Positions 1 to 64,000 of a DNA stretch of 64,000 nt are shown here, piece by piece (within the stretch, counting starts at the first letter, position 1; each line of letters opens with the position of its first letter). Under the pieces are notes generated by a model. It did not search any database. It had not been told where the DNA came from and saw only the letters and a program-made list of their open reading frames with translations. The DNA comes from Chloroflexota bacterium. GTDB taxonomy: Bacteria; Chloroflexota; Dehalococcoidia; JACQUA01. The translations under genes were made by a program, and so were the position numbers. Location: the NCBI GenBank assembly GCA_016210565.1, contig JACQUA010000074.1, forward strand, positions 1 through 64,000, in the 5' to 3' direction.

Positions 1-239
1 GCTGCGCTCGCTTCGCTCAGAGTTTGTGAATTTATTGAAAACCCAGATATGAGCGAGACAACTCGCTAGATAGGGACTAACCAATTTCTTCACAAGCTCT
101 CAGAATGACAGCGCACGCCATTTTCATCCTTCATGGTACCGACTCGTCGGGATGGCTGATTGTTTAGGATTTCGGATTTCGTGCTTGGAATTTGATTCGT
201 CATTCGGATTTCGTCATCCGTCATTCGGCAGGAGCATCC

Positions 240-845
240 ATGGGTATTCTTGACAGTCCCCGCAGGCGGCAGGAAAAAGACATCCAGCGCGAGGTCAAAT
301 ACAAGCAGGGCCTCATCCGCGTCAAGGGCTATATCCAGCGCTGCCGGGCCTCCCAGAAGGAGTTCTGGGAGCTTGGCAAGCGGGCGCTAAAGCTGGGGGA
401 CCAGCGCCAGTTCCAGAACATCGCGCGGTCTTATTTGCGGGCCGGGGAGATCGCCTCCCGCTGGGAGCGTTACCTGGTGGCCGCGGAGACCATTGCCATC
501 CAGCGCGGCCAGGTCAAGGCCACCGGCGAGTTCGTCCAGTCCGTCCGGGCGCTTTCTGAGTCCATGATGGCCGGAGCGAAGGCGGAAGACGTGGTCAAGA
601 TGCAGGTCGAGCTGGAGCAGGCCCTGACCCGGGCCCAGACCGTGGACGAGACCCTGGGCGCCGTCATGGACGCCACCGCCGATACGGTGTTCTCCTCGGA
701 GGGCCTGTCCGAGGATAACCTGAAAGAAATCCGGGACGCCATGTCCGCCGAGGCCGCCCATGAGGAATCCGCCGCCGTCCAGGACGACCGCATCGCCGCC
801 GGCATCAAAGCCGTCGAAGAACAGATGCGAAAGGAAATGAAGTGA
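240..845 (+). CDS. ESCRT-III/Snf7-like (CHMP-like) protein
   Basis: ORF 192-845; likely start ATG 240 behind GGCAGGAGC. About 200 aa, all helical, basic N-terminal half and acidic C-terminal half. Core 'GDQRQFQNIARSYLRAGEIASRWERYLVAAETIAIQRGQVKATGEFVQSVRALSESM' matches the CHMP2-type pattern 'GQMDAVRIMAKDLVRTRRYVRKFVLMRANIQAVSLKIQTLKSNNSMAQAMKGVTKAM'. Ends in a short amphipathic helix 'AAGIKAVEEQMRKEMK' (MIM-like position). Confidence 0.72.
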   Translation: MGILDSPRRRQEKDIQREVKYKQGLIRVKGYIQRCRASQKEFWELGKRALKLGDQRQFQNIARSYLRAGEIASRWERYLVAAETIAIQRGQVKATGEFVQSVRALSESMMAGAKAEDVVKMQVELEQALTRAQTVDETLGAVMDATADTVFSSEGLSEDNLKEIRDAMSAEAAHEESAAVQDDRIAAGIKAVEEQMRKEMK

Positions 846-848
846 ACC

Positions 849-949
849 CGGTACCACAGGCCTCCGTGCCTGTGAGTCGCGGCGATCGACCAAGTTTGTA
901 CTTTGCCGGGCAGCGGCGCCCCGGTACCACAGGCCTCCGTGCCTGTGAG
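849..949. repeat. Two direct copies of palindromic repeat family A
   Basis: 'ggtaccacaggcctccgtgcctgtgag' at 849 and again near 921; other copies near 1915, 21276, 22445, 48215, 51783, 55095, 61660. Confidence 0.9.
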
Positions 950-995
950 ATATGGTTTTTGAGCAAAGACAATCTTTGCTGCGGCGAACAGGAAG

Positions 996-1472
996 ATGCA
1001 CTGCGACAACAGCACTTTAGACAGAATAGCCAGCGCCTTCCGAGACGACCTGGGAGACAACCTCATCGCGGTCGTCCTGTTTGGCTCCCGCGCCAGAGGT
1101 GAAGCCCGGCCAGGCAGCGACTTCGACATTTTTATCGTGGCGAAGGATCTGCCGCATAACTTCCTGGAAAGGATGGAGTTCTTGCACCGGCCGCGCATAA
1201 CTGTCACGGAAGGCGTTTCGGTCAGGGGTAAAACGCAGAAGGAGTTCGAGTCAAGCCTGCGTCCCCTTTACCTGGACATCGCCCTGGATGGCAAAATCCT
1301 GTTCGATACCGATGGCTACATGGAAGAAAAACTCCGTCGCATCAGGGAAATCATGAAAGAGGCTGGGCTGAGCCGCATCAAGGAACAGGGTGAATTGATG
1401 TGGGTTTGGGAGCGCCAGCCAAAGCCAGGGGCCTGGGAGCTGGAGTGGGGAGGGCTGTTTGAACGCGCGTAG
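996..1472 (+). CDS. MNT-family nucleotidyltransferase (antitoxin of MNT-HEPN pair)
   Basis: Motif 'VVLFGSRARGEARPGSDFDIFIV' (GSxARG...SDxD). Confidence 0.85.
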   Translation: MHCDNSTLDRIASAFRDDLGDNLIAVVLFGSRARGEARPGSDFDIFIVAKDLPHNFLERMEFLHRPRITVTEGVSVRGKTQKEFESSLRPLYLDIALDGKILFDTDGYMEEKLRRIREIMKEAGLSRIKEQGELMWVWERQPKPGAWELEWGGLFERA

Positions 1473-1920
1473 CGAAACAGGATACAGGCTCAGCCTGGCC
1501 GAGCGGTTCGTCGCCCAACCCGCGCGTGCCTTCGAATACGAGGACTGGCATTCGTGCGTGAGAAGCTCGCGCGATGCCGTCGAAAACGCCGCGAAGTCTG
1601 TTATCGCCTGCTTCGGGCCGGTAGAAAAGAGCCATGACCCCGACAAACAGCTCGAACATTTGTTGAGCAAAAAGGCAATAGCCCCGGTTTTGGAAAGGGA
1701 TATCAAGGAATTGGTGCGCCTATCGGAGCCGATGGGCTTCAAGAAGCACATCCAGATCCGGTATGGCGACGAGGAAGCCTTCATCGACCCCTGGCAGCTA
1801 TTTGACCGCAATAGCGCTTCGGAAGCGCTCGAAACGGCGAAGAAAAGCGTCCAGATTGCCGGGAAAGTGTATGACTTCTACACCAGGCCGCATGATAGCG
1901 GCAAGCCGCGCGACCGGTAG
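1459..1920 (+). CDS. HEPN-domain protein (toxin of MNT-HEPN pair)
   Basis: Overlaps the MNT gene by 14 nt; helical protein with 'CVRSSRDAVENAAKSVIACFG'; gene order typical of MNT-HEPN modules. Possible TTG start. Confidence 0.72.
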   Translation: MNARSETGYRLSLAERFVAQPARAFEYEDWHSCVRSSRDAVENAAKSVIACFGPVEKSHDPDKQLEHLLSKKAIAPVLERDIKELVRLSEPMGFKKHIQIRYGDEEAFIDPWQLFDRNSASEALETAKKSVQIAGKVYDFYTRPHDSGKPRDR

Positions 1921-2064
1921 CACAGGCGTCCCTGCCTGTGACCCATGTATCTTGAACAAGGCAAATCGGGGTAGGTATTTGCAAATTCCCGGTTGTCCGG
2001 GTTAGATTTTTTTTGCATCTTGCGCAGGACTTCTGGCTCTACCAATTAATTAAGGAGGCGCATC

Positions 2065-3036
2065 ATGAAAGTCCCCGGTCGTGGCCGCTGGTACAGCGCT
2101 ATCTGGTTGGTCCTGTCCCTGTTGACCCTTGCCCTGGCCGTCTTGCTGGTTGCCTGTTCCAAAGACGTCACCCTGACGCGGGTGGTGGAACCCCCCGGTT
2201 CCGGCTCCGTTGATGTCAGCCCCGCCCCCGGTCCCGCTGGCGGCTACAAGGCCGGCACCACCATCGTTCTGACTGCCACTCCCTCGACGGGCTGGCGGTT
2301 TGCCCGGTGGGAGGGCGGCGTCCAGGGAACGCGCAACCCGGAAACGCTGCCGATAAGCTCCGACATGGTGGTGCGCGCCATTTTCGAAGCGCTCCCACCG
2401 CCTCCCACGCCTCCGCCAACACCGCCGCCGCCCCCGGCCACGCCCAAGCCCAGCCCGAAGCCGGTACCCACCAAGCCCCCGGCGCCTCCGCCGACGCCCA
2501 AAACGACCGCGCCGCCGCCGACTGTGCCCCCAAGCCCCTCCCCGGCCCCGCCGGCGCCGACGCCCGTCGTGACCCCCTCGCCCACGCCGGTTCCCACCGT
2601 GGCCCCGACGCCAACGCCTGCGGCCACGCCAACGGTGCCTCCCGTCCCGACGGCAACCCCCACCGCGGCTGTTTCGCCCACACCAACGGGCACACCGGCA
2701 GAGACCCCGACCCCAGGGCCCAGCCCAACGGCTACGGCAACTGCGGCCCCGACAGCTACCCCGTCGCCAACCGCAACGCTGGTGGTTACCCCCACAGTAG
2801 CAGCGACGGAGACTCCGGTCGTGACGCCCGCTCCGTCTCCCACTCCTGCGGCGACGCCCACACCGACGCCGGCTCCGGCACCGTCGCCTTCGCCGTCGCC
2901 TACTCCATCTCCTGCGCCGGCCCCTACCCCAACACCCACGGCCACGCCGGCCCCGGCCGCCACGCCCACGCCAACGGCCAGTCCATCACCAACGCCGGCC
3001 CCCGCGGCATCGCCCACCCCAACGCCGGGGCCATAG
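2065..3036 (+). CDS. Lipoprotein: lipobox, InlB-B-type repeat domain, long Pro/Thr/Ala-rich tail
   Basis: N-terminus '[13 protein letters not shown]' (lipobox LVAC); '[25 protein letters not shown]' is a divergent InlB B-repeat; about 210-residue PTPTP-type tail. Confidence 0.75.
2395..3030 (+). repeat. Low-complexity Pro/Thr/Ala/Ser-coding tract (surface stalk-like)
   Basis: Runs of ccn-acn-gcn codons; translated '[32 protein letters not shown]'. Confidence 0.85.
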
Positions 3037-3051
3037 TAGAGGCATGAGGCG

Positions 3052-3226
3052 CCATGAAGGACCTTTGAACACGATCTGACTCTTGAAGAACTGGAGAGGC
3101 GCAGAAGTGAACCGTGAGATGGCGATCGCCGGCACGTGGCTTGACGCCGGCTCCCACTTGGATTTCATCGCCGGAACTGCGGATCTGGCCGTAGAAAGCC
3201 TCCTGCCCCCGGTGGAGAAGCAATGA
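3052..3226 (+). pseudogene. Degenerate vapBC remnant (VapB C-terminus fused to VapC C-terminus by internal deletion)
   Basis: Encodes 'LTLEELERRRSEP*' (intact VapB at 3728: 'LTLEELEKLRSEP*') then 'LDFIAGTADLAVESLLPPVEKQ*' (intact VapC: 'FDYIAEITGLAVESLVPLVKK'). Confidence 0.75.
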
Positions 3227-3438
3227 AGCACGCTTGTACGACTTTTGGAGATTGCTCCGAAAATGTCATTGCGAGGAGTCCCGATTCATCGGGGCGACGA
3301 AGCAATCCCCCAGTCGGCTGATCATCCGGGAGATTGCTTCGCTTCGCTCGCATTGATAGTCTATCCCTCGTGGTGCGCCATCGGCGCATGGGTGATTGTT
3401 TCGGATTTCGAGTTTAGGATTTAGGATTTCGCCCGGAT

Positions 3439-3610
3439 ATGGCTGATAACCTTTCTTTCCTTCTGGACAAGAGCGTGGCCCACCTGGACAGGGGCCTGGT
3501 GATGCAGCGGCAGGGAAACCTGCCGGAGGCCAGGTACAACCTGCTGAAGGCCGCGGGGTTTAGTCTCAGAGCGGCGGAACAAGCACCACCGCCCGGGAGA
3601 GAGAATGCCT
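3439..3610 (+). pseudogene. Truncated duplicate of the MIT-like N-terminus of the AAA ATPase at 4371
   Basis: 'MADNLSFLLDKSVAHLDRGLVMQRQGNLPEARYNLLKAAGFSLRAAEQ' is near-identical to 4371 'MADNLSFLLDKSVAHLDKGLEMQRQGNLPEARYNLLKAAEFLFKAAEK'; homology then stops. Confidence 0.8.
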
Positions 3611-3664
3611 CTTCCAGTTTGCACCGAGCAAGCTGGCGCGATATACCATATGGACGAGCCATCT

Positions 3665-3693
3665 TTGCAGTATATATCGGCGCGACATATAAT
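3665..3693 (+). promoter_or_regulatory. Sigma70-type promoter for vapBC
   Basis: TTGCAG (3665-3670), 17-nt spacer, TATAAT (3688-3693), 34 nt upstream of the vapB ATG in an AT-rich patch. Confidence 0.6.
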
Positions 3694-3727
3694 GGTGCTG
3701 TATTCAAGCTAGAAAGGACGGAGCACC

Positions 3728-3931
3728 ATGAAGACTACCGTGGTTATTGACGAAAAGATTCTTGAAGAGGCCATGAAAGCGGCGAACGTGAAAACCAAAC
3801 GCGAGGCTATCGAGGTGGCCCTGCTGGAATTGATAAGGAAGAAGAAGAGGGACGGCCTCATGGAGGCATTGGGGACCTTCAAAGTCGATCTGACCCTCGA
3901 AGAACTGGAGAAGTTGAGAAGTGAACCCTGA
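3728..3931 (+). CDS. VapB-family antitoxin
   Basis: 'MKTTVVIDEKILEEAMKAANVKTKREAIEVALLELIRKKKR' ribbon-helix-helix pattern; overlaps the PIN toxin gene. Confidence 0.85.
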   Translation: MKTTVVIDEKILEEAMKAANVKTKREAIEVALLELIRKKKRDGLMEALGTFKVDLTLEELEKLRSEP

Positions 3932-4364
3932 GCTTGTCCTGGCCGACACCTCCGCCTGGCTAATGGCGCTGGGGCGCTTGGCAGTACCGGGAGTAGTACA
4001 GAGACTGAGAGAGTTGATACGGCAGAACAGACTCGCCACAACTCCGATTGTCAGGTTGGAGTTACTCGCTGGCGCCAGGTCGGAAACGGAATTTCAGCAG
4101 CTCCGGGACCAGCTCGATGGTTTGCACCTGCTGCCTATAAACGAGCCTGAATGGGCCGAAGCCGCCAGGCTTGCCTTCGATCTACGTCGCGCCGGCAAGA
4201 CGGCGCCCCACACCGATGCCCTTATCGCTACCGCAGCAAAGCGGGCCGGCGCCGTGCTGCTGCACGCGGACCATCACTTTGATTACATTGCGGAAATTAC
4301 GGGACTGGCCGTGGAAAGCCTCGTTCCCCTGGTCAAAAAGCTGTCTTCGAATCCGGGATCTTGA
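3921..4364 (+). CDS. VapC-family PIN-domain toxin
   Basis: 'LADTSAWLMAL', 'TTPIVRLELLAGA', 'HTDALIATAAKRAGAVLLHADHHFDYIA': PIN acidic residues in order. Confidence 0.88.
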   Translation: MNPELVLADTSAWLMALGRLAVPGVVQRLRELIRQNRLATTPIVRLELLAGARSETEFQQLRDQLDGLHLLPINEPEWAEAARLAFDLRRAGKTAPHTDALIATAAKRAGAVLLHADHHFDYIAEITGLAVESLVPLVKKLSSNPGS

Positions 4365-4370
4365 GCGCCA

Positions 4371-5507
4371 ATGGCTGACAATCTTTCTTTCCTGCTGGAC
4401 AAGAGCGTGGCCCATCTGGACAAGGGCCTGGAGATGCAGCGGCAGGGGAACCTGCCGGAGGCCAGGTATAACCTGCTGAAGGCCGCCGAGTTCCTTTTCA
4501 AGGCGGCGGAGAAGACGTCGCCGCCTTTGAAGGAAAAGCGGGTCGAGCGGGCGCAGGCGCTGCTGGCCCAGGCCGCAGCTCTGGAAAAGCCGGGCAAGAG
4601 CGCCGCGGCGTCGGGCCCGAAGACCGCGGGAAAAGCCGCGGAGACGGCCACGGCCGACGCCTCCGAATGGCTGGTGCGCGAAAAGCCCGACGTCCGCCTG
4701 GCCGATGTCGCCGGCCTCGGCGAGGCGAAGGAGCAGATCCTGATCAAGATGGTCTATCCCTTCACCCATCCCGAGCTGGCGAAGAAATACGGCATCAAGA
4801 AGGGCGGCGGCCTACTGCTCTACGGCCCGCCCGGCACTGGCAAGACCATGATCGCCAAGGCCGTGGCGGGGGAGATCGACGCCGCGTTCTATACCGTCAA
4901 ACCCAGCGAGGTGATGTCCAAGTGGGTGGGCGAAGCCGAGCAGAACGTCGCCCGTCTGTTCGATAGCGCCCGCAAGCAGCCCCGGGCGGTCATCTTTCTG
5001 GACGAGGTCGAGGCCCTGGCCCCGCGCCGTAGCCAGAACATCTCCACCGTCATGGCCCGCCTGGTACCCCAGATTCTATCGGAGTTGGAAGGTTTTGATT
5101 CCAAAGCGGATAAGCCCAACACCCTGCTGTTCATTGGCGCCACCAACGAGCCGTGGTCGCTGGACGAGGCCATTCTGCGTCCGGGCCGGCTGGACGAGAA
5201 GCTCTACATACCGCTGCCCGATGAGAAGGCCAGGAAGCAGATCCTGCAATCCAACCTGAAGGGGAAGCCGCTGTCGCCGGAGCTGAACCTGGACGAGGTG
5301 GCCCGGATGACCGAGGGCTACAGCGGCGCCGATTTGCGCCGTCTCTGCGAGAAGGCCAGCGACGCCCCCTTCCTGGAGTCCATCCAGACCGGCCAGGAGC
5401 GTCCCATCGAGATGCGGGACATCCTGACCGTTCTGCATGCGTTAAAACCATCGGTGTCGCAGAAAAACCTGGCGCGATTTGAGCGCTTTGCCGCGCAAGG
5501 AGGGTAG
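4371..5507 (+). CDS. Vps4-like AAA ATPase with N-terminal MIT-like domain
   Basis: N-terminal three-helix region 'KSVAHLDKGLEMQRQGNLPEARYNLLKAAEFLFKAAEK...KRVERAQALLAQAAALEK' (MIT-like); Walker A 'GPPGTGKTMIAKAVA'; 'SKWVGEAEQNVARLFDSAR'; Walker B 'VIFLDEVEALAPRR'; 'GATNEPWSLDEAILRPGRLDEKLYIPLP'; 'TEGYSGADLRRLC'; C-terminal 'ALKPSVSQKNLARFERFAAQ', like the Vps4/katanin 'KPSVSxxDLxxYExF' helix. Confidence 0.85.
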   Translation: MADNLSFLLDKSVAHLDKGLEMQRQGNLPEARYNLLKAAEFLFKAAEKTSPPLKEKRVERAQALLAQAAALEKPGKSAAASGPKTAGKAAETATADASEWLVREKPDVRLADVAGLGEAKEQILIKMVYPFTHPELAKKYGIKKGGGLLLYGPPGTGKTMIAKAVAGEIDAAFYTVKPSEVMSKWVGEAEQNVARLFDSARKQPRAVIFLDEVEALAPRRSQNISTVMARLVPQILSELEGFDSKADKPNTLLFIGATNEPWSLDEAILRPGRLDEKLYIPLPDEKARKQILQSNLKGKPLSPELNLDEVARMTEGYSGADLRRLCEKASDAPFLESIQTGQERPIEMRDILTVLHALKPSVSQKNLARFERFAAQGG

Positions 5508-5596
5508 AACCGCCCATACAAGATCAGATAGACCCCGAGAACTCGGCTCAAATTTGGATGGTGACCGAAATAAAAGGCGTTAAAAAGGAGAAAAGT

Positions 5597-6829
5597 GTGA
5601 ACAGCAACATTTGTTTCGGCAATCTTGGCAGAGGGTCACGCCGCCATTCCTGGCATCTTGGGTTCAGATTCACATTCGGAGCGGTGGCCGTGGCGGTCGT
5701 GCTGCTTACTGTGCTTGGCTGCGGGGCCGGATCACCCTTCGAGAAAAAATTCACATTGACAGTCACGAAATCGGGAGAAGGCTCTTACGCTCTGAGACCG
5801 ACACCTGGGGCAGATGGGAAGTACTCCCAGGGTGCCGTTGTCACCATAGATACTTCCCCTACAGGCGGGTGGGAGGCCGTCGGTACGGTTGGTCCCGTGA
5901 CAATGGATTCCGACAAAGCTGTAACCATAACCTTTCAGAAAAGATATCTATTAGCCATCTCTAAGACGGGAGAAGGTTCGTTTACGCTGAATCCACCGCC
6001 AGGGCCCGATGGTAAATACTCGCTCGGTACCGTCGTCACAGTAAAACCTTCTCCAGGACCGGGGTGGGAACTAGCTGATGAAATACAGCCTATCACAATG
6101 GATGCAGATAGAGCCGCGGCCGTTGTTTTTAAGGTTAGAACTTTCGCTCTGACCGTATCTCAAAGAGGAGACGGATCATACACATTGAATCCACCCCCTG
6201 GTCCGGATGGCAAATACATGCCTGGCGCTGTTGTCAATGTAAGAGCCTCGCCATCACCGGGTTGGGAAACGGCCTCGCCAGTTCCCCCGGTAACCATGAG
6301 TTCTGACAAAGCTATAGAGATCGTCTTCCAAAAAAGGCTTTCCTTAACTGTCTCTCAAACAGGGAAGGGCACCTATACGCTGAGTCCTTCCCCTGGAACG
6401 GACGGGAAGTACTCTCCTGGTACCGTTGTCACAATCAGGCCTTCTCCCGCTCAAGGCTGGGATTTAAGGGCACCGGTAGCTCCTGTACCCATGGCCACCG
6501 ACAGCCAGGTGACAATCGCTTTTGTTATTAAGCCACCTCAACGGATAACGAGAAACCTCCCGATTGGCACCGGTTCAGGTACAGAAAGGGTGCAGTTAAC
6601 AGTGGGGCAAAGAGTAGAAGGTGATTACAGGGTTGCCGGCGCAGACGTGACCCACCGCGTTCAGGATCCGGGTGGAAACATCATCCTATCAAAAAATGTA
6701 AAGGGACAATCAGGCACCTTCGCTTTCGCTGCAGCTCAGAATGGCACCTACTCCGTAGTTTTTGTGAGCTCCGGTATCGTGACACCGAGCGTCATCACGC
6801 TCAACCTCACGATTCATTATCCTGAATAG
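5597..6829 (+). CDS. Lipoprotein with four tandem InlB-B-type repeats and a C-terminal GOLD-like domain
   Basis: ORF 5558-6829; GTG 5597 after AAAAAGGAG. 'VVLLTVLGCGAG' lipobox; four ~66-aa repeats 'LTVxxxGxGSYTLxPxPGxDGKYxxGxVVxxxxSPxxGWE'; C-term 'VQLTVGQRVEGDYRVAGADVTHRVQDPGGNIIL...GTFAFAAAQNGTYSVVFVS'. Confidence 0.72.
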   Translation: MNSNICFGNLGRGSRRHSWHLGFRFTFGAVAVAVVLLTVLGCGAGSPFEKKFTLTVTKSGEGSYALRPTPGADGKYSQGAVVTIDTSPTGGWEAVGTVGPVTMDSDKAVTITFQKRYLLAISKTGEGSFTLNPPPGPDGKYSLGTVVTVKPSPGPGWELADEIQPITMDADRAAAVVFKVRTFALTVSQRGDGSYTLNPPPGPDGKYMPGAVVNVRASPSPGWETASPVPPVTMSSDKAIEIVFQKRLSLTVSQTGKGTYTLSPSPGTDGKYSPGTVVTIRPSPAQGWDLRAPVAPVPMATDSQVTIAFVIKPPQRITRNLPIGTGSGTERVQLTVGQRVEGDYRVAGADVTHRVQDPGGNIILSKNVKGQSGTFAFAAAQNGTYSVVFVSSGIVTPSVITLNLTIHYPE

Positions 6830-6920
6830 GTCGGCTTAGAAGCGCGGCTCTCCCGCGGTTTCGCTGACGCATCGTAACCAATTGTGTTCGACCCACTTGG
6901 ATCGAACGAGGGGCCTCACT

Positions 6921-7565
6921 ATGTCGCAAAACACGCTAGCGAAAAAGGAAATAAGGAAGCTAGTTATCAGCCTGGCAAAACGGCGGCAGCGTCCCGGGAC
7001 GGGCAGCGCTTTAGCTTTCCTGAGGCAGAGGACTACCATGGTTGATTGGCCAAACCTATCCGTCATCCTGCACCCGATGCCGTGGGCAGTCACGGGCGGC
7101 GTTGCCACACGTCTTTACATGCCCGAAAGGGTAACACAGGACCTGGACATAATCATCCGGCAGGAGGATGACACGGAGGCCAGACAGCGACTGGCAAAGG
7201 CCGGTTTCAAGTATCAAGGGGAGCTTTCCATTGGCGGTTCGCAGTGGCTCTCTCCGGACCAGACGCGTGTTGAGGTGATAGAGTCTTCCGAGCCATGGCT
7301 CGAACTGTCCCTGCAGGAAGCCCGCGACAATCTCGATGCCCAGGGGCTCCCGGTCTTGCCGCTGCCCTATTTGGTCTTGCTGAAGTTCAGGGCAGGGCGA
7401 GTTCAGGATCTGGCCGATGTGACGCGTATGCTGGGACAGGCCGACGAGAAGAGCCTCGAAGGCGTTCGCCGGCTCTTTTCCCGATTTGCCCCGGACGATA
7501 TGGAAGACCTGGAGAGCCTGATAACGCTGGGACAACTGGAAATGAAAGAAGACAGTAGCAAGTAG
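6921..7565 (+). CDS. Nucleotidyltransferase-fold protein (AbiEii/MNT-like)
   Basis: ORF 6882-7565; 'WAVTGGVATRLYMPERVTQDLDIIIRQED', 'LPVLPLPYLVLLKFRAGRVQDLADVTRML'. Confidence 0.65.
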   Translation: MSQNTLAKKEIRKLVISLAKRRQRPGTGSALAFLRQRTTMVDWPNLSVILHPMPWAVTGGVATRLYMPERVTQDLDIIIRQEDDTEARQRLAKAGFKYQGELSIGGSQWLSPDQTRVEVIESSEPWLELSLQEARDNLDAQGLPVLPLPYLVLLKFRAGRVQDLADVTRMLGQADEKSLEGVRRLFSRFAPDDMEDLESLITLGQLEMKEDSSK

Positions 7566-7681
7566 CGAGTAGCGAGTAGTCAGCCCGTAGCGACACCCCT
7601 TGCGGGCGTCGAAAGCGCGTAGTCAGCAGCCAGCAGGGAGAGCGCCCCTTCGGGATTCTGGATTCTCGATTTGAGACAGAC

Positions 7682-8455
7682 ATGTTCAGGTATTCGATAG
7701 TCTTTGAAGCGCCTTCGGGGCCGGTTACCTTTCCGGTCGAAGGCAGAATGGAAATCGGCCGGCAGGATGACGGGCGGGAAATAATGGTCCGGTGCGGCAC
7801 CGTCATGCAGGGGACCGGTGAGTTCGACCAGAGCGTTTCCCGGTTTTCCCGCGGCTACCTGCTCCTGTACCTCGAAGCCGGGCGGCTGATGGTCCAGGAC
7901 TGCGGCACCCTCGGCGGGACGTGCATGGACGGCAGACTGCTTCCAGGTCTCGTCCCCAGGTCGAAAACACGGCGCCAGAGCCAGACCGTGCCCGTGGAGT
8001 GGAACTGCTGCCTGACCATCGGCGCCACGACCTTCCGGGTACTGACCAGGGAGATACTCATGGCCCCGCCGCAGTGGATCGACCGGCTGGGACCGGAGCA
8101 CATCAGGGAGCTGGAGAACCTTTCCGCCCAGGCCCTGGTGCTCCTGGCCGGAACGCCGGAACAGGCAAGGTGCCTCACCGAGATAGCGAAGACAAAACTC
8201 ATCTGCGAGGCTAACCTGTCGGTAGACCGAATCCTGGCGTTGCAGCTTTCCGACAGGCCCGAGCTGGCGGAGACGGTGAAAGAGGTTCTTACGGCCGTCT
8301 TGAACACCGGCAAACGCGAAGACTACGAGAGGCTCATCAAAGAGATCAAAGAGAACGCCGGCGCCCGCAATGAGATTTACGAAAAGAACATTCGGGACCT
8401 GACGGCCCTGTTCGCCCAGGCCATGGAGACCATGAAGATCGTTGGCAGCCGGTAG
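7682..8455 (+). CDS. Divergent FHA-domain protein with helical C-terminus
   Basis: 'MEIGRQDDG...SVSRFSRGYLLLYLEAGRLMVQDCGTLGGTCMDGRLLPG' follows the GR...SR.H...D..S.NGT..NG pattern loosely. Confidence 0.55.
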   Translation: MFRYSIVFEAPSGPVTFPVEGRMEIGRQDDGREIMVRCGTVMQGTGEFDQSVSRFSRGYLLLYLEAGRLMVQDCGTLGGTCMDGRLLPGLVPRSKTRRQSQTVPVEWNCCLTIGATTFRVLTREILMAPPQWIDRLGPEHIRELENLSAQALVLLAGTPEQARCLTEIAKTKLICEANLSVDRILALQLSDRPELAETVKEVLTAVLNTGKREDYERLIKEIKENAGARNEIYEKNIRDLTALFAQAMETMKIVGSR

Positions 8456-8515
8456 CGGCACGCTGCGCGTGCCCTCAACTCAACAACCCAATAACTCAAT
8501 AACTCGAAGAACTCC

Positions 8516-10195
8516 ATGAACTCCGGTACATTCGGTCTCGAAAAGAAATTCGAGCTGCAGGATCTCTTGGGCAGCGGCGGCTTCGCCGAGGTCTATAAGG
8601 CCGTCCGCAAAGAGGACAACCTCACCGTGGCCCTGAAGCTGCCGCGCATTTCGGGTTTCCAGACCACTTCTGCCAACTTCGTCAAGGAGGTGGCCAACTG
8701 GAAGAACCTGAAACACCCGGGCATCGTCCCGCTCCTGGAGTTCGGCCAAACGCCGGTGCCGTATATCGCCATGGAGTTCATGCCCGGCGGCTCGCTCAGG
8801 TCCAGGATTGGGTCGCTTACCATACCCCAGGCCCTGACCATTGCCGCGCAGTTAGCCGATGCCCTGTTCTATGCCCACCGCCACGGCCTGGTGCACCTCG
8901 ACGTCAAGCCGGAGAACATCCTGTTCGACGCGGAAGGCAACGCCAGGCTGAGCGACTGGGGCCTGAGCCGGGTGATGCTGGCCTCATCGGCCGGGTCGGT
9001 GGTCAGCCTCAGCACCGCCTTCTATGCCGCGCCGGAACAGTTCGTTCCGGGGAAGCAGTACGGCGGGCGCGACTGGCAGACCGACATCTGGCAGTTTGGC
9101 GCGACGCTCTACGAGATGGTCACCGGCAGGCTGCCCTTCCCCGCCCAGGACATGATGGAGCTGATGCACAAGATACTGGAAGAAGAACCGGTGGCTATTG
9201 GCCAGGCCAGTCCGGATCTCGACGTTCGGGCGGAACTGGACCGCCTGATTGCCCGGTGCCTCAAGAAGGACAAGAAGGAAAGGTTCGACGACTTCCACCC
9301 CATCAGGAACGAGCTGCAGTCGCTGCTGACCGCGCCGAAGCCGAAGGCGAGCTATGAAGCATCTCCGTTGTCCGGCTACGCGCCGTTGAAGGTCGGCTTT
9401 CGGGACACGTCCACCGGCCCGGTCTCCTCCTGGCGCTGGGATTTCGGGGATGGGGTCACCAGCACGGAGCAACACCCCGCCCACGTCTTCACGAATGCAG
9501 GTAGTTTCAAGACAAGTCTTACCGTCAGGGGCGCCGGCGGCTCCGATGGTTGCTTGATGTCCAACAAAGTGGTTGTGAGCCCGGTAGCCTCCGAAATCAC
9601 CCCGGCGGCCGTTGCCCCTCCGGCCACGGAACCGCCACTTTCAACGGCGAGCTTGGGCCGGCCGTCCACCGCGAAGCCGGCGGCCGCTTTGGAAACGGAT
9701 GAAGTCCGTCCCCCAAAAGCGTCGCCGGATCGGACAAGGAAGAAGGTGACTGTGGCGCTGGTATCATCCGCGGCTGTTGTCCTGATACTCGTCATAGGGG
9801 TCGCTGTTGGCCCCAAGCTTCTGCAGGGAGAGCTTTCCCGCCAATCAACGGTGACGACCCCCACACCTTCACCCACTCCCAAACCTCCCATTTCCAAAGA
9901 AGCAGCGCTAACGGTGTCGCCAGGCAAGAGCGGTGCGTACTTTGTTTCGGTAGATTCGGGTGATAGGCTGACGGGCACTTTTACCATCAGCGGCGGAAGC
10001 GGCAACGATATTAGCTTCTTGATAAAGGACCCCACGGGGAACACAGTCCTTACTGTCGGTCGCGTCTCGACGAACTGGCAGTTTGATTTCGTCTGCCTAT
10101 TTACTGGCTCGTATCAGCTCGTATTTGATAACTCGTTTTCAAGTGTTAGCAACAAAGCCGTCAACCTCAACCTGAAGGTCTATCCAAAGAATTGA
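8516..10195 (+). CDS. Ser/Thr protein kinase - PKD domain - TM - GOLD-like domain
   Basis: 'LGSGGFAEVYKAV', 'VALKLPR', 'HLDVKPENILFD', 'SDWGLSR', 'APEQ', 'TDIWQFGATLYEMVTG'; PKD 'SWRWDFGDGVTSTEQHPAHVFTNAG'; TM 'VTVALVSSAAVVLILVIGVAVG'; C-term 'GDRLTGTFTISGGSGNDISFLIKDPTGNTVLTVGRVSTNWQFDFVCLFTGSYQLVFDN'. Confidence 0.88.
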   Translation: MNSGTFGLEKKFELQDLLGSGGFAEVYKAVRKEDNLTVALKLPRISGFQTTSANFVKEVANWKNLKHPGIVPLLEFGQTPVPYIAMEFMPGGSLRSRIGSLTIPQALTIAAQLADALFYAHRHGLVHLDVKPENILFDAEGNARLSDWGLSRVMLASSAGSVVSLSTAFYAAPEQFVPGKQYGGRDWQTDIWQFGATLYEMVTGRLPFPAQDMMELMHKILEEEPVAIGQASPDLDVRAELDRLIARCLKKDKKERFDDFHPIRNELQSLLTAPKPKASYEASPLSGYAPLKVGFRDTSTGPVSSWRWDFGDGVTSTEQHPAHVFTNAGSFKTSLTVRGAGGSDGCLMSNKVVVSPVASEITPAAVAPPATEPPLSTASLGRPSTAKPAAALETDEVRPPKASPDRTRKKVTVALVSSAAVVLILVIGVAVGPKLLQGELSRQSTVTTPTPSPTPKPPISKEAALTVSPGKSGAYFVSVDSGDRLTGTFTISGGSGNDISFLIKDPTGNTVLTVGRVSTNWQFDFVCLFTGSYQLVFDNSFSSVSNKAVNLNLKVYPKN

Positions 10196-10231
10196 AACGC
10201 GGTGATCCAAATATTAGCGAGGAGGAATACC

Positions 10232-10669
10232 TTGAAGTCAACATTTGGTCATGGACAGCCTGCCGGTCGCGTAATGCTTCTGCTGGTATTGGTAATGCTT
10301 GTAGGCTGCGGGTATGGCGTCGCGGTGAGGACCCCCACACCTCCTCCCACACCCAAGCCTCCGATCTCCAAACAAGCTGCGTTAACAGTGTCACCTAGCA
10401 ATAACAGCACCTACTCTGTTGCGGTAAATTCGGGTGATCGGCTGACGGGCACTTTTACCATCAGCGGCGGAAGTGGCAACGATATTAACTTCCTGGTCAA
10501 GGATCCCACGGGGAACACGGTGCTCTCAGGTGGTCGTGTCTCCAAGAACTGGCAGTTTGATTTTGTCTGCCTATCTACCGGCTCGTATCAACTCGTATTT
10601 GATAACTCGTTTTCAAATGTTAGCAATAAAGCCATCAATTTGAACCTGAAGGTATATCCGAAGGACTGA
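10232..10669 (+). CDS. GOLD-like-domain lipoprotein (duplicate of the kinase extracytoplasmic domain)
   Basis: TTG start at 10232 after GAGGAGG; 'LLLVLVMLVGCGYG' lipobox; remainder nearly identical to the C-terminus of the 8516 kinase. Confidence 0.75.
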   Translation: MKSTFGHGQPAGRVMLLLVLVMLVGCGYGVAVRTPTPPPTPKPPISKQAALTVSPSNNSTYSVAVNSGDRLTGTFTISGGSGNDINFLVKDPTGNTVLSGGRVSKNWQFDFVCLSTGSYQLVFDNSFSNVSNKAINLNLKVYPKD

Positions 10670-10689
10670 CAGATTGAGAGGGGATCTCC

Positions 10690-11307
10690 GTGGACAGAAT
10701 AATTGATCCGGGCGACATGGCGGATATCGATGACGCCATACAAATCTGGAAGAAATGGAAGTTCGGGAAGCAGGATGTGTCGAAACGGGAGCAGGAGATC
10801 AAGCAGGACATCGATAGGCGTTGGGCGCTGATCGAGCAGGAGCTGGAGAAGAGCAAGCTGGAATACCTCCAGGGGAAGTCGATCGAGACCCTCATGGCCA
10901 TCGCCAGAGACCCGGCCAACCTGCAAACGCTCTACAAGACTGCCAGGCTGAGGACTCTTGAAAGTCTGCCACGGAACAAGGCGGCGCTGCTCATGCTCGA
11001 AGACCAGGCCATCACCGCCGACATCGCCAAAGAGATCATTCTGGCTGTCCAACAATCAGGGCAAATGGAGAAGTATATCGCCGAGTTGAAAGAGATGCGG
11101 CACGCTGGCCAGGCGTCTGACAGGGAGCATTTGCAGGCGTTGCTCCAAACCGTAAATTCCGCTCTCGCCGGAATGTCCGCGGCCGCCGGGCCCGCTGTCT
11201 GGTCGCCTCCCGGGCCGCCCCGTCCTCCGGTCCGTTTCTGTGTCCAGTGTGGGACCGAGGTCCCATCGGGTTCGCGGTTTTGCGGGCACTGTGGCAGCCA
11301 GTTGTAG
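10690..11307 (+). CDS. Coiled-coil protein with C-terminal zinc ribbon
   Basis: Long charged helices; C-term 'FCVQCGTEVPSGSRFCGHCGSQL' (two CxxC). Confidence 0.7.
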   Translation: MDRIIDPGDMADIDDAIQIWKKWKFGKQDVSKREQEIKQDIDRRWALIEQELEKSKLEYLQGKSIETLMAIARDPANLQTLYKTARLRTLESLPRNKAALLMLEDQAITADIAKEIILAVQQSGQMEKYIAELKEMRHAGQASDREHLQALLQTVNSALAGMSAAAGPAVWSPPGPPRPPVRFCVQCGTEVPSGSRFCGHCGSQL

Positions 11308-11366
11308 GTTCGTAAGGCTCATATGGTTCATAAGGTTTGAACGGAACAGGTTGGAAGGTCCGGAGC

Positions 11367-12833
11367 ATGGACGGATTTGAACAGAAGCTAAAGCAAATAA
11401 CGGAGAAGCTGGATGCGGCTGCGGAGAGGCCGCGGGCGAAGACCGGGGATGAGTTACAAGGTTTGAAGGTAAGGGGGGAGATTCCAAGATTGGAAGATTC
11501 GAAGATTCCAAGATTCCCCACCACCACGCCGGATCTGCGCGTTCCGCCCCGACGCGGCCCGGTGAATTTGACCAGCGAGCTGGGGTTCCTGGATGACCTG
11601 GCAGAGGAGTGCTTTGATTTCGGGCGCACGCTGGGCAGGACGATGCGGACCTACCCGGTCTATTTGTGCCAGTCGCTGGATGACTTTTTCGGGCTGACCG
11701 TGAAGGATGTGGGGATGCCGGAAGGGGTGCGGGCGCAGGTCGTGCAGGCGAAGAAACGGGAGGCGGCGCAGCAGGCGGAGGAGACCGGAGGGGGAATCCT
11801 GGGGGTGCATTTTCCGGGGCCGGGGTGCTATTTGAACGGGTGGTTGATGGAGAGGAGAGAACGAGAAAGAGATGGAGATAGAGACGGGCACGGAGGACCG
11901 CAGGCAGGGACGCCTGCGGCACCCGCCGGGGACAGGCACGGTGGCCTGTCCTACTGGCCGGAGATTGTCGGCACGGTCATTCACGAGAAGTTCGGGCATG
12001 GCTTCATCAGCGAAATGAGCGCCTGGGGCAGGGAGCGCAGACGGCTGAATCTCGACCGGTATGACATCGCCCGGCGCTTTAACCTGAAGGCCACCGATAG
12101 CCCGGCCGAGGTCGCCATGGGCGAGAAGTACAACCTGGTATACCGCGCCTGCCGCATCTGTGAGGAGGGGTATGCGGAATGGATAGAGAACTACCTTTGG
12201 CAGAAGTGGCACCAAGGTTTCGACATCCGCCATGGATGTCGCTACGGGCTCGACGGCCTGCTTTCGGTCCTGGGCGGCTGGAAAACCGAGCCGGCCCAGG
12301 AAAAGGAGTTCGCCGACGCCCTGGCCGGGGTGTGCGCTCTGCTGCTCGGGGATGTGGAGATGAATTCGGAGGAATCACCCGCGCCTGGCAGTTCACGCAC
12401 AATCAAGGATGATAATAATGGCCCACACAGGCGGGGACGCGCTGTGCCACCCGTATTTCCTGCGCAACTGATGGAAGGCATGGGCGTGCTGGGCACCGCG
12501 GATGACCTGCTGGGCCCGGCCCTGATGTCCGCCCTGGGAAAACCCCTGCACTACGTGGCGGGCTACCTGCTGGTGGAAAAGCTGGCGCGGAACCTGGGGG
12601 CGGATTTCGTCCCCTATGCTGTGCTCATCGCCAACAACGTGACCTTCGACCTGGAGAGGACATCGATTTCCGACCTGGGCCACTTGCTGCAGCACACTCC
12701 GGAGCTGAACATCAACGCCCGGCTGTTCATGCTGGCCGAACTGAAATCGGACAGGGAAATGAACTTGCGACAAAAATGCGGCTTGATAAAAGACAATCTC
12801 GGCTTCGCCATTCCGCGATTCTTCGGTTCGTAA
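11367..12833 (+). CDS. Putative zinc metallopeptidase, HExxGH ... EExxAE (M49-like motif set)
   Basis: ORF 11337-12833; 'IVGTVIHEKFGHGFI' and downstream 'RICEEGYAEWIENYLW'; contains three in-frame interspersed-repeat segments. Confidence 0.5.
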   Translation: MDGFEQKLKQITEKLDAAAERPRAKTGDELQGLKVRGEIPRLEDSKIPRFPTTTPDLRVPPRRGPVNLTSELGFLDDLAEECFDFGRTLGRTMRTYPVYLCQSLDDFFGLTVKDVGMPEGVRAQVVQAKKREAAQQAEETGGGILGVHFPGPGCYLNGWLMERRERERDGDRDGHGGPQAGTPAAPAGDRHGGLSYWPEIVGTVIHEKFGHGFISEMSAWGRERRRLNLDRYDIARRFNLKATDSPAEVAMGEKYNLVYRACRICEEGYAEWIENYLWQKWHQGFDIRHGCRYGLDGLLSVLGGWKTEPAQEKEFADALAGVCALLLGDVEMNSEESPAPGSSRTIKDDNNGPHRRGRAVPPVFPAQLMEGMGVLGTADDLLGPALMSALGKPLHYVAGYLLVEKLARNLGADFVPYAVLIANNVTFDLERTSISDLGHLLQHTPELNINARLFMLAELKSDREMNLRQKCGLIKDNLGFAIPRFFGS

Positions 12834-13041
12834 GGTTTGTAAAGTTTATAAGGTTCATAAGGTTTGTAAGGTTAGAAAGTTGGAAGGTTGCAAGGTTGGA
12901 AGGTTGGAACCACGAATGAACACGAATGAACACGAATCGAAGGATTGAGGATTGCAGATTCCGGATTGGAGATTGGAGTTGGCTATTAGCTGAAGGCTGT
13001 TAGCTGATAGCTGATAGCTGTTAGTTCGCCCGAGGTGCGCC

Positions 13042-14940
13042 ATGAGCAATACGGTTTCAGATTCAGGCAAGAACCGGGGGACCGCTCCCGGCGACATCAT
13101 CCTGGCCGAGCAGTTCAATATGCCGGAACTGCCGGCGGGCGGCCTTTTCTGGCTGTTCAAGGCTCTGCACGTCTACCCGGGCCACCAGGGACTGGTCACC
13201 AAAGACGGCCATATCATCAGGCCCCCGGTAACGGGGCCGGACAAAGGCATCCGCAAGGTACTGGTCGCCTGGCGGTTTCTCCGCCAGGGCCGCGGCGCCG
13301 TGCGCGTCTTCACCAACCCGGTGAACGCCGAAGTGGAGTTGCCTTCGCTGAACACCGGGGACTGGAAAGCCGTGGCGGTCAAGCTACCCCTGAAGCTGCA
13401 AGTCGCCGACCCGGTGCTGTTCTACAACAACCTGCTGCGGGGGCGCCCCGGGGAGTATACGCTGTCCGCGTTCGAGGCCGACATAGCGCCGGCGGCGGGC
13501 AAACCGGTGCAGAGGTGGGTAAACGGGTACGCGGCGCAATCTCTGCTTGAAGACGACGGTAACATCGGCCAGGGACTCGCGGACGGGCTAAAACTCGATC
13601 CGGCGGGCGAAATGAAGAACATCCTGGCCGCCCGCGGCCTGGCGCTCGTTGAATGCTCTTCCCTGGCCTTCGCTCTCCCGGAAGAGCCGGGAGAACCGCC
13701 GCCGTCGCCTGAGGAACTGGCAGAAAAGGCGCGGACACAGAGCCTGGAGGAGCTTCTGAGGCCGTGGGAAAAAGCGGCCACGGCCGGCGATATCAAAGAG
13801 GTAAAGGCCGCCTTCGCCAGGTCGTCCGAAGAGGGACAGAAGGCCTGGGGGGCGCTGGTGGACCGGCTGGAGCAACAGAGGGAGAGGGCGCTGGAAAAGC
13901 GGGCGCGGCAGCTTGAACGGGTGGAGGGGGTGGCGGCGGCGGCGAAGCCGTCGCCTGCCTTCCCCGTCAGGCAGCTCAGCAAGCTCGGCATCTATCTGGC
14001 CATCGTGCTCATCCTCGGCGCCGCCTCGGCCTGGCTCACCATCTTCAAGTCCACCCACTACCAGACCCCGGCGGGGGCGGGGGCTGCCCTGGTCATGGTC
14101 TTTGGATTCATGCTCCTGATCCAGGCCGTAGTCGATCACGCCATGGCCCGGGCCCTGCCCCAGGTTGTCGAGCCGATGTCGAAATTCATGCGGAGCCTCA
14201 TGCCGTGGCGGGCAGGCAGTCGAACAGTCGAGCAGTCGAGCAGTCAAGCAGTCAAGCAGTCAAGTGGCCAAGCAGGCGAACAGCCAGCAGTTGGCAGCCG
14301 GCAGCCGGTAGTGGGGAGTGGAGAGTCGGCAGTCGGGGGGCAGGGGTCAGCAGTCAGCGGACTGCAGCCAGCCCCCACCCCAGCGCCTGAGGCTGTCCCC
14401 ATCCCACCCGCACCCCTCGCGGCCGCACCGCGGTCGCAATTCCTTGCCGACTGGCTGAAGAATGACGCTATGAAGGCCGACAAGAAGGTCCGCGGCCAGG
14501 TCTCCCGGGAGCTGACCCGGGCAGTCAGCAGCATCAACGACGCCCGGCTGAGCAAACCGTGGTCGCAGGACAGAGAAGGGGCGGTGGCCCTGAAGAAGAT
14601 CGCCGACGATGCCAACACCTTCCGGACCAGCATCGAAATAGCCCCCGCCCACGACTACACGGCCGTCAAGGAATGGAAAGGCCACGAACGGGAGCTGGCC
14701 GCCCGTCTGATAGCCTTCCTGGAGGAACTGCTCCGGCAGGGGGAGGCATTCGCCAGCGCCAGCGCCCGGCTGCAGCCGGGCGCTGACGATGCCGGCCCCC
14801 CCGGCCACCCCGGCGCCGATGGCCCCCAGCCGCGGCCACCAGCCACCGCTCCGACGCCGGAAACCCTCGCCGCCATGCTCCGCCGCATGGAAAAACACTG
14901 GGAGAAGCGCGAAGCGATTTTCAATGGAATCCTCCGATAG
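13042..14940 (+). CDS. SPFH-like / coiled-coil membrane protein
   Basis: N-terminal 'VYPGHQGLVTKDGHII...GIRKVLVAWRFLRQGRGAVRVFTNPVNAEVELP...LKLQVADPVLFYNNLL' resembles SPFH layout; coiled coil; TMs 'LGIYLAIVLILGAASAWLTIF' and 'GAALVMVFGFMLLIQAVV'. Confidence 0.5.
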   Translation: MSNTVSDSGKNRGTAPGDIILAEQFNMPELPAGGLFWLFKALHVYPGHQGLVTKDGHIIRPPVTGPDKGIRKVLVAWRFLRQGRGAVRVFTNPVNAEVELPSLNTGDWKAVAVKLPLKLQVADPVLFYNNLLRGRPGEYTLSAFEADIAPAAGKPVQRWVNGYAAQSLLEDDGNIGQGLADGLKLDPAGEMKNILAARGLALVECSSLAFALPEEPGEPPPSPEELAEKARTQSLEELLRPWEKAATAGDIKEVKAAFARSSEEGQKAWGALVDRLEQQRERALEKRARQLERVEGVAAAAKPSPAFPVRQLSKLGIYLAIVLILGAASAWLTIFKSTHYQTPAGAGAALVMVFGFMLLIQAVVDHAMARALPQVVEPMSKFMRSLMPWRAGSRTVEQSSSQAVKQSSGQAGEQPAVGSRQPVVGSGESAVGGQGSAVSGLQPAPTPAPEAVPIPPAPLAAAPRSQFLADWLKNDAMKADKKVRGQVSRELTRAVSSINDARLSKPWSQDREGAVALKKIADDANTFRTSIEIAPAHDYTAVKEWKGHERELAARLIAFLEELLRQGEAFASASARLQPGADDAGPPGHPGADGPQPRPPATAPTPETLAAMLRRMEKHWEKREAIFNGILR

Positions 14941-15220
14941 ATGACAGATTGCAGATTCTCCCCCGGTACCCCGGGCGTCCCGCCCGGGGAGATCGAACAT
15001 GCAGCTTCAAGATTGAAGTTCCACGGGCGAGGAGCCGCAACCACGAAAGACACGAAAAACACGAAACAAAGGATTGAAGATTCAAAGATTCCCCCGGCAG
15101 AGGATTCAAGATTACAGATTGCAAGATTGAAGATCGCCTGCGGGCTGATAGCTGATAGCTGACAGCCGATAGCCGATAGCCGATGGCGCGTTTCGCAACC
15201 CAACGAACTCAAGGACCTCA

Positions 15221-16978
15221 ATGAACTCTATGAACTCCTTTGGTCTCGAATCCCGGTTCCAGGTACTCGAACTCCTGGGCGGCGGCGGCTTTGCCGATGT
15301 TTACAAAGCCGTCCGGAAGTCGGACAGGCTCACCGTGGCCCTGAAGCTGCCCCGGCTGGCCGGGTTCCAGACGGCCCAGCACGACCTCTTTCTCAAAGAA
15401 GCCGAGAAGTGGAAGAACCTCCGCCATGCCCACATCGTCCCGCTGATCGAGTTCGGTCGGACGCCGGTACCTTACATCGCCATGGAGTACATGTCCGCCG
15501 GCTCTTTGCGGGGAAGGATTGGCAAGCTGGCCATCCCGGAAGCCCTGGCCGTCGCCGCCCAGGTGGCGGAAGGCCTCTTCTATGCGCACCGCTGCGGCCT
15601 GGTGCACCTGGACATCAAGCCGGAGAATATCCTCTTCGATGCGGAAGGCAAAGCCAGGCTGAGCGACTGGGGCCTGAGCAGAGTCATGCTGGCCAGCTCG
15701 GCGGGCAGCACGGCCAGCGCCGGGACGCTGGCCTACTCCGCGCCGGAGCAGGTGTTCCCCCCCAGGTTCGGCGAGCGGGACTGGCAGACCGACGTGTGGC
15801 AGTTCGGCGCCACCCTTTACGAAATGGTCACCGGCCGGTTGCCGTTCCAGGCGGACAACATCCTGGAGCTGGGCCAGAAAATCTGCACTGAAGAACCACT
15901 GCCCCCGCGGCAGTTCCGGCCCCACCTGGACATACCCGGCGAATTGAACGACCTGATCATGCGCTGCCTCCGCAAGGACAAGAAAGAGAGGTTCCGCGAC
16001 TTCTATCCCATCCAGGGCGCCATCGAGACCCTCCTCCGACCGCCCGCCAAGGTCGAGACTTTCTCCACACCCACAACCCAACGTCGTTCCCGCGAAGGCG
16101 GGAATCCAGTGGTCCCGCAAAAGCGCCAGCCTTCCCCCGTGCCGGCAACATCCAAAACCCGTACGGGCACGTTGCACGTGCCCCCCCAGCAAGAGGGCGA
16201 GCCTTCCCCCATACCCGCAGCCGTACCCGGCCCGGAGCCCCAGCGGAAGCGCCGGCCAGTCCTTGCCATCGTCCTGCCCTTGCTGTTTGTCGTGCTGCTT
16301 GGAGCGGGTGGATTAACATACTGGGCGGCTGCCAACAAGAAGCCTCCACCCATGATCCCGCCCACCGCCACGCCAGCCGCCGCCGGCGTTGCGCAGCGGG
16401 CTACCCCCCCAGCCCCGGCACCTACGAGCACCCCTGCACCAAAGCCGGCGACGGCCGCGCCAACGCCTCTGCCCGGCACCGAACCCAGGAAACCGGCCGC
16501 GGTGAACGAACCTCCGGTTCCGCGCCTTCCGGACGCGGTCACCACGAGACCCAGCTTCTTCAAGGGTGGCGAATTGGCGGGTGGCCATTCTGACTCTATC
16601 CCAGTTCAACTGAAGGTAGGAGAAATGCTCCAAGGGGAAATTATTGCGGTCCGCAATCAGAGTTTGAGCTGGGATATCGCTGACTTTAGCGGCCGCGTCG
16701 TTCAGTCCTTTGGGACAACGGATACCAGAGCGGGTTTCTACTACGCGCCGGAGGTTGACGGACAGCATTACATAGTGATCACCAATCCCAGGGACTGGGA
16801 GATCGGTACGCATGGTTACCAGGTGACCTATTCCACAACAGGTTCTACCGTGCCTCCCGGAGCGGGGTCAGGTCAAGGCTCCGGAGCACCGGTGATTAAG
16901 TGGGTGCTCATCATCGCGTCGGCTGGGGTTGTCTTCTTCATAATCCGACGGCTCTCTTGGGGAGCCAAACGTGGCTGA
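15221..16978 (+). CDS. Ser/Thr protein kinase with TM helices and extracytoplasmic GOLD-like domain
   Basis: 'LGGGGFADVYKAV', 'VALKLPR', 'HLDIKPENILFD', 'SDWGLSR', 'APEQ'; TM 'VLAIVLPLLFVVLLGAGGLTYWA'; 'LKVGEMLQGEIIAVRNQSLSWDIADFSGRVVQSFG'; C-terminal TM 'WVLIIASAGVVFFIIRR'. Confidence 0.87.
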   Translation: MNSMNSFGLESRFQVLELLGGGGFADVYKAVRKSDRLTVALKLPRLAGFQTAQHDLFLKEAEKWKNLRHAHIVPLIEFGRTPVPYIAMEYMSAGSLRGRIGKLAIPEALAVAAQVAEGLFYAHRCGLVHLDIKPENILFDAEGKARLSDWGLSRVMLASSAGSTASAGTLAYSAPEQVFPPRFGERDWQTDVWQFGATLYEMVTGRLPFQADNILELGQKICTEEPLPPRQFRPHLDIPGELNDLIMRCLRKDKKERFRDFYPIQGAIETLLRPPAKVETFSTPTTQRRSREGGNPVVPQKRQPSPVPATSKTRTGTLHVPPQQEGEPSPIPAAVPGPEPQRKRRPVLAIVLPLLFVVLLGAGGLTYWAAANKKPPPMIPPTATPAAAGVAQRATPPAPAPTSTPAPKPATAAPTPLPGTEPRKPAAVNEPPVPRLPDAVTTRPSFFKGGELAGGHSDSIPVQLKVGEMLQGEIIAVRNQSLSWDIADFSGRVVQSFGTTDTRAGFYYAPEVDGQHYIVITNPRDWEIGTHGYQVTYSTTGSTVPPGAGSGQGSGAPVIKWVLIIASAGVVFFIIRRLSWGAKRG

Positions 16979-17151
16979 CAACCTTGTTCGGGCAGTAGTG
17001 AGTAGCACGGTAGCAAGTAGCGAGTAGTGAGTAGTCAGTAGTCAGCGGACGGCGGACGGCAGGCAGCAGCCGACATCTGACAGCCGATAGCCGGAGTCTG
17101 GTAGCTGATAGCTGAAAGCTGTTAGCTGGCAGCCATTCACAGGAGGACAAC

Positions 17152-18954
17152 ATGCTTACGTTGAATGAAACGGAATTTGCCCGCCGGTTCTACGCGCGGG
17201 AGCTGCGGGGATGGGTGACCAAGGACTTCGCCGTGCCCCAGGGGATGAACGCCATGCTCCTCAGGGATGAAGAACTGCAGCACGTGGCGGGGCCGGGGGC
17301 GGTCACCGTGGCTTCGGGGGTGAAACAGCTCATCGCGGAGTGGTTCGACTGGGGCCGCGACAAGGACTGCCTGGTCCTGGTCAGGGCCAGCGATTTCGAG
17401 CTGCCCTATTCCCTGAGCAGGCTGCTCACCGGCGACCCGATATTCCTGGACCTGGCTTTCAGACTGGTCGCCCGCCTCAAACCCGGCAGCGGGGCCAACT
17501 TCCTGCACAACCTGATGCAGGACAGGATGAGCCTCACCTTCGAAGAATTGAAGTCCAGCCTCCAGCCGGAGATCAAGGATGCCGCCCAGTCCCATCTCCG
17601 CAAGAAGCGCCTCCAGGAGCTGGCGGATACCTTTCCCGATTCCCTCAAGGACCTGGAGACCGACCTGGAGCTCCGTCTGAACCAGACCCTGGCGAGTTCC
17701 GGGCTGGCCTTTGTCCAGTTGAAGGGCCTCGACTTTTACTGCCAGGCCTGGGACGAACGCACCATCGCCCTGGCCGACGCCTTCGCCAAGGTGACCAGGA
17801 AGAAGGTCGATCTGGACACGCGGAAACAGCTTTTCGAGCTGATCAGCCAGGAAGAGCTCCAGGCCATCGCCGAGGAAACGAAGAAGGCCGAGCACTACAA
17901 GCTCAGGACCCAATTGTGGGAGAGGATGCGCCGGGCCGCCCAGACGGACAAGATGAATGAACTACTTGCCAGCCATGACTTCGAGAAATTCCTTGATGGG
18001 ATTGACCGGGATAAATTGCTGATGCACGCGGAACGCGAAGAGATCAAGAGAAACCTGTCGGACAAGCTGGAGGACCGGGACCGGGCGAGGGCGCATTTGA
18101 TCCGCATCACGCAACTGAAGAACGACTACGAATACCGCCAGCAGGACATGTCCCTGCGCCAGCGTTTGACCGCGGAGCAGCAATCGGCGGAGGCCGAGAT
18201 CGAGAAGGGCCGTCTGAGGGTGGAACTGGAGCGCGTGGACATCGAAATCCAGATACGGCGCAAGCAGGAGGAAGCGGAGCTGGAGGGGGCGAAGCTCCGC
18301 GCCGGCATCGACGACATCGGGCTGGGCCAGGAGGGGAAAAGAAAGGCCCAGCAGAGGCTCGACCAGGCGGAGACAGACCGGCAGCGCCTCGAGACCAAGA
18401 GGGAGGAGATGAAGCAGGAAATAGACTACTACAAGTCGCTGGGTTGCATGCCCCCGGAGGCGCTGGTCATGGCCGCGCCTACGCCGGAGAAGGCCAAGCT
18501 CCTGGCGGACCTGGCCAAGCTAAAGAGCCAGGCGGGAATGACGGTGGAGCAGATACTGGCCTCGGCGGTAGCCGCGGGATCTTCCACGCAGTCCGCCGAC
18601 ATTCTGAGGGACATGGCCGCCAGGGCGAACACTATCAGCCAGCAAGACATGGGCGAAAGGCGTGTGGAAGAGCAGGTAAAGTTCCGCGCGGAGCTACAGA
18701 AGTCCAATGATGTCTTCTTCCAGGGCTACAAGGAGATGTTTGAAAAGGCCATGAAGACCATTGCCGATATCGCCCAGTCGAAGGGCCAGGCGTCGCCGGG
18801 CTATTATGCGCCTTTCCCGGGTTATCCGCCGTATTCGACTCCGTGGCCCGCGCCCCCGCCGCCCAATCCTGGCCCGCAGTGCCCGCGCTGCCGCCAGTCC
18901 CTTCCCCCCACCGGCAACTTCTGCCCCTACTGCGGGGAGAAACGGACCCCGTAG
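17152..18954 (+). CDS. SPFH-like N-terminal domain, long coiled coil, C-terminal zinc ribbon
   Basis: 'VTKDFAVPQGMNAMLLRDEELQHVAGPGAVTV...CLVLVRASDFELPYSL...AFRLVARLKP'; ~250 aa charged coiled coil; 'CPRCRQSLPPTGNFCPYCGEKRTP'. SD AGGAGG before the ATG. Confidence 0.62.
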   Translation: MLTLNETEFARRFYARELRGWVTKDFAVPQGMNAMLLRDEELQHVAGPGAVTVASGVKQLIAEWFDWGRDKDCLVLVRASDFELPYSLSRLLTGDPIFLDLAFRLVARLKPGSGANFLHNLMQDRMSLTFEELKSSLQPEIKDAAQSHLRKKRLQELADTFPDSLKDLETDLELRLNQTLASSGLAFVQLKGLDFYCQAWDERTIALADAFAKVTRKKVDLDTRKQLFELISQEELQAIAEETKKAEHYKLRTQLWERMRRAAQTDKMNELLASHDFEKFLDGIDRDKLLMHAEREEIKRNLSDKLEDRDRARAHLIRITQLKNDYEYRQQDMSLRQRLTAEQQSAEAEIEKGRLRVELERVDIEIQIRRKQEEAELEGAKLRAGIDDIGLGQEGKRKAQQRLDQAETDRQRLETKREEMKQEIDYYKSLGCMPPEALVMAAPTPEKAKLLADLAKLKSQAGMTVEQILASAVAAGSSTQSADILRDMAARANTISQQDMGERRVEEQVKFRAELQKSNDVFFQGYKEMFEKAMKTIADIAQSKGQASPGYYAPFPGYPPYSTPWPAPPPPNPGPQCPRCRQSLPPTGNFCPYCGEKRTP

Positions 18955-19020
18955 AGGGGGTAGGATGGGCGGAGTAGCACGGGCATCTTGCCCGTGACGA
19001 CGGGCTGCCCGGAAAGGCAT

Positions 19021-19144
19021 TTGAGCGAGCTTCCGGGCAAGAAGGTGGATCTTGTGATGAAGAGCGCTCTGAAACCGAAGATCGGCGAGCATATTCCGAG
19101 AGAGGTTGTGCACGTACGAGCGCGCGGCCGCATTCAGATTACTT
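19021..19144 (+). pseudogene. 3' remnant of an MNT-type nucleotidyltransferase gene
   Basis: Frame reads 'LSELPGKKVDLVMKSALKPKIGEHIPREVVHVRARGRIQIT*', like the MNT C-terminus 'LsELLGrkVDLVtpeaLkprIrerilrEvVyV'; no 5' half, repeat sequence directly upstream. Confidence 0.55.
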
Positions 19145-19165
19145 GAAAAGTGACTTGAAGACCCC

Positions 19166-19408
19166 CTACTTCAGCCGTTTCACCAGATCATCCTTGGGGA
19201 CAGCGTTCCACAAACTCACCCGGTCGAGTATGTCATTTAAAGTCCCCTTAGCCAGGACTTTGTGCGCCACCACTGTGATATTGTGTTCGCCAAGTGCGCC
19301 GGTCTTCCTCAGCCTGATATGACTTCCCCGCTGCCTGATGACCTCGTAGCCCAGCTTCGAAAGAAGGCGAACGACGTCGTCACCGCTAACCTAAGGAAGT
19401 TTTGGCAC
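19166..19408 (-). pseudogene. hicA: HicA-family toxin interrupted by in-frame TAG at codon 6
   Basis: Minus strand from GTG 19408: 'MPKLP*VSGDDVVRLLSKLGYEVIRQRGSHIRLRKTGALGEHNITVVAHKVLAKGTLNDILDRVSLWNAVPKDDLVKRLK*'; overlaps the hicB 3' end. Confidence 0.75.
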
Positions 19409-19598
19409 CGGCCAGTTTCACCTCGGAAAGAGTGAGAATGCTTATCGGTTCGCTGGTGTTGCCAAAATGGACCGCCACGGCTTCCTTAATGTTCTCATAA
19501 AGCTCGTCCAGGGTCTTTCCCTGGGTGAATATGTCCTCACCTATTCCGCGGGCGCACCAGAATTCACCGTCAAAATATGTTTCCATTTTTACCAGCAT
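19386..19598 (-). CDS. hicB: HicB-family antitoxin
   Basis: 'MLVKMETYFDGEFWCARGIGEDIFTQGKTLDELYENIKEAVAVHF' from ATG 19598. Confidence 0.78.
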   Translation of the reverse strand: MLVKMETYFDGEFWCARGIGEDIFTQGKTLDELYENIKEAVAVHFGNTSEPISILTLSEVKLAGAKTSLG

Positions 19599-19702
19599 TG
19601 TCTTTCCTCCAGAAGCAACATCATTATACCAGAAAGCAGTAGCCGGACAGTAGAGGGTAACCAGGTTGGTTGATCGGCCCAAAACTCGACGGTGATGCCA
19701 AG

Positions 19703-20311
19703 CTACTTCCCGTTGCATATGGGCAGTCGCCCCCACTCCATGACGTAAACTCCCCGAAAGCATGTTTCCAGTGGGATTACGAGTTTGGGGACGAAGAATT
19801 CTGGATTCGAGTCAAGGCCGGAATAGTCGTCCGGTTGGGCCGGAGGGATCCAGCAGACCGGACAAACTGCGACATACAAGTCATGGCCATCATCGCCCGG
19901 GAATGCTTTCTTGTAGTTTTCCGCTCCCCCGTGACCCGTGCCGCCACGGAAAGCCGTCCTGTCAAAGTCATTTAGGCGCTTCTTGAGGCTTGTAGTCACT
20001 CCTGGTTTGGTCTCTCCGAAGTACACTACCTCCTGGGCAAGCGGTTGTACCTTAGGCGGTGGCCCGGATGGATACTTTGCCAATATGTACACCCCCACGT
20101 CGTCCAGGGGCAACTTGTACCTCGTTGCCCAAGGTTCCCACCTGTGCAGTCTCAGTCTAACCCGGCCTTTATACTTCCCCTGCCACTTGTTGTTCAGCCT
20201 GCCTATGACGTCTGGTAGCACGCTCCCTCCTTTCCTGAGAAAACCCTTGAATTGGCGCTTGTTCGCAGGGTCGTGATGTTTTCCACGCTGGATGAATTTG
20301 GTTGAACCCAA
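19703..20311 (-). CDS. Hypothetical protein, possible GIY-YIG nuclease fold
   Basis: 'VGVYILAKYPSGPPPKVQPLAQEVVYFGETKPGVTTSLKKRLNDF' resembles GIY...YIG...LxxRLxxH with a degraded core. Confidence 0.4.
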   Translation of the reverse strand: MGSTKFIQRGKHHDPANKRQFKGFLRKGGSVLPDVIGRLNNKWQGKYKGRVRLRLHRWEPWATRYKLPLDDVGVYILAKYPSGPPPKVQPLAQEVVYFGETKPGVTTSLKKRLNDFDRTAFRGGTGHGGAENYKKAFPGDDGHDLYVAVCPVCWIPPAQPDDYSGLDSNPEFFVPKLVIPLETCFRGVYVMEWGRLPICNGK

Positions 20312-20340
20312 GAAGTGCTGCGACTGCCTCTAGCGGCTGA

Positions 20341-21063
20341 CTAGTCCGCTATCGTCGCCCGGCCGTCGTGGATGGCTTTGATGAATTTCTTGACCTGGTC
20401 GTCGGAGCGGTATTTGGACGTGTCGTAGCGGCCGGCGTGGGTAAATTCTTGCGCGGGCCGGACCAGCCTGGGGCGGGGGGACTGGTCCGGGAAGCCGGCC
20501 ACCATGGTGTCGTAGAGGGTGTAGTCCCTGGGGATTCCCAGCAACTGTTTGATCAGAGCCTGGGGCAGGGGCTGGGAGGTCGCGGTAACCCACTGGGAAC
20601 CGAGGCCGAGGCTGGCCGCTGCCAGGTGCATGTAGAGGAAGACATTGGCCAGGCTGGATGGCGTGATGCTGGCCCGGTTCATAGTGTAGGCCGAAAGGGG
20701 ATAGGTGGCTTCCAGACGGGGGTCGCCGAACAGGATGAGGAAGACCGGAGCGTCGGCGAAACCCGGGCGGCCTCCAGGGGGGCGGTCGTCGGCGGGGTGG
20801 CGTTCCTCTTTGGGCCTGGTCTGGCCCAGCTTGTAGCTGCTGGCGTTGGCTTCGTTGACGATTTCGACAATCCTGTCTTTGGTCGCTTTGTCCCTGACCA
20901 CCACTATCTCCCAGGGCTGGGAGTTGGCCCCGGAGGGGGCGAAGCGGGCGGCCTCGACGATTTTGTTGACATAATCATCGGGCAGCGGGTCGGGTTTGAA
21001 GCGGCGGATGCTCCGCCTTTTCTGTACCAGTTGGAGGAAACCTTCGTAGTCTATCATTGGCAA
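20341..21063 (-). CDS. Nitroreductase family protein
   Basis: 'VQKRRSIRRFKPDPLPDDYVNKIVEAARFAPSGANSQPWEIVVV'. Confidence 0.9.
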   Translation of the reverse strand: MPMIDYEGFLQLVQKRRSIRRFKPDPLPDDYVNKIVEAARFAPSGANSQPWEIVVVRDKATKDRIVEIVNEANASSYKLGQTRPKEERHPADDRPPGGRPGFADAPVFLILFGDPRLEATYPLSAYTMNRASITPSSLANVFLYMHLAAASLGLGSQWVTATSQPLPQALIKQLLGIPRDYTLYDTMVAGFPDQSPRPRLVRPAQEFTHAGRYDTSKYRSDDQVKKFIKAIHDGRATIAD

Positions 21064-21301
21064 CTCCTTTCGTCGTAAAGAATCCAGAATTCAGAAGCCA
21101 GTAGCGAGTAGCCGCAGCGGCACGCTGCCGCGTGCCCTGCCGGGAGCGAGCAGGATGCGGTAGCAAGCAGGCGATTTCCCGCCCCCCGCCTGCGCGAGGA
21201 CAGGCTTCGCGGGAATGACCGTCCGAACAGTCGCCATTCAGAAGATAAGTAACCATTTCCAAAGTTCGGGCTCTCACAGGCAGGGACGCCTGTGGTACCG
21301 C

Positions 21302-22273
21302 CTACAGGTTCAGCAATTTCCGGGCGTTGGTTTCGAAGATTTGCTGCCTCTCCTTTTCGGGGATGTCCATGCCCTCGATGGCGTCGATGCCATGCCGGGT
21401 GCTCAGGTAGCCGTTCTCCGCGTCGTAGGGGAAATCGGTGCCGAACAGCATTCCACCGGCGCCGTAAAAGCTGTGGGCGCATATCAGGGCCTCGGCGCTG
21501 CCGCCGACCGCCGTATCCACGTGGAATTGGCGGAAGTATTCCAGAGGCTCGTTTTCCAGGCCGGCCTTGTGATTCTCTTTTCCGGTGGTCTCCCAGGAGC
21601 CATAGAAATTGGCGATCCGCCCCCTGAAGAACGGCACCATGGCCCCGGCGTGGTGGATGATCATCTTCAGTTTGGGATGTTTTTGCAGCACCTTTGAGAA
21701 GACCAGGCGGGTCATGGCCAGGGTTGATTCGTAGGGCCAGCCCCAGAGCAGCCACATGTCGTAGGCCGACTTCTCCTCGCCTTTGTATTCGGGAGTCGGG
21801 GGACGGGCGGGGTGGAGCCAGACCGGCAGGTCGTGCTGCTCCATGAGGGCGTAGAGGGGCATGAACTCAGGGCGGTCGATAGGTTTGCCTTCCAGGGGGG
21901 TGGACATCAGGACGCCCTTCAGCTTCAGGTCCTTGAGGGCGCGCTCCGCTTCCCGCATCATGGCGTCCGGGTCCTTGTAGGGCAGGGCGGCCGCCGAGGC
22001 GATGAAGCGGTCGGGGTACTTCACGAGGAGTCCGGCGACTTCCTCGTTGGTGGTCCGGGCCAGTTCCTTTTCCTGGGCGGCGGTAATGTTGCGGGACGTG
22101 GCGCCGGGGACCAGGACCTGGATGACGTCCGGGAATTTGTCCATGACCCGGAATCGGTCTTCCAGGCTCCACAACGACGTCACCCCGGCCATGAGCTGGA
22201 TGGCGCCGCCGTAGCGGTTGATGAGATCCAGGTACTTTGGGGTCATGATGTGGGAGTAGATGTCTATCTTCAT
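21302..22273 (-). CDS. Amidohydrolase-2 family (decarboxylase-like)
   Basis: Start ATG 22273 'MKIDIYSHIMTPKYLDL'; 'PVWLHPARPP', 'LKMIIHHAGAMVPFF', 'MLFGTDFPYD'. Confidence 0.88.
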   Translation of the reverse strand: MKIDIYSHIMTPKYLDLINRYGGAIQLMAGVTSLWSLEDRFRVMDKFPDVIQVLVPGATSRNITAAQEKELARTTNEEVAGLLVKYPDRFIASAAALPYKDPDAMMREAERALKDLKLKGVLMSTPLEGKPIDRPEFMPLYALMEQHDLPVWLHPARPPTPEYKGEEKSAYDMWLLWGWPYESTLAMTRLVFSKVLQKHPKLKMIIHHAGAMVPFFRGRIANFYGSWETTGKENHKAGLENEPLEYFRQFHVDTAVGGSAEALICAHSFYGAGGMLFGTDFPYDAENGYLSTRHGIDAIEGMDIPEKERQQIFETNARKLLNL

Positions 22274-22400
22274 AGGAATGACGAAGTCCGAATGACGAAT
22301 GACCAGACAAATGACGAATGACGAAGCCCGAATGACGAATGACGAATGACGAAGCCCGAATGACGAATCAATCAAGAAATGACGAATGACGAATCAACGG
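22270..22400. repeat. Repeat family B: short tandem-like 'aatgacgaatgacgaagcccgaatgacgaat'
   Basis: Same motif, direct or inverted, near 190-232, 22500-22556, 26455-26580, 39790-39840, 41585-41705. Confidence 0.85.
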
Positions 22401-22595
22401 TCGTGCCCGGGCAGCCTGGGCACTGCGAAGGGCGAAATAGCGGCCCACACAGGCAGGGACGCCTGTGCCACCCGCGATGAGCCACCGCCTCATTTGAACA
22501 TTCGACATTGGGAATTGATTCGTCATTCGAATTTCGTCATTCGTCATTCGGGTTCACCCTCTCCTTAGTCCTCTCCCATCGAGGGAGAGGAAACG

Positions 22596-24674
<2,079 letters not shown>

Positions 24675-25023
24675 GGGGTGTTACCTCCTGGGAGTTAAGA
24701 ACTCAAGACACACAAGTTTAGCATATCGGAAAGGGGATTGGAAGATTGCAGATTGCAGATGCAGATTCCCCGCCCCCCCGGAGGTCAACCACGAAAAACA
24801 CGAAAGGCGCGAAAGACGAAGACCTGACCTGGGCCTTTGGCCTGTTGAACTATGAACCTTACAGACCTTATGAACTTTGTGAACCTTCGACGTTGCCGGC
24901 TGCCGCCAAGTTGGCTGGTGTGCCGGGGGATTGCTTCGTCCCGATACCTCGGGACTCGCAATGACGGTCCCTTGCCGACAGCCGGTAGCCGGTAGCCGAT
25001 AGCTGACTGCTGATAGCTGTTAG

Positions 25024-25530
25024 CTACTTCAACTGGCTGCCCGCCATGAAGACGCCGGCGAGGATGGCGAGAATCTGATAAATGCCGGAGAAACTGGTGA
25101 AGAAGAAGGGCAGGCTCGCCAGGCCGAACCCGCGAAGCGACATGAACAGGACGTAGCTCAGGAGGAAGCCGGCGGCGCCGGTGACCGCCAGTCCCCATCC
25201 CCTTTTCTTGTTCACGGCGAGGCCGATCACGACGCCGACAACGTACCCGGCGGCCCCGGCGAGCAGGATGTTGAATATTCCGGCGAAAGGCACCACGGCG
25301 ATCGCCAGGTACCAGAGAAGACCCACGGCCACACCCGTGCCAATGCTGGCGCCGACTGCCCGGAAGTAATAGAGCGGAGGCACCTGGTAGGTGGGCAGCC
25401 TCGACAACCCGGCGCAGCCGCGGCAGCGGGCGCCGACCGGGGTCTGGACCATGCATTTGGGGCAGATAAGTTTGCCGCACTTGCCGCAGCGGAGGTTGGT
25501 TTCAACGTCGGGATGGGTGGCGCAACGCAT
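25024..25530 (-). CDS. Membrane protein with N-terminal B-box-like zinc finger
   Basis: 'MRCATHPDVETNLRCGKCGKLICPKCMVQTPVGARCRGC' then four hydrophobic segments. Confidence 0.7.
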   Translation of the reverse strand: MRCATHPDVETNLRCGKCGKLICPKCMVQTPVGARCRGCAGLSRLPTYQVPPLYYFRAVGASIGTGVAVGLLWYLAIAVVPFAGIFNILLAGAAGYVVGVVIGLAVNKKRGWGLAVTGAAGFLLSYVLFMSLRGFGLASLPFFFTSFSGIYQILAILAGVFMAGSQLK

Positions 25531-25759
25531 AAGGATTCCAAGATTCCAAGATTAGAAGATTGAAGATTCCCCGCCTCGGGGGGATTGCAGATTCCCCGCC
25601 CCGGGGACGTTAACCACGAAAAGCACGAAAGACACGAAAGAGGAACGGTGCAGGAGCTACTCGCTACTTGCTACTGACTACTGAGGCACGCAGCAGCGTG
25701 CCGCTACGGCTACTCGCTACTCGCTACTCTTCCTACTCTTCCTACTCTCCCTACTCTCC

Positions 25760-26422
25760 CTACTCCTCCCCCCTCCCCTTCAGCCACTCCTTCCGGTCCC
25801 TGACGTCGCGGTCGTAGATGAACCGGTACCAGAGCACCTGCCAGGGGTGCGCCCCGGGCGTCATGGGACGGCGGTTGGCTTCCAGGCGTTTGATCACTAT
25901 GACCAACCAGATGGCTGTTCCGGCCGCCATCAATGGGTACGGCGCGCCGGAATACCAGCTCAGGGCGGGAAAGACGGCCACGCCAGCCAGGACGAACGGG
26001 GCAGTCTGGCGGAACGGCGTCCCCAGAAGGCCCGTGAGAATGGATACGGCCCCCTCCCTGGGCGCCAGTACCAGGAACGCCCCTACGACCGTGGCGATGC
26101 CCCGGCCGCCTTTGAACCCCAGAAACACGGACCAGTTGTGCCCGATCACGGAGGCCAGGGCGCCGGAAACCGCGGTGGTCAACCCCAGACCCAGAAGCTG
26201 TCCCAGGAAAGGCGGCAGGGCGCCCTTGATCATATCGGCCAGGAAAGCCGCCGCTCCGGCGCCGTGCGAGACTGTCTGCCACACATTGGCCGCACCGGTA
26301 GTGCCCGTCCCGGCCCGGGTGATATCTTTACCTTTGGACCATTTGCCTACCAGATAGGCAGACGGGATGGACCCCAGAAGGTAAGAACCGATGACGAAAA
26401 GGACCGCCAGGCCGTTTACCAA
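25760..26422 (-). CDS. plsY: Glycerol-3-phosphate acyltransferase PlsY
   Basis: 'SYLLGSIPSAYLVGKWSKGKDITRAGTGTTGAANVWQTVS', 'GHNWSVFLGFKGGRGIATVVGAF'. Confidence 0.9.
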   Translation of the reverse strand: MVNGLAVLFVIGSYLLGSIPSAYLVGKWSKGKDITRAGTGTTGAANVWQTVSHGAGAAAFLADMIKGALPPFLGQLLGLGLTTAVSGALASVIGHNWSVFLGFKGGRGIATVVGAFLVLAPREGAVSILTGLLGTPFRQTAPFVLAGVAVFPALSWYSGAPYPLMAAGTAIWLVIVIKRLEANRRPMTPGAHPWQVLWYRFIYDRDVRDRKEWLKGRGEE

Positions 26423-26569
26423 TGTGAAATCCTGAGCCGGACAAGCCCGGAATGAAGAAATGACTAATGACGAAATTCGAATGAAGAATCAATGCTCCAA
26501 ATTTGAATGTTCAAAACGGCCTCACATTCGTCATTGGTCATTCGAATTTGATTCGTCATTCGGACTTCG

Positions 26570-27415
26570 TCATTCGTTATTTGGTCGCCCAAGCTTCTGG
26601 GCCAGCGCGATCAGGTCGCTGGCGCATTCTCTGGGTATTGGCGTCTCCCCGAGCGGCACCTCGAAATCGGCGTTGATGCCGTGGAAATCGCTGCCTCCGG
26701 TGACGATAAGCCCGAAATTGCGGGCCAGTTGTATCAGCCTGGTGATTTCAGGCGCCGGGGACTTCGCGTAGTAGGCTTCCAGTCCCAGCAGTCCAGCTTT
26801 CTTCAGACGGCCCAGAAGGTCGGTCAGCTCGGGCGCGGTGCCGGGATGGGCCAGTACCGGCAGTCCGCCGGCCTCCAGCACCAGGGCCACGGCCTCCTCG
26901 GGCGACATCTTCTCCCTTTCGACATAGGCCGGGCCTTCACGGCCGATGTACCTGTCGAAGGCTTCCTTGAAGGAAGCGATATAGCCCTTTTCCAGCATGG
27001 CCTGGGCGATGTGCGGACGTCCCACCGACCCGCTGCCGGCCAGTTCCTGCACCCGCTTCCATTCGATGTCCACTCCCAGGTTATAGAGTTTGGCTATCAT
27101 CCGGGTGGCGCGCGTCAGGCGGGATTCCCGGAGTTTGGCCAGTTTCCGGTTCAGCTCTTCGCTCCGGTAGTCAATGAAGTAGCCCAGCAGATGGACTTCG
27201 CCGTGGGGAACGTCGGTCCCGATTTCAACGCCGGGGATGACTTTAATAGTGGAAATGGTCCTGGCGGCTTCCATCGCCCTGGTGATGCCTTCCGTGGAGT
27301 CGTGGTCGGTCAGGGCGATGATGGTCAGTCCCGACTTCGCCGCCAGATGCACGAGCTCCGCCGGGCTGTAATGCCCGTCGGAGGCGTTGCTGTGCAAATG
27401 GAGGTCAACGCCCAT
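26570..27415 (-). CDS. PHP-domain metal-dependent phosphoesterase
   Basis: ORF 26570-27652; natural start probably ATG 27415 'MGVDLHLHSNASDGHYSPAELVHLAAKSGLTIIALTDHDS'; the upstream part is repeat sequence. Confidence 0.88.
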   Translation of the reverse strand: MGVDLHLHSNASDGHYSPAELVHLAAKSGLTIIALTDHDSTEGITRAMEAARTISTIKVIPGVEIGTDVPHGEVHLLGYFIDYRSEELNRKLAKLRESRLTRATRMIAKLYNLGVDIEWKRVQELAGSGSVGRPHIAQAMLEKGYIASFKEAFDRYIGREGPAYVEREKMSPEEAVALVLEAGGLPVLAHPGTAPELTDLLGRLKKAGLLGLEAYYAKSPAPEITRLIQLARNFGLIVTGGSDFHGINADFEVPLGETPIPRECASDLIALAQKLGRPNNE

Positions 27416-27434
27416 GGGCGACCCCCGTTGACCA

Positions 27435-27650
27435 GGGAAAGACCCTTCGACTTCGCTCAGGGTGACAGTGCAGGGGAAAGACCCTTCGACTGCGCTCGGG
27501 GTGACAGTGCAGGGGAAAGACCCTTCGACTTCGCTCGGGGTGACAGTGCAGGGGAAAGACCCTTCGACTTCGCTCGGGGTGACAATGGGAAAAGACCCTT
27601 CGGCTGCGCTCAGGGTGACAGCGCCTTTGCTCAGGGTGACAGTGCAGGTC
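27435..27650. repeat. Tandem array of a 39-bp repeat (about 5 units)
   Basis: Unit 'gggaaagacccttcgacttcgctcagggtgacagtgcag' starting near 27435, 27474, 27513, 27552, 27591; 39 nt = 13 codons, so several frames stay open. Confidence 0.9.
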
Positions 27651-28437
27651 AACGCCCACTGGAGGCCCCCACGGCGACTTTTCGGTCCACCCGCGCTATG
27701 CTCCGGGCTTTGCCGGTTTCTTCGTCTATGTCGATGAGGACGGCGTTGAATATCACGTCGCCTTCGCCGACGGAAATGCGGTGGGGCATTCTCTTCAGGA
27801 AGCGGTCGGTGATGGATTTCTTCTCGTCGCCGATCACGGAGTCTTCCGGCCCGACCATACCGATATCGGTAACATAAGCCGTGCCCCCGGGCAGGACGCG
27901 GGCGTCCACCGTTCCGATGTGGGTATGGGTGCCGAAAACCGCGCTCACGCGGCCATCCAGGTACCAGCCCATGGCGGACTTTTCCGCGGTAGCCTCGGCG
28001 TGCATGTCAACGACGACGATGCGCGGCCCCGGACCGAGCCCGGCGAGGAGAACGTCCATGGCCCGGAAGGGACAGTCGTAGGGGCCGATGAAGACGCGGC
28101 CCAGCAGATTCACAATGACGGCGTTGTTTATTTCCAGGTGTCCGCGGCCGGGGACGCCCGGGGGATAGTTCAGGGGCCGGATGATAGGTAGAGGCCCGTC
28201 CACGTGGGGGATGATTTCTTTGTTGTCCCAGATATGATTGCCGGAGGTAAGGACGTCTGCGCCGCAATCCAGCAACTCGCGGGCGGTATCCGGCGTCAGC
28301 CCCTTCCCTCCCGCCGCGTTTTCGGCGTTGGCGACCACGGTATCTATGGAGTATTCAAGGCGCAGGCCCGGCAGAAGGCTTTTGACGGCTCTTCTGCCAG
28401 GCCTGCCTATTACATCACCGATAGCCAGGATCCGCAA
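27649..28437 (-). CDS. YmdB-family metallophosphoesterase
   Basis: 'MRILAIGDVIGRPGRRAVKSLLPGL', 'VVANAENAAGGKGLT', 'DVLTSGNHIWDNKEI', 'VDMHAEATAEKSAMGWYLDGRVSAVFGTHTHIGTVDARVLPGGTAYVTDIGMVG'. Confidence 0.92.
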   Translation of the reverse strand: MRILAIGDVIGRPGRRAVKSLLPGLRLEYSIDTVVANAENAAGGKGLTPDTARELLDCGADVLTSGNHIWDNKEIIPHVDGPLPIIRPLNYPPGVPGRGHLEINNAVIVNLLGRVFIGPYDCPFRAMDVLLAGLGPGPRIVVVDMHAEATAEKSAMGWYLDGRVSAVFGTHTHIGTVDARVLPGGTAYVTDIGMVGPEDSVIGDEKKSITDRFLKRMPHRISVGEGDVIFNAVLIDIDEETGKARSIARVDRKVAVGASSGR

Positions 28438-28448
28438 TAGTCTACTTT

Positions 28449-29978
28449 CTACTTAGCGTATTCGACAGCCCTCGTCTCCCTGATGACGGTAACCTTAATC
28501 TGACCTGGGTATTCCAGACTCTCTTGTATTTTTTTGACGATATCGCGGGCGAGGCGTAAAGCCCCGAGATCGTCTATGCTTTCGGGTTTGACTAAGATAC
28601 GCATTTCGCGGCCGGCCTGGATGGCGTAGGACTTTTCCACGCCCTCAAAGCTATTGGCGATGCTCTCAAGGTTCTCCAGCCGCTTCAAGTAATGTTCGAC
28701 CGACTCTTTCCGAGCCCCTGGTCTGCCTCCGCTGATAGCGTCGGCGGCGGAGACGATGAAGCCCATGATGCTCATGTTCCCAGCCTCGCCGTGATGTTCG
28801 GCGATCCCCGCCACCACCTCTTTGTTCCTTTCCCATTGCTGCACGACTTCAGCGCCGATGCTGGCGTGAGGCCCTTCGACCTGGTGGTCGATGGCTTTCC
28901 CGAGGTCGTGAAGGAGCCCGGACTTCTTGGCGACGTCCACATTGGCCCCCAGCTCAGCAGCGATGGAACTTGCCAGATAAGACACTTCCAGGCTATGTTG
29001 CAAGACGTTTTGTCCATAGCTGGTCCTGAACTTCAGCCGGCCCAGGAGCTTGATGATTTCCGGGTGCAGGCCTGGAACTCCTGCCTTGACCCCGGCCTGT
29101 TCCCCTTCGGTGCGCATGGTTTCTTCCACCTCGGTCCTCGCCCTTTCCACCACGTCTTCGATCCGGGCGGGATGGATGCGGCCGTCGAGGATCAGCTTGT
29201 TCAGGGCGACCCGCGCCACCTCACGGCGGACGGGGTCAAAACACGCTAAGGTCACTGCTTCGGGGGTATCATCTATGATCAGGTCTACGCCCGTAGCATG
29301 CTCCAGAGCCCTGATGTTCCTTCCTTCCCGGCCGATGAGCCGCCCCTTCATTTCGTCGCTGGGCAGCGGCACCGTGGAAACAGAGATGTCAGAGACCACG
29401 TCGGTGGCGCAACGCTGGATAGTCGAACTGAGGATGGCGCGGGCCCTCTCGTCGGCCTCCCGTTTCACCGATTCCTCCCATTCCCGCACCCGCCGCGATG
29501 CGTCCTCCCTGGTCTCGGCTTCCATGGCCCGGAGCAATTCCTGCTTGGCCTGGTCGGTGCTCATGCCCGCGACCACTTCCAGTTGCTGCAGTTCCTTCTT
29601 CTTGAGGGTTTCCACCTGTAATCTGATGGCCTGGGTTTCCTTGTCCCTGATGTTCAGATTGTGCTCTCTGCGTTCCAGGATGTCCAGCTTCTTTTCCAGG
29701 GTTTCGTCTTTCTGGCTCAAACGCCTCTCCGAACGGTTCAGTTCGGTGCGGCGTTCGCGATACTCCGCTTCGGCTGCATTCTTGTCCTTGATCGTCTGCT
29801 CTTTGGCCTCAAGGAGTATCTCTTTGCTTTTGGTCTTCGCTTCTTCGATAAGCGATTCGGCTTGTTGTTTTGCCTCTTCCAGTTTCTTTCTGGCGACCAC
29901 CTGTTTGTAGTACTGTCCTGCGACAGCGCCGCCTACCAGGCAGGCCAGAGAAACCAGTATTGTTATCAGGACGGACAT
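28449..29978 (-). CDS. rny: Ribonuclease Y
   Basis: N-terminal TM, coiled coil, KH '[45 protein letters not shown]', HD '[19 protein letters not shown]', C-term '[16 protein letters not shown]'. Confidence 0.96.
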
Positions 29979-30926
29979 ATCACCTCGCTTTCGCCTGGAT
30001 ATATCCGGGTCAGATTAAGCGTCCTGACGAGGTTGCTCTCTCAACCCTGTTAAATACTACCTTTTGGGGGGAGTAATGTCAAGGAAAGGTAGCAAAAAGA
30101 AGGGTGTAGCCCATGGCTTTAGCCTTGCGGGGGCGGTGCAGTGTCCTTTTCATCCCACCCATGTGTCCATGCCGAAGCAAGGCATTAACTGGCGACTGCG
30201 AAGACAGCTTTGACAATTACGTAGAATGATAATGTGCATTATGATAAGATGATGCCGTGCTATTCGAGTGGGATCCTGGGGAAGCCAAACGGAACCCCCA
30301 TCGGGGATCACAATTTAACAATTCCGAAATCATTTGGAAACATCCGGCGGCTATACTCGGACTATGGGCATAGACCTGTTCCAGATATCGCAAAGTAAGG
30401 GTATCTACCACACCCTGTACCTGTGGTCGATGCTGTCCCCGAAGTCGCCCCGCGCCGAAGAGCCGGCTGCCGCCGCTGAGGCCGCCGCAGGGCCGATCGG
30501 ACAGACTGACCGCGAGGAACCCAGGGTGCTGTCTTCCCCCTCAGTTACCCGAGATACCGAACTCTGAATTTATCCCGCGCCCTTCCATGTGCCGGCCCTT
30601 CTCCCCGGTCCGGGCCGGTGTGCCCATCTCCAATCCCTGCTGCGTGGTCCCTCCCTGCACAAATCCGCGAAAAGATTCGCTTTGCTCAGGGTTAGGGTGA
30701 GGTGGGTGAAGCGCCCTCTGCCGAAGAAGGGGAGACCGCCGTCAGTGTTGGGCGCCGAACCCACCGGGTCCCCGCCCCGGAATGGTGGGTTACGCTCGCG
30801 TCCGGAGGAATGCTGTTTGGTACGTCTTATCCACGGATGTCCGGCCAACCGGGTATGGCGTGTCGGCTCGCTTCACCCACCCTACGGGGCTACCTTTTCG
30901 TGTGTTTCATGGTTAGCCCGTCCCGA

Positions 30927-31508
30927 TCACCCCGCGTTGAATTCGTTCATCGCGGCCTGGAGGCCTTCCGTCAGGACGCACAGAAGGGCCTCGGAGGCTC
31001 GGTCCAGCGCCTCATCAATAATCTCTCTTTCCTCCCGGGTGAACTCCGTCAGAACGAAGTCTATCGCCGGATTCAATGCCATGGTGGTTGGGGGGTGGCC
31101 GATGCCGACGCGGAGTCGGGGAAAGTCGCGGTTGCCCAGGGCGTCGATGATGGACTGAAGTCCCCGGTGCCCGCCGGAGCCGCCCCCCGGCCGGATGCGG
31201 ATCTTGCCCGCCGGCAGGTCCATATCGTCGCAAACCACCATTATCTCTGAGGGCTGCAGGCGGTACTTGTTGACCAGTCCTTGAACGGAAAGGCCGCTGA
31301 GGTTCATGTAGGTCTGCGGTTTGGCCAACACCAGGCGTCGCCCCTCCACATCCCCCTCAGCGATTTTCGCCTTGCTCTGTTTACGGTCGAAGGTCAGGCC
31401 GTGCTTTTTGCCGAACCGGTCCACGACCATGAACCCGATGTTATGGCGGTGCCGGAGGTGTTCTTTACCGGGGTTGCCGAGACCGACAAATAGCTTTACA
31501 AGTTCCAA
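30927..31508 (-). CDS. pth: Peptidyl-tRNA hydrolase
   Basis: 'FVGLGNPGKEHLRHRHNIGFMVVDRF', 'KPQTYMNLSGLSV', 'CDDMDLPAGKIRIRPGGGSGGHRGLQSI'. Confidence 0.95.
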   Translation of the reverse strand: MELVKLFVGLGNPGKEHLRHRHNIGFMVVDRFGKKHGLTFDRKQSKAKIAEGDVEGRRLVLAKPQTYMNLSGLSVQGLVNKYRLQPSEIMVVCDDMDLPAGKIRIRPGGGSGGHRGLQSIIDALGNRDFPRLRVGIGHPPTTMALNPAIDFVLTEFTREEREIIDEALDRASEALLCVLTEGLQAAMNEFNAG

Positions 31509-31850
31509 GTGTCAAGTTCCAAACAATCGACCATCCCGACGAGTCGGGACAATGAACGATGAAAATGTCATTCTGAGCGAAGCGAGCGCAGCGAGCGCAG
31601 TCGAAGAATCTTTCGAGGTGGGGCGCCGGACGAAAGACCCTTCGACTGCGCTCAGGGTGACATTTTCAGAGCAATCGACCATCCCACGAGTCGGGACCAG
31701 GGAGGATGAAAACCACCGCCATTCCCGTGAAGACGGGAATCCACCACGAACGTATGCCCTGCATGGATTCCCGCCTGCGCGGGAATGACGGTCTATTGTC
31801 GGGGCAAATTCAAAAATCGAAGATTAAAATGGGGCACGCGCAGCGTGCCG

Positions 31851-33998
<2,148 letters not shown>

Positions 33999-34031
33999 TT
34001 ATTCGTGGTTCCACTTCGGGCGGAAAGCGGC

Positions 34032-34403
34032 CTATTTGGCCGAAGTGTCGGACTGGAAGAGGCCGAACTTGTTCCCTTCGGTGTCGCTGCAATACGCTGC
34101 CCAGCCGACTCCGGGAATGGCCATTTTGGGCATCACGACCTTGCCGCCGCCGGCGGTGACCTTTTTGAGATAATCGTCCACCGAGGGAACTTCGATGGAG
34201 TTGGTCACGGCGGTGGCGAGGGGTTCCTGTCGCCGCATCAGGGCCCCGTTGATGCCCGGCTGGTTATCGGGACCGGTGGTCACGAGCCAGTAGTCTTCGG
34301 GACCGGCGTATTTGTCGATCTTCCAGGCAAATACTTTGGTGTAGAATTTCACCGCGCGGTCGGGATTATCGATGGGTATTTCGAAATGGACAACCCTGGG
34401 CAT
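34032..34403 (-). CDS. VOC (glyoxalase/bleomycin-resistance) family protein
   Basis: 'MPRVVHFEIPIDNPDRAVKFYTKVFAWKIDKYAGPEDYWLVTTG...GWAAYCSDTEGNKFGLFQSD'. Confidence 0.88.
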   Translation of the reverse strand: MPRVVHFEIPIDNPDRAVKFYTKVFAWKIDKYAGPEDYWLVTTGPDNQPGINGALMRRQEPLATAVTNSIEVPSVDDYLKKVTAGGGKVVMPKMAIPGVGWAAYCSDTEGNKFGLFQSDTSAK

Positions 34404-34620
34404 GATTTCCTCCGTTTCCGTACGGGCACGCTGCGCGTGCCCTCGCCCGGCCAGACACCCTGGCCGTAGGGGCGGACCCGTGTGTCCGCCCGCCCACCCG
34501 GATGCTCACCGTAGTATAGCATACCGAAAGGAGAGAGGAAAAAGGAGAAGCGAGACAGTAGATAGAGACTTTTTGACACGACGGAGTATAATTGAAAGCG
34601 TCGATATTGAGAGGTCAAAC

Positions 34621-34836
34621 ATGAACAAAGTTGAATCCAGGGCTGAAGTTTTCAACATTGCTTTCAAGTCCCTGTCAAAAGCCGAAAGAAAAGCTGTACT
34701 GGCACTCTTGCTGGAAGCTCCCGAAGTGCGCGAAGACTTACTCGATCTGGCGATAATAGAGCAGCGGAAAGGAGAACTTTCGAAACCTTTTCGGGACCAT
34801 CTGGCTGAGCGCAAGCAGAAAAGCCGATCCAGGTGA
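34621..34836 (+). CDS. Putative antitoxin of RelE/ParE-type pair
   Basis: Small helical protein 'MNKVESRAEVFNIAFKSLSKAERKAVLALLLEAPEVREDLLDLAIIEQRK'; GTGA overlap with the downstream toxin. Confidence 0.6.
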   Translation: MNKVESRAEVFNIAFKSLSKAERKAVLALLLEAPEVREDLLDLAIIEQRKGELSKPFRDHLAERKQKSRSR

Positions 34837-35090
34837 GCTACCAGGTCCAGATCGTCCCGTCGGCCGAAAAAGAGATGAACAAACTGCCGGAAGAAGCTCA
34901 CGCGCGGATAAGCAGCAAGATTCTCTCTTTGGAAAACCAACCGAGACCGGTGGGGGTTAAGAAACTGAGTGGCGGCAAGGAAGAATACCGGCTGCGCATT
35001 GGAGATTACCGGGTCTTGTACACGGTCGATGACAAGGGTCAGGTAGAGCAGGTCTTTGCAGTGGGTCACCGCAAAGACACTTGTCGTTAG
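34833..35090 (+). CDS. RelE/ParE-family toxin
   Basis: 'YQVQIVPSAEKEMNKLPEEAHARISSKILSLENQPRPVGVKKLSGGKEEYRLRIGDYRVLYTVDD'. Confidence 0.88.
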   Translation: MSYQVQIVPSAEKEMNKLPEEAHARISSKILSLENQPRPVGVKKLSGGKEEYRLRIGDYRVLYTVDDKGQVEQVFAVGHRKDTCR

Positions 35091-35149
35091 AAAATGGAAA
35101 CTCTTTCCTATCCTGGCTCGGAATCAACGAAGCTTGCTGTTTTTCTGAC

Positions 35150-36073
35150 ATGAGAATAGCAGCTGCCTTCGATTCTGAGGCTGAGCTAGTCTTCTTTGAA
35201 GGGGAGTGCCTCGATCTGCTCCGCCAGCTACCTGATGGCCTGGTGAAACTGGTGGTCACGTCGCCGCCGTACAACCTGGGCAAACCGTACGAAAACCGGC
35301 TGGCTCTGGACGAGTACGTTGACCAGCAGCGCCGGGTGATCGAGCAGTGCGTGCGCGTGCTGGGCGAGGGAGGCAGCATCTGCTGGCAGGTCGGCAACTA
35401 TGTTGGTAACGGGGAGATCGTGCCCCTGGATGTCGTTCTTTATCCGCTATTTGCCGAACTGGGGCTGCAACTGCGCAACCGGATAGTATGGGCCTTCGGG
35501 CACGGGCTGCACGCGTCCAGGCGATTCTCTGGGAGATACGAGGTAGTCCTGTGGTTTACGAAAGGTAGCGTGTATACTTTCAACCTTGACGCCGTCCGCG
35601 TGCCGCAGAAATATCCGGGAAAGAAGTACTTCAAAGGACTCAGGAAGGGGGAACTCTCCTGTAACCCCCTGGGGAAAAATCCCGGGGATATCTGGGAAAT
35701 CCCCAATGTCAAGGCCAATCACGTGGAAAAGACGGTCCACCCCTGCCAGTTCCCGGTGGAGCTGGTGGAACGGCTGGTGCTGGCGATGACCCGGGAAGGG
35801 GACTGGGTCCTGGACCCTTTCATGGGTGTGGCGAGCCCGGCGATAGCGGCTTTGATGCACCACAGGAAGGCGATCGGCGCGGAGATCAAGCCGGAGTACG
35901 TGGAAACGGCCCGGCAGCGGATTGCCGCGGCCGTCGAGGGTGAATTGCGCATCCGCCCGATGTCCAGGGCGGTCTATGACCCCGGCGAACCTGGCGCCAA
36001 TGTCCCCCCGCAGACCGTGCGTCTGGAGCCGGGGCCAGTGCAACTGCAACTGACCGAGGCTGGCGGCCCGTGA
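35150..36073 (+). CDS. Site-specific DNA methyltransferase (N4-C/N6-A type), apparently orphan
   Basis: 'VVTSPPYNLGKPYEN' (TSPPY), 'DPFMGVASPAIAALMHHRKAIGAEIKPEYVETARQRI'. ORF 35081-36073. Confidence 0.88.
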   Translation: MRIAAAFDSEAELVFFEGECLDLLRQLPDGLVKLVVTSPPYNLGKPYENRLALDEYVDQQRRVIEQCVRVLGEGGSICWQVGNYVGNGEIVPLDVVLYPLFAELGLQLRNRIVWAFGHGLHASRRFSGRYEVVLWFTKGSVYTFNLDAVRVPQKYPGKKYFKGLRKGELSCNPLGKNPGDIWEIPNVKANHVEKTVHPCQFPVELVERLVLAMTREGDWVLDPFMGVASPAIAALMHHRKAIGAEIKPEYVETARQRIAAAVEGELRIRPMSRAVYDPGEPGANVPPQTVRLEPGPVQLQLTEAGGP

Positions 36074-36295
36074 CGCAGGTGCGGCGGGCTGGTTTTTTCA
36101 CCAACTTTCACCCTCACCTAACCTCTCCCATCGAGGGAGTGGGATTTTCGCAGCAATCACCCGTGCTTGGTCGGCCAAGCGCCATGAAGGATGAAAACAA
36201 CGGCTCACCCCGACGGGTCGGGGTGGTACCGGGTCACGGCTGTGCCGAGCCAAAGCCTATTTCCGTGGCAATGTCCTGAAAGGTTCAGCATAAAC

Positions 36296-36673
36296 ATGAA
36301 ACGAATTCTCTTTTTGGCCCTGGTTCTTCTCACCCTGGTCCCTGTTGCCTGTGATTTCGGGCCTGAGCTGGCAGCGCCCGCACCGGGCGAGTTGCAATTC
36401 ACCGTGGCCGCCGGGCAGAAGTACACCGTGGCCGTGCCTCTACGGGAAGGGGGTACCGTTCAAGGCACTTTGAGTGTGAGCGGACCGGAGAACTTCATCG
36501 ATTTCTACGTCAGAGGCCCGAACGGGGAGCTGTCTTTTGGGGTGGTGAGGGTGGCGGGGGGACAGAGCTTTGAGATGAAGGCCGAGGCGGACGGCACCTA
36601 CACGCTGGTATTCGATAACAGTTTTTCTTTTGGTTCGTCCCGCCAGGTCAGTCTGAATTACCGGACACGATAG
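36296..36673 (+). CDS. GOLD-like-domain lipoprotein
   Basis: 'MKRILFLALVLLTLVPVACDFG' lipobox; 'GGTVQGTLSVSGPENFIDFYVRGPNGEL...FEMKAEADGTYTLVFDNSFSFGSSRQVSLNY', same pattern as the 8516 and 10232 C-termini. Confidence 0.7.
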   Translation: MKRILFLALVLLTLVPVACDFGPELAAPAPGELQFTVAAGQKYTVAVPLREGGTVQGTLSVSGPENFIDFYVRGPNGELSFGVVRVAGGQSFEMKAEADGTYTLVFDNSFSFGSSRQVSLNYRTR

Positions 36674-36975
36674 GCGGGTGCGGCGGCAGCCGCCAGTCGG
36701 GAGTCGATAGTTGATAGTCGGCAGTCCCCCGCCCCGCCGCCCGGAAACAGCCATTCCAGCGAAGCCGGTTACCGAACCCGTCATTCCCGCGAAGGCGGGA
36801 ATCAATGTGTGTTGACGGCCGGTGGTGACCCGGTATCTGCTCCGTTCCAGGAGTCCCGACACGTGGGGGCAAGGGGTGTCGCTGCGGGCGCTGAAAGCTG
36901 ACGGCTGATAGCTGACTGGTGGGTTTCGCGCAGCCGCCCAACGCCGACACCGCATCCGTCTGCGCTACACCCACC

Positions 36976-38118
36976 CTACATGCTGGTCAGCGCCTGGTCC
37001 AGGTCCTCGATCAGGTCGTCCACGTTCTCCAGTCCCACCGACAGCCGTATGAGCCCGTCGGTTATCCCCGTTTTCTCCTTGAACTCTCGAGGCATCGAGG
37101 CGTGGCTCATGGTGGCGGCGTGCTCGGCCAAGGAGGAGGCGCCGCCCAGCGATTCGGCCAGGGAGAAAAGCTTGAGCTTGCTCAGAAATGAGTTGGCCTC
37201 TTCCAGTCCTCCGCCGGCCTCGAAAGAAACGATTCCCCCGAAACCCTTCATCTGCTTCCGGGCGATGGCGTGCCCCGGGTGCGATTCCAGACCCGGATAG
37301 AATACTTTCTTTATCCGGGGATGCCCGGCCAGATAGCGGGCAACGGCCGTGGCGTTCTGCTCGTGCTGTTTCATCCGGATGGGAAGGGTCTCGATGCCAC
37401 GAAGCACCAGCCAGCAGTCGAAGGGCGAGGCGCAGGTGCCCATGGCATTGAGGAGGAACTGGACCCTCTGGCTGAGCTCGTCGGTGGTGGTGACCACGGC
37501 GCCCCCCACCACGTCGCAGTGACCATTGAGGTACTTGGTCGTGGAATGGACGACGAGGTCGATGCCGAACTCGACAGGCCGAAGGAAATACGGCGTGGCG
37601 AAGGTGTTATCTATCACGGTGAGCAGTTTGTGCTTCCGGGCGACGTCTGCCACCATCTCCAGGTCAACGATGTTCAGCAAGGGGTTGGAGGGGGTTTCCA
37701 GCCACAGCATCCTGGTGTTGGGCCGGACCGCTTCTTCGACCTTCCGGCGGTCGTCCAGCCGGAGAAAAGTGAACTCGACGCCGAAGTCGCGCATGACGTT
37801 CTGGAAAAGCCGGAAGGTGCCGCCGTAGACATCGTCGCCGGATATAACGTGGTCGCCCGCTTTCAAGAGGTGCATGACCGTGGCCTCAGCCGCCATGCCC
37901 GTGGCAAAGGCGAAGCCGGCCTTGCCGCCTTCGAGCCTGGCGATGGTGTCTTCCAGTATCTTGCGGGTGGGGTTGGCGGTGCGGGAGTAGTCATAGCCCC
38001 GGGTTTTGCCCACTCCCTCGAAGACGAAGGTCGATGTCTGGTATATGGGCGGCGAGATGGCGCCGAAAGCCGGGTCGGGCCTCTGCCCGGCATGGATGGC
38101 GATGGTCTCAAATCTCAT
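36976..38118 (-). CDS. Cystathionine gamma-synthase / trans-sulfuration PLP enzyme
   Basis: 'MRFETIAIHAGQRPDPAFGAISPPIYQTSTF', 'YSRTANPTRKILEDTIARLEGGKAGFAFATGMAAEATV', 'DLVVHSTTKYLNGHCDVVGG'. Confidence 0.93.
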   Translation of the reverse strand: MRFETIAIHAGQRPDPAFGAISPPIYQTSTFVFEGVGKTRGYDYSRTANPTRKILEDTIARLEGGKAGFAFATGMAAEATVMHLLKAGDHVISGDDVYGGTFRLFQNVMRDFGVEFTFLRLDDRRKVEEAVRPNTRMLWLETPSNPLLNIVDLEMVADVARKHKLLTVIDNTFATPYFLRPVEFGIDLVVHSTTKYLNGHCDVVGGAVVTTTDELSQRVQFLLNAMGTCASPFDCWLVLRGIETLPIRMKQHEQNATAVARYLAGHPRIKKVFYPGLESHPGHAIARKQMKGFGGIVSFEAGGGLEEANSFLSKLKLFSLAESLGGASSLAEHAATMSHASMPREFKEKTGITDGLIRLSVGLENVDDLIEDLDQALTSM

Positions 38119-38388
38119 GGCAATACCTCGGGGGGATTGAAGATTCCAAGATTCCAAATTCGAAGATTCCCCGCCCCGCGGGCGACCGCCGACTGTCTGG
38201 CTGCGCTTTTCGGGGAATTGCTTCGCTTCGCTCGCAATGACGCACTGCAGCGACTGCTGACGGGCAACCGCCGACTGCTGGGCACGCGTCAGCGTGCCGC
38301 TACGGATACGGACAACACCCGCCAGGGGTGTCGCTATCGGCCGCAGCCAGCCACCCCCGCAGGCTAAAGACCTGCGGCTACATTCCCG

Positions 38389-39381
38389 TCATCCTTCCTG
38401 GAACAGCCAGGTGGTGAGGTAGCGTTCGCCGGTGTCGGGCAGGACGACGACAATCAGCTTGCCCGCGTTTTCCGGCCTCTTGGCTACTTCCATCGCGGCC
38501 CAGGCAGCGGCGCCTGAGGAAATCCCGGCCAGGATGCCTTCCTCTTTAGCCAGCCGGCGGGCGATGTTTCCCGCGTCCTCATTAGATACCTTTACGATTT
38601 CGTCTACCAGGTCCAGTCGTAGGACTGCCGGGATGAACCCCGCGCCGATGCCCTGGATCTTGTGCGGGCCGGGCTTGCCGCCGGACAACACCGGCGACGC
38701 TACCGGTTCCACAGCGATTGCCTTGAACTGGGGGTTCCTCTTCTTGATGACTTCGGCCACCCCGGTGACGGTGCCGCCGGTGCCCACGCCGGAAACCAGG
38801 ATGTCCACCTTGCCTTCGGTATCGCGCCATATTTCTTCAGCCGTCGTGAGGCGGTGTATCTCGGGATTGGAAAGGTTCTTGAACTGCTGGGGCATGAAAT
38901 AGCCGGGGTTTTCGGCCAGAATCTGCTCTGCCCTTTTTACCGCGCCGGGCATTCCCTCCGCCCCGGGTGTGAGTACCAGTTCGGCGCCGAACACCTTCAG
39001 GAGCTGCCTTCGTTCCATGGACATCGTTTCAGGCATCGTCAGGATCAGCCGGTAGCCGCGCGCGGCGCAGACGAAAGCCAGGGCGATGCCGGTGTTCCCG
39101 CTGGTAGGTTCGATGATGGTCGTGCCTTTCTTCAGCACGCCCTTTTCCTCGGCGTCCACGATCATGGACACGCCGATCCGGTCTTTGACGCTGGCCAGGG
39201 GGTTGAAGGACTCGAGCTTGGCTACCACCTCGGCCTTGAGGCCGGCGGTCAGGCGGTTCAAACGTACCAGCGGGGTGTTGCCGACGAGCTCGGTGGAGTC
39301 CCGGGCGATCCCCCGCGTGATCACAGGGATTTCCACCGTCTTGTAGCGGACCTTTTCTACTTTTGCGAATTTCTCTGCCAT
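38389..39381 (-). CDS. cysK: Cysteine synthase A
   Basis: '[14 protein letters not shown]', '[16 protein letters not shown]', '[52 protein letters not shown]', '[12 protein letters not shown]'. Confidence 0.95.
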
Positions 39382-39855
39382 AACGCTCCTTTTCCTTGAT
39401 TCGGGCTCTTATCCCGAAAAATTCGTGTAAGCATATCATACGCCTAAAGGGAGTTCAATGCTACCGGCCGGTAGGACAGGCTTTCTGGCCTGTCCTTTTC
39501 CAGCCTGTCCGGAGAAGGAGGCCACGGGCTGGAAAACCGCTGTCCCCCTCTTTGTTTATGGGCGGTAGGGGCACGGCATACTGTGCCCCTGCGGGGCGCC
39601 GCGCCCGCACGGGGTGACCCGCTCCTGTGGGAAGTGGACATCGATTTCGTGACGGCTTGACCCCTTTTCAGCGACTATGATATAGTAGCCCGCTAGCGGG
39701 AAATGTCGAATCCCGAATGACGAGTGACCAATCGATGTCGAGTGCAAAATGTGCGGTTGCCATGCCAGACCAGTGCAGCCATTGGAGAATTAGAGTTTTG
39801 AACATTAAGTCGTCATTCGGACTTCGTCATTCGTCATTCATGCTTGGAGGTTCTC

Positions 39856-41589
39856 ATGCCGGGTAATGATTTGATCATAGATACTGATGTCCTGGTTATC
39901 GGTGGCGGGCTGGCGGGGTGCTGGGCGGCCATCCGGGCGAGGGACTTCGCTCCCAGCGTGACCCTCATGGAGAAGGCCGTGGTCGCGCGCAGCGGCGCCA
40001 GCGTCTTCACCAACAGCATGCTGGCCCCGGTGGGGGATGAGGAAATGGAAGAAAGACTGGCCGAGGTGGTGGAGTCCGGGGAGTGGCTCAGCGACCAGGA
40101 CTGGGTCAAAGTCCTGCTGGAAGAGCAGCGGCTGCGGATCGCCGACCTGGTGAGCTGGGGCGCTCCCTTTGAGAGGACCGCTGAGGGCGGGCTGGCCACC
40201 ACGCCGGGACGTGGACACAGGAAGACGCGGCTGGTGATGCTCAACGGGCACCGGCTCATGGAGGTCATGAGGCGCAAGGTGGAAGAGAAAGGCGTCAAGG
40301 TACTGTCGCGGACCATGGGGTTGGACCTGCTGACCTCTGATGGGAAGCACCCGACCGGGGGGAGTGTCATCGGGGCGGTTGGGGTTAACACCGTTTCCGG
40401 GCAGTTCATCGTCTGCCGGGCGAAGGCGGTGGTGGTCGCCACCGGAATACTGGACTGCAAGCTGCGGGCTGACTACGTGCACAACTGTACGGGGGACGGC
40501 CCGGCCATGGGCCTGCGGGCCGGGGCGCAGCTTCTGGGCATGGAGTTCTGTACCAGCTCCCGCCTGGTGGCCTACAATGACAGGTACCGTTTCGGCGGCT
40601 CCAGCCTGCTCCAGGGCCTGGGCGCCAGGTTCATCAACCGGTTGGGGGAGGAGTTCATCGGCGTCTATGACCCTGAACTGAAGAACCGCTCCAAGGTGTC
40701 CTGGATATGTATGGCCATCGCCAAGGAATGCTTCGAGGGGCGCGGACCGGTGTATCTCGACATGACGTCCTACACCCCGGAGAAAGTGGTGCTGGCGGTG
40801 AAGCTATTGCCGTCTCAGATGAGGTCTTTCCAGCGGCTGGGCCTGGACGTGATGCGCGAACCGATAAAGATCGATCCGGTCGTCACCATCTCTTCAAGCA
40901 GCGGCCAGGGTGGGGTGAGAATAGACACGTCTTGTCGTAGCACCATCCCGGGCCTGTGGGGCGCCGGCTCCGCCGCCAAGAACCTCATCCACGGCACTTA
41001 TGCCATCGGCGGCATTAACCTGGCGTATTGCAATACCTCCGGGTACCGCGCCGGGGAGAATGCCGGCAGGGCGGCGATGGAGACGAAGCCCGCGGAGACG
41101 GACAAGGCCCAGGTCGCCGCATTGAAGAAAGAGGCGCTGAGATCAGCCGGCAAGCCGGGATGGCTGCCGGACGAGGTGATGCACCGGATGCACCGCGACA
41201 TCTTGACGGCCGGGGTCTGCCTGTTCAAAAATGTCCCCAGGCTGAAAGCGGCAGTAAAGGAGGTCCGGGAACTGGCCCGTGCGCCGCTGACTTCGGATGA
41301 GCCGCACGAGGTGGTCAAGGCCAACGAGGTGAAGAACATCCTGGCCCTTTCGGAGATCAGCCTGGAGGCCTCGCTGTTGCGCCAAGAAAGCCGGGACAGT
41401 CACTACCGGGAGGACTTCCCTTACCGCGACGACCAGAACTGGTTGAAGTGGATCGCTGCTGAAGCAACGCCCGGGGGGAGGACCAGGATCGAGGCTATTC
41501 CGGTGCCTTATGAGAAATACCGGGTCAAGCCGAAAGAGCGCCGGCGTGTGCCGTACCCGATTCAATATACGTTGAAGCAGAATACCTAA
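39856..41589 (+). CDS. FAD-dependent oxidoreductase (fumarate/adenylylsulfate reductase flavoprotein-like)
   Basis: 'IIDTDVLVIGGGLAGCWAAIRARDF', 'GGVRIDTSCRSTIPGLWGAGSAAKNLIHGTYAIGGINLAYCNTSGYRAGENA'. Confidence 0.88.
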   Translation: MPGNDLIIDTDVLVIGGGLAGCWAAIRARDFAPSVTLMEKAVVARSGASVFTNSMLAPVGDEEMEERLAEVVESGEWLSDQDWVKVLLEEQRLRIADLVSWGAPFERTAEGGLATTPGRGHRKTRLVMLNGHRLMEVMRRKVEEKGVKVLSRTMGLDLLTSDGKHPTGGSVIGAVGVNTVSGQFIVCRAKAVVVATGILDCKLRADYVHNCTGDGPAMGLRAGAQLLGMEFCTSSRLVAYNDRYRFGGSSLLQGLGARFINRLGEEFIGVYDPELKNRSKVSWICMAIAKECFEGRGPVYLDMTSYTPEKVVLAVKLLPSQMRSFQRLGLDVMREPIKIDPVVTISSSSGQGGVRIDTSCRSTIPGLWGAGSAAKNLIHGTYAIGGINLAYCNTSGYRAGENAGRAAMETKPAETDKAQVAALKKEALRSAGKPGWLPDEVMHRMHRDILTAGVCLFKNVPRLKAAVKEVRELARAPLTSDEPHEVVKANEVKNILALSEISLEASLLRQESRDSHYREDFPYRDDQNWLKWIAAEATPGGRTRIEAIPVPYEKYRVKPKERRRVPYPIQYTLKQNT

Positions 41590-41784
41590 TGACGAAATTC
41601 GAATGACGAATCAATGCTCAAAGCTCGAATGTTGAAAAGTGTCTTACATTCGTAATTTGTCATTGTAATTTGATTCATCATTCGTGCTTCGTAATTCGTC
41701 ATTTTTTTTCCGTATTAGGCGAGATTTCATTCTTGAAGGATTGGTCTTTTCCCATCGAGGGAGAGGAGAAACGGAAGAGTTTGA

Positions 41785-42003
41785 ATGGCCATAACCAAAA
41801 TCGATCCGAACCTTTGCGATGCCTGCGGCGTCTGTTTTGATAGTTGTCCCTGCGACGTGATCCGGCCTGACAGCGGGGGCAAAGCGGTCATTTCCTATCC
41901 CGATGATTGCCAGACCTGCTACTTGTGCGAGGACGATTGCCCCAGGCGCGCCATCACGGTCAGCGTGGAGTTCCCCTACGTGCCGGTTCCCTATAAATGT
42001 TAG
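41785..42003 (+). CDS. 2x[4Fe-4S] ferredoxin
   Basis: 'CDACGVCFDSCPCDVI' and 'CQTCYLCEDDCPRRAI'. Confidence 0.92.
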   Translation: MAITKIDPNLCDACGVCFDSCPCDVIRPDSGGKAVISYPDDCQTCYLCEDDCPRRAITVSVEFPYVPVPYKC

Positions 42004-42202
42004 CCGGCAATCCGTAGGGGCGGGGTCTTCGCTCCCGGCGGCAGTCGAGCAGGTTAGAAGGTTCATAAGGTTTATAAGGTTTATGAGGTTCATAAGGTCA
42101 AAGGTTGAAATCCGGCCTTCATATTTCCTGCTTTTCGTGGTTAAGGCCCCCGGGACGGGGAATCTGTAATCTGCAATCTGCAATTCGTGTTGGAGGACAT
42201 AC

Positions 42203-43630
42203 ATGGACGATCTTCGGGCCTGGTTGAGCAAAGTCGCCGAAGCCGGCGAGTTGAAGCAAGTGGATGGGGCCGATTGGGACCTGGAGATCGGCTGCCTGGC
42301 CGCTTTGAACTGGGCCAAACCCAATCCTGACGCCCTGCTTTTTGATAACATCGAGGGTTATCCCAAAGGCTTCCGGGTACTCACCGGCTCAACGTCCAAC
42401 GCCCGGCGTGTAGCTTTGACCTTCAACCTCCCCGAAACTTCCTCGGCCGTCGAGCTCATCGATGTCTTTCGCCGGCGTCTCAAAGAATGGGAAGCGGACT
42501 GCGACAAATACCGCCCCGTCTGGGTGAAATCCGGCCCGGTGATGGAGAACGTGATGAGGGGGGACCATGTCGATCTCTACAAGTTCCCTGTGCCGCGCTG
42601 GCACGAGGGCGATGGGGGACGCTATATCGGAACTGGGGATGCGGTCATCACCCAGGACCCGGACACCGGCGCCCCGAACATGGGAACGTACCGGATAATG
42701 GTGCAGAACGGGAAGACGACCGCTCTGTTCATCGCCCAGGGGAAGCACGGCCGGATCCACTACGAGAAATACCATGCTCAGGGGAAGCCCTGTCCGGTGC
42801 TGGTCTCGGTGGGCCACCACCCCCTCGTCTTCCGGGTTGCCAGCACCGAAATACCGCCTGCGGCCGAGTTCAACTACGCCGGGGCGGTAATGGGTGAGCC
42901 GATGAAGGTAATCAGGGAAGAGGTCACCGGGCTGCCCATGCCTGCGGATAGCGAGATCGTCATCGCCGGGTTCTGCCCGCCGGGGAAGGTCATGCCGGAA
43001 GGTCCCTTCGGCGAATGGACCGGCTACTACGCCAGCGGCGAGACGCCGGCGCCGGTCATTGAAGTCGAGCGGGTGTATTACCGGAACAACCCGGTGATCA
43101 TGGGGTCGCCCCCGGGGAAGGCCCCCAGCGATTCCAGCTACTACCGGGGGATCGTCACCGGCGCCCTTCTCTACAACGACCTGGAGGCCGCCGGCGTGCC
43201 CGATGTAAAGGGGGTGTGGATGGGGGAGGCGGCCAACCAGATGTGGGTTGTGGTGGCCATCAAGCAGAGGTATGCCGGCCATGCCAAACAGACGGCCGTG
43301 CTGGCTTCCCAACTGGCGCGGAAGGGGTTTTTCGGGAGGTATGTTGTCGTGGTGGACGACGACATCGACCCGACTAATCTGCAAGAGGTCCTGTGGGCGG
43401 TCTGCACCCGTTCCGACCCGGAAAAGGATATTGACATAATCAGGCGCTGCTGGAGCACGGTTATGGACCCCATCATCAGGAAGCGGCCGGGACAGGGCCA
43501 TTTCAACAGCCGCGCCATCATCGATGCCTGCAAGCCTTTCGAATGGATCAACGAATTCCCGCAGGAGATCAAGATAGACCCGGCCCTGGCCGCCAGGGTC
43601 AAGGCGAAGTGGAAAGACGTGCTCGGGTGA
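42203..43630 (+). CDS. UbiD-family decarboxylase
   Basis: 'LLFDNIEGYPKGFRVLTGS', 'GTYRIMVQNGKTTALFIAQGKHGRIHYEKY', 'EGPFGEWTGYYASG', 'VVVVDDDIDPTNLQEVLWAVCTRSDPEKDIDII'. Confidence 0.92.
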   Translation: MDDLRAWLSKVAEAGELKQVDGADWDLEIGCLAALNWAKPNPDALLFDNIEGYPKGFRVLTGSTSNARRVALTFNLPETSSAVELIDVFRRRLKEWEADCDKYRPVWVKSGPVMENVMRGDHVDLYKFPVPRWHEGDGGRYIGTGDAVITQDPDTGAPNMGTYRIMVQNGKTTALFIAQGKHGRIHYEKYHAQGKPCPVLVSVGHHPLVFRVASTEIPPAAEFNYAGAVMGEPMKVIREEVTGLPMPADSEIVIAGFCPPGKVMPEGPFGEWTGYYASGETPAPVIEVERVYYRNNPVIMGSPPGKAPSDSSYYRGIVTGALLYNDLEAAGVPDVKGVWMGEAANQMWVVVAIKQRYAGHAKQTAVLASQLARKGFFGRYVVVVDDDIDPTNLQEVLWAVCTRSDPEKDIDIIRRCWSTVMDPIIRKRPGQGHFNSRAIIDACKPFEWINEFPQEIKIDPALAARVKAKWKDVLG

Positions 43631-43927
43631 GGGGGGAGCCGGATGGTCGTTGCCAGGAACGAAGTGACGAAGCAATCCCGGTATGTCTGGCCATCCGGGA
43701 GATTGCTTCGCTTCGCTCGCAATGACAGTCCGCGCCGGGCCGCCGACCGCTGGCTGCTGACGGCTCGACTCACATTGATGGTCGATCGGTGGGTGCGAGG
43801 GCACGCGGCAGCGTGCCGCTGCGGACTGTCGACCGCCGACTAACGACTGGCTGACTGATTCGGACTGGTTGGTTTTTGCCATAGCTTGTGATAAACTAGA
43901 CGCAGTGAACCAGGAGGGTTCGATATC

Positions 43928-45319
43928 ATGGAAAATTTGACTCCCCGGGCTATTGTCCGGGAATTAGATAAATACATCGTGGGGCAGGAGGCGGCGAAGA
44001 AAGCTGTGGCCATAGCGTTGCGCAACCGGGAACGGAGATGGTCGCTTCCCAGGGAGATGAAGGAAGAGGTGATGCCCAAGAACATTCTGCTGATAGGGCC
44101 TTCGGGCGTGGGGAAGACCGAGTTATCCCGGCGCATGGCGGCGCTCATGGACGCCCCGTTCGTCGTCGTGGAAGCCACCAAGTTTACCGAAGTCGGTTAT
44201 GTAGGCCGGGACGTGGAATCCATTGTCCACGATCTTGTTGACACCAGCGTTTCTCATGTTTATGAGACGAAACTCAAAGAGGTGGAGGGCAAGGCCGAAA
44301 AGCTGGCGAACGAAAAGATTGTTCATTACCTCTACCAGCAAAGGGTCTCCAAGAAGAAGAAATTGGTGGCCAAAGGGCGGACCGAGGTGGTCACCAAGTC
44401 CTCGACTGACAGCGAGGAATTGACGCCCGGACTGGCCAAAAGGTACCTGGCCAGGGCGCTCTCGGGGCATAAGCTGGAAGAGGAGATAATTGAAATCGAG
44501 GTCAGCCCCGGCGCGGATTCGCCGTTTGCGGATTACCGGGGTGGCTGTTACTATGGCGACGACATGGGTGACCCCGCGGACGAGGAAAGCGGAGAGGGGA
44601 AACGCTGCGGACCGCCTCGGCGGCGGCGCAAGGTGACCGTGCGCGAAGCCCGGCGCATCCTGTCCCGCCAGGAGGCCAACAAGCTCATGGATTTTGATGA
44701 GCTTGGCGACGTTGCTCTGAAGCATGCCGAGAACTATGGCGTGGTCTTTATCGATGAGCTGGACAAACTGGCCTCGCCTCCTATTGAAATAGGACGTGAC
44801 ATCTCCGGCGAGGGCGTGCAGCGCGATCTGTTGCCGATCATCGAGGGGACTTCGGTGATGACCCGGTGCGGCATGATCAAGACCGACCATATCCTTTTCA
44901 TCGGAGCCGGAACCTTTTACCGGAACAAGCCATCGGACCTGATTCCGGAGCTCCAGGGCCGTTTCCCGTTGCGTGTGGAATTGAAGGCGCTGACCCAGGA
45001 AGACCTGGAGAAGATCCTGGTGGAGCCTCAAAATTCCCTGTGCAAGCAGTACCAGGCCCTGATGTCCACCGAAAATGTGGAACTGACCTTCGCGCCTGAG
45101 GGCGTGAAAGAAATAGCGCGCCTGGCGGCCTTGATGAACGAGCGGATGGAGAATATCGGCGCCCGGCGACTCCACACCATCATGGAAAAGGTGCTGGAGG
45201 AGCTCAACTTCACTGCCGGCGAACAGGCGGGGGAAAAGGTGGTGGTGGATGCGGCCTACGTCAACAGCCACATGGGCGACCTGATCAAGAACGAAGACCT
45301 GAGCCGGTATATCCTGTGA
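43928..45319 (+). CDS. hslU: ATP-dependent protease ATPase subunit HslU
   Basis: 'LTPRAIVRELDKYIVGQEAAKKAVAIALRNRERR', 'KNILLIGPSGVGKTELSRRMA', 'FTEVGYVGRDVESIVHDLVD', 'GVVFIDELDKLA', 'ARRLHTIMEKVLEE', C-term 'EDLSRYIL'. Confidence 0.97.
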   Translation: MENLTPRAIVRELDKYIVGQEAAKKAVAIALRNRERRWSLPREMKEEVMPKNILLIGPSGVGKTELSRRMAALMDAPFVVVEATKFTEVGYVGRDVESIVHDLVDTSVSHVYETKLKEVEGKAEKLANEKIVHYLYQQRVSKKKKLVAKGRTEVVTKSSTDSEELTPGLAKRYLARALSGHKLEEEIIEIEVSPGADSPFADYRGGCYYGDDMGDPADEESGEGKRCGPPRRRRKVTVREARRILSRQEANKLMDFDELGDVALKHAENYGVVFIDELDKLASPPIEIGRDISGEGVQRDLLPIIEGTSVMTRCGMIKTDHILFIGAGTFYRNKPSDLIPELQGRFPLRVELKALTQEDLEKILVEPQNSLCKQYQALMSTENVELTFAPEGVKEIARLAALMNERMENIGARRLHTIMEKVLEELNFTAGEQAGEKVVVDAAYVNSHMGDLIKNEDLSRYIL

Positions 45320-45336
45320 GCAAGGACGGATAGGGA

Positions 45337-45555
45337 ATGAAGACCTTCACGGCTTATGTTGAATGGGATCCGGAGACTGAACTCTACGTTGGCATAGTGC
45401 CCGGCATTGTGGGCGCCCACAGCCAGGGGGCCAGTCTCGACGAGCTTCAAAGGAATTTGAAGGAAGTGCTGGAGTTGTGTCTGGAGGAGTATGCCGGACC
45501 GGTGGAAGACCTTCCTCGTTTTGTGGGACTGCAGCAGATCGAGCTGGCGGTATGA
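45337..45555 (+). CDS. hicB: HicB-family antitoxin
   Basis: 'MKTFTAYVEWDPETELYVGIVPGIVGAHSQGASLDELQRNLKEVLELCLEEY'. Confidence 0.88.
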   Translation: MKTFTAYVEWDPETELYVGIVPGIVGAHSQGASLDELQRNLKEVLELCLEEYAGPVEDLPRFVGLQQIELAV

Positions 45556-45800
45556 GCCGTCTGCCCATTGTCGACTTCAAAACAATGGAGAAGGTGCTGC
45601 TGGACCTCGGTTTCCATAGCGTTCGCTAGAAGGGGAGTCACGTCTTTTATCGCCACCCCGATGGCAGGACGACAACCTTACCCAGCCACAAGGGAAGGGA
45701 TCTTGCCCGCCCGCTCATCCGGGAGATCCTAGGGGAAATCCAAGTCACTCCCGAGGAATTTGATGGGTTGCTCAAGAGCAAGAAGAGGCAGCGGCAGTGA
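45552..45800 (+). pseudogene. hicA: HicA-family toxin interrupted by in-frame TAG at codon 26 (45627-45629)
   Basis: ATG overlaps the hicB stop; 'MSRLPIVDFKTMEKVLLDLGFHSVR*KGSHVFYRHPDGRTTTLPSHKGRDLARPLIREILGEIQVTPEEF'; TAG sits at the Q of the usual RQKGSH motif. Confidence 0.82.
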
Positions 45801-46315
45801 AGCTCGAGGAGATAAGGAAGGCCGCGGGCAAGGTTCTTGCGCTGCTTCAGGACTACCAGGGGAAAGGTGTTGGTGCCTCGGAGAGGTCGTTCGATCCTAT
45901 ACTTTACAGCTACCTCCAGGGGCGCTTCGGCAACGTGGCACGCCAGCAATCTGTCTATCTTTACGGTAATTCCAGGCCGCAGCGCATAGATTTTCGGTAC
46001 GGCACGAGTAATCCTGTATTCATTGAGCTCGCTGTTAGACCCGAAGCTGGTGGCGGCGTTCTCTCGGGCGCGCAGAACGCCAAAGAGCTCCGCAAGCTGT
46101 GCCGGATGAGGAACTCGAAAGCTCGCCTCCGAGTACTTCTCTTGATCGATAGGCACCCCAATGCGTTAGTCAAGGACGATCTCGAACAAACGTACGGCCG
46201 AATCACCTCCGGCCCGGGCAATTTTGAGCGGCGCCCGGTCAGGGTTTTGTACGTTCACCGCGATGTTCAATTTGATTTCGTTTGGCGTGCCTGCCAGGGT
46301 CCGAAGGGTAGGTGA
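45797..46315 (+). CDS. Hypothetical protein, translationally coupled to neighbours
   Basis: GTGA overlap with the hicA frame end; 172 aa; no family recognised. Confidence 0.6.
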   Translation: MKLEEIRKAAGKVLALLQDYQGKGVGASERSFDPILYSYLQGRFGNVARQQSVYLYGNSRPQRIDFRYGTSNPVFIELAVRPEAGGGVLSGAQNAKELRKLCRMRNSKARLRVLLLIDRHPNALVKDDLEQTYGRITSGPGNFERRPVRVLYVHRDVQFDFVWRACQGPKGR

Positions 46316-46836
46316 TTTCATCGGTTAAAAAGCAGCCTGATCCCGAAGCGGGGAAGAGAATTGCAGAGGTTCGGTATCTGGAGAAGCTCAAGGCGTTCCT
46401 GGTCCGCATGGAGAATGGGAATGCCTATGTCTTGTCGGTCGCTGATTTGCCGGAGGCGGACGCTTCGGGAATAGCGAAGTGGTCGCTGGCCAGAGACCAT
46501 ACACATTTCAGGGTAACGCAGGAATCGGGTAACTGCCTGGAAATTCCCTGGGACGATGTCCTGTATCATTGCGAACCTGAATACGAATACTACAAGGGCA
46601 AGTACATCGCAAATGAGGGGAGCCAAACGATCGGAGAGAGGGTGCGCCGGCTCAGGAAGACGCGGGGATACTCCATAGAGGAGCTGGCTGGGAGAGCCGG
46701 GATGAAGCGCCCCAACTTGAGCCGGTTGGAACACGGGAAGCATACCCCTTCACTGGAAACCCTGGAGAAGATTGCCGCGGCCCTGGCGGTGCCTGTGGTT
46801 GACATCGTGGCGGGAATAACGGCTACCTCACCTTAG
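46312..46836 (+). CDS. XRE-family transcriptional regulator with N-terminal DUF2442-like domain
   Basis: HTH 'IGERVRRLRKTRGYSIEELAGRAGMKRPNLSRLEHGKHTPSLETLEKIAAALAVPV'; N-term 'VRYLEKLKAFLVRMENGNAYVLSVADL...HFRVTQESGNCLEIPWDDVLYHCEPEY'. Confidence 0.78.
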   Translation: MISSVKKQPDPEAGKRIAEVRYLEKLKAFLVRMENGNAYVLSVADLPEADASGIAKWSLARDHTHFRVTQESGNCLEIPWDDVLYHCEPEYEYYKGKYIANEGSQTIGERVRRLRKTRGYSIEELAGRAGMKRPNLSRLEHGKHTPSLETLEKIAAALAVPVVDIVAGITATSP

Positions 46837-46876
46837 TCCTCTCCCACGGAGGGGAGAGCATAGCCAAAGGATTGTC

Positions 46877-47269
46877 TCATGAATTGTTCGCGTTTGGTGG
46901 TCGCGGCTTGAATCTCCTTAGCCTGATTCTCCCTGGCTCAATGATAATAAGATTTCCTTTGAAATCCGCATTGGGAATCTGGCTGAGGCTCTCGCGGATA
47001 CACTTGTTTACTTCTCCGGTGGGTAGCTTGTTGGGGAAGCGGGCTCCAACAATCCCCCAGTGCGTCCCCAATGGAAATTTTTGAATGTTCGCGAAACCCA
47101 GGTCCGCGCTGAAAAGAATTGCCCGTTTCTCCTGGGCATAAGCGTAAACGATGTCGTCTGCCTCTCCTGCCATGGCGGTGTCACGGATAGCCTCTGCATC
47201 GTGACCGAGATCTCTCAACATCTTGGCCGTAGAACGCGAGAGGTCCTCATCAAGAACAAAACTCGGCAT
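46877..47269 (-). CDS. DUF5615-type PIN-like toxin
   Basis: 'FVLDEDLSRSTAKMLRDLGHDAEAIRDTAMAGEADDIVYAYAQEKRAILFSADLGFANI'. Confidence 0.82.
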   Translation of the reverse strand: MPSFVLDEDLSRSTAKMLRDLGHDAEAIRDTAMAGEADDIVYAYAQEKRAILFSADLGFANIQKFPLGTHWGIVGARFPNKLPTGEVNKCIRESLSQIPNADFKGNLIIIEPGRIRLRRFKPRPPNANNS

Positions 47270-47270
47270 C

Positions 47271-47510
47271 TCAACCTACTACTTTGACCTCTTCCCCTGA
47301 CACGGATCGGGCCGCGTAGTCCAGAGCTGCCAGTATGTCGTCTCTGGCAATTCCGTATTCGGCTGTTATCTCGTCATAGGTCATGCCCCCCGCGAGCTTT
47401 CCGAGGACAAGCTCTACGGGTACCCTGGTTCCAGCTATGACGGGCTTACCAAAGTGGACTCTTTCGTCTATGATTATCCGCGGTTCCCTGGCTTGTTTGT
47501 TTCTCTCCAT
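47271..47510 (-). CDS. DUF433-type antitoxin
   Basis: 'IIIDERVHFGKPVIAGTRVPVELVLGKLAGGMTYDEITAEYGIARDDILAALDYAA'; directly upstream of the DUF5615 gene. Confidence 0.87.
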   Translation of the reverse strand: MERNKQAREPRIIIDERVHFGKPVIAGTRVPVELVLGKLAGGMTYDEITAEYGIARDDILAALDYAARSVSGEEVKVVG

Positions 47511-47840
47511 TGACGCCTCCGTACTCCTGTCTTTCCTGGCCTGCTCAAAGTGGATAGGTTGACCATAATTATTGTATAGAATGGACGGAATATCAAGACC
47601 GAGTGTTGGCCTGTTGCTGATGCAAAGGCGATGATTGAGGGTGCATTCAACTTTTACGCACGAGCTGTCTGGGTCTGTCGCTTTGCCCAGTTCATGGATG
47701 CCCCGAGATAATGCAGTGTCCGCCACCCGTCAGCGAAATGTCGGGGTGCCCCGGTTGAGTTTGCGTTCGAGTGGCAGTAAAATGGCTGTCAGCTAAGCGT
47801 TGAAGGGGGGCGGCCGCGTCAACAAAGGAGAGAACATCAA

Positions 47841-48161
47841 ATGACCGTGCCAATGAAAGTCCTGGACCACGAGACGCTCGTAGCGCTGAATCAGAGCAGC
47901 ATCCGGGCGGGACGGAAGCAGAGCCTCAGGGCCGAGCAAATACCACCGGATCAGGGAAAGCGATTCCTGGTCAATTTCCATTTCGATCATGAGTGGGCAG
48001 GCGGGAGAGACGTCCGCCTCTCGATCATCCTGAAGCCGGGGGCGATTACTGCCTGGCTGGACCTTTCCCAGGATGAGTATGATGCCCTGCCGCAGGTCGA
48101 GATGAACGAGCTGGAATGGGAAGCTGCGGTGTGCGTCGGTGTCCCTCCTTGGAGGCCGTGA
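47841..48161 (+). CDS. Hypothetical protein (106 aa)
   Basis: Intact ORF with SD-like AAAGGAGAG upstream; no family recognised. Confidence 0.5.
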   Translation: MTVPMKVLDHETLVALNQSSIRAGRKQSLRAEQIPPDQGKRFLVNFHFDHEWAGGRDVRLSIILKPGAITAWLDLSQDEYDALPQVEMNELEWEAAVCVGVPPWRP

Positions 48162-48327
48162 CCGACATTGACCCATGCATTGGCGGCGAGCGCCAGCCAG
48201 GCTGAAAACCGCGGCTCACAGGCACGGCGGCCTGCGGTACCGGGGCGGTGGAACACACCGGTTCGCCCCTACGGGCACTGCCGGAGTTCGGGCCGCACAG
48301 GCGGGACGCCTGTGCCACCCCCGATCA

Positions 48328-49086
48328 CTACTTCAGGTGACGTCCGAAGAAATCGAAGACCTTTTCCCAGCCGTCGGTGGCGGCCTCCTGCCGGTAGCTG
48401 GGCCGGTAGTCGGCGAAGAACCCGTGGCCGGCGCCGGGGTACGACTTGAAGGTGTATTGCTTGCCGTGCTTCGTGAGTTCGGCTTCCAGGCGCGCCACGT
48501 GTTCGGGTGATGGGTTCTGGTCCTCCGCTCCGAATAAGCCCAGGACCGGGCAGCCCAGATTCGACACCATGTCTACTACGGCTTTCGGCTGGTTGGGGGT
48601 CAACTCGGTGGTAACCACACGGCCCCCGTAACAGACGACCGCCGCGGATAGGTCGCGGCTGTTGCAGGCAAACATGAGCGTATTCCGGCCGCCGGAGCAG
48701 TATCCGATACACCCGACCTTGCCGCTGCACGTAGCCACCGCCCGAAGGGTTTTCAATGCCCCGTGGAGGTCCTGGACGATGCGCGCGTCCGGTATGCCGC
48801 CGCTTTGCCGGAGGGCGTTGATGATCTCCTCATCGGGTCCTCCGGGGCTTTCGCGGTGATAGAGGTCGAGGGCAATGGCGATATACCCGCGGGCGGCAAA
48901 CCTCCGCGCTATTTCCTTGGTGTGCTCCACCAGGCCAAAAACTTCGTGGATGACGATGACGCCGGGGTATGGGCCAGGGCCAACAGGTCTGGCCATGTAA
49001 CCCGCGGTCAGGTCGCCATTCCCGCTGTAGAACCCCACCCTTTCCCCCAGCATGCCTTCGTAAGCCGGTTTCCTGTCAGTCGCCAT
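48328..49086 (-). CDS. Dienelactone hydrolase family protein
   Basis: 'YPGVIVIHEVFGLVEHTKEIARRFAARGYIAIALDLYHR', 'GCIGYCSGGRNTLMFACNS', 'GAGHGFFADYRPSY'. Confidence 0.92.
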   Translation of the reverse strand: MATDRKPAYEGMLGERVGFYSGNGDLTAGYMARPVGPGPYPGVIVIHEVFGLVEHTKEIARRFAARGYIAIALDLYHRESPGGPDEEIINALRQSGGIPDARIVQDLHGALKTLRAVATCSGKVGCIGYCSGGRNTLMFACNSRDLSAAVVCYGGRVVTTELTPNQPKAVVDMVSNLGCPVLGLFGAEDQNPSPEHVARLEAELTKHGKQYTFKSYPGAGHGFFADYRPSYRQEAATDGWEKVFDFFGRHLK

Positions 49087-49358
49087 ATGTCCTCCTTCGT
49101 TGTTGGCAGCTTCGCCAGCCGCTGCCTTGCCCAATCGGTGGTTATATCGTAAGCCTCCCCTGGTTACCCTGTCAAGCTCCCGTCTGTCTGGACATCATGA
49201 GTTCCTCTCACAAAATTGACGTGCGCCCTCCGTCTAGCACCGAAAATATCACAGGTTTGTAACTTTTCCCGTCCCGTTTTTATGACTATTTAACCACCTG
49301 AGTCGTATTATGTGGAAAACAAGGTCTGAAGGACCAGAAACAAGGGAGGAAAAGTAGA

Positions 49359-49853
49359 ATGAAAAGGATATTGGTTCTTACGGCGGGACTGGCATTCCTG
49401 CTGGGGGGATTAGTTGTTGCCTCACGCGCCGGAGGAGATATCCGGTTTGGAGCAGACCTCAGCGGAGCGGACGAGGTCCCGGCAGTAGACACTATCGCCA
49501 CGGGTGGGGTTGAATTCGAGGTCAGCGGCGACGGGTCCATGATAACTTTCGAGTTCAAGGTATCCAAGATTGTGGACGTTACCCAGTCACATATCCATAT
49601 CGCTCCGGCAGGCAGCAACGGTCCGATTGCGGTATGGCTGGTGCCGGCCAGGCCACCCCTGACGCTGATCCGTGGCGAGGTGGAACTGGAAGTTAAGAAA
49701 GGCAGCTTCGCCGCGTCTGATCTTGTGGGACCTCTGGCCGGGAAGACTCTGGCTGATCTGGTGGCGGAGTTCAAGGCAGGCAATGCTTATGTCAATGTGC
49801 ATACCGCTGCCCACGGGCCGGGTGAAATCCGCGGTCAGGTCATGAGCAGGTGA
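49359..49853 (+). CDS. CHRD-domain secreted protein
   Basis: Signal peptide 'LVLTAGLAFLLGGLVVASRA'; 'DLSGADEVPAVDTIATGGVEFEVSGDG', 'HIHIAPAGSNGPIAVWL', 'NAYVNVHTAAHGPGEIRGQV'. Confidence 0.9.
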   Translation: MKRILVLTAGLAFLLGGLVVASRAGGDIRFGADLSGADEVPAVDTIATGGVEFEVSGDGSMITFEFKVSKIVDVTQSHIHIAPAGSNGPIAVWLVPARPPLTLIRGEVELEVKKGSFAASDLVGPLAGKTLADLVAEFKAGNAYVNVHTAAHGPGEIRGQVMSR

Positions 49854-50064
49854 GACGAGGACCCCGAAGCTCCACTCTGGGCCGGGGGGCGCGTCACCCC
49901 CAGGAGTACGACAGGCTTTCTAGCCTGTCGCAGCCGAGGGCCTGTCGCATCCCGCGGGGGCGCCGCTGTGGAACAGGCTGGAAAGCCTGTTCTACCCGGG
50001 TCCCCGCCCCGCAAGGCTGAAGCCATGGGCTACGTCCCCCCCCGCCGCTCGGCACAGTTTCGGA

Positions 50065-51657
50065 TCAACCCGCCCGGCGGCGCTGTTTGGCCAGCTTTTC
50101 CCCCGTCAGGTAGTGGTCGCCTTTCAGGGCCAGATCAGCTTCTTCTTCGTGCTCTCTGCTCCAGAAGCCGAAGGAGACGCCGTGATAGGGGACTCTTGGC
50201 TTTATCTCAGGCAGTCCTTCTTCCTGCCATATCTGGATGGCCCGGTCCATGAACTCCTTTTTGGGCAGCGATGTCGGTGGATAGGGCCATTTCCGGGTGG
50301 CATCAATTAAGATCGCGGAGCAGCCGGTCACGCCGGGGTACCGCCGTTCGGGATCGGTCAGGGGCGCCGCGGAAGGGTCGAGGCCGCCCACCTTTCCCTG
50401 GGTGATCCTGATATCGCGATGGGGTTGCACGCGGTAGCTCATCGCCCAGACCACGGATTCCAGGTCCCAGGGGTCCACATCTTCGTCCACGGCGACGGTG
50501 AATTTGCCCATTCCGGGCATGAGACCGTGCGCCCCATTCAGCGCCTGCCAGGCCTGGGAGGGATGGGTCTTCCGCATGCGGATCACGATCCACTGGCCGG
50601 CGCTGCCGCTGGTTTCGTGCACGGCCACGTCCACGATGCCGGGGATGTTGCAGTCGTACTTGAGGAACTTGTAGAGGACCCCTTCGGAAGCGAGATTCTG
50701 AATCATGGTGCTTTCGCTGGGCGGAAACTGGCTGATGAAGGCGTTGAAGACCGGCTTTTTGCGGTGCATGATGCAGGTTATTTCCAGGTAGGGGTTGAAC
50801 TGGTCCATGCCCTGGTAGCCGGTGTATTCGCCAAAGGGGCCCTCCCTTTCCAGGGTGTCTGTGGGAACGATGCCCTCAAGTACGATTTCCGCGGCGGCCG
50901 GAACTTCGATGTTGACCGTCTGGCACTTGACCACTTCCAGGGGGCTGCCGGCGATGCCGCCGGCCACGGCATACTCGTCCTTGCCGTAAGGGAGCCTGGC
51001 GGTGGCCACGAATCCGAAATTCGGGGAGGCCCCGAGGACAACCGCGGCTTGCATGGGTTTGCCCAGTTTCTGGTGCTTTTCCCAGTGATTGCGGAAGTGC
51101 TTGGTGGCCAGGGCGCAGATTCCCAATCGCGTGGGGCTCTTGACCATGGCGCGGTAGTTGCCGGTGTTCCTGACGCCGGTGTCCGGGTCCTTGCTCACGA
51201 AGTTAGCCGCGGTGAGATAAGGAGCATTGTCGAAGCCCGGTGTGGAGATGGGCACGGGGAACTCCCCCAGCCCGCCGTGTTGCAGAAGAGTCTCGCCTTT
51301 ATGGATTTCCTCGCAGACCGGGCCGCCGGAAACCATGACCGGCTCGACGGGATGCAGTTCGGCCTGGGCCCACTTTTCCATGATTTCTTCCGGTCTGCAG
51401 CCCATTCCGAGGGCGTAAATCTCCTTCGAAGCCGCGTGGAGGCCCACCACCACGGGAATATCATAGCTCTTACCTTTGACGTCCAGTACGTTTTCAAAGA
51501 TGAATGCCTTTCTCTCTTTCTCGGGCAGGCCGCGGAACTGCAGGCGCACCAGGGGGTGCATCTCGGTGTCCTTGTTGATCGGGCGTTTGATGCGGATAAG
51601 CTTACCGTGTTGTTCCAGCACCTTGATATGTTCCCTGAGGTCTCTGTAATAGGCCAT
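50065..51657 (-). CDS. UbiD-family decarboxylase
   Basis: Start ATG 51657 'MAYYRDLREHIKVLEQHGKLIRIKRPINKDTEMHPLV'; 'REGPFGEYTGYQGMDQFNPYLEITCIMHRKKPVFNAFISQFPPSE', 'AVDEDVDPWDLESVVWAMSYR'. Confidence 0.93.
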   Translation of the reverse strand: MAYYRDLREHIKVLEQHGKLIRIKRPINKDTEMHPLVRLQFRGLPEKERKAFIFENVLDVKGKSYDIPVVVGLHAASKEIYALGMGCRPEEIMEKWAQAELHPVEPVMVSGGPVCEEIHKGETLLQHGGLGEFPVPISTPGFDNAPYLTAANFVSKDPDTGVRNTGNYRAMVKSPTRLGICALATKHFRNHWEKHQKLGKPMQAAVVLGASPNFGFVATARLPYGKDEYAVAGGIAGSPLEVVKCQTVNIEVPAAAEIVLEGIVPTDTLEREGPFGEYTGYQGMDQFNPYLEITCIMHRKKPVFNAFISQFPPSESTMIQNLASEGVLYKFLKYDCNIPGIVDVAVHETSGSAGQWIVIRMRKTHPSQAWQALNGAHGLMPGMGKFTVAVDEDVDPWDLESVVWAMSYRVQPHRDIRITQGKVGGLDPSAAPLTDPERRYPGVTGCSAILIDATRKWPYPPTSLPKKEFMDRAIQIWQEEGLPEIKPRVPYHGVSFGFWSREHEEEADLALKGDHYLTGEKLAKQRRRAG

Positions 51658-51824
51658 GGATTCCTTTCTGCGAAACACAATCCTCTCCCCCTTTTTCAAA
51701 CGGGGACTAAGGGGGATTTCGTGCGCGAATCACCGCCGAAGGCAACGGTATGATAGACCAAAAGTACTTTGGTGTGCAACAGGCCTCACAGGCGCGGAGA
51801 CCTGTGGTACCGGGGTTACCAGGG

Positions 51825-52970
51825 TTACCAGGGTTCCACTTCGATTACGGTTTTTATGTGAGCGGGATCCTGGGTGGCGAAGGCCCGCTCGCTGTCTTCG
51901 AGTTTCCACCGGTGAATGACCGGTGCGACGGGAAGACTGCTGAAACGGGAAGTTATCTGCTTGAGGTCCTGCAGAGCCCTCTCGAAATGGGTGCGGTTCG
52001 AGTTGATGCTGCCCACTATCACCTGATTGAACCGGACGATCTGCCGCACCAGCCTGGCGGCATCGATCTGGATCATCAGTTCCTCCCGGGGAATCCCGGT
52101 CATGACGTAGATGCTGCTGCGGGACATATGGGGGATGAGTCCGACGGCGGTGGCCGCGGCGCCGGAGGCCTCGAAGATGATATCCAGGTTGGCGTTGAGG
52201 CAGCAGTCCGCGACGATTTCTTTGGGGGATATGGACCGCGCGTCGATATAAGTGGCGTCCATGCCTTTTGCCAGCCGGACCCTCGGATGGTCCTCAGGGA
52301 GTATGTCAGCGACGAAAACTTTGATGTCTGAAATGGTGAGCAAGGCTATGGCCAGTAGCCCGAGCGGTCCGGCCCCGACCACGAGCGCTGTCTTGCAGCC
52401 CCCCCACCGGGGCGACAGAAACGTGTGTTCAGGATGGTCGCAGGTCCAGGGCAGGCGCGATTGGATTATCCTTATTTGCTCCACGCCCTTTTCGACGATG
52501 CTCAGGGGCTCACTGAACACAGCCCACTTGACCACTTCCGCCGGCACCTTGATCACATATTGCTCCCGCTCGATCACGAACCTGGTGAGGGACCCATCGA
52601 GGCGGTGGAGGCCTCTTTCCCGGTAAAGGCCCGTCATGCACATGTCGCTCATGTTGTGCAGGCAGGGGTGGCAAATATCGCAGCCGCGGCGGACCGTGAT
52701 CGTTACCGGGTCTCCGGGTTTGAAGGATTTGACGCCCGGGCCGGTAGCCTCGACCACTCCGACAGCCTCGTGGCCCATGACCATCTCATCGCGGCCCTCG
52801 CCGATGTCCTGCAAGTTGAACCTGATGGCGTTGAAGTCCGTCCCGTCAAGGCCGACTTCTTTGACCCGGATGAGGACCTCGTCGGGCTGTTTGATTTCCG
52901 GCATTGGTACTTCAAAGAGATGGATACCAGTCTTCCCCCGCACCATCCCCGCGGCCAATTGTTTCTTCAT
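51825..52970 (-). CDS. Zinc-dependent alcohol dehydrogenase family
   Basis: 'VLIRVKEVGLDGTDFNAI', 'VMGHEAVGVVEATGPGVKSFKPGDPVTITVRRGCDICHPC', 'ALVVGAGPLGLLAIALL'; 4-nt overlap with the cyclase gene upstream. Confidence 0.9.
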   Translation of the reverse strand: MKKQLAAGMVRGKTGIHLFEVPMPEIKQPDEVLIRVKEVGLDGTDFNAIRFNLQDIGEGRDEMVMGHEAVGVVEATGPGVKSFKPGDPVTITVRRGCDICHPCLHNMSDMCMTGLYRERGLHRLDGSLTRFVIEREQYVIKVPAEVVKWAVFSEPLSIVEKGVEQIRIIQSRLPWTCDHPEHTFLSPRWGGCKTALVVGAGPLGLLAIALLTISDIKVFVADILPEDHPRVRLAKGMDATYIDARSISPKEIVADCCLNANLDIIFEASGAAATAVGLIPHMSRSSIYVMTGIPREELMIQIDAARLVRQIVRFNQVIVGSINSNRTHFERALQDLKQITSRFSSLPVAPVIHRWKLEDSERAFATQDPAHIKTVIEVEPW

Positions 52971-53635
52971 AGTTCCCTCACCAATACGCGGGCAGGCGCT
53001 CCGTCGGCGTCCTGGATTTTCAAGGGGAGGCACACGAGCTCGTAGTCCCCGGAGGGCACGCCGGCAAGGTCGATGCCTTCGATGATGATGACGCCGGCCT
53101 GGAGAAGAACGTGGTGCGCCGGCCGTCCCGGTTTTTGAAATTCTTCAATGGACAGGTAGTCGATGCCCACCAACCGTATGCCGATGTCCACCAGGTAGCG
53201 GGCTCCGTCTTCCGCCAGAAACGCGTAGTCCCGGGACAGGGGCCGTTGTTTGAGCAGGGCGGAATTGCCCGTTCCCAGGAGCAGGTGCGTCACCCCTTCC
53301 AGATCGAGGCGCCGGAGCAACTCCGGGTCGATTCCCCGCGCCCCGGGCAACTGGACGACTCGCGCCCTGGCCCAGAGGGTCTCAATGCCCAGACGGTCTG
53401 CTCCTGCCGCTCCGGCGATATAGTGGCGGGGTGCATCCACATGGGTGCCGCTATGCGTCCCGACATGGAGGAGGGAGACGTTGCTGGAGTCGCCCCGGGC
53501 AATGGATTTCACGGGCTCTAGCCGGGTCTCGGGGTTCCCCGGCCACACGGCCATGCCGGGATAGATTGGCAGACTGATGTCGTAGATTCTACCTTTCAAA
53601 GAAGGCCAAACCCGAAACCAAAAATCAAAAGTCAA
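52967..53635 (-). CDS. Cyclase family protein (kynurenine-formamidase-like)
   Basis: 'IYDISLPIYPGMAVWPGNP', 'LHVGTHSGTHVDAPRHYI' (HxGTHxDxPxH). Confidence 0.92.
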   Translation of the reverse strand: MTFDFWFRVWPSLKGRIYDISLPIYPGMAVWPGNPETRLEPVKSIARGDSSNVSLLHVGTHSGTHVDAPRHYIAGAAGADRLGIETLWARARVVQLPGARGIDPELLRRLDLEGVTHLLLGTGNSALLKQRPLSRDYAFLAEDGARYLVDIGIRLVGIDYLSIEEFQKPGRPAHHVLLQAGVIIIEGIDLAGVPSGDYELVCLPLKIQDADGAPARVLVREL

Positions 53636-53750
53636 AAATCAAAATGACAGACCAAAATGCAAGAATGGTGGAGAATTCAGTAGCCAGACTGCAGAAGTCA
53701 GAAGGGCTCACAGTTCCTGCGTCCTGAATTCCTCTTTGACGTTTGGTTTG

Positions 53751-54854
53751 TCATTTTGCATTTTGGTTCTTGATATTTGATCTTATTCTCGAATGGGCGA
53801 GCTGGTCCTTAAGGTAGTCGATGGCCTCAACCGGGGTGGGGTCGGTCCTGTAGAGAAGGGCAAGGTAATAGCTCACATAGTCGCCAACCATGACAAGGCT
53901 CATCATCTGGCTCAGCGGAGTACTTCCCTTGCCATCAATGACGCGGTAAGCAACCCCCGCGCGGTCGAGGAGCCGGGCCGTGATCTCGTAGCGAAGCTTA
54001 ACAGGGTCCGGCAGGTCCGGCGTTCGCAGCATCAGCACCTGCACGCGGCTCGCCAGTTCGCCCGGGAACTGGTAGCCCACCACGGCGTTATGGTTAAGCT
54101 CGGGAAAGACTTCATAGAAAGCCCATGCCTTGCCATTCTCGTTGACCTGGGTCTTCCAGCGATGCGCCACCTCGGATACGCCCCCGGCCCCGTATATCAC
54201 CGCAAGGCGGCCGAAGAGTTCCTGGGCCAGTTGCTTGGCATGGTTGCTGACAAGCGGCACGCTCTTATCCAGGGTGGCGGAAAGCTGGCGCAGGACGCCC
54301 ACCGTCTCGCGGACGTCCGCCGACTTGTCGGCGACGAATCCCAGCTTCTGCATGAAGCAGAGCACGGTCAGGAAGCTGAAAGGGAGGGCGGCCCGGGGCT
54401 GCGCCTTGTAGTCATAGAGCAAGACGGGCGTCCGTTGTTGTTCCGCCGCTTGCCTGAGCCGGCCCCCGGTGGTGACGGCGAGGACCCTGGCGTCGGCCCT
54501 GAGGCTCTGCTCAAAACAGGCCAGGGTTTCTTCGGTATTCCCGGAGTAGCTGGAAGCGATTACCAGCGTCCTGTCATTCACGTAGGCCGGGAGGGTATAG
54601 CCCCGGACCACCAGTACCGGCACGCGGCATTCAGATATCGCCAGGGTGCTCAGCAGGTCGCCGCCGATGGCGGAGCCTCCCATGCCCAGGACGACGATCC
54701 TGTCAACCTGGGAAAAGTGATCGGGCAAACTGAAGTTCATGGCCATTTCCCAGGCCCGTTCACACAGGACCGGAAGTTCGCCGATGCGGTCCAGCATCCG
54801 TTGCCGGTCGAGGGTTTCGTAGGTTTCCAGGTTGTCCAGATCGGCCATAACCAT
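53751..54854 (-). CDS. Bifunctional phosphoglucose/phosphomannose isomerase
   Basis: 'RIVVLGMGGSAIGGDLLSTL', 'LVIASSYSGNTEETLACFE', 'PELNHNAVVGYQFP'. Confidence 0.9.
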   Translation of the reverse strand: MVMADLDNLETYETLDRQRMLDRIGELPVLCERAWEMAMNFSLPDHFSQVDRIVVLGMGGSAIGGDLLSTLAISECRVPVLVVRGYTLPAYVNDRTLVIASSYSGNTEETLACFEQSLRADARVLAVTTGGRLRQAAEQQRTPVLLYDYKAQPRAALPFSFLTVLCFMQKLGFVADKSADVRETVGVLRQLSATLDKSVPLVSNHAKQLAQELFGRLAVIYGAGGVSEVAHRWKTQVNENGKAWAFYEVFPELNHNAVVGYQFPGELASRVQVLMLRTPDLPDPVKLRYEITARLLDRAGVAYRVIDGKGSTPLSQMMSLVMVGDYVSYYLALLYRTDPTPVEAIDYLKDQLAHSRIRSNIKNQNAK

Positions 54855-55301
54855 GGCAACTCTTCAGGCTTGGTCGGCCAAGGTAAATGTCATTCTGAGC
54901 GAAGACGAGTCCCGATAGCATCGGGACTCGTCAAAGTCGAAGAATCTTTACTGGGGTGGAGACGAAAGACCCTTCCCCTGCCCCTTCGCTTCGCTCAGGG
55001 CTTCGGCTCAGGGTGACATGTTCCGAGCGATCCCCAGGATAAGTGTCATTCAGTTTATACTATCGGCATGGAAAAAACCACCGGCAGCAACCTCCGGTAC
55101 CACAGGCCGCTGTGCCCGTGAGGGCCAGTATTCCCGCCAACGACGACTGAACTGGCAAGCACCGATTCCCTGTCCTCGCGCATGCGGGGAGTCGAACGAC
55201 GAATCAATCCCCGACGCCTGGCTGCCACGCACCATGAAGATTGAAGACGGCGGCTCACCCCGATGCATCGGGGTGGTACCGGGTGGTGCTTCCTCATTTC
55301 T

Positions 55302-56576
55302 TCAGAAGGTCCTTCCCTGGAAACGGTAGAAATAGACGGCCACGCCCATGCCGGCAACGATCAGGAAGGTGCCGACACGGGCGAGCACCAGTCCGAGGTT
55401 TCCCTTCTGCCGCCGGGCGCCGCGGGTCAGCCAGTCCTGGCGGTTAAGGGTCAGGAGGGCATAAATGCGAACAATGGCCATGGCGAAGTTGATCCCAACA
55501 TATATGGGGATGATTCTGACATTGGCGGGACGCCTGGCCAGGTTGGGCATCAGCCTCAGCGTGCGGCTGACCAGCCACCAGGCGACGAGGACCGCGGCGG
55601 GCGCCCAGAGCTGGAGGACCAGGGAAACGGAAAAGTAGGCCAGGCTCAGGAGCAGGGTAAAATTGGAGATGGTCCTGTCTATGAGGATGAAGGCCAGGAA
55701 CGGGTGTCTCCATGCCCAGCCTTGCCACAGCGCCCTCAGGTCGGCCCGCCAGCTATTCCTGGACCAGCGCATGCGTTGCTTGACGAAGGTGGTCATGTCG
55801 GAGGCCCCTGTGGTATAAACCCTGGCGGTGTGCTGGTAGCGCGCTTTCCACCCCGCCGCTTCTACAAGATAGGTAAGCCGCTTATCATCCCCTCCGATGC
55901 ATTGCTTGCCCCAGAAGGTCTCGTTAACCACATCGTCAAGGACGGGTAGCGCGGCCTTGCGGCGGTACAGGGCCGTGCGTCCCGAAAGGCAGGTGAATAC
56001 ATCGCCGGCGACAGCCGAAGGCATCACGTCATCGAAGTAGCGGAGGTCGAGCTGGATATCGAAGATGGTCTGGGCCAGGGTTTTTGGGTCCAGCACGTTT
56101 TGCCGGGTAGTGACGCCGCCGACCCGCGGGTCGGCGAAAGGCGGCAGCGCCTCACTGAGGAGATTCCCGCTCCATATCACGTCGCTGTCGACCAGGGCCA
56201 CGATTTCTCCCGAAGAGGCCCTCGTGCCATCGGCGAGAGCCGACCTCTTCCCGGGTTTGTCAGTGACGATGAGCGTGGCGCCGGCGAACCCCCGGCTGAA
56301 GTCTTCGAATACCCTTATGCAGTCTTTGTCGGTGTGGTCGATGACAGCGATTATTTCCGCCGGGTGATTGGCCTTCCATGATTCCAACGCTTGAAGGAAT
56401 ACGCCGGGGTCCTCACGGAAGACGGGCGTGACCACAGAGACCGTTGTCCGGTAATCGCCGATGCCTGGACGGTAGAACAGGCCGATGGTCCTTTTGAGAA
56501 GCCAGGTACCCCATCTCCAGGCGCCGATAACACCGAGAGGAAGGTAGAACAGCAGAAGCGAGGTCAGGTCCTGCAC
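55302..56576 (-). CDS. Family 2 membrane glycosyltransferase
   Basis: 'TVSVVTPVFREDPGVFLQALESW', 'IVALVDSDVIW', 'GGDDKRLTYLVEAAGWKARYQHTARVYT', 'KQRMRWSRNSWR' (QRxRW-like), TMs at both ends. Confidence 0.9.
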   Translation of the reverse strand: MQDLTSLLLFYLPLGVIGAWRWGTWLLKRTIGLFYRPGIGDYRTTVSVVTPVFREDPGVFLQALESWKANHPAEIIAVIDHTDKDCIRVFEDFSRGFAGATLIVTDKPGKRSALADGTRASSGEIVALVDSDVIWSGNLLSEALPPFADPRVGGVTTRQNVLDPKTLAQTIFDIQLDLRYFDDVMPSAVAGDVFTCLSGRTALYRRKAALPVLDDVVNETFWGKQCIGGDDKRLTYLVEAAGWKARYQHTARVYTTGASDMTTFVKQRMRWSRNSWRADLRALWQGWAWRHPFLAFILIDRTISNFTLLLSLAYFSVSLVLQLWAPAAVLVAWWLVSRTLRLMPNLARRPANVRIIPIYVGINFAMAIVRIYALLTLNRQDWLTRGARRQKGNLGLVLARVGTFLIVAGMGVAVYFYRFQGRTF

Positions 56577-56749
56577 GGGTTAACCTGCCTCAATCCGCGT
56601 ATCTTCACCGCAGAGACGCAGAGGGCGCTGAGAAACCCGAAGAACCATCGTACCGTCCTTTGGCGCTCTCCCATTCCTTCTCTGCGTTCTCAGCGCCTCT
56701 GCGGTGAATGTCGCCCCGTCGTGATGCATCAATTAGTGATGCCTTTGTA

Positions 56750-57685
56750 TTACGCGGGGACTTTCTGCAGCCGCTGCTCGAAGATGCGGTTAACTTCAAT
56801 CGTGGCTTCGAGCATGCGGGCTTCCATACCTCCCTTTTTGGCCCAGGCCAGAAAGGCGACCGTGTCCTTGGGCAGGCACTTGCCGCCGAAGGGGCCGTAA
56901 TCTTTGGTCCCGTATTCGGGGTTCCAGATGGCCTCGGCGCTCTTCACCACAATCGGGAAAATGTTCTTGTCATCGACGCCGGTCTTTTCGCAGACCAGTC
57001 TCATTTCGTTGAAGAACGCTATCTTGTTGGCGTTGTACAGGTTGTGGATGAACTTCTGCATTTCGGCTTCTTTTACCGAAACCCGGTAGAGCGGGCAGTC
57101 GGCCCAACGGTAGATGTCTTGCACCGCATCGCCCGACCTCTGATCAAGTTGGCCAATGACCGTGACCCAGGGGTTAGCGATGTCCCGGACCGACACCCGC
57201 TCCCGGAGGTACTCAGGGTTGACGCAAACGCCAAAGTCGACTCCGGCCTTCTTCCCCGACCGCTCCTGGAGAATGGGAATGATCATCTGTTCGGTGGTGC
57301 CGGGCAACACCGCGCTCCTGATAACCACTATTTGGTAGCGGTCCGCCTTGGCCAGCCACTTTCCTACTGTCGCCGCAGCCAGCTTGATGAAGTTTATCCC
57401 CACTTCACACCATTCCAACGGGCTCATCGTCCGCTCGAGTTTTTCCGCCGTGGCCTCGTCTTTGCAGATGTCGATAGGGTACGTGGGCACGGAGACCATG
57501 TACATATCCGTCTCCGGCTTGTCCAGTTTTGGGATTTCGAAGGCCTGGTATCCCTTGGCCCGCAGCCTGCCGACCACTTCCGGACTGACATCCGAGAAGG
57601 TGATGTCCAGACCGTGGCTCGATAGTACCAGGCCCGTGGCCTCCCCGACCACCCCGGAACCTACTATCAGTATCTTTGTGCTCAC
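56750..57685 (-). CDS. UDP-glucose/GDP-mannose dehydrogenase family
   Basis: 'KILIVGSGVVGEATGLVLSSHGLDITFSDV', 'VIRSAVLPGTTEQMIIPIL', 'CVNPEYLRERVSVRDI', 'DYGPFGGKCLPKDTVAFLAWA'. Confidence 0.9.
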   Translation of the reverse strand: MSTKILIVGSGVVGEATGLVLSSHGLDITFSDVSPEVVGRLRAKGYQAFEIPKLDKPETDMYMVSVPTYPIDICKDEATAEKLERTMSPLEWCEVGINFIKLAAATVGKWLAKADRYQIVVIRSAVLPGTTEQMIIPILQERSGKKAGVDFGVCVNPEYLRERVSVRDIANPWVTVIGQLDQRSGDAVQDIYRWADCPLYRVSVKEAEMQKFIHNLYNANKIAFFNEMRLVCEKTGVDDKNIFPIVVKSAEAIWNPEYGTKDYGPFGGKCLPKDTVAFLAWAKKGGMEARMLEATIEVNRIFEQRLQKVPA

Positions 57686-58382
57686 TGGTCTGCCTCCTTT
57701 GTGTAATTAACCATTTCTGCTGGACACAAAACTGTAGGGTGGGTTAAGCGTCCCGATGAGTCTTTCCGACAAATCGGGACACGAACCCACCATTCTTCCG
57801 GTTGGCTCTAACAGCTTTGTTCGAGTGCCATTGCTCTGATGGGTTCGCATCCCGATGCAATGGGGACTTCCCTTCCTCCCCGGCTGTGCTTAACCCACCC
57901 TACGCCGCTACGTACGTCCCACATGTATTGTGTCCGGCGCCAGCTTCGCCACCCCGACAAACCGGGACTTCTCGCATGACACACCATGCGACCTTATGTC
58001 AAAATACGTTCGCATTAAGTCTATGGTCTGAGGCTCTTGTTTGCGATACGTACATCTACCTATTTTACTTGTCGCGGCAGTCAATGTAAACTATAGTCAT
58101 ACTCGAACCGCAGCTCAGACACTGGCAACAGGTTTCGGCGGCCGTAGCGACAGGGCTGGCCCCTGTCGTGCCCGGTTGGCTGCTACGGTCCGACACCCGC
58201 GAGGGGTGTCGCTACGGGTTTCCCACTGTCTGAGTTGCAGATACTCGAAACCGGCAGTCCGTAGCGCCCCGCGATGCATCGGGGTTGCTGGTGGGTCGCC
58301 ATTGTTCGATCCCGGCGCGTCGGGACAAGGGGTGTCGCTGCGGGAGTTGTCGAAAACCAATAGTCTGTCAGTGAGGAGAGCC

Positions 58383-59489
58383 ATGAAGGCGGTCATTCTC
58401 GTTGGAGGCAAGGGGACCAGGATGCGTCCCCTCACCTGCTCCATACCGAAGGTGGTGGTGCCTGTGCTCAATCGTCCGTTGCTGGAGCATACCCTGCGCA
58501 GCCTGGGACGGCAGGGGATAGGGGATATTGTCCTTGCGGTAGGCTACCTGCCCGAGGTGGTCCAGGAAAGAATTGGCGATGGGAGTCAGTTGGGTATCCG
58601 GATTACCTACGTGATCGAGCAGGAGCCGCTGGGGACGTCCGGGGCCGTCAAGAACGCGCAAAAGTACCTCGACGAGCCGTTCTTTGTCTTCAACGGAGAC
58701 ATGCTGACGGGAATTGACCTGACGGCCATGATGGAGGCTCACCGGAAAGTGAAGCCCAAAGTCACCATGGCCCTGATTCCGGTCGATAACCCAACAATCT
58801 ACGGCGTGGTGGAGACCAACAAGCCGGGGATGATAACGCGTTTTGTGGAAAAGCCGACCTGGGACCAGGTCACCACCAACATGATCAATGCCGGCATATA
58901 TATTGTGGAGCCGGAAGTCCTGCGCCTCATTCCGGCAGGTGTTTTCTCCATGTTCGAGCATAATGTCTTCCCGAAGTTGTTGGAAATGGGCGAACCGCTT
59001 CTGGCCTATCCGTCCGATGCCTACTGGATTGATGTAGGAGCACCTGACAAGTATCTCAAAGCTAACCTGGACCTGCTCAGGCAACGTCCGAGAGAGATAC
59101 AGAGAGAAGGTGTGAGTGAGATACATCCGGAGGCGCGGATCGAGCCTCCTGTTTTGATAGGCGACGGCTGTTTTATCAGCGCCCGGGCGCATATCGTCGG
59201 GCCGGTGGTGCTGGGGCAGGGTTGCCGGGTCCTCGAAGACGCCGGTCTGGAAGGCTCGGTGCTCTGGGACGGCGTTGATGTATGGAACAACACGGTCATG
59301 AAGGGCTGCGTGATCGCTTCACAGACTGTGGTGGAGGAAGACTGCCGCCTGGAAGAATGCGTCACCGGTCACCATGTGGTCATCGGCCGGGAAGTGGAGG
59401 AATTCGGCGCCAGGATTCCCCCGCACAGCTATGTCGCGCCCAGGGGCGCGAAGACTCCCCCGCCTCCCCCCTCTAGTTGCCCGACTTAG
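58383..59489 (+). CDS. Sugar nucleotidyltransferase (mannose-1-P guanylyltransferase / glucose-1-P thymidylyltransferase-like) with LbH C-terminus
   Basis: 'MKAVILVGGKGTRMRPLTCSIPKVVVPVLNRPLLEHTLRSL', 'FFVFNGDMLTGIDL', C-terminal hexapeptide-like repeats. Confidence 0.92.
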   Translation: MKAVILVGGKGTRMRPLTCSIPKVVVPVLNRPLLEHTLRSLGRQGIGDIVLAVGYLPEVVQERIGDGSQLGIRITYVIEQEPLGTSGAVKNAQKYLDEPFFVFNGDMLTGIDLTAMMEAHRKVKPKVTMALIPVDNPTIYGVVETNKPGMITRFVEKPTWDQVTTNMINAGIYIVEPEVLRLIPAGVFSMFEHNVFPKLLEMGEPLLAYPSDAYWIDVGAPDKYLKANLDLLRQRPREIQREGVSEIHPEARIEPPVLIGDGCFISARAHIVGPVVLGQGCRVLEDAGLEGSVLWDGVDVWNNTVMKGCVIASQTVVEEDCRLEECVTGHHVVIGREVEEFGARIPPHSYVAPRGAKTPPPPPSSCPT

Positions 59490-59807
59490 GCTTCCGCGTG
59501 CGCAGGCAGCCACGTAGGGTGGGTCAAGCACAGAGTGGGAGTGGGGAGGCCGGGTGGCTGTGCGGACCCACCACGAGCAGTAAGTTCCAAATTCCAAACA
59601 CCAAATTCCAAACACCAAATTCCAAACAATCAGTCATCCCGACGAGTCGGGACAATGAAGGATGAAAATGGACCGTCCGTAGGGGCGCGGTCTTCGCGCC
59701 CGCCCCGGCGAGGCGACCTCGCCGCTACGCCCGTCCACCGCGGACATTTTCGGACCATTTTCGGAGCAATCACCCATGCGCCGGAAGCGCACCATGAAGG
59801 ATGAAAA

Positions 59808-59895
59808 TGGACCGTCATTGCGAGCGAAGCGAAGCAATCCCACGGCCTGTCAAGCCATCCAGGAGATTGCCGCGCTTCGCTCGCAATGACATTTT
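59808..59895. repeat. Repeat family C: inverted 'tcattgcgagcgaagcgaagcaatccc ... gattgccgcgcttcgctcgcaatgaca'
   Basis: Inverted ends visible; other copies near 3265-3355, 38213-38240, 43655-43730. Confidence 0.85.
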
Positions 59896-60056
59896 CTGAG
59901 CAATATCAAAATCGCAATGGTCAAATGCCAAAACGGGTTCCGTCGGTTTTCTCATTTGAAATATCGTCATTGGAATTTGGGATTTGGTGATTGGAACTTT
60001 GCGAGCCACATGGTGGGTTTGCGCAACCACCCCCATCGACACCACCCCATTTGCGC

Positions 60057-61616
60057 TTAACCCACCCTACGGCTACGGGTGCGAAGATAGACCGCCAGGG
60101 GGCTTAAGATCGCCACTGCCACGATGGCCGCAAGGAGAAGAAGCGAGGCGACAGGCAACGCCGGTTTCCCCCCGGGGGTGATATCCGCCACTCCCCGGTA
60201 GCTGACCTCCCCCAGCCGGTTGCCCGAAAACCTGTTGTCTTCCAGCAGGTTGGCGTCCGGCGGCGGATAGCTGTAAATCCCATACTGGCGGTTGTCAGAG
60301 ATATCGTTGGCCCGGAGCAGGTTACCGCGGGACGGGTTCTCGACCTCGCTTGAATCTATTCGTATGCCGAACTCATTGCCCTGGACAACGTTCCCTTCAA
60401 ATATGTTGTTCGAAACGCTGACGAGATAGACGCCGGCATCTCCGTTCGAGACAATCCGGTTGTGGCGGAAGGTGTTTTCGTCCGCGGCGTCGTACATGTA
60501 CACGCCGTAGCTTCTGCTCTTGGAAATGTCATTGTCTTCAAACAGGTTTCTGCTGGCGGGGGCGGCGCGGCCATACAGGCGTACCCCGGTCACGTTTCCC
60601 TGGACCAGGTTACGGGCGATGATATTATTGGATGACTCAAAGACCGGTATGCCGTCGTCGTTGCCCGTGACGATGTTGTCTTCGATCACGTTGTTGTCCG
60701 ACAGTTCATGCAGCATGATGCCGTGCCCCCTGTTGTCGACCGACCGGTTGCGACGGACGATGTTGTCCGTGCATCCTTCAGCGAAGATTATGCCGTGCGA
60801 GCCGTTATGGTGGGAGAAGTTGTCCTCCAGGATGGTCCGCCGGGTTACAGTGTGGGCGTCAAAACCGTAGCGGTAGTTCTCATAGAACTCGTTGTTCCTT
60901 ACCTCTAAGTCGCCGATTCCCCAGGTATACAACCCGAAGTAGTTATGGTGGAATTTGCTGCCGCGCACCGTCCCGGTCAGGCCCTGTCCCAACGTACCCG
61001 TGTCTCCCCTGCCGGGCTCTGAGATCACCTTCCAGGAGATACCGTAGGCCGTCTCCTCGAAGAAGCCCAGGTAAGCGATCTCGCTGTCGGTGACGTCCAT
61101 GCGGTTGTCGGTGTTTTCGGCTCGCCGGTTCTTGGCCGCGATGAAGGCGCGCCCGCTTCCGTCCAGGAAGTCCGTGTCGAAGCTGCCGACGCGCTGGTCC
61201 CAGGAGGTAATCCTGGTATTCCTGATGCTTATTTGTCCGTTGGAAGACTCTATGGTCGCGTAACCGGAGGGTTCGCTGCGCAGCTTGAGCCAGTTGACGT
61301 CCCCGCCCGCGGTTTCCCCGTGCAACTCCAGCCGCACCAGTTCGAAGGTCTTCAGGTTGGCTTTCAAAAGCCATTCGAAGGGTCCCAGGCGCTCCAGCAA
61401 GTTCTTGCCTTTCAGAGCGTCGGAGATTGCGGTCAGGTTTACCACCGCCCCTGGTCCTTTCACCTCGATGGTGTTGGTGGAGGGGTCATAGACGATGCGC
61501 GGCTGGGCTGGGCCGGGTCTCGAAGCAGCGACGGCGTTGGGGGAAATCCCACCTTGCCCCTGGGGAGCCAGGAGGAGCCCCGCAACAAAGAGCAGCAGAA
61601 CGCTTTGTCTTGCCAC
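60057..61616 (-). CDS. Secreted right-handed beta-helix (NosD-like) protein with C-terminal TM
   Basis: Likely GTG start 61616 ('MARQSVLLLFVAGLLLAPQG'); repeats 'NVIEDNIVTGNDDGIPVFESSNNIIARNLVQGNVTGVRLYG'; C-term 'VASLLLLAAIVAVAILSPLAVYLRTRSRR'. ORF called 60057-61820. Confidence 0.85.
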   Translation of the reverse strand: MARQSVLLLFVAGLLLAPQGQGGISPNAVAASRPGPAQPRIVYDPSTNTIEVKGPGAVVNLTAISDALKGKNLLERLGPFEWLLKANLKTFELVRLELHGETAGGDVNWLKLRSEPSGYATIESSNGQISIRNTRITSWDQRVGSFDTDFLDGSGRAFIAAKNRRAENTDNRMDVTDSEIAYLGFFEETAYGISWKVISEPGRGDTGTLGQGLTGTVRGSKFHHNYFGLYTWGIGDLEVRNNEFYENYRYGFDAHTVTRRTILEDNFSHHNGSHGIIFAEGCTDNIVRRNRSVDNRGHGIMLHELSDNNVIEDNIVTGNDDGIPVFESSNNIIARNLVQGNVTGVRLYGRAAPASRNLFEDNDISKSRSYGVYMYDAADENTFRHNRIVSNGDAGVYLVSVSNNIFEGNVVQGNEFGIRIDSSEVENPSRGNLLRANDISDNRQYGIYSYPPPDANLLEDNRFSGNRLGEVSYRGVADITPGGKPALPVASLLLLAAIVAVAILSPLAVYLRTRSRRVG

Positions 61617-61955
61617 TGCCTGGACGCTGAAGATTCGCCGGGCGTTTGCCGGACCCGCACGCGGTGGCACAGGCGTCCCCGCCTGTGAGGGTAGAATTTT
61701 GGGTGGCGCCCCGATGCATCGGGGTGGGCATTGGAATCCCGCCAATGTCTGACCGCCGGCGGGCGAACACATCCCGACAAAGTCGGGACCCCTATGGTGA
61801 ATTTGTCCGACCATTTTCATCCTTTATGGCGCCCCCTCCAAGGGGGCATGGCGGATTGCTGCGAAAATGTCACCCTGAGCCGAAGCCCTGAGCGAAGCGA
61901 AGGGGCAGGCGAAGGGTCTTTGTCTCGCACCCCACCCCGAAGAATGACCGTGCTG

Positions 61956-63383
61956 CTACAAACCGGCCATCTTCCTCCCCTGCTCCAGGAGGGATTCCAC
62001 CTGGCCGGGGGAGCCGGCCTCAGCATAGATGCGAAGCAACGGCTCCGTGCCGGAGAATCTGACCAGAAGCCAGGACCCGTCTTCCAAAACAAAGCGGAAA
62101 CCGTCCAGGGCATCCGTCTTGACCACCCTGACGCCTGCCAGGGCCTGCGGCTGGCTGTTGGTTACTTTGCGGACGATCTCCTGTCTCTTTTCTTCAGGGA
62201 AGTCCAGGTCGTGGCGGTTGAAGTGATGGGGGCCAGTCCTGCCATGGAGATAGCTCACTAACTGGGATGGGTTTTTGCCTGTCCGTACCATGAGGTCCAG
62301 GAAATAGAGACTGCTGAGCACTCCGTCACGTTCCGGGATATTTCCTCTGTAGCCGTAACCCCCGCTCTCCTCTCCTCCGAGGAGGGCGTTCTCCGCCATC
62401 ATTATCGGAGCGATGTACTTGAAGCCCACTTTTGTCTCCCGCACCGGCACGCCAAACATCTCGCCCAACCGGTCCACCATGCTTGTCTGGGTAAGCGTCT
62501 TGACCAGGACACCCCGTTCTTGCCTGACCTCCAGGAAATAGAGGCAGAGAAGGGCGAAGGACTGAAGCGTCGTCAGTGCGAGGCCGTGCTCGTCCATCCC
62601 GCCAAAGCGGTCCGCATCCCCATCGGTCGCCAGGCCCGCGTCCAACCGCTGTTCCTTCACCACGGCGGACAGAGCGCCCAGGTTGCCGGCGATGGGCTCC
62701 GGCTGTTTCATGCCGGGGAAGACCGGGTTACGGTGGTTGTTGATCTCGATCAGCTCCAGGCTTCCCCCATCCAGAAGGCTCCTGAGGTAACCGATGGCGC
62801 TGCCGTACATGGGGTCGATGGCCACCTTCAGCCTGGCCTTCTTGAGAGAGGGGATTTCGACCAGCCTTTTCAGGTGTTCGAGGTACAGCGGAGCGATGTC
62901 GATGCGTTCCACCAGGCCGCTTTTCAACCCCGCGGATAGGTGCGCTCTTTCAATGTGTCCGGCAGCGACCACGCGCGCGATGTTCTCCTCGATTCGCGTG
63001 GCTACCTCGGTGGGGGCGCTGGCCCCATCCCCCGTCTTGTACTTGAAGCCGTTCCAGGCGGGGGGATTGTGGCTCGCGGTGATCGCAATGGCGCCGGACG
63101 CTTTCTTAGCGACTGCCGCGTAGCTGATGACGGGCGTCGGCGCTGACCTGGAGAAAAGGTAGACCCTGATGCCATTGCCGCTCAGGACCTCTGCGGCAGC
63201 CGCGGCGAAGTCTTCGGACGCGAAACGGTTGTCATAGCCGATTACGGTCCCCCCGGCGGCGGCGCCGGTCTCTTTCAGGTAGCCGGCGACTCCCTGGGCG
63301 CAGATTCGCACGTTATCGAAGGTGAAGTCTTCGGCTATTATTCCGCGCCAGCCATCGGTTCCGAACTTGATGGTTCTGTCCAT
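61956..63383 (-). CDS. Phosphoglucomutase/phosphomannomutase
   Basis: 'KFGTDGWRGIIAEDFTFDNVR', 'AIAITASHNPPAWNGFKYK', 'GLATDGDADRFGGMDE', 'VRFSGTEPLLRIYAEA'. Confidence 0.95.
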   Translation of the reverse strand: MDRTIKFGTDGWRGIIAEDFTFDNVRICAQGVAGYLKETGAAAGGTVIGYDNRFASEDFAAAAAEVLSGNGIRVYLFSRSAPTPVISYAAVAKKASGAIAITASHNPPAWNGFKYKTGDGASAPTEVATRIEENIARVVAAGHIERAHLSAGLKSGLVERIDIAPLYLEHLKRLVEIPSLKKARLKVAIDPMYGSAIGYLRSLLDGGSLELIEINNHRNPVFPGMKQPEPIAGNLGALSAVVKEQRLDAGLATDGDADRFGGMDEHGLALTTLQSFALLCLYFLEVRQERGVLVKTLTQTSMVDRLGEMFGVPVRETKVGFKYIAPIMMAENALLGGEESGGYGYRGNIPERDGVLSSLYFLDLMVRTGKNPSQLVSYLHGRTGPHHFNRHDLDFPEEKRQEIVRKVTNSQPQALAGVRVVKTDALDGFRFVLEDGSWLLVRFSGTEPLLRIYAEAGSPGQVESLLEQGRKMAGL

Positions 63384-63479
63384 TATCCTGTCTCCTCTCG
63401 CCTACCGCCCCAGTGTTTAGTACTGGTACTATTGTGTCGCAATCCGGGGGGTAGCCGCAATGCGTATTGCTACTTAATT

Positions 63480-63655
63480 GGCGCCGGTGCCGCAGGCCAC
63501 CGTGCCTGCGAGGACAAGCAGTACCGCAGGCCACCGTGCCTGCGAGCCAAGATGTATCAGCATAGCCGAAATCCGGCTCTCGCAGGCACGGTGGCCTGTG
63601 GTACCGGTCGAGGGAGATCCGCCGCTCACAGGCGCGGTGGCCTGTGGTACTGGCG
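63480..63655. repeat. Cluster of four copies of palindromic repeat family A (two direct, two inverted)
   Basis: 'gtgccgcaggccaccgtgcctgcgag', 'taccgcaggccaccgtgcctgcgag', 'ctcgcaggcacggtggcctgtggtacc', 'ctcacaggcgcggtggcctgtggtac'. Confidence 0.9.
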
Positions 63656-63766
63656 TTTGACAGCAGCGGGGCGGGTGGTATAATGGAAAGCAGTACAACA
63701 CGACTCTATCGAATCCATATGGCTACCCGACATCTGACATCTGGTGATAGAGGAAGGAGATGTGAA

Positions 63767-64000
63767 GTGCCCAGGCACAACGCAAATCGATCCACGCTTT
63801 GTCGGTCTCTACGGAGATCTGCAATATCCATCGGGCTGGGAATGGCCCTTTTCAGCCTTCTCGTTCAGCCGGTCGTTAAGCTCGTTCCCGCTGCTCCGGC
63901 ATTGGCCGCGGGGGCTATCTATGTTGACCCGGTCGCCGGCAATGACGCCAATTCGGGAATGGTTGGGAATCCCTACCGGACTTTGCAGAAAGCCCTCCAG
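63767..64000 (+). CDS. Partial secreted protein, DUF1565/parallel beta-helix-like N-terminus, runs off window
   Basis: GTG 63767 after AGGAAGGAGA; signal peptide 'ISIGLGMALFSLLVQPVVKLVPAAPALAAG' then 'IYVDPVAGNDANSGMVGNPYRTLQKALQ'. Confidence 0.7.
   Translation, partial: MPRHNANRSTLCRSLRRSAISIGLGMALFSLLVQPVVKLVPAAPALAAGAIYVDPVAGNDANSGMVGNPYRTLQKALQ

Follow-up and report, generated by a model that had tools for sequence, protein, structure and literature searches.

Does repetitive DNA lie in frame inside the peptidase-like gene at positions 11367-12833, and if so, what kind of element is it and how could the protein have accommodated it? These questions arose in a 64,000-nucleotide stretch of a Chloroflexota contig (the window, to which coordinates refer unless a contig or locus is named), taken from a MAG with 94% completeness and 6.4% contamination. 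The original prediction, made from the letters of the window, held that three interspersed repeats, segments (i) to (iii), had invaded this gene in frame in the manner of Rickettsia palindromic elements (RPEs).

The host gene and its homologues

The open reading frame at 11367-12833 (+ strand) comprises 488 codons and a stop, and has no internal stop, so that its frame is kept through all three segments, as had been anticipated. Its codon score of 99 from a codon-based gene caller is of the coding type, and both the HEKFGHGF active-site motif and a downstream EEG are intact in the 488-residue HExxGH metallopeptidase-like product, a putative metal-dependent protease. Pfam and NCBIfam searches of the host protein returned no convincing family, a PDB search by sequence returned no match, and a PDB fold search returned none at E<=0.001. 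Ser/Thr protein-kinase genes are the genomic neighbours of this ORF, and kinase-like and zinc-ribbon genes are also found near homologues in other genomes.

Neither the 59 relatives searched nor a class sample of 392 further genomes yielded a homologue of the host gene, and the insertion tests therefore rest on phylum-level homologues: four full-length proteins (L029-L032), found in genomes G647, G992, G1002 and G1071, whose 25-33% identity to the host protein is a level at which exact insertion boundaries and the nucleotide-level empty site are not visible. Asgard proteins of ~1300 aa from Borrarchaeum and related organisms (L002-L005) carry a terminal domain with the same HEKFGHGF motif; they align with part of the host protein only and are secondary evidence.

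Repeat families represented in the gene

Each segment was compared by blastn with a 1.24-Mb sample of the same genome in which the host gene had been masked. At E<=1e-3, segment (i) gave 8 matches (best 54 bits), the first and second palindromes of segment (ii) gave 13 (best 54 bits) and 31 (best 50 bits), and segment (iii) gave 16 (best 52 bits); most of the matched copies are intergenic, and in two cases 27 of 27 bases were identical to copies elsewhere in the genome. Dinucleotide shuffles of the queries scored 34 bits or less and four control pieces of the host gene scored 28-34 bits at best, neither set yielding a match at E<=1e-3 in the same 1.24 Mb. Together, the matches and the negative shuffles and gene controls bear out the expectation that all three segments are present and belong to genome-wide repeat families. 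The purine-rich stretch at 11845-11895 was not a repeat in this sample, and an Rfam search found nothing.

The palindromes belong to family A, whose consensus, CTCACAGGC-ACGGAG-GCCTGTG-GTACCGG, is a short hairpin within the 20-40 bp range. The exact pattern ACAGGCRNGGNNGCCTGT is present in 552 copies in the whole genome, above the 100-copy mark, and its reversed control in none; the other copy statistics come from 1.24-1.43 Mb of the 6.5-Mb genome. The outer pair of the hairpin is A-T in 112 copies and G-C in 24, and is thus compensatory. Nearly all of 151 copies have a foot beginning with GT (GTAC 90, GTGG 23, GTAG 16, GTAT 8, GTGC 7), and strict GTAG-tagged hairpins number 213, against 19-30 for permuted tags. 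Although 80% of the 1.43 Mb is coding, 145 of 161 copies are intergenic and 5 lie clearly within genes.

Genes for REP-associated tyrosine transposases (RAYTs) were also identified, with the NCBIfam model REP_Tyr_transpos scoring above cut-off in L064, L062, L061, L067 and L066, and with 4er8 TnpA_REP as the PDB match. Family-A hairpins flank RAYTs in this genome (L064 and L062; contigs C406 and C40), where other RAYTs are flanked by hairpin families of their own. The same hairpin accompanies RAYT genes in two relatives: on contig C7 of G044, hairpins at 2936 and 3612 surround a RAYT at 3097-3504, and in G001 family-A hairpins adjoin RAYTs on C50 and C265. Copies of the family number 19 in G044 and 16 in G001, and most other relatives have none. 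This adjacency shows that family-A hairpins are tied to candidate RAYT transposases.

Feet that begin with GT in nearly all 151 copies, together with the RAYTs that this hairpin flanks, mark the palindromes as REP elements, probably of the GTAG type, and not as Rickettsia RPEs. The likeness to RPEs that had been proposed therefore holds for the phenomenon and not for the family, the elements here being GT-footed and RAYT-linked where RPEs carry CGTC. In R. conorii the RPEs terminate in CGTC, a class of repeat for which a dedicated transposase is apparently lacking (PMC3733652). GTAG REPs with matching RAYTs have been described inside genes of several species, where the inserts encode 20-30 aa; the same paper records degenerate tags, GTGG among them, and lists Chloroflexi as having GTAG families (PMC3733652).

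Insertions relative to homologues

Segment (ii) is a tandem pair of ~30-bp imperfect REP hairpins, in agreement with the two family-A palindromes originally described. One (11899-11924, +; GCAGGC-AGGGAC-GCCTGC, with a GTGC foot on the other strand) matches the family profile at E=8.2e-4 and has identical 27-mers elsewhere; its partner (11932-11957, +; GACAGGC-ACGGTG-GCCTGTC, with a GTAG foot on the other strand) matches at E=2.6e-5, and the GTAG-hairpin scan places its tagged hairpin at 11931-11954. The pair lies in the region between the NGW and HEK motifs (11844-11981, +), which spans 46 codons here as opposed to 28 in the homologues, a net gain of 18 aa, and it ends about 8 residues before HExxGH.

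For segment (iii) the repeat match stood, but the extent first given was too short: 12383-12451 (+) matches positions 6-71 of a 75-nt composite REP element, made up of an upstream module and a hairpin, at E=4.8e-8 (nhmmer, with a ~75-nt model built with the host gene masked). By blastn it is 85.5% identical over 69 nt to a copy on contig C58. Sequence and blastn comparison place its hairpin at 12426-12446 (+; CACAGGC-GGGGAC-GCGCTGTG); its 3' arm is longer by one base, and its foot, GTGG, is on the other strand. The likeness noted to 22439-22473 was recovered as a 94% match over 34 nt to an intergenic sister copy of family D7 (22435-22474, +; blastn). Relative to the homologues, segment (iii) adds about 30 aa (+29 to +31).

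Both (ii) and (iii) are absent from all four full-length homologues; none has the same residues at these positions (shared residues were what the original prediction had named as counting against it), and a family-A hairpin core was found at none of the homologous loci. In the blastp alignment with the G647 protein (E=3e-39), 49 of 52 gap columns fall within (ii) and (iii). This comparison shows that the two segments are true in-frame insertions relative to the homologues, and we infer that the loops encoded across them, which include the peptides GPQAGTPAAPAGDR and TIKDDNNGPHR, are present in the mature protein.

In-frame invasion of the ORF, upheld for (ii) and (iii), was not upheld for segment (i), which lies in frame within a hypervariable N-terminal linker and gives a net length gain of 0 over the homologues. 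Its membership in a repeat family was confirmed with altered coordinates, the matching part being approximately 11479-11522 (+; 54 bits by blastn, pLDDT<50) rather than 11463-11520. It is a degenerate heptamer tandem repeat of GATTNNAA-like units, interspersed and mainly intergenic, with 125 of 137 AGATT-type repeats outside called genes. Cyanobacterial STRRs are also heptamer direct repeats.

The count of three elements proved incomplete, as the GTAG-hairpin scan revealed a fourth, the GTAG-tagged hairpin GTAGCGACATCCATGGCGGATGTCG at 12221-12245 (-), from a family with 10 members in 1.43 Mb, 8 of them intergenic. By blastn alone this element is borderline (E=0.002), but a chance likeness was rejected in view of the family membership given by the scan. 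The surrounding region is nearly equal in length in the homologues, which suggests replacement rather than clear insertion. With no net gain at either site, segment (i) and the fourth element are therefore replacements or drift, not demonstrated insertions.

Predicted structure at the repeat sites

In an AlphaFold2 model computed from a five-sequence alignment (mean pLDDT 62.5), values below 50 were confined, besides the first few residues, to residues 12-68, 173-194 (with one-residue breaks), 286-290 and 329-363, and were higher elsewhere. These four stretches contain or overlap segment (i), segment (ii), the fourth element and segment (iii), respectively. The repeat-derived segments are thus modelled as what are probably disordered loops; because the alignment is shallow and low pLDDT may partly reflect columns without aligned residues, these values support disorder but do not prove it.

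Repeats in other genes

Family-A copies are found inside fmt, a CcdA/DsbD-type gene and a molybdenum hydroxylase gene. The product of fmt (L055:507-1559, +), methionyl-tRNA formyltransferase, is ~38 residues longer in its C-terminal part, where a family-A hairpin lies, with 59 residues between aligned blocks compared with 21 in a solved Fmt. The CcdA/DsbD-type membrane protein (L044:994-1917, -) contains seven tandem ~10-aa QAGTPPSQGG-like units that are in-frame family-A hairpins, and in the large subunit of molybdenum hydroxylase the stretch joining the two cofactor domains is ~6 residues longer, at a family-A copy.

On contig C172 of G000, a 1112-codon DUF1156 ORF (L122:3734-7069, -) encloses, in frame, a complete RAYT domain together with the hairpins that flank it on either side. 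DUF1156-type methylases are anti-phage-associated, and this ORF, RAYT domain included, has no stops; no other feature of the case is as unusual as this nesting of a RAYT. One could speculate that REP/RAYT elements are a recurrent source of protein loops in this lineage, entering genes in frame with sometimes several families per gene, and that in the DUF1156 methylase a whole RAYT-plus-hairpin unit was taken up, its transposase persisting as an inserted domain in a somewhat intein-like manner, an idea that we advance tentatively and think rather unlikely.

The genome is very repeat-rich. Within the window, the ORF at 13042-14940 has an in-frame linker of heptamer-like repeats (cagtcgagcagtcaag; 14224-14361), and in the kinase gene at 15221-16978 the peptide RRSREGGNPVV (16082-16120) is a translated member of the ATTCCCGCGAAGGCGGGAAT hairpin family, which also flanks the RAYT on C65. 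Further tandem or interspersed families, AATGACGA, CTTCGACTKCGCTCAGG and GGTTCATAA, are mostly intergenic (22276-22393, 27434-27624 and 12825-12890, among other sites).

Discussion

We propose, with a probability of roughly 0.86, that the host gene carries intragenic REP elements of a family with more than 550 copies, together with the hairpin at 12221-12245, from a second GTAG family, and the heptamer repeat of segment (i), and that (ii) and (iii) are in-frame loops, placed by RAYTs or by recombination, that survive as neutral. In this model, which is inferred, RAYTs would transpose single-stranded copies of the hairpin, or recombination would draw on copies already present, and nearly all hairpins that came to lie in genes would then be lost to selection. 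Of the six reading frames of the consensus hairpin, five contain no stop (a hand count), so that an insert whose length is a multiple of three (3n) can be read through when it falls in a loop. Inserts of such length, in a stop-free frame and in a surface loop, would survive as neutral peptide insertions; the host protein is probably made and folded despite them, and neither regulation nor catalysis need be invoked to account for the inserted loops.

Several repeats in one gene could instead mark a decaying pseudogene whose frame was kept by luck, particularly as REPs taken together are strongly under-represented in genes and the neighbours at 13042-14940 and 15221-16978 also hold repeat-derived linkers. 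We consider this very unlikely, given 488 stop-free codons with a codon score of 99, the intact HEKFGHGF and EEG, and the location of all repeat-derived segments in low-confidence loops, when random insertions would fall mostly outside loops and two-thirds of them out of frame. A further reading takes the segments to be ancestral low-complexity linkers that came to resemble repeats by convergence, with no mobile DNA involved. Linkers drift fast, and the unchanged length at (i) and the fourth element would suit it; for (ii) and (iii), however, it is contradicted: many intergenic copies match at the nucleotide level (27 of 27 bases twice), segment (iii) aligns with the composite element (E=4.8e-8), the shuffles and gene controls were negative, and the loops are missing from the homologues. 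We regard this reading as highly improbable.

That the palindromes are RPE-type or other elements spread by recombination, with no dedicated transposase, is highly improbable: RPEs produce the same phenotype of in-frame insertion into ORFs, and the main foot here is GTAC rather than strict GTAG, but GT begins the foot in nearly all 151 copies, CGTC is not among the listed feet, and RAYTs adjoin the hairpins in three genomes. There is equally little chance that the loops owe their retention to a function such as regulation by flexible loops beside the active site or control of expression by an RNA hairpin. Segment (ii) does end ~8 residues before HExxGH, and possible roles of REPs have been discussed (PMC3733652), yet four homologues do without the loops and the analyses revealed no conservation or role. 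We favour neutral REP insertions in a gene that is probably still working. Measured against homologues, the case adds a further bacterial genome in which REP hairpins can lengthen protein loops in frame, and it links the inserts to transposase candidates encoded in that genome. Where intragenic REPs come from, which frames they take and how they are tolerated thereby become testable, and a QAGTP-like stretch in a genome of this sort can turn out to be mobile DNA and not conserved sequence.

In-frame intragenic GTAG REPs are already known (PMC3733652), and the present host gene and the RAYT within an ORF add a new instance. Those elements, among them GTAG-20 of Opitutus terrae, whose tag is mostly GTGG, resemble the repeats described here in their 20-40 bp hairpins, high copy number and, probably, GTAG-like foot (PMC3733652). 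They are also mostly intergenic, with some copies in frame in genes, where dimers or groups encode 20-30 aa, and they have matching RAYT genes, forming 'REPtrons' (PMC3733652). They differ in that here, in a different genome, the main foot is GTAC, several repeat families including a heptamer repeat occur in one gene, and an entire RAYT gene is embedded, in frame, in a host ORF. RPEs are likewise palindromic repeats found in frame inside ORFs, but have CGTC ends and apparently no dedicated transposase (PMC3733652), as opposed to the GT-foot tags and adjoining RAYTs seen here. REPINs and BIMEs (PMC3116915, PMC2817692) share RAYT-linked hairpins, some of them paired or in tandem. Segment (i) resembles the heptamer direct repeats, such as TAACTGA in marine Beggiatoaceae (PMC4679880), that are 7-nt tandem repeats and mostly intergenic, although its own unit is degenerate, GATTNNAA-like, and read in frame in a linker.
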